From the NCBI GenBank assembly GCA_013215025.1, contig JABSRR010000001.1:28009-47636 (forward strand): DNA of 19,628 nucleotides. Direction: 5' to 3'. How positions within the stretch are numbered: the first letter of the stretch is position 1; each line of letters begins with the position of its first letter. Source of the stretch: Pseudomonadales bacterium (GTDB lineage Bacteria; Pseudomonadota; Gammaproteobacteria; Pseudomonadales; DT-91). A model generated the notes under the pieces. That model ran no database searches. It was not told the origin of the DNA and was given only the letters and a program-made list of their open reading frames with translations. Positions 1 to 19,628 of the stretch are shown here, piece by piece. Position numbers and translations under genes: made by a program.

Positions 1-243
1 CTGCATACGTAAGCCAGCTACTAAGTCTTCGCGAATACGGTGTGCCTGCCATGAATTCCGCTCATCACGAGACTCCCAGGCTTGCACTGCGCGCTGAACC
101 GAGCTTTTGTGCGAAAGATTAAAATAAGCAATACGCTCTAAAATAAACAGCCACAATAAAAATATGACAATCGAGATGGCGTACAATACGTCGCCACCAC
201 GCTCCATAAACAAGTAGACGGGTTCTGATACGGACTCAATCAT
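1..243 (-). CDS. exbB: ExbB-type MotA/TolQ/ExbB proton channel subunit, second copy (C-terminus off the window)
   Basis: The first 81 codons of a small ExbB-family inner-membrane proton-channel protein; the rest lies beyond the left edge. The start MIESVSEPVYLFMERGGDVL is followed by one hydrophobic helix (about residues 21-38, ending WLFILERIAYF). This is the usual ExbB/TolQ layout of a short periplasmic N-terminus, first membrane helix, then a charged cytoplasmic domain. The ATG at 241-243 lies 12 bases after the stop of the larger ExbB gene, so the two are almost certainly co-transcribed. In known TonB2-type clusters this gene is the true ExbB and is followed by exbD, tonB and a TPR gene, so those are expected just outside. 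Family assignment is by motif and context only, because the conserved second and third helices are not visible. Confidence 0.85.
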   Translation of the reverse strand, partial: MIESVSEPVYLFMERGGDVLYAISIVIFLLWLFILERIAYFNLSHKSSVQRAVQAWESRDERNSWQAHRIREDLVAGLRMQ

Positions 244-255
244 AATTAATCCGTG

Positions 256-1653
256 CTATGCAGCAACTGGAGCCGCTTTAAGGCCTTCTGACATTTCTGA
301 CTTACGTGCCAAAATGCCAGTTGCACGCTCATCAAGAATAACAATTAAGGCGCGTGAACGATTATTTGCCATGGTATGAAGAAATACACAAGGGATCGCT
401 GCAACCAATCCAAGTACGGTAGTGATTAAGGCTTGAGAAATACCGCCAGCCATTAATTTAGGATCACCTGTGCCGAATAAAGACATTGTCTCAAACACGT
501 CGATCATACCGGTTACCGTTCCCAAAAGACCAAGCAGTGGTGCTACTACTGAAATAATCTTAATCCAGTTTATACCTTTAGTTAACTTAGGTACTTCAGC
601 TGAGACAGCTTCAGCTAAATGCAGCTCTAGGGTTTCTACATCGGCCTGTTGATGTTTTTGGTAAACCGCCATTAAACGACCCAATGCATTATTACTGTTA
701 GCGGTGTCAGCAGACATTTGTTTAGTAATGCGGCCTGATTCGGCAGCTAAAACAAACATACGATAGATGGCTAAGGCGATACCAAATGTTGCTAGCGCTA
801 AAATAATATAACCAACAATACCACCTTGATCGATACGCTCCATTAAGGTGGCAGACTGTCCCTTAATTTTTAATAGCTGGCCGCGTGATGGATCTATCCA
901 AAAGCCAGTTAAACCATCAACAGCAGACTCTAAATCAGCCGCTGGACCGTTATAACGAGAACCCGGTTGCGACGCTAACTCAACCAGTTTTTTCGCCTCA
1001 AAATCATACACTAAGTACTGGCCATCACTGATCGCATTAAAACTACCTACACGAACAACGGGCTTATTCACTGTATCGCCAGAAGGCAAAACCACATCAG
1101 CATTATATTGCGAGATTTTGCCGGCAAAGGTCATCTCGCGTTGCATTTCAAACCATAATTTTTCAAGCTCTGTCATCGAAGGGAGTTCTGACGACGAACC
1201 AGCCTTGCTAATTAAGCTCTTCAAGAAAGCTTCTCGACCAGGTATCTGAGATGAAATAATTGAGCCCTCAAAAATGCCTTGGGTATCACCCGCCACCTGT
1301 TGCAACACACCAAATAATTCTTTTAAAGAACCCAAACGTTCGTTTAGACGCGCTTGCTCATCAGCCAACTTAATTTCATTGGCAGCAAACATTTGCTCTT
1401 TTTGAGAGCTTAAGTTTTCAAGGCGCGTACGCTCAGCTTTTTCACTACTCAACAGACTTTGCTGCTGTTTTTTGTCCGCTAAAAAACGCTGCATACGCGC
1501 GTTATATTCTTTATTGTCCTGCGCCTGCCCTTTTTGTACCAGATTTAAAAGCTGGTCAAGATCGAGAGCCTGAGACTGAACCACCGATACTGACATCGAT
1601 AGCGCAAGCAAGCTTGAGCTTGCTAAAATAGAAAAAAGTTTTCTCATCTTCAT
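256..1653 (-). CDS. Large TtpC-like ExbB protein with periplasmic coiled-coil extension
   Basis: A 465-residue MotA/TolQ/ExbB-family protein with an N-terminal periplasmic extension. It has a signal peptide (about 1-29, cut after VVQSQA), a charged coiled coil (about 45-115), a globular periplasmic part (about 120-275), a first membrane helix (278-303), and the ExbB/TolQ core with helices at about 361-384 (APLLGLLGTVTGMIDVF) and 405-427 (GISQALITTVLGLVAAIPC). This is the architecture of TtpC of Vibrio TonB2 systems, where it is needed alongside normal ExbB/ExbD/TonB for energised uptake. The ATG at 1651-1653 has an AAAGGCGG ribosome site. It lies 15 bases downstream of the DUF3450 gene and 12 bases upstream of the next exbB. 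A Pho-box promoter ahead of the DUF3450 gene should drive all three. Family assignment is secure; the role in this particular uptake system is inferred. Confidence 0.92.
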   Translation of the reverse strand: MKMRKLFSILASSSLLALSMSVSVVQSQALDLDQLLNLVQKGQAQDNKEYNARMQRFLADKKQQQSLLSSEKAERTRLENLSSQKEQMFAANEIKLADEQARLNERLGSLKELFGVLQQVAGDTQGIFEGSIISSQIPGREAFLKSLISKAGSSSELPSMTELEKLWFEMQREMTFAGKISQYNADVVLPSGDTVNKPVVRVGSFNAISDGQYLVYDFEAKKLVELASQPGSRYNGPAADLESAVDGLTGFWIDPSRGQLLKIKGQSATLMERIDQGGIVGYIILALATFGIALAIYRMFVLAAESGRITKQMSADTANSNNALGRLMAVYQKHQQADVETLELHLAEAVSAEVPKLTKGINWIKIISVVAPLLGLLGTVTGMIDVFETMSLFGTGDPKLMAGGISQALITTVLGLVAAIPCVFLHTMANNRSRALIVILDERATGILARKSEMSEGLKAAPVAA

Positions 1654-1668
1654 GTTAACCGCCTTTTA

Positions 1669-2445
1669 TTAGTTCACTGCTACAGGAGCTGCAACAGGCA
1701 CTTTAATTAAGTCAGGAGCTGCTTGCTCACGCGCAATTCGCAATGCCGTAGTTAATTTTGACTTATATTCAGAAGCCAGCGGCTCAAACTGTCTTGAGGT
1801 GTTGTTCCAGATGCCTATCGTTTGTCCATCTAGGGTTTGATACATCAATGCAACGCGACCAACGCGCAAGAAATCAACTTCTCGCTCAGCGCCATCTAAG
1901 GACATCGATGCACGATAGGTTTTGATCGTTCTACCATAATCCATTTCCTTTTGATAAGCGTCCATCACCTTACGGTACTTTTCAGCAACGCTGACATCGC
2001 TACGTCCCATAATCTCTTGCAAGGTCACGATGCGACCCTGACGAAGCTCAGCTTGGAACGGTATATCGTTCTGCACGAATGTTTCTAACGCGGCTATCAT
2101 ATTTAGCATCAACGGGGTAATTTGCCGCTCAATCAGAGTAACCTGTTTAATGCTCTGGTCGATCTGAGTCAATTCCGCCTGTTGGGCATTAAGCTGTTTA
2201 TTGAGTTGTTGAAGATATACATCAAGCCCCTCAACCTCTTTTACCACTGCACGGTACTCTTGCTCGAGCGTTTTAGTTTGGCCGTCAACGTTGTCAATTT
2301 TACGCTGCTGCGTCTGGGCGTTTTTAGCACGATTTTCGCCAGATTTGATAGCGTTATCCATGGTCGCTGCCGACACCTGAACGGCCAACATAAGTGCCGC
2401 TGTGCAGACTATTGACTTTTGCCATGCTTGTTTCAACTGATTCAT
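1669..2445 (-). CDS. DUF3450 family periplasmic coiled-coil protein of a TonB system
   Basis: A 258-residue exported protein of the DUF3450 family, which commonly precedes the large exbB gene in TonB2-type operons of marine gammaproteobacteria. It has a signal peptide (about 1-26, cut after AVQVSA), a long coiled coil (about 40-105, rich in Q, E and K), then a mixed alpha/beta region with the stretch VDFLRVGRVALMYQTLDGQ that is typical of the family. The biochemical role is unknown. The paired coiled coils in this protein and in the periplasmic extension of the next gene suggest that they may contact each other or the ExbB-ExbD-TonB motor, but this is inference. The ATG at 2443-2445 has a strong GAGGAAA ribosome site 6 bases away. 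It is the first gene of its operon and is preceded by five PhoB half-sites. Confidence 0.9.
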   Translation of the reverse strand: MNQLKQAWQKSIVCTAALMLAVQVSAATMDNAIKSGENRAKNAQTQQRKIDNVDGQTKTLEQEYRAVVKEVEGLDVYLQQLNKQLNAQQAELTQIDQSIKQVTLIERQITPLMLNMIAALETFVQNDIPFQAELRQGRIVTLQEIMGRSDVSVAEKYRKVMDAYQKEMDYGRTIKTYRASMSLDGAEREVDFLRVGRVALMYQTLDGQTIGIWNNTSRQFEPLASEYKSKLTTALRIAREQAAPDLIKVPVAAPVAVN

Positions 2446-2511
2446 GCAGTTTCCTCGTTTAAACGGTTGAGATAATTTTCAACTCGACATTAGTATTTTA
2501 AGAATGCGCAA

Positions 2512-2545
2512 AGCATAAAATTTCTATATGACAGGAATATGACAA
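2512..2545 (-). promoter_or_regulatory. Pho box with -10 hexamer, promoter of the DUF3450-exbB operon
   Basis: On the minus strand 2545-2528 reads TTGTCATATTCCTGTCAT. These are two CTGTCAT-type half-sites separated by 4 bases, so an 11-base period as in the classical Pho box. Exactly 10 bases downstream is TATGCT (2517-2512), the spacing at which PhoB replaces the -35 element. Transcription should start near 2506, about 60 bases before the DUF3450 ATG. PhoB control is inferred from the motif. Confidence 0.8.
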
Positions 2546-2562
2546 ATATCTAATTCGCATAC

Positions 2563-2595
2563 TTTTTTGACAGTTTTTTGAAAGTTTTTTGACAA
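2563..2595 (-). promoter_or_regulatory. Upstream array of three PhoB half-sites with phased A-tracts
   Basis: On the minus strand three half-sites, TTGTCAA (2595-2589), CTTTCAA (2584-2578) and CTGTCAA (2573-2567), recur with an exact 11-base period, each followed by a run of A. The array lies 21 bases upstream of the promoter-proximal Pho box and in the same orientation. Together they give five half-sites ahead of one operon. The middle repeat is the weakest match. Confidence 0.72.
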
Positions 2596-2715
2596 ACCGT
2601 CAATAACAACTTCAACGATGCCATCAAGCATTGAACATCGCATCCAAAGCTTAAATTAAGCCATTGAGTAAGTATTCGATAGTGCCAAATGACAAGCTTG
2701 CTATAGTCCAAAACC

Positions 2716-2739
2716 AAAAAAGCGGCCCTAGGGCCGCTT
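2716..2739 (-). terminator. Rho-independent terminator after the lipoprotein gene
   Basis: A GC-rich palindrome, AAGCGGCCC then TA then GGGCCGCTT (2720-2739), is followed on the minus strand by a T-run (2721-2716). It starts about 20 bases after the lipoprotein stop codon and ends that transcript before the Pho promoter region of the next operon. Confidence 0.88.
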
Positions 2740-2759
2740 AGTAACTTTCACAGGATAAG

Positions 2760-4196
2760 TTATGGAACTTGGACCGTTCCTGGCAATGTCCAACTAGACC
2801 ACCAATCACGGTCAGCAACTGCCGTGTTCGGGTTTACTGCACCAGCGTAATTGGTTGATTCAAATGTAAAACCTGAACCATTCGCGACAGCTGTTGGAAC
2901 TACGTCAACAGACAATTGCGCAGCAGCATCTGTCGCAGCGAAAGCAGCGTCAAAAGCTAAGGCAGCGTTACCTGCTTTCTGACTCACCGTATCTTGCCCT
3001 GCAGGATTTGGAAGAGCACCAGTACCAGATGCATCTTTAGTTGCTTTAAAAGCAAAGAAATCGCCGTCTGTACCACAGTCGCCGACAAACACATTATTGA
3101 ATGTTACATCTGTTGCTTCATCTTGGCCGTTATCAACGCGCAAGCAATCACCGTTATAGTTTGAGATTACCGTGTTATGTAACTGCACCGTCAAATCTCC
3201 ACGCAAACGCACTGCAGGCTCAGCTTTATCGCCTGAAGTAATATCAGAACCAACAATAGTGATATTTGACAATACAGCTTCAGTTGCCTTAACGGCTTCA
3301 TCGTCAGAAGAGTTGGCTTCGATACCACGCGGATCATTTGAACCTTGAGGCTCGGTTGCTGATGGGTTCTTTTGGATGATCGCGAATTGAATGTTGCCTT
3401 TATAGCCTTCATCAAAATCAATATCGTCGTCATCATTGCCGGTTAATACTAAATATTTTGCGTTGGCCGTGCCACCAAACCATTCAACACCATCATCTAG
3501 GTTATTGTGAACTTGAATATATTCAAGCACAGTTTTATGGCCAACGCCTTGAAGCGTTAAACCATTCACTTCATTATCAGCAACAGCCACTTTACCAGCT
3601 TCAGCAATTCGTACGTATTTGATCACACCAGAGTCATCAGCTGGATTATCACCGCCAAAAAACTTAACTGTTTCATCACCGCCCTCACCCTGAACATTAC
3701 AGAAGCCTGAGTCAGCACATAAAGCGTTAGAGCCTGGTGCATAATGTGGCGCAAAACCTTGCACTATAATACCGCCCCATTCACCTAAGCCATCAAAGTC
3801 ATCATCGAGCTGCGAGCTGAATGTGATTGGCGCATCAGCCGTTCCTTCAGCATTGATTTTTGATCCACGGTTTATGATTAGTGTACCATCGCTGTCAGCA
3901 ACAATATTTGTGCCAGGCTCAATGGTCAAAGTCACATTGTTAGCATTTGTTATATCAGCAAGATTTTCTATTCGGTTAGAACCATCGCCTACATTCACAA
4001 CACCCTGCAAGATCCATGTGCGATCGCTAGTGAGTGTTTTATTTTCAAGAATATTCCCAGATATAACCTCAGTTTCTGGTACTACTGGAGTAACTGGCTC
4101 TGGAGAAGAACTGCTACCGCCACCACCACCGCCGCCACACGCTGTAAGTAACGCTGCTGAACACGCCATAGACAAAGTCAACATTTTATATTTCAT
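2760..4196 (-). CDS. Outer-membrane lipoprotein with predicted right-handed beta-helix, Pho-locus partner of the TonB receptor
   Basis: A 478-residue lipoprotein of unknown function. The N-terminus has a signal sequence with lipobox LLTAC (Cys20). Gly-rich and Ser/Pro-rich spacers follow (about 21-40), a tether typical of surface-displayed lipoproteins. There is no Asp after the Cys, consistent with outer-membrane sorting. The body (about 45-400) has repeated short strands with DG/GN turns, as in right-handed parallel beta-helices. Conserved-looking blocks are GEWGGIIVQG, DNPADDSGVIKYVRIAEAG, NEVNGLTLQGVG, LDDGVEWFGG and the very acidic NDDDDIDFDEGYKGN (about 254-268), a plausible cation-binding site. 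From memory, similar blocks occur in Bacteroidota proteins encoded next to TonB receptors. I chose ATG 4196 (AAGAG ribosome site) over a TTG two codons upstream. It sits between two terminators, so it is its own unit. No catalytic motif was recognised. Confidence 0.85.
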   Translation of the reverse strand: MKYKMLTLSMACSAALLTACGGGGGGGSSSSPEPVTPVVPETEVISGNILENKTLTSDRTWILQGVVNVGDGSNRIENLADITNANNVTLTIEPGTNIVADSDGTLIINRGSKINAEGTADAPITFSSQLDDDFDGLGEWGGIIVQGFAPHYAPGSNALCADSGFCNVQGEGGDETVKFFGGDNPADDSGVIKYVRIAEAGKVAVADNEVNGLTLQGVGHKTVLEYIQVHNNLDDGVEWFGGTANAKYLVLTGNDDDDIDFDEGYKGNIQFAIIQKNPSATEPQGSNDPRGIEANSSDDEAVKATEAVLSNITIVGSDITSGDKAEPAVRLRGDLTVQLHNTVISNYNGDCLRVDNGQDEATDVTFNNVFVGDCGTDGDFFAFKATKDASGTGALPNPAGQDTVSQKAGNAALAFDAAFAATDAAAQLSVDVVPTAVANGSGFTFESTNYAGAVNPNTAVADRDWWSSWTLPGTVQVP

Positions 4197-4262
4197 ATTC
4201 AAATTCTCTTAATTCAAACTCTTGTTAAAGGATGTTCTTAAATCTGCAAGTGAAACTCAGGC

Positions 4263-4300
4263 AAAAAAAAGACTCATCTGGCAGAAGCACAGATGAGTCT
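4263..4300 (-). terminator. Rho-independent terminator after the TonB-dependent receptor gene
   Basis: On the minus strand a perfect 11-bp stem, AGACTCATCTG (4300-4290) and CAGATGAGTCT (4280-4270), closes a 9-base loop and is followed by eight Ts (4270-4263). It lies about 58 bases after the receptor stop and about 67 bases before the lipoprotein ATG. The 5' arm may overlap the start of a Pho-box-driven lipoprotein transcript. Confidence 0.92.
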
Positions 4301-4316
4301 AGTTTCGCATTACAAT

Positions 4317-4334
4317 GTGACAGAATTTTTACAA
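4317..4334 (-). promoter_or_regulatory. Pho-box-like site ahead of the lipoprotein gene
   Basis: On the minus strand 4334-4317 reads TTGTAAAAATTCTGTCAC. The downstream half-site is good and the upstream one is degenerate, at the correct 11-base period. No strong -10 lies exactly 10 bases downstream; TAGACT (4301-4296) is the best candidate at 15 bases. The site is between the receptor stop and its terminator. Confidence 0.5.
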
Positions 4335-4357
4335 TAAAATGATGCTTTTATGAAAGT

Positions 4358-7300
4358 TTAAAACTTCCAGCTAACATCTGCTTTGAAGCGTGCTCCATTT
4401 CTATAAGACTCAATAACATTACCATCGCGTGAATATGAAACTTTTTCATCAGTTAAATTTTCAATCTTTGCACCAAATGATAAATCTTCAGTGAAATCCC
4501 ACTTATATAGTAGATCGAGCGTTAATCGTCCATCTTCTATACGATCATCGCCATTGCGTTCAATTTTATAGATTCGGTCATCAAAATAATTAGCCACCAA
4601 AGTAAACGACTGCATATGCTCAAACTCATCAAAGCCAAACTGAATATTTGCTAGCACATCCGATTGACCTTGAAGTTCTCGCTTAGATTGACCTTCGCCA
4701 AATTCCGATTCTTGGCTTAATGTCACCTCAGAATCAATCAAAGCTATATTACCGCCGACAAAGCCTGCCCAATTATCATTAATATCGTAGCCAAGCTTAC
4801 CATCAATTTCTAAACCCAAGATGGTTGCAGACTCTTGATTGCGAAATGTATAGCCATCACAGCTTCTGCCAGAGCAAGAAGGAAGAACTGTTTTCTCAAC
4901 AGGGCTATCAATATCTTTGTAGAAGAAACCTGCTGATATACTATCTTCATCATTGAGATAGTATTCCAAGCGTAGATCAAAGTTATCAATGAATGATGCC
5001 TCTAAAGAAGGTGAGCCAGAAACTTCTTCGTCAGTATCGGGATCAAAGAAAATGGTATCCGAACGCTCAACCAACTCTGGTCTAGATAGTGTTTGTGACC
5101 AACCGGCTCGCAATTGAAGTTCATCGCCTAACATTCGGTAAGTTGCCGCTATCATCGGCAACAACTCATCAGTTTCAAAGCTTGCGTCGTCAGCAGACGA
5201 ATAGATATATTTGATCTCCTGCGTAGTAGACTCATTTCTAGCACCAAAGATAATGTCTAAATTTTCCTTATATGTGCTTAACACTGAAAAATAAACGGCA
5301 TTGGTATCATCTACACCATCATAGGAGTCTGTCGGCGAGGTATTGACATCTAGCACCCATACACCGGCATCAAAATTTTCAGGTACAAAAGCTTGCTCAA
5401 ACGTAATACCCGTAGTGCTGAATGTTTGATCATTTTTTCTAAAACCAAAACGCGCCACTCTCACTTCACGGTCTTTTGCAGAAAAATAAACGCCTATATT
5501 GAACGTTGATCGTAAATCATCATGCCATTGATAATCCTGAAAGCTATAGTCAAGCCTTGCGTCTAAGGAGTTCTGCTCCATCTCAGAAAATTTTCGCTCT
5601 AACGGGCCATTTACTGCGACACCGTTGATATAGTCATAGCTTCTTCTATCAGGTTGATCGCGCGTTGATTGTGCATAGGCAATATGCCAATCCAACGCTT
5701 GATTACCATCACCAAGTGCATGCTTGCCACCAAAGCGCTGCTGAATAAACTGGCGCTCAGTCCATTGTAAAATAGCAGTCTCCAGAGATTTACCATCTGC
5801 CGACTCAACCCCTTTTTCAAGCTTAGTTAAATCTTCAGATTTGCGTAAAATCGTCGTTTTTGAAGACCAATCGTTATTACCATCGCTGAAGTCAACCGCG
5901 AGATAGCCGGTCAAGTCAATTTTTTGCTTCGAACGCTGGTAAGTAAAATTACCCTCTCGCGGGTCATTAATTTCGGCATCTTGACGACTTTCCCACTGAT
6001 TTTTATACGCGAAAGCTGAATAAACGCCTAATTCACCCTGATCTAACTCCCACAGCGATGCATTAGCAACAGAAAATTCTATATCAGGACCTGCAGTCTT
6101 TTCGTCAACATCATAAATATTCTTAAACTTTTTACCTAGCTGGCTCGCTTCTTCAGGTGAAACACTTCCGGGTGAACAGAATGAACCACTGCAAACACTA
6201 AAAACATCAGGGCGACCAAAATCAGTCGCTGCATCAACTGCACTGGGCAGTTCGCGCGTACCATCGTCGAAGCCAAGGCTATTGTCGCCGCCATCATAGG
6301 TGGCAATATCATCACCGGTCACACCTGCTACATAAGCCATGCCAAACTTTAACTGGGTATACTCTTCATCCGGCATACCACGAGTAACCAAGTTAATTGA
6401 ACCACCGGTGCTATCGCCAGGCAATTCGGGAGAAAAACCTTTTTTAATCTCAATCGTTTTTAGTACTGATGCGGGGAAAATATCCAATGACACCTCACGT
6501 TTTATGGGGTCAGTTGAAGGGATAAGACCGTTGTTCATAGTGGTAGAGTTGTAACGACCTTGTAAGCCCCTAACTACAGCAAATTCTCCATCAGAGATGG
6601 ATACACCTGAAACGCGTTTTAATGCTGATGCAGCTGATGAATCACCAAAGCGTGCAAATTGCTCTGCACCTATCGCATCTAATACGGTGGAGGCATCTCG
6701 TTCAGAGGTCGTCGCAGACTGCGGCACATAAGAACCTACTGCAACCACCTCTTCAATCAGCTCGTCACCCGACAAACTCATGGTTAAATCAACACGTGTA
6801 GCTGCACCTGAGAGCACATGTAAATTATTCAAACTACGATTACCGTAGTTTGGGTGTGCAACGGTTAAATCGTATTGACCACGCGGAATCTCTAGAACGA
6901 AGGCACCGTCTTCATTGGTAGTAGTGGCTATATCAGTACCGTTAACAGATATACGCGCATCACTGACTGGCCCGGCCGTTTCTTCTGATGTCAAAATACC
7001 GGCAAATTGGCCTACCGCAGCTGCTTCTTCACTGCCCGGCATATAGGTTGCGACATCAAACATTGCCTCGCCGCCAATGATCTCGACATTGATTTCGGCA
7101 TTTTGCTGATCATTGTCTAGCGTGAAATTAAAATCGCCCAGCCACTCACCATACTCTGAAATTTCTACGGTCTGCTGGCCTTCTGCAAGGTCAAAGACAA
7201 TAAAGCCGTTTTGCTTCAACAGTTTTTTTTCACCGTTTACGGTAATCGCCATATTGGATACAGCCGCACCATCTTCGGTGACATAGAATACGGCTTCGCC

Positions 7301-7360
7301 TGCTGAAGCCCAGTAAGATGAGGCTAACAACATTGATGCCATCAGTGGCTTTAACTTCAT
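4358..7360 (-). CDS. TonB-dependent outer-membrane receptor, predicted phosphate-starvation regulated
   Basis: A 1000-residue TonB-dependent receptor that should carry a substrate through the outer membrane using energy from ExbB/ExbD/TonB. It has a signal peptide (1-20, cut after YWASA), a beta-rich N-terminal domain (about 21-115), a carboxypeptidase-regulatory-like beta-sandwich (about 118-195), the TonB box EEVVAVG (203-209), the plug (about 218-328, with ALKRVSGVSISDGEFAVVRG and PGDSTGGSINLVTRG), then a 22-strand-type barrel ending in aromatic KADVSWKF. Predicted external loops carry two similar Cys pairs, CSGSFC (390-395) and CSGRSC (829-834). The ATG at 7358-7360 has an AGGTG ribosome site. 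Three PhoB half-sites lie upstream and no Fur box was seen, which points away from iron and toward a phosphorus compound. That substrate class is inference from regulation alone; the actual ligand is unknown. Confidence 0.95.
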   Translation of the reverse strand: MKLKPLMASMLLASSYWASAGEAVFYVTEDGAAVSNMAITVNGEKKLLKQNGFIVFDLAEGQQTVEISEYGEWLGDFNFTLDNDQQNAEINVEIIGGEAMFDVATYMPGSEEAAAVGQFAGILTSEETAGPVSDARISVNGTDIATTTNEDGAFVLEIPRGQYDLTVAHPNYGNRSLNNLHVLSGAATRVDLTMSLSGDELIEEVVAVGSYVPQSATTSERDASTVLDAIGAEQFARFGDSSAASALKRVSGVSISDGEFAVVRGLQGRYNSTTMNNGLIPSTDPIKREVSLDIFPASVLKTIEIKKGFSPELPGDSTGGSINLVTRGMPDEEYTQLKFGMAYVAGVTGDDIATYDGGDNSLGFDDGTRELPSAVDAATDFGRPDVFSVCSGSFCSPGSVSPEEASQLGKKFKNIYDVDEKTAGPDIEFSVANASLWELDQGELGVYSAFAYKNQWESRQDAEINDPREGNFTYQRSKQKIDLTGYLAVDFSDGNNDWSSKTTILRKSEDLTKLEKGVESADGKSLETAILQWTERQFIQQRFGGKHALGDGNQALDWHIAYAQSTRDQPDRRSYDYINGVAVNGPLERKFSEMEQNSLDARLDYSFQDYQWHDDLRSTFNIGVYFSAKDREVRVARFGFRKNDQTFSTTGITFEQAFVPENFDAGVWVLDVNTSPTDSYDGVDDTNAVYFSVLSTYKENLDIIFGARNESTTQEIKYIYSSADDASFETDELLPMIAATYRMLGDELQLRAGWSQTLSRPELVERSDTIFFDPDTDEEVSGSPSLEASFIDNFDLRLEYYLNDEDSISAGFFYKDIDSPVEKTVLPSCSGRSCDGYTFRNQESATILGLEIDGKLGYDINDNWAGFVGGNIALIDSEVTLSQESEFGEGQSKRELQGQSDVLANIQFGFDEFEHMQSFTLVANYFDDRIYKIERNGDDRIEDGRLTLDLLYKWDFTEDLSFGAKIENLTDEKVSYSRDGNVIESYRNGARFKADVSWKF

Positions 7361-7423
7361 TTTTTACACCTATAGTCAGTTTGCATTGCAGGAGCCGCAG
7401 CATTACGCTGTGGTCATCGGATT

Positions 7424-7470
7424 AATGTAAGCAGCAAACTTACTACAGTTTTGTGACAATAAAATGACAG
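7424..7470 (-). promoter_or_regulatory. Triple Pho-box promoter of the TonB-dependent receptor
   Basis: On the minus strand the half-sites CTGTCAT (7470-7464), TTGTCAC (7459-7453) and CTGTAGT (7448-7442) recur every 11 bases. The first two match the PhoB consensus closely and the third partially. A -10-like TACATT lies at 7429-7424. This leaves a leader of roughly 55 bases before the receptor ATG. Confidence 0.8.
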
Positions 7471-7496
7471 CGTCGGTGCTTATTAAGACAATTGAT

Positions 7497-7521
7497 ACGC
7501 TGACTGTTAATCAATCAGCGT
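7497..7521 (-). other. Hairpin after the small secreted-protein gene
   Basis: An inverted repeat ACGCTGA / TCAGCGT (7-bp stem, 11-base loop) lies 23 bases downstream of the small gene's stop and just upstream of the receptor's Pho boxes. No T-run follows on either strand, so it may be a weak or factor-dependent terminator or an mRNA 3'-end stabiliser. Confidence 0.45.
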
Positions 7522-7543
7522 CAAAGAGATAGCTTAAAGGGTT

Positions 7544-7855
7544 TTATTCACCATACAGGTCAGCATTCACAGCATCCCAATCATAAACCGTTTTATATCC
7601 ACTGCTTGTTTTCACAGCAAGCTTATAGACCTCAAACATTTCTTGATTCGACACACCATGAACCCGAACACTTGCGCCAGTATGTAGCATATCGGCATCG
7701 AAGCTAATAACATCTAACTTTATACTTTTGTTACTGGTGTTAACAAAATATGCACCCTCAGCGCGAACAAATTCGCCTTCATGTATTTGCTGATTGGCAT
7801 GTGCTGTGATGCTTAGTAAAGTGAGCAAACACAAGCTTAGATATCTAACGCGCAT
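7544..7855 (-). CDS. Small secreted protein of unknown function, Pho-box preceded
   Basis: A 103-residue protein with a clear signal peptide (1-20, basic MRVR start, hydrophobic core, cut after ITAHA). The mature part of about 83 residues has no cysteine and no membrane segment. Alternating strands and the pattern GASVRVHGVSNQEMFEVYKLAV are loosely reminiscent of small periplasmic OB-fold proteins, but I do not recognise a family. The ATG at 7853-7855 has an AGGAG ribosome site 7 bases away, so the start is firm. It lies upstream of and in the same direction as the TonB receptor, separated by 183 bases holding a hairpin and the receptor's own Pho promoter. With its own Pho box it probably belongs to the same phosphate-starvation response. 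A role as a periplasmic binding or processing partner is speculation. Confidence 0.8.
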   Translation of the reverse strand: MRVRYLSLCLLTLLSITAHANQQIHEGEFVRAEGAYFVNTSNKSIKLDVISFDADMLHTGASVRVHGVSNQEMFEVYKLAVKTSSGYKTVYDWDAVNADLYGE

Positions 7856-7916
7856 AAAATACTCCTAATATGTTTTAATACAGAAGAAAACTATAAACGC
7901 TTAAGATGAAAATTTG

Positions 7917-7934
7917 ATGGCAGTTTTGTGACAA
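7917..7934 (-). promoter_or_regulatory. Pho box ahead of the small secreted-protein gene
   Basis: On the minus strand 7934-7917 reads TTGTCACAAAACTGCCAT, two half-sites at an 11-base period with one mismatch from CTGTCAT in the second. It ends about 60 bases upstream of the ATG. The expected -10 position holds only a weak TCTTAA (7906-7901). Confidence 0.7.
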
Positions 7935-7983
7935 ATAAGATTTTTATTTAGTTATTAAAAAGTATTTATATTTCAGATTAACA

Positions 7984-9102
7984 TTATGCTTTATAACGGT
8001 GAGCAAGATGTTGCTGAATAATTGCAGCGTAGGCATTTAAAACTTGATCATAATCTGACAAATTTAAATGCACTTTGACCCCTTCTTTATGGATATGCTT
8101 AATCTTATCTAACATTTCATCCATGTCATTGTATAAACATTCCTCACTATAAAGTTCAGGATAAACTTGGTCACGAGGCAATAGCGGCAAACAAGCAGCC
8201 ATAGCTGCCTCAGCCGCGGCAATTCCAAAAAACTCGTGCCGACTGGTTGAAATAAAAATATCTGCCTGCTGCAAATAGCGCACATAATCAGAGCGCGACT
8301 CAGCAAATCCAGCAAAGCTTATTTGTTCTGCAAACTCTGTTAATAACCTCTGCATCACTTCGGGTATGTTGCGAAATGATTGTCCGAGAATACATATACT
8401 GAAACTAATACGCTGTTGCTGTAGCCTCTGCAATAATTGATACAGGCGGTCAATGCCCTTATCAAACTCCCATCGAGCCACCCAAATCAATTTCAAGTGA
8501 CGCTGTGCAGGAATATGGATTGATACCTTAGATGATGAGCCTGTTGCAAAACTGGATGAATCAACCGGTATAGCTAAAACCGATGTTTTAGAAAAATACG
8601 CATCAATATCGATACAATAGTCTGGTAATTTTTTTAATAGCGCTTTAGCACCCTGAAAAAAACTCTGGCGGTTATATTCACTATTAAACAGCGCGCTATC
8701 GGCACAAATCAGATTGTAAATACTGGTTAGCTGCGCAGATAATCGCGTATGCTGCTGTTGCTGTTGGCTGCTGATATCCAGCGCCGGATTTTCGGGATAA
8801 GCGAATTGATTTTCGTGGAAGTAAATAATATTCGGTATGGCCGCAAGTTTAGGGCACAGTCCTCGCAAATTTGCCAAGTCAGTCATTGATGTGGCGATCA
8901 ATAGCGCAAAATCTTGCTCCAATACCGATTGGTATGCCTGCCAAAAGCCCATTGCATTACCGCGACTGCGCCAGGCATAGTGTCGGCCGGGTAAGCTTAA
9001 TAATTGCCAATCAAAGGCCTGCAAGCTAAGCAGCTGCTCTGCCCAATAGTGGTGACTTTGCGCATGATAGGCTGACAGTAATAAAATCTTCGGTTTGCTC
9101 AT
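7984..9102 (-). CDS. DUF3524/GT4-like glycosyltransferase, probable tRNA-queuosine mannosyltransferase homologue
   Basis: A 372-residue cytosolic glycosyltransferase. The N-terminal block ILLLSAYHAQSHHYWAEQL, then LLIATSMTDLANLRGL (about 67-82) and HENQFAYP (96-103), are hallmarks of the DUF3524 family. Its animal member GTDC1 (QTMAN) adds mannose to queuosine at the wobble position of tRNA-Asp. The C-terminal half is GT-B/GT4-like, with WVARWEFDKG (207-216) and the donor-binding motif HEFFGIAAAEA (289-299, E-x7-E type). Bacterial members are assigned to this reaction by homology, so acceptor and sugar are inferred. I chose ATG 9102; a TTG at 9108 two codons upstream with AAGG in front is an alternative. 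The gene is isolated: it is downstream of no other minus-strand gene and divergent from the crotonase gene. No queuosine biosynthesis gene is in the window. Confidence 0.85.
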   Translation of the reverse strand: MSKPKILLLSAYHAQSHHYWAEQLLSLQAFDWQLLSLPGRHYAWRSRGNAMGFWQAYQSVLEQDFALLIATSMTDLANLRGLCPKLAAIPNIIYFHENQFAYPENPALDISSQQQQQHTRLSAQLTSIYNLICADSALFNSEYNRQSFFQGAKALLKKLPDYCIDIDAYFSKTSVLAIPVDSSSFATGSSSKVSIHIPAQRHLKLIWVARWEFDKGIDRLYQLLQRLQQQRISFSICILGQSFRNIPEVMQRLLTEFAEQISFAGFAESRSDYVRYLQQADIFISTSRHEFFGIAAAEAAMAACLPLLPRDQVYPELYSEECLYNDMDEMLDKIKHIHKEGVKVHLNLSDYDQVLNAYAAIIQQHLAHRYKA

Positions 9103-9160
9103 CCCCAAAGTATGCCTTGCAGTCAGTCAAATTTGAATCCCGCATCGTTACTGGATTCGA

Positions 9161-9189
9161 TTGCCAATCATTGGCCATACCACTAAAAT
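9161..9189 (+). promoter_or_regulatory. Sigma-70 promoter of the crotonase-family gene
   Basis: TTGCCA (9161-9166) and TAAAAT (9184-9189) are separated by exactly 17 bases, each a 5/6 match to the sigma-70 consensus. Transcription would start near 9196, about 34 bases before the ATG. An AAAGG ribosome site lies at 9216-9220. Confidence 0.72.
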
Positions 9190-9229
9190 GCTGCCCTTTG
9201 TGCACACTCATCCATAAAGGCCACATGCT

Positions 9230-10018
9230 ATGAACTTTGACACGCTTGAGTTTTCTATTGATACACATGTTGCGATTATTCGCCTCAATCGCCCTGACGC
9301 TGCTAATGGTATCAATATGCAAATGGCACATGAGCTTATGCAGTTGGCCATTGAATGTCAGGAAAACCCTGAGATTCGGGCGGTGCTTCTAACCGGCAAT
9401 GGCAAAATGTTTTCAGCTGGCGGTGATTTAAAAAGTTTCGCGGCATACGGTGAGCAAACGACAGCCAAGCTGCATCAGCTTATGAGCTATATGCATGCAG
9501 CTATTACGCGCTTCGCGAATGGACAAGCGCCTTTTTTAGTTGCGGTTAATGGCGTCGCCGCGGGTGCCGGTTTTTCCTTTGCCTGTGCGGCAGATATCGC
9601 CTTTGCTGCCAACACTGCAAAATTCACTATGGCCTACACCGCTGCAGGCTTATCGCCTGATGGCGGCGCTAGTTTTTATCTGCCACGCTTAGTAGGCATG
9701 CGCCGCGCACAAGAACTGATGCTCACTAACCGATTATTATCAGCTGACGAAGCAAAAGATTGGGGCATTATTAACGATGTTATCGAAGCCGATGATTTAT
9801 TTGAGCATGCATTGACACAGGCCAAGGCCTTGGCTCAGGGGCCGACACAGGCTTATGCTAGTGTGAAACAGTTATTGGTGAACAGCTATCAAAGCAGCCT
9901 CGAAGCGCAGCTGGAATTAGAGGCCAACGGCATGGCAGCCATGAGCCGCACGAGCGATGGTAAAGAAGGTATTGAGGCATTTTGCCAAAAACGTAAGCCA
10001 CAATTTAGCGGCAAATAA
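9230..10018 (+). CDS. Enoyl-CoA hydratase/isomerase (crotonase) family protein, isomerase-like active site
   Basis: A 262-residue crotonase-fold acyl-CoA enzyme, cytosolic. The CoA/oxyanion-hole segments are GKMFSAGGDLKSF (58-70) and VNGVAAGAGFSFACAADIAF (106-125), followed by GLSPDGGASFYLPRLVG (140-156). By eye the two catalytic glutamates of classical enoyl-CoA hydratase are absent (Ser116 and Tyr136 at those positions). An Asp (144) sits in the SPDGG motif, as in PaaG-like and other enoyl-CoA isomerases. A double-bond isomerase in fatty or aromatic acid degradation is therefore likelier than a hydratase, but the substrate cannot be told from sequence. The ATG at 9230 has AAAGG 9 bases upstream and a near-consensus promoter. 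It is the only plus-strand gene here and converges on ccmH, 36 bases away, with no clear terminator between. Confidence 0.93.
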   Translation: MNFDTLEFSIDTHVAIIRLNRPDAANGINMQMAHELMQLAIECQENPEIRAVLLTGNGKMFSAGGDLKSFAAYGEQTTAKLHQLMSYMHAAITRFANGQAPFLVAVNGVAAGAGFSFACAADIAFAANTAKFTMAYTAAGLSPDGGASFYLPRLVGMRRAQELMLTNRLLSADEAKDWGIINDVIEADDLFEHALTQAKALAQGPTQAYASVKQLLVNSYQSSLEAQLELEANGMAAMSRTSDGKEGIEAFCQKRKPQFSGK

Positions 10019-10054
10019 GTTACCGTGCTTATGGCTAGTTTTAGTTAGACTTAG

Positions 10055-10519
10055 CTAGCCTTGATCTAAAATATCCGCCAGCTGTTGCCGCTCAAGATCG
10101 GATAATGGCTGAGGCTGACCCTGCTGGTTATGCCGGATACGCAGCACAAGAATCATCAGCAATGCCAAAATAAATAGGATCAGCGGCGCCATCCATAGGA
10201 GAAAGGTATTGTTATCCATGGGCGGTTCGTACAGCACAAAATTTCCGTATCGCTGAACCATAAAACGCTTGATCGCTTGATCATCTTCGCCTGACTGCAC
10301 CATGCGAAATAACTCACGCCGCAAGTCTTGCGCAATTGGCGAATTTGAGCCGGATAGGTTTTGATTTTGGCATTTGGGGCAGCGAAGCTCATCTATAAAC
10401 TGGCGATAACGCTGTTCTTGATCACTGCTGTCAAATTGATGCACATCGATCGCGTTAGCGTGCGACAACACTGCGGAAGACAGCAGATAAATCATTAAAG
10501 CTCGCAACAAAAATTTCAT
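10055..10519 (-). CDS. ccmH: CcmH, apocytochrome c thiol-reducing subunit of the haem lyase complex
   Basis: A 154-residue CcmH/CycL/NrfF-family protein that reduces or resolves the CXXCH cysteines of apocytochromes c in the periplasm before haem ligation. It has a signal peptide (about 1-23, cut after SHANA), a helical domain with the redox motif RCPKCQNQNL (Cys47, Cys50), and a C-terminal membrane anchor (about 103-126). Its length is that of the short CcmH type, without the CcmI-like TPR domain fused in Escherichia coli CcmH. It is last in the ccmABCDEFGH run, 16 bases after ccmG. No ccmI follows: the next gene is convergent and unrelated. Confidence 0.96.
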   Translation of the reverse strand: MKFLLRALMIYLLSSAVLSHANAIDVHQFDSSDQEQRYRQFIDELRCPKCQNQNLSGSNSPIAQDLRRELFRMVQSGEDDQAIKRFMVQRYGNFVLYEPPMDNNTFLLWMAPLILFILALLMILVLRIRHNQQGQPQPLSDLERQQLADILDQG

Positions 10520-10535
10520 TAGCTTGGCCCTTGTG

Positions 10536-11069
10536 CTATTGATTCAGTGCTGTGTATAAAGGTTCTAAGGTGTTTCGCCAAAGCTTTTCATCTACTACTC
10601 CAACATGCTTGTAATGAATAGTGCCATGCTTATCAACCAAAAAGGTTTCGGGTGCGCCATATACCCCTAAATCTAAGCCCATACTGCCCTGCTCGTCAAA
10701 AATAACTTGGCTGTAGGGGTTGTGCAGATCTTTTAACCATTTAAGTGCTTTGGCTTTATCATCTTTATAATCCACGCCAACAATGACAACACCTTGCTGC
10801 TTTAGAGAGTTTAAGAAAGGGTGTTCAACACGACAAGAAATACACCAGGTCGCCCAGACATTTAATAAATAGGCTTGCTGAGGCAGATCCTGTTCGGTCA
10901 TAACGGTGTCAGTCAGAAGTTCAGGTAGACTAAACTGTGGCACTTGTTTACCCAACAGGGCTGACGGTAAATCTTGTGGGTTATAATCTTTTGCTAACAT
11001 GCTGTAAAAAATTACTGCCAGGATTGCAAAAACAATTAATGGCAAAAATAACTTCAGTCGAGCATACAT
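10536..11069 (-). CDS. ccmG: CcmG/DsbE, membrane-anchored thioredoxin-like protein of cytochrome c maturation
   Basis: A 177-residue thioredoxin-fold protein anchored by an uncleaved N-terminal helix (about 7-25), with its domain in the periplasm. The active site is WCISC (Cys76, Cys79) in VWATWCISCRVEHP. The cis-proline loop is GAPETFLVD, as in other CcmG proteins. It passes electrons, supplied by DsbD/CcdA outside this window, to CcmH and the apocytochrome. WCxxC with a following acidic VEHP segment separates it from TlpA/ResA relatives less well than the context does: it sits 9 bases after ccmF and 16 before ccmH, so co-translation is likely. Confidence 0.96.
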   Translation of the reverse strand: MYARLKLFLPLIVFAILAVIFYSMLAKDYNPQDLPSALLGKQVPQFSLPELLTDTVMTEQDLPQQAYLLNVWATWCISCRVEHPFLNSLKQQGVVIVGVDYKDDKAKALKWLKDLHNPYSQVIFDEQGSMGLDLGVYGAPETFLVDKHGTIHYKHVGVVDEKLWRNTLEPLYTALNQ

Positions 11070-11078
11070 AAAGATAAC

Positions 11079-13016
11079 CTAAACTAATTTGCGATAACGC
11101 TTATCAGCAATCGCCAATATACTGCCTAACACCATGAGTATGGCGCCAAGCCAAATCCAACGAATTAGCGGTTTATATTGAATGCGAACAGCCCAGGCGC
11201 CATCGCTCAGCGGCTCACCTAATGCAACAAAGAGGTCACGCGAAAGGTTTGCATTGATATCCGCCTCAGTCATGACATTCGACATCTGAGAGTGATAATA
11301 GCGTTTCTCTGGCAATAAGCGCGCAATCTGCTGCTGCTGCTCGAATACTGAGATTTTGCCCTGCTCAGCCACATAATTTGGACCGGCTACTCTCTCAGTG
11401 CCGTGAAATACAAATTGGTATTGATGAATTTGCAAGCTGTCGCCAGCCAGCATTTTAACGTCTTTTTCGATGCCATAGTGACTGACAATGGCTATACCGA
11501 TAGCAGTAACGGCTAAGCCGATATGGCCTAACTGCATACCATAAAATGACAGCGTGAGTCGCTGCAGACCTGATCGAAGTGACGTTGCATGGCGCAGCTT
11601 AGCAAGCAGTTCAAGCAGGCAAGACGCCAATACCCATGCGGCTAAAAACATTGCCACAATCGCTTGCACGGACCAATCACTGATGTATAAGACCATTAAA
11701 AAGGCTGCGACGACAATCGTGACTGGCAACATTTTTAACAACAATGCTTTGATTGATACAAGACGTGTCTGTTTCCACTGCAATGAGGCACCAATGCCCA
11801 AGCAGAACATCAATGCAAGCGTTAAAGGCACGAACAATTTATTAAAATACGGGGGGCCGACCGAGTATTTACCCAGCTCTAAATAATCAGCAATCAGTGG
11901 AAACAGCGTACCCACTAATACCGTGAGCGTAGCAACAACTAGCAGAATATTATTGAACAATAAAAACATTTCGCGAGAGAAAAAGCTGAATTGACCAGCT
12001 TTAGACACGGTTGGTGCACGAAGCGCAAACAGCATCAATGAGCCACCAACCACGATCGCCAAAAAGGCTAAAATAAACACCCCACGTTCGGGGTCAGCAG
12101 CAAAGGCATGCACTGAGGTCAATACCCCAGATCGAACCAAGAAAGTGCCGAGCAAACTCAAGGAAAACGCGAAAATGGCTAACAGCAAAGTCCAGCTGCG
12201 AAATAAATCACGTTGCTCAGAGACCGCTAAACTATGCATAAGCGCAGTGCCTACCAACCACGGCATAAAGGATGCGTTTTCAACTGGATCCCAGAACCAC
12301 CAGCCTCCCCAGCCTAATTCGTAATATGCCCACCAGCTGCCCAAGGCGATACCGGCGGTTAAAAAGCCCCATGCAGCAGTCGTCCAAGGTCTAACCCAGC
12401 GAACCCAAAGGGCATTTACCTCACCACTCAACAGCGCAGCAATAGCAAAAGCAAAGGCAACTGAGAAGCCAACATAGCCAAAATATAGCATCGGTGGGTG
12501 AATAATCATGCCAGGGTCTTGCAGCAAGGGATTAAGGTCATTGCCGTCGGCAGGAATATTAGGCAAGTTGCGCGCAAAGGGATTAGACGTTAGTAAGGCA
12601 AATAAGACAAAACCAATATAAATCATTGCCATAATGGCTAGCACACGGGCGCGTATATCAATTGGCACAGCTTGTGACAATAATGCCACCGCCATTAACC
12701 AGCTGCTGAGAATAAACATCCACAGCAGTAAAGAGCCTTCATGGCCACCCCACAGTGCGGTAATCTTATAAATCATCGGCAACGAGAGATTAGAGTGCTG
12801 TGCTACCACTTTGATGGAAAAATCATTGCTGGCAAACCCTAACATCAATAATAATAGCGAGGCCAAACAAGCCAAGAACAAGCCGGCGCTTAGCCACTGC
12901 GAAGACTGCATCAAAGCCCAATGATTTTTACTTGCACCGTACAGCGGGACCACCGCCAGCAAAAGTGCAAAACAGAGTGATAAAATTAAGCTAAGGTGTC
13001 CAAGTTCTGCAATCAT
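11079..13016 (-). CDS. ccmF: CcmF, haem lyase core of cytochrome c maturation
   Basis: A 645-residue polytopic inner-membrane protein that takes haem from holo-CcmE and ligates it to apocytochrome c with CcmH (and CcmI). It has about 15 hydrophobic helices. The tryptophan-rich WWD motif GWGGWWFWDPVENA is at 235-248. The four conserved histidines are visible: His173 (IIHPPM) and His303 (SVHAFA) flanking the haem site, and transmembrane His261 and His498. The first three numbers coincide with those I recall for E. coli CcmF. Length is normal and there is no sign of the split seen in plant mitochondria. The ATG at 13014-13016 lies 12 bases after ccmE. Confidence 0.98.
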   Translation of the reverse strand: MIAELGHLSLILSLCFALLLAVVPLYGASKNHWALMQSSQWLSAGLFLACLASLLLLMLGFASNDFSIKVVAQHSNLSLPMIYKITALWGGHEGSLLLWMFILSSWLMAVALLSQAVPIDIRARVLAIMAMIYIGFVLFALLTSNPFARNLPNIPADGNDLNPLLQDPGMIIHPPMLYFGYVGFSVAFAFAIAALLSGEVNALWVRWVRPWTTAAWGFLTAGIALGSWWAYYELGWGGWWFWDPVENASFMPWLVGTALMHSLAVSEQRDLFRSWTLLLAIFAFSLSLLGTFLVRSGVLTSVHAFAADPERGVFILAFLAIVVGGSLMLFALRAPTVSKAGQFSFFSREMFLLFNNILLVVATLTVLVGTLFPLIADYLELGKYSVGPPYFNKLFVPLTLALMFCLGIGASLQWKQTRLVSIKALLLKMLPVTIVVAAFLMVLYISDWSVQAIVAMFLAAWVLASCLLELLAKLRHATSLRSGLQRLTLSFYGMQLGHIGLAVTAIGIAIVSHYGIEKDVKMLAGDSLQIHQYQFVFHGTERVAGPNYVAEQGKISVFEQQQQIARLLPEKRYYHSQMSNVMTEADINANLSRDLFVALGEPLSDGAWAVRIQYKPLIRWIWLGAILMVLGSILAIADKRYRKLV

Positions 13017-13028
13017 TATCAGTCTCGC

Positions 13029-13487
13029 CTAAGGTTCAGAGCTGTAGCCTGACGATTGTTGATTAGCCGACTGTTTCAAAGCATCACTGACTTCTGGCGG
13101 CATATAATTTTCATCATGCTTGGCCAGCACCTCATCGGCAATCAATACTCCTTGCTGATTCAGTTTACCTGCAACGACAACGCCATCATCTTCTTTAAAT
13201 AAGTCTGGCAGGATACCGGTGTATTCAACCGCCACATCGGCACTGTAGTCAGTCACTAAGAAGCGCACCGTAAGGCCATCAGCTTGCCGCTCAACCGAAC
13301 CAGGGCGAACCATACCGCCAGCTCGAATACGCTGCCCTATCGGCGCCTTGCCCTCGGCTATTGCCGTTGGTGGGTAAAAAAGATTCAAGTTATCACTCAG
13401 CGCATAGACTAATAGCCCTATCGCCGCTGATGCAGCTATCACAATACCCAGCACGATATATAATCGCTGTTTACGCTTTGGGTGCAT
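13029..13487 (-). CDS. ccmE: CcmE, periplasmic haem chaperone
   Basis: A 152-residue haem chaperone that covalently binds haem delivered by CcmABCD and hands it to CcmF. It has an N-terminal membrane anchor (about 9-30) and an OB-fold domain (about 45-122: [39 protein letters not shown]). The haem-attachment motif HDENY is at 124-128, with His124 as the covalent ligand and Tyr128 as the likely axial ligand, followed by a flexible Ser/Gln-rich tail. It is the His (not Cys) type of CcmE. Its start overlaps the end of ccmD by 17 bases, suggesting translational coupling. Confidence 0.97.
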
Positions 13488-13659
13488 AGTCTTGCTCCAT
13501 CATAGCGACCAAACGCAGCGCCTTTTGTAAACGGCGGCGCTTTAACACTGGGTGAAGTACTAAAGCCAAGATCACCGCAAAGCTTACACCATAGGCCAGC
13601 CAAACATAGCGTCCATGTCCGGCCATATCGATAAATGCTGCAAGGCTTTCAAACTGCAT
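13471..13659 (-). CDS. ccmD: CcmD, small membrane protein of haem export
   Basis: A 62-residue single-pass inner-membrane protein. It has a short periplasmic N-terminus ([22 protein letters not shown], given here in two parts as MQFESLAAF and HGRYVWLA), one helix (about 18-38) and a basic cytoplasmic tail with [10 protein letters not shown]. Such small size, the GRYVW pattern and its position between ccmC and ccmE identify CcmD, which is needed to release holo-CcmE from the CcmABC complex. It overlaps ccmE by 17 bases and begins 14 bases after ccmC. Confidence 0.93.
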
Positions 13660-13673
13660 GGTAAATCTCGGCG

Positions 13674-14417
13674 TTAATCTAGTAGGGTTTCACGCAACCA
13701 CTGTTTTCGTTGTTCTATACGTAAGATGTCGGCGCGCGCATGCATTAATAATAATAAAACATACAGGCAATAGGTTCCTGCAATCATCAGCAGCAAGGGG
13801 AACAGCATGCTGGAGTCGATCGCTGATTTTTCGGTGAGCTTCAGGGTAGAACCTTGGTGCAGTGCAAACCACCAATCAACCGACCAATACACAATAGGAA
13901 TATTAACCGTACCAACGAGCGCCAGTACCGATGCGGCTTTAGCGCCTAACTCCTCTCGCTCAAAGGCCTTTGCTAAGGCGTAAATACCCATATAGATAAA
14001 AAATAGTACAAACATTGAGGTCACTCTGGCGTCCCAAATCCACCAAGTTCCCCACGTTGGCTTACCCCAGACCGCGCCAGTTACCAGCGAAATAAACGTC
14101 ATACTGGCGCCAATGACTGCAAAACAGCGCAGCATCACTTCAGCCATTTTAGTGCGCCAAATTAAGAAAATTGCGGCCATTAAGGCCATGGCATAATAAC
14201 CGGTCAGAGCGACAAAGGAAGCCGGCACATGAATGTATATAATTCGATAGCTATTGCCCTGCACGCGATCTGCCGGAGCGTAGAGTAAGCCCTGAATTAA
14301 GCCATAGCTTAATAAGACCAGAGCACAAACAGCAAAAAATGGTACCCAATAGCGACTTATTTGGTAAAACCACTGCGGAGAGCCCAGTCGAAACAAGAAT
14401 TGCACTATTGCTGACAT
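13674..14417 (-). CDS. ccmC: CcmC, haem-handling membrane protein that loads CcmE
   Basis: A 247-residue inner-membrane protein with six predicted helices that presents haem to CcmE on the periplasmic side. The WWD motif WGKPTWGTWWIWDARVTS is at about 118-135, and the conserved external histidines are His63 (IYIHVPAS) and His187 (FALHQG), flanking it as in E. coli CcmC. I chose ATG 14417; the TTG immediately upstream (14420) is an equally possible start, with AGG in front of both. A 63-base gap separates it from ccmB, the only real gap inside the cluster, and no promoter was evident there. Confidence 0.97.
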   Translation of the reverse strand: MSAIVQFLFRLGSPQWFYQISRYWVPFFAVCALVLLSYGLIQGLLYAPADRVQGNSYRIIYIHVPASFVALTGYYAMALMAAIFLIWRTKMAEVMLRCFAVIGASMTFISLVTGAVWGKPTWGTWWIWDARVTSMFVLFFIYMGIYALAKAFEREELGAKAASVLALVGTVNIPIVYWSVDWWFALHQGSTLKLTEKSAIDSSMLFPLLLMIAGTYCLYVLLLLMHARADILRIEQRKQWLRETLLD

Positions 14418-14483
14418 CAATCAATACCTGAAAAAACTTCGTCATTATAGCGAAAACGGCTACAAAAGTCGCTACTGGCGCGA

Positions 14484-15149
14484 TTAGGCATCAAGGTTAA
14501 TTCTCAAACCAGCCGTGATAGCCAGTGGCGCCAGCAGCATTACAAAAATGGCTAACGCCGCCATTAACGCCAAATAAGGTAGATACGGCAGCGCCAAAGC
14601 GGCGCTTTGCACAGTGGCAACGCCTAATATCAGAATCGGCACATACAGCGGTAGTATAATCACGGTTATCAACACCCCACTCTGGCGCAAGCCGACCGTC
14701 AAAGCTGATCCAATTGCGGCGACATAAACCAAACTCAGCGAGCCAACCAATAAAGACACAACTAAGCCTGGCAAAATATGCAGCGGCAAATGCAGCAAAA
14801 TAGCCAATAAGGGTGAAAGCAGTAACAAACTCAGTCCGTTGCCGAACCAGTGAACTAGCACTTTGACAGAAACCAACAAATAGCTCGATTGCGGGCTGAG
14901 CATATACAGGCTCAGTGAACCATCAATGAAGTCTTGCTTAAACAGTTTATCTGCTGACAGCATGCTCGCAAGCAGAACAATCACCCAGATTAAGCCCGGC
15001 GCGAGCTGACTCAGGGTTTGCGGCGATGAGCCAAGACCAATTGGAAACATCAGCGCGACCAGAAGCGAGAACATCAAAGGATTTATCAAATCCATCGGAG
15101 AGCGCATGAGCAAGCTTAACTCGAGGCTAAAGAATCGTCCCAATGACAT
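14484..15149 (-). CDS. ccmB: CcmB, membrane subunit of the CcmAB haem-release ABC transporter
   Basis: A 221-residue inner-membrane protein with six hydrophobic segments, standard in length for CcmB. The FKQDFIDGSLSLYMLSP segment (about 69-85) and the LVSVKVLVHWFGNGLSLLLL region are characteristic family blocks. With CcmA it forms an ABC complex whose ATP hydrolysis releases haem-loaded CcmE from CcmC and CcmD. The start codon shares one base with the ccmA stop (TGATG arrangement at 15149), a classic sign of coupled translation. Confidence 0.96.
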   Translation of the reverse strand: MSLGRFFSLELSLLMRSPMDLINPLMFSLLVALMFPIGLGSSPQTLSQLAPGLIWVIVLLASMLSADKLFKQDFIDGSLSLYMLSPQSSYLLVSVKVLVHWFGNGLSLLLLSPLLAILLHLPLHILPGLVVSLLVGSLSLVYVAAIGSALTVGLRQSGVLITVIILPLYVPILILGVATVQSAALALPYLPYLALMAALAIFVMLLAPLAITAGLRINLDA

Positions 15150-15814
15150 CAGCTTTGCGACTCCTGCGGGCTATATTGTTGCGGCTTACTTAGGTGTAAC
15201 TCCCGAATTTCCGACTGCAGCGAAAGCGAATGATGTGCCGTCATCACTACGCTTCCACCAGTCACTAAAAACTCATCAATCAGCTGCTCAAACACGCGTA
15301 TACCTGACTGATCAATAGCGGTAAATGGCTCATCAAGAATCCACAGCTTTGCCTCACTGAGCATCAGTCTGGCAAGCGCCAAACGTTGCTTTTGCCCAGC
15401 CGACAAATCGCAGGCACGAACATGCGCGAATGCAGCTAAGCCTAAACGGCTAAGCACCTGCTGCAATTTATCCGGCTGATTCGTACAGCTGGGGTAAAGT
15501 GCAGCATACCATTGCAAATTTTCAATCACGCTTAGGTTTGCTTTAACACCTTTCTCATGCCCAAGATAACTAATCTGCCATGGCATGTCTTCGTTAAAGG
15601 CCTTGCGCGAGCGGCCAGCATATAAAATACGACCTTCATAATCGGTGGACAAACCAGATAAAACTCTGATCAGGGTTGTTTTACCCGCACCGTTTTCGCC
15701 GCATATGCGCAATAGCTGGCCGGCATAGAGGCTAACATTTAGATCTTCAAACAGAGTTCGGAAACCACGCTGACAACTGACATGCTGAATGTCTAAAATG
15801 GCATCTAGAGACAT
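15149..15814 (-). CDS. ccmA: CcmA, ATPase subunit of the CcmAB complex
   Basis: A 221-residue ABC ATPase. From ATG 15814 the Walker A GENGAGKT is at 39-46, the signature LSAGQ at 137-141 and Walker B WILDEP at 158-163, followed by the short C-terminus typical of CcmA. The open frame extends 25 codons further to an ATG at 15889. That extra stretch is unlike CcmA N-termini and contains a candidate promoter, so I prefer 15814, where MSLDAILDIQHVSC matches the family start. The ribosome site at either start is poor, which is the main doubt. It is the first gene of the ccm operon, 87 bases after the PiT gene. Confidence 0.94.
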   Translation of the reverse strand: MSLDAILDIQHVSCQRGFRTLFEDLNVSLYAGQLLRICGENGAGKTTLIRVLSGLSTDYEGRILYAGRSRKAFNEDMPWQISYLGHEKGVKANLSVIENLQWYAALYPSCTNQPDKLQQVLSRLGLAAFAHVRACDLSAGQKQRLALARLMLSEAKLWILDEPFTAIDQSGIRVFEQLIDEFLVTGGSVVMTAHHSLSLQSEIRELHLSKPQQYSPQESQS

Positions 15815-15842
15815 AAATTCGCGAATAGGAAAAATTTCAACC

Positions 15843-15871
15843 AGTATAGCGATTTTATACCTGCAGTAAAA
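15843..15871 (-). promoter_or_regulatory. Possible promoter of the ccm operon
   Basis: On the minus strand TATACT (15848-15843) lies 17 bases downstream of a weak TTTTAC (15871-15866), about 29 bases before the chosen ccmA ATG. The -10 is good and the -35 is poor. The 87-base gap after the PiT gene contains no terminator, so read-through from the PiT gene is also possible. Confidence 0.35.
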
Positions 15872-15901
15872 CGTTGCCAGCGCGGGCAATCGCTTAACAA
15901 G

Positions 15902-17170
15902 CTAGGCTGCGATTGAAAAAACCTGCTTAAAGACAAAAAACAAAGCAATAGACAATAAACCACCGGCGGGCAGCGTAATCAGCCATGAAGTAAAAATTGT
16001 AGCAACCACACGTAGATCAATTGCACCGATGCCGCGCGCTAAACCCACGCCAAGCACCGCGCCAACCAAGGTGTGGGTGGTAGAAACGGGAATACCCGTT
16101 GCCGACGCAAGCACCACCGTTGATGCGGCAGCAAGTTCGGCAGCAAAGCCACGCGAGGGGGTGAGCTCGGTAATTTTACCACCTATTGTGGCAATAACTT
16201 TGTAGCCCAAGGTCATTAAGCCAAACACGATGCCAGAGGCACCTAACAACAAGACCCATAGCGGCAAGGCAGACGTGGCTGCAATCTCGCCGCCAGATTC
16301 AATCACGCTGACAATGGCAGCAAGTGGGCCGATGGCGTTAGCGACATCATTCGAGCCGTGAGCAAAAGCCATCGCACAGGCAGTAAAAATCATTAGAATG
16401 GCAAACAGGCGTTCAACCGATTGAGCACGATGCTCACGATTTTGCGCCGGCTGGACGCGATTTAACAGCAGCTTACCAAGCACTGCGACCAAGACAGCAA
16501 CAACTACAGCCAACATCGCCGACTGCAAATAACCGAGGTCTAAGCCAACATGCTTCAGACCTTTGACAAAGGTGACCATTGAAATCGCGAAGCCAGTTAA
16601 GAACATATAAGCTGGCACATAACGCTGTGCAGCCATAAAGGGATCGTCGGCGGCCAAGATTAGCTTCTGTACTGAGCGAAAAATAACAAATGCGATACTG
16701 CCAGCCAGCAGCGGTGAGGCAACCCAACTCACAGCGATGGTGCCGATTTTAGCCCATTTAACCGCATCAACCCCGATGCCTACAGCAGCAAAGCCGACAA
16801 TAGCACCGACAATAGAATGGGTTGTCGACACCGGCCAGCCGAATTGTGTAGCCACCATCAGCCAGATAGCTGCTGCCAACAGGGCTGAAAGCATGCCATA
16901 AATTAACAGCTCTGGCTGGCCTTGAATCGCTGTCATATCAACCATACCTTTACGTATCGTTGAAGTGACTTCACCGCCCGCTAAAAATGCGCCAGCAAAC
17001 TCAAAAACCACAGCAATCATGATTGCCTGCTTGATCGTCAGCGCTTTCGATCCGACTGAGGTACCCATGGCATTTGCAACATCATTTGCACCTACTCCCC
17101 AAGCCATAAAAAAACCAAATAGGCAGGCCAAGCTTAAGAATATGATGCTGTACTGTGTCAAAAAATCCAT
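15902..17170 (-). CDS. PiT-family inorganic phosphate transporter
   Basis: A 422-residue inner-membrane permease of the PiT family, which imports metal-phosphate or phosphate with protons or sodium at low affinity. The duplicated PiT signature is clear: GANDVANAMG (27-36) and GSNDVANAIG (272-281). A paired re-entrant-loop motif is also present, PVSTTHSIVGAIVG (113-126) and PVSTTHTLVGAVLG in the second half, so both inverted repeats are intact. A short cytoplasmic linker rich in Arg, Gln and His (about 238-254) joins the halves. It is shorter than E. coli PitA (499) and of the kind paired with a DUF47 gene. The ATG at 17168-17170 has AGGA 8 bases upstream and follows the DUF47 gene by 35 bases. 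Proton versus sodium coupling cannot be told. Confidence 0.96.
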   Translation of the reverse strand: MDFLTQYSIIFLSLACLFGFFMAWGVGANDVANAMGTSVGSKALTIKQAIMIAVVFEFAGAFLAGGEVTSTIRKGMVDMTAIQGQPELLIYGMLSALLAAAIWLMVATQFGWPVSTTHSIVGAIVGFAAVGIGVDAVKWAKIGTIAVSWVASPLLAGSIAFVIFRSVQKLILAADDPFMAAQRYVPAYMFLTGFAISMVTFVKGLKHVGLDLGYLQSAMLAVVVAVLVAVLGKLLLNRVQPAQNREHRAQSVERLFAILMIFTACAMAFAHGSNDVANAIGPLAAIVSVIESGGEIAATSALPLWVLLLGASGIVFGLMTLGYKVIATIGGKITELTPSRGFAAELAAASTVVLASATGIPVSTTHTLVGAVLGVGLARGIGAIDLRVVATIFTSWLITLPAGGLLSIALFFVFKQVFSIAA

Positions 17171-17205
17171 GAGATCGTCCTAAACTCAGATAAAGCGATG
17201 CCAGC

Positions 17206-17883
17206 TTACCGCGCTACGATAATATGCACATGATCGCCCACTTTTTGTGCGCGGTCGGCCAAGTTACCAACTAACTCAATCAGCTTGTACATAAACATCA
17301 CGTCAATAGGGGGTAATTGTGCCTCTAACAACATCAGCTCATTGCGCAGCGCAACTTCTAAACCATCAGCTTCACTCTCCAACTGATCTAAACCATGAAT
17401 CAACTTCTCTACTACAGACAGTTCTGAGCCCGAAAAACCGCTAATCATTAACTGGTCGAGTTCATCGATGATCACTCTAGCCTCAAACACGACCGCCACG
17501 GCGGCTTGCACAAACATCAGCATACTTTGCTGCATCGCCTCAGGAAACACCAGTTTGCGACCAAACAACAGGCCGGCAATATCTTTAGCGCAATTGGCCA
17601 CCCGATCCTGCAAACTTAACATCGTTAATAAGTCATTTCTGGCAATCGGCATAAACAGACTGCGTGGCAAGTGCATGCGAATATCTTTCTTTTCATTGTC
17701 GGCCTTATTCTCAAAGCCGCTGATATTCAAATAGCTCTCTTCGACTGCAGGCCAATCTGCATTGAAGCTAGCTTTAAATAATACAGTCAAACCCTGTGCA
17801 GCATTTAGGCAGGAGCTCATATGCTCTTGCAGGGGGCGAATAGGTGATTGACCAAAAAGTTGTGCAATTGTTGATGCGACCAT
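17206..17883 (-). CDS. DUF47 (TIGR00153) PhoU-like regulator of the PiT transporter
   Basis: A 225-residue cytosolic helical protein of the DUF47/TIGR00153 family, distant relatives of PhoU. The N-terminal MVASTIAQLFGQSPIRPLQEHM and the C-terminal ELVGNLADRAQKVGDHVHIIVAR are typical, the latter being the helix that carries the E/D metal-binding residues in PhoU folds. These genes usually precede a PiT gene, as here (35-base gap), and are thought to modulate its activity. The ATG at 17881-17883 starts the operon. A Pho-box-like element lies about 95-110 bases upstream. Confidence 0.93.
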   Translation of the reverse strand: MVASTIAQLFGQSPIRPLQEHMSSCLNAAQGLTVLFKASFNADWPAVEESYLNISGFENKADNEKKDIRMHLPRSLFMPIARNDLLTMLSLQDRVANCAKDIAGLLFGRKLVFPEAMQQSMLMFVQAAVAVVFEARVIIDELDQLMISGFSGSELSVVEKLIHGLDQLESEADGLEVALRNELMLLEAQLPPIDVMFMYKLIELVGNLADRAQKVGDHVHIIVAR

Positions 17884-17960
17884 AATGTGACCTGTTCAGG
17901 GCTCAGTCCGTTGTTAACTGTCTATTTTTTGATAATCAAAAATTGTATTAAACCCAAATC

Positions 17961-17994
17961 AATATAGCAGGAATTTATGACAAATTTATGGCAT
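17961..17994 (-). promoter_or_regulatory. Pho-box-like promoter of the DUF47-PiT operon
   Basis: On the minus strand 17994-17977 reads ATGCCATAAATTTGTCAT, two half-sites at an 11-base period, the upstream one with mismatches. TATATT (17966-17961) lies exactly 10 bases downstream, the spacing seen at PhoB-activated promoters. Predicted transcription start is near 17955, giving a leader of about 70 bases. Confidence 0.55.
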
Positions 17995-18155
17995 CAAGCA
18001 AAACAATCACAGACTGTTCACCAGCCTTTTAACTCAGCAAGGCGGCCAACATTGTTTTAGAAAAACTGGGAGAGAGTGTCGAAAGACATCGAAGAGCCAA
18101 TAGCAACTCATCAGGTATTGGAATGTTTCGGGCTAAAATGCATACTGGGTAAATC

Positions 18156-18210
18156 AAAGATTGAGCTCAAAAATTCAACTTAAAGATTGAGCTAGATGTA
18201 GCTAGATAGG
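18156..18210. repeat. Short direct repeats in the phoU-DUF47 intergenic region
   Basis: AAAGATTGAGCT occurs at 18156-18167 and again at 18182-18193, a 26-base period. Immediately after, GCTAGAT occurs at 18191-18197 and 18201-18207, a 10-base period. The copies are exact. No function is evident. Confidence 0.7.
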
Positions 18211-18406
18211 AATAACCGTCTTCATCAGCCGCAGATCAAGGCCTCGTTATTCTGCCAAGCTAACTTGGGGGGTTACTTAGATAAACTCAGATTAACTCAG
18301 GGATCGATACATGCACAGCTTGAATGCCTTGTCAGCTCAGGCTCAAGATAGGCTCAGATCCAGACTTAGCCTCAAGCCTGGGCTTAGTATAAGGCTCAAG
18401 CAGCCA

Positions 18407-19117
18407 TTAGTTTATGCTGGCGGCCATTTCTTTTAAGCTATGATGACGAACGTCTTTACCCTTGACTAAATAGACCACGTGCTCGGCAATGTTTCTTGCA
18501 TGATCACCAATACGCTCTAGTGAGCGTAGCGCCCAAATAACGTTTAAGATACGTTTAATAGAGCGTGGATCTTCCATCATTACGCTCATCATTTCACGTA
18601 AAGCTGAACCGTATTCAAGGTCAACCTCTTTATCTTCAAAGGCAACCTGAACTGCTTGGTCGACATCTAAACGAGCAAACGCATCTAAGGCATCATGCAC
18701 CATTTTACCCACGTGTGCGCCCAAGTGACGGATTTCAACAAAACCTTGTGTTTCGTCGCCGCTCTCGGCAAGATTTTCTGCCTGCAGCGCGATCTTACTG
18801 GCTTCATCACCAATACGCTCTAAATCGGTGGTTACTTTAGAAATCGCTAGAACTAAGCGAAGGTCAGAGGCCGCTGGTTGACGTCGAGCAAGTATTCTTG
18901 CCACTTCTTCATCAATGGATACTTCCATTTGATTGATATTCTCATCGCTACTGCGAACCAGCTGTGCTTTATCAACATCTAAAAGGATTAGGCTTTGCAC
19001 AGCCTCACTGACTTGATGCTCAACCTGTCCGCCCATCTCCAAGGTGTGGGTGCGAACTTCGTCCAACTCTTCGTTAAACTGACGTGAAATATGATCGTTA
19101 TATAATTCTTTATCCAT
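18407..19117 (-). CDS. phoU: PhoU, negative regulator of phosphate signalling
   Basis: A 236-residue cytosolic protein of two three-helix PhoU domains (about 15-115 and 125-225). PhoU links the Pst transporter to the sensor kinase PhoR and keeps the Pho regulon off when phosphate is plentiful. Each repeat carries the metal-cluster motif: ERIGDEASKIA (100-110) and ERIGDHARNIA (201-211). I chose ATG 19117, giving MDKELYNDHISRQFNEEL like other PhoU starts. It has a GAGAG ribosome site 7 bases away. The frame is open to an ATG at 19141, which would add eight unlikely residues. It follows pstB by 136 bases containing two hairpins. Its activity should set the state of all the Pho-box promoters in this window. 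Confidence 0.97.
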   Translation of the reverse strand: MDKELYNDHISRQFNEELDEVRTHTLEMGGQVEHQVSEAVQSLILLDVDKAQLVRSSDENINQMEVSIDEEVARILARRQPAASDLRLVLAISKVTTDLERIGDEASKIALQAENLAESGDETQGFVEIRHLGAHVGKMVHDALDAFARLDVDQAVQVAFEDKEVDLEYGSALREMMSVMMEDPRSIKRILNVIWALRSLERIGDHARNIAEHVVYLVKGKDVRHHSLKEMAASIN

Positions 19118-19181
19118 AGCTTTCTCTCTTGCCAAACACATCTTGCTGATAAATGATTGCTAAAAGTTGTGTTAGCGTTAT

Positions 19182-19243
19182 TGCTTGAACATCCTTAAAT
19201 CAAGCAGGTTAATACTATTACAAGCCCTATTGTAAATATAGTA
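19182..19243 (-). other. Two hairpins in the pstB-phoU spacer
   Basis: On the minus strand, first a stem TACTAT-(ATT bulge)-TACAA with TTGTA-ATAGTA around a 6-base loop (19243-19213), then TGCTTGA / TCAAGCA around an 11-base loop (19206-19182). Neither is followed by a T-run, so neither is a standard terminator. They could stabilise mRNA ends or lower phoU expression relative to the pst genes. Confidence 0.5.
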
Positions 19244-19253
19244 CTTTTAAGCC

Positions 19254-19628
19254 TTAGCCGTAGCGTCCGGTAATATAGTCTTCGGTTTGCTTCTTCTCAG
19301 GGTTGGTAAATAAGGTATCCGTATCGCCAAACTCTATCAAATCGCCCATGTACATAAACGCGGTATAATCCGAAACTCGCGCCGCCTGCTGCATATTATG
19401 GGTCACAATTACGATGGTAAAACGGTCTTTCAGCTCGTAAATCAGCTCTTCAATTTTAAGGGTTGAGATTGGATCCAGTGCTGAGGCAGGCTCATCTAAT
19501 AACAACACCTCAGGCTCAACGGCAATAGTGCGCGCGATGACCAGACGTTGCTGCTGACCACCTGACATGCCCAAAGCTGAGTCATTTAAACGATCTTTCA
19601 CCTCATCCCATAAGGCTGCACCACGCAG
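19254..19628 (-). CDS. pstB: PstB, ATPase of the high-affinity phosphate ABC transporter (N-terminus off the window)
   Basis: The last 124 codons of PstB; the frame is open to the right edge, beginning [20 protein letters not shown]. Visible are the ABC signature MSGGQQQRL, Walker [13 protein letters not shown], the switch histidine in [20 protein letters not shown], and the PstB-typical C-terminus ([10 protein letters not shown], then EDYITGRYG). MQQAARVSD and the ending YITGRYG are specific to PstB among ABC ATPases. The Walker A half and the pstSCA genes would lie beyond the window. It is followed by phoU in the usual pst-phoU order. Confidence 0.96.

Follow-up and report, generated by a model that had tools for sequence, protein, structure and literature searches.

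Gene content of the locus

The locus lies on contig JABSRR010000001.1 of a Pseudomonadales bacterium; positions refer to the window, that is, the whole stretch of 19,628 nucleotides that was analysed, and all genes of the locus are on the minus strand (Table 1). A small secreted protein, a TonB-dependent receptor and a lipoprotein are followed by an operon in the order ttpB-ttpC-exbB-exbD-tonB-ttpD, which is complete and runs beyond the window. The TonB uptake locus reported in a preliminary description was thus confirmed. In the operon given there as DUF3450-exbB-exbB, the DUF3450 gene and the second exbB stand, whereas the first "exbB" encodes a TtpC-type protein, and what had been called the locus's own energiser is a complete six-gene machine beside the receptor-lipoprotein pair. 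The pstB and phoU genes, placed there about 10 kb away, are at a distance of approximately 10.5 kb, with more pst and pho genes further along the contig; homologues of this phoU adjoin pstA-like genes in three related loci (L068, L088 and L089). For the small ORF, the sole match in the protein collection was 98% identical and of equal length (itself or a near copy), no BLAST match was found in the loci of 40 relatives, and nothing was above the Pfam cut-off. No riboswitch or cobalamin element was matched with Rfam in the window.

Table 1. Genes and sequence features of the TonB locus and its surroundings (window positions)
Feature	Positions	Strand	Basis or score
exbB, first part (rest beyond the window, then exbD, tonB, ttpD)	1-243	-	contig ORFs
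ttpC, long periplasmic part and MotA_ExbB domain	256-1653	-	Pfam
ttpB (DUF3450)	1669-2445	-	Pfam
Putative PhoB box 5' of the TonB-machine operon (ttpB)	2528-2545	-	21.0
Degenerate half-site repeat, unconvincing as a PhoB box	2567-2595	-	4.2 and 10.3
Beta-helix lipoprotein (predicted fold), 478 aa, ElpS/FI-FIII kind	2760-4196	-	domain label, alignment, model
Terminator-like hairpin with T8, between the 4317-4334 box and the lipoprotein gene	4263-4300	-	-20 kcal/mol
Putative PhoB box between receptor and lipoprotein genes	4317-4334	-	14.7
Weaker site in register with 4317-4334, extending the array to four half-sites	4339-4356	-	9.0
TonB-dependent receptor, 1000 aa, N-terminal beta domain and CarboxypepD_reg	4358-7360	-	ORF, domain and structure comparison
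Overlapping site via a third half-site in register	7442-7459	-	13.5
Putative PhoB box 5' of the receptor; exact core match in the genome-wide scan	7453-7470	-	21.7
Small secreted protein, 103 aa, orphan	7544-7855	-	ORF call
Putative PhoB box 5' of the small ORF	7917-7934	-	16.5
phoU	18407-19141	-	ORFs and translations, named by eye
pstB (pstA, pstC, pstS, porin, phoR and phoB further on, same contig and strand)	from 19254		named by eye
Scores of sites are PhoB matrix scores.

Structure of the receptor and the lipoprotein

The receptor has Plug, barrel and CarboxypepD_reg domains (Pfam), and its nearest solved folds are ordinary iron, haem and copper transporters (query-side TM-scores of approximately 0.44-0.52); these neighbours reflect the general fold and are uninformative about the substrate. 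The lipoprotein was modelled as a right-handed beta-helix (pLDDT, 87.9). It had no Pfam match in the first domain search and received the label PF28492 in another; no PDB relative was found by sequence, and Foldseek returned no match to the model at 0.001 or better. A second structural look gave the general beta-helix fold only, which is common to many glycan-active proteins. The lipobox cysteine, C20, is invariant in 35 lipoprotein sequences, as are 12 acidic residues, and the gene is next to that of the receptor on the same strand. As in a SusC/SusD pair, a TonB transporter has a lipoprotein partner, and the receptor carries CarboxypepD_reg, a domain also present in SusC; unlike SusD, however, the partner is a predicted beta-helix, and no SusD match was found in it with Pfam.

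Putative PhoB boxes

Sites were scored with a matrix trained on the pstS loci of 29 relatives, with the pstS of this genome left out (in one of the 29 loci, L116, the wrong ORF had been picked). The CTGTCAT-type half-sites with an 11-base period described previously are present at every place reported, although the repeat at 2567-2595 is weak by the matrix. The top seven sites in 67 kb of the contig (both strands) are those before phoB, pstS, the receptor, ttpB, the porin gene, the small ORF and the lipoprotein, and a background sequence (first-order Markov, 3 Mb) gave 4 sites per Mb per strand with a score of at least 14 and none of at least 18. The 2.78-Mb genome contains 12 exact copies of the core TGTCAN6TGTCA (4 for the reversed-pattern control); two of the 12 are in the TonB locus, one is before pstS and one before phoB. 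Chance matches in AT-rich intergenic DNA, of which the 2567-2595 repeat is an example, are hardly credible as the source of the other boxes: the latter rank with the phoB and pstS sites against the background, and the low frequency of sites before control genes and unlinked paralogues (see below) already contradicts this explanation.

Predicted boxes are found in the promoter regions of the locus, as for members of the Pho regulon. The earlier statement that every transcription unit carries PhoB half-sites applies to the small ORF, the receptor and ttpB; PhoB control of the lipoprotein gene is unsure because its box stands 5' of a terminator-like hairpin. Note that this parting of the gene from its own box by a strong hairpin is an anomaly, which counts against the PhoB-controlled uptake proposed below. 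Fur-like sites in the four intergenic regions matched at best 10-11 of 19 positions (shuffled sequences averaged 11.6), and iron control of the locus was rejected because no Fur-like site exceeded the shuffles.

Conservation of the pair and of the sites in relatives

Forty homologous loci were selected from among the higher-ranking matches (not strictly the top 40, a few late rows having been skipped), with a site threshold of 14; each gene was taken to begin at the earliest start codon in its frame, and box-to-gene distances are therefore rough. The receptor-lipoprotein pairing proved to be conserved, the two genes being adjacent in 37 of the 40 loci; two of the other three (L072 and L079) stop at a contig end near the receptor. 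Sites of at least 14 were found before 16/40 receptors, 11/37 lipoproteins and 7/7 TtpB genes, versus 4 of 333 other genes of the same loci, these counts being inflated and incompletely independent because several loci are near-identical (L058/L070/L071, L066/L067 and L073/L076). Conservation of the boxes is partial: 23 of the 40 loci have a site before the receptor and/or the lipoprotein, and 17 have none of at least 14 before either. In L083 the pair is beside a TonB machine and has no good site, the ttpB being outside the stretch fetched; in L064, where the pair is likewise linked to the machine, the sites are below the threshold (13.2 and 12.8).

PhoB-, Pst- or PhoU-like genes are located within approximately 5 kb of the receptor in 11/40 loci when weak matches are included, and in 8/40 at an identity of at least 50%. 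In L168 the pair and phoB-phoR are divergently oriented, with intervening sites scoring 17.5 and 21.4, and in Chryseobacterium sp. SN22 the divergent neighbours of the pair are a response regulator and a kinase (by eye). The lipoprotein profile matches the Chryseobacterium protein at 5e-57; a scan of contigs with a single-protein query gave two Bacteroidota loci only. Within the phylum, the lipoprotein family was detected in 57 of the 398 genomes searched, this genome included (six by weak partial matches only). In 4 of 19 loci other than our own (L158, L162, L171 and L172), gsp genes follow profile-matching lipoproteins and receptors in the Caulobacter gene order.

The six-gene TonB machine

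By gene set and order, the energiser of the locus is assigned to the TonB2/TonB3-type six-gene systems. It shows 30-48% identity over six genes to another TonB system of the same genome (C11) and 54-93% over five genes to a partial one (C216). The search for DUF3450 gave 48 places over the cut-off (one a fragment), two more rows being parts of TtpC; 42 were scored after leaving out the fragment (G088) and five places with no ORF matched by BLAST (G022_C189, G104_C10, G208_1643, G287_3580 and G177_95). A PhoB site precedes 8/8 scored TtpB copies beside the pair, our own included, plus one approximately 3 kb from the pair, and 1/33 elsewhere; the 33 include the C216 copy of this genome, whose missing site means little because only 63 bases are available upstream. 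The eight pair-linked TtpBs fall within one supported clade (99/98). A ninth (G022_C189), scored separately, has a sub-threshold site only (12.8). PhoB control of the locus, as read in the preliminary description, is backed by the independently trained matrix and by the controls on other genes and on paralogues; such regulation is predicted.

Comparison with known systems

The lipoprotein appears to be of the same beta-helix kind as ElpS of Caulobacter and FI-FIII of Flavobacterium, which are induced under phosphate starvation and likewise encoded beside TonB receptors; ElpS and Fjoh_0546 were likened by description and the Chryseobacterium pair by sequence. In Flavobacterium johnsoniae, Fjoh_0545/0546 (PUSIV) are a TonB transporter and the lipoprotein FII in the phoBR cluster and are induced at low phosphate, and FI with its transporter forms PUSIII, according to the parts of the report considered (PMC8115612). 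The likeness thus extends to a TonB transporter near a pectin-lyase-fold lipoprotein, and the Chryseobacterium layout resembles that of Fjoh_0545/0546; however, F. johnsoniae belongs to another phylum, and those parts mention no PhoB-linked TonB machine. Caulobacter ElpS (CC0170) is described as a phosphate-starvation-induced surface lipoprotein encoded beside the TonB receptor CC0171, with co-occurring homologues of both (PMC2996285), and the PhoB regulon there is stated to include various TonB receptors (PMC11208175). That pair is followed by a type II secretion cluster (PMC2996285), whereas ours is directly followed by ttpB-ttpC-exbB-exbD-tonB-ttpD and not by type II secretion genes.

With regard to the energiser, exbB2-exbD2-tonB4 of the Pseudomonas aeruginosa PUMA3 regulon is transcribed in phosphate starvation under PhoB and sigma-VreI, PhoB binding a pho box in its promoter, with a type II system and LapA, a phosphatase, encoded nearby (PMC7035377, PMC4971064). 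It differs from ours in having three genes, with no ttpB, ttpC or ttpD named in the portions considered, in requiring sigma-VreI, and in its receptor-like VreA, which has no barrel; no adjacent receptor-lipoprotein pair is mentioned in these portions, which describe the system as still uncharacterised (PMC7035377, PMC4971064). Vibrio TonB2 and TonB3, likened by gene order, have the same six gene kinds in the same order; in the account considered, TonB3 has a receptor gene at the operon start and no iron-compound transport was seen, and TonB2 is Fur/iron-controlled, whereas our machine has predicted PhoB boxes (PMC6957404).

Phosphate control of a TonB energiser is not in itself novel, since the PhoB-dependent exbB2-exbD2-tonB4 is published, and because phosphate-controlled TonB receptors are also in print (PMC11208175, PMC8115612, PMC7035377, PMC4971064), the locus is less novel than was first thought. 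Single elements have precedents; what appears to be new is the combination of the receptor-lipoprotein pair with the PhoB-linked six-gene machine. The less familiar part appears to be the private, phosphate-controlled six-part motor beside a known kind of importer-partner pair. Among the matches listed, no title or abstract concerned a PhoB-linked six-gene TonB machine, which may still be in print, and nothing was found that joins PhoB, a TonB-dependent receptor and DUF3450.

Proposed function

To our knowledge, the passage of phosphorus compounds across the outer membrane of oligotrophs is poorly understood. We consider it probable that the locus serves PhoB-controlled uptake for phosphorus scavenging. 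In phosphate shortage, PhoB would bind the boxes and activate the receptor and the beta-helix lipoprotein; the latter, probably at the surface and in complex with the receptor, would capture or prepare a phosphorus-containing compound for it. PhoB would also activate the dedicated TtpB-TtpC-ExbB-ExbD-TonB-TtpD machine, which would energise this receptor and power import into the periplasm, where PstS, whose gene also has a predicted PhoB box, would take over released phosphate. Phosphorus acquisition, as initially suggested, is well supported, its elements having precedents and the same kind of pair being induced by phosphate starvation in the published accounts considered (PMC2996285, PMC8115612).

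PhoB could also control the import of a phosphorus-free substrate (a metal, a glycan or a cofactor needed in phosphate shortage), with which the fold neighbours of the receptor, general as they are, and the beta-helix fold are compatible. We regard this as quite improbable, considering the phoB/pst/phoU linkage in some relatives, the lack of any Fur-like site above the shuffles in the four intergenic regions, and Flavobacterium, in which phosphate depletion alone is reported to induce three TonB transporters as well as two SusCD-like pairs (PMC8115612, in part). Somewhat less improbable, though still unlikely, is that the lipoprotein is chiefly a released or surface enzyme or a phosphatase helper, the receptor being a sensor or minor player and not its transport partner. 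ElpS is described as being released in dependence on type II secretion and as linked to alkaline phosphatase activity outside the cell (PMC2996285, in part), and the gsp genes in four loci, the invariant acidic residues, and the finding of no PhoX, PhoD or PhoA in this genome (an incomplete assembly) point the same way. However, the conserved pairing and the co-control of an energiser are most readily explained if transport plays a part, and comparison of the lipoprotein with Pfam and with PDB sequences gave no match to an enzyme.

If phosphorus scavenging is right, a dedicated motor under phosphate control would be spending TonB energy on phosphorus, orphan TonB systems would gain a testable substrate class, and the lipoprotein family would gain a role. 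A more specific combined reading is offered only tentatively and is rather doubtful as a whole: a six-gene TonB clade devoted to phosphorus, with a PhoB-induced private energiser for one receptor-lipoprotein pair, in which the beta-helix protein would act at the surface as a lid or capture protein of a non-SusD type and pass organic phosphorus on to the receptor intact, the cell having no detected PhoA, PhoX or PhoD. Were it true, the orphan systems Vibrio TonB3 and Pseudomonas aeruginosa TonB4, likened by description, could be of the same sort.

The Caulobacter receptor encoded beside ElpS, CC0171, is stated to be expressed constitutively, and deleting it did not abolish the production of ElpS (data not shown in that report; PMC2996285, in part); both points count against phosphorus scavenging as proposed here.

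Predicted PhoB sites and gene content of the locus

An 18-bp PhoB matrix was trained on the pstS upstream regions of 29 relatives (pstS of this genome was excluded), and 67 kb of the contig was scanned on both strands. The seven highest-scoring sites were those listed in the table, and the receptor, ttpB, small-ORF and lipoprotein-side sites thus ranked with those of phoB and pstS. In a Markov background (3 Mb), sites scoring at least 14, our threshold, occurred at 4 per Mb per strand, and none reached 18. The preliminary description of a TonB uptake locus with PhoB boxes was confirmed with corrections; the repeat at 2567-2595, which it had also counted as a box, scored just 4.2 and 10.3 and is doubtful as a PhoB box.

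Features of the locus and predicted PhoB sites (window coordinates unless stated)
Feature	Position	Strand	Score of PhoB site	Remark
Small secreted ORF	7544-7855	-	16.5	103 aa; site 5' of gene
TonB receptor	4358-7360	-	21.7	1000 aa; site 5' of gene
PhoB site	4317-4334		14.7	between receptor and lipoprotein
Beta-helix lipoprotein	2760-4196	-		478 aa; start at 4196
ttpB (DUF3450)		-	21.0	downstream of lipoprotein; site 5' of gene
ttpC (MotA_ExbB)		-		follows ttpB; long periplasmic part
exbB		-		extends beyond window
Porin_4 porin	L018 (fetched stretch) 5888-6886		19.9	between phoR and pstS; site 5' of gene
pstS			22.0	site 5' of gene
phoB			22.7	site 5' of gene

The flanking contig adds exbD, tonB and a TPR-like protein gene (named by inspection and analogy), which completes the operon; its gene set and order, ttpB-ttpC-exbB-exbD-tonB-ttpD, are those of Vibrio TonB2/TonB3 as described in PMC6957404. 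By inspection, phoU, pstB, pstA, pstC, pstS, the porin gene, phoR and phoB lie on the same contig and strand as the locus, and phoU is adjoined (window 15902-17883) by one gene for a PiT-type phosphate transporter and another for a PhoU-like protein (DUF47). The assembly (2.78 Mb, 353 contigs, 96% complete) holds two more six-gene-type TonB systems, on contigs C11 and C216, the latter truncated at the contig end.

Conservation among relatives

The receptor search gave matches in 123 of 293 genomes of the same order, and 40 loci were fetched from the upper part of the match list. A lipoprotein of the same family lay within 400 bases of the receptor on the same strand in 37 loci; two of the three others (L072, L074, L079) are at contig ends. 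Sites scoring at least 14 were found upstream of 16/40 receptors (Fisher test, 5e-14), 11/37 lipoproteins (2e-9) and 7/7 ttpB genes, versus 4/333 control genes of the same loci. Counted by locus, such a site preceded the receptor, the lipoprotein or both in 23/40 and neither gene in 17/40. In 11/40 loci, weak matches included, a PhoB-, Pst- or PhoU-like gene was found no further than about 5 kb from the receptor; at 50% identity or more, this was so in 8/40.

The sole match of the 103-aa protein in the protein collection was itself or a near copy (three candidates scored). A small secreted protein (110-138 aa) recurs beside the lipoprotein in L060, L061, L063, L073 and L076; in L061, L073 and L076 a PhoB-type site lies just 5' of its gene, on the opposite strand.

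Linked and unlinked copies of ttpB

DUF3450 genes were compared in 26 genomes, the majority carrying the pair. PhoB sites preceded 8/8 scored pair-adjoining copies (own copy included), and also the L167 copy, about 3 kb from the pair, versus 1/33 remaining copies (Fisher test, 9e-8, own copy excluded); a ninth linked copy (L064), scored apart from this set, had a sub-threshold site (12.8). Because of this contrast, the energiser as well as the receptor is predicted to be under phosphate control. The eight linked copies formed a clade (support 99/98) with the C216 copy of this genome and one copy from genome G038; the L167 copy fell outside, on a weakly supported branch. The genes of the partial C216 machine share 54-93% identity with their counterparts in the PhoB-linked machine; the region upstream of the C216 genes is absent from the assembly.

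Proposed function

The phosphorus-acquisition reading of the preliminary description is supported. Most likely, PhoB would activate all three parts, receptor, lipoprotein and TonB machine. At the cell surface, the lipoprotein would capture, or act on, a phosphorus compound, which the receptor would import, powered by the dedicated machine, and phosphate released in the periplasm would pass to PstSCAB. Since PhoX, PhoD and PhoA were not found in this incomplete assembly, a non-classical phosphatase or uptake of the intact compound is plausible. Phosphate-starvation pairs of TonB receptor and beta-helix lipoprotein are already known; the packaging of a PhoB-linked six-gene energiser with such a pair appears, from the literature searched, to be new. 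At odds with phosphate control, the Caulobacter receptor CC0171, encoded beside the lipoprotein ElpS, is described as constitutive in PMC2996285.

Seventeen bases past the 4317-4334 box, near the start of the transcript predicted from it and before the lipoprotein start, lies a strong terminator-like hairpin with T8 (4300-4263). Given this order, lipoprotein expression may rely on read-through, attenuation or another promoter, and the box-hairpin arrangement might produce an attenuator or a very short transcript. The same order was seen in L054, with a weak site (9.7); the terminator-like element came first and the best site second in L055, L056, L070, L071, L075 and L080 (best sites of L055 and L080 below 14).

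PhoB-core matches elsewhere in the genome

The exact core occurred 12 times genome-wide versus 4 for a reversed-pattern control. The 12 matches include the pstS, phoB, receptor and ttpB upstream sites, and at least four appear unrelated. Another belongs to a second member of the lipoprotein family (582 aa; L173 8454-10202, contig C1), with an N-terminal extension, a membrane segment (by inspection) and overlapping upstream PhoB sites (19.2 and 16.5). Core matches also lie 5' of genes for a choice-of-anchor I protein (L011 1631-3016), a PPK2 kinase (L014 854-1711) and a calcineurin-like phosphoesterase (L012 1567-2403); by inspection, the last resembles the phosphoesterases near the pair in L066 and L067.
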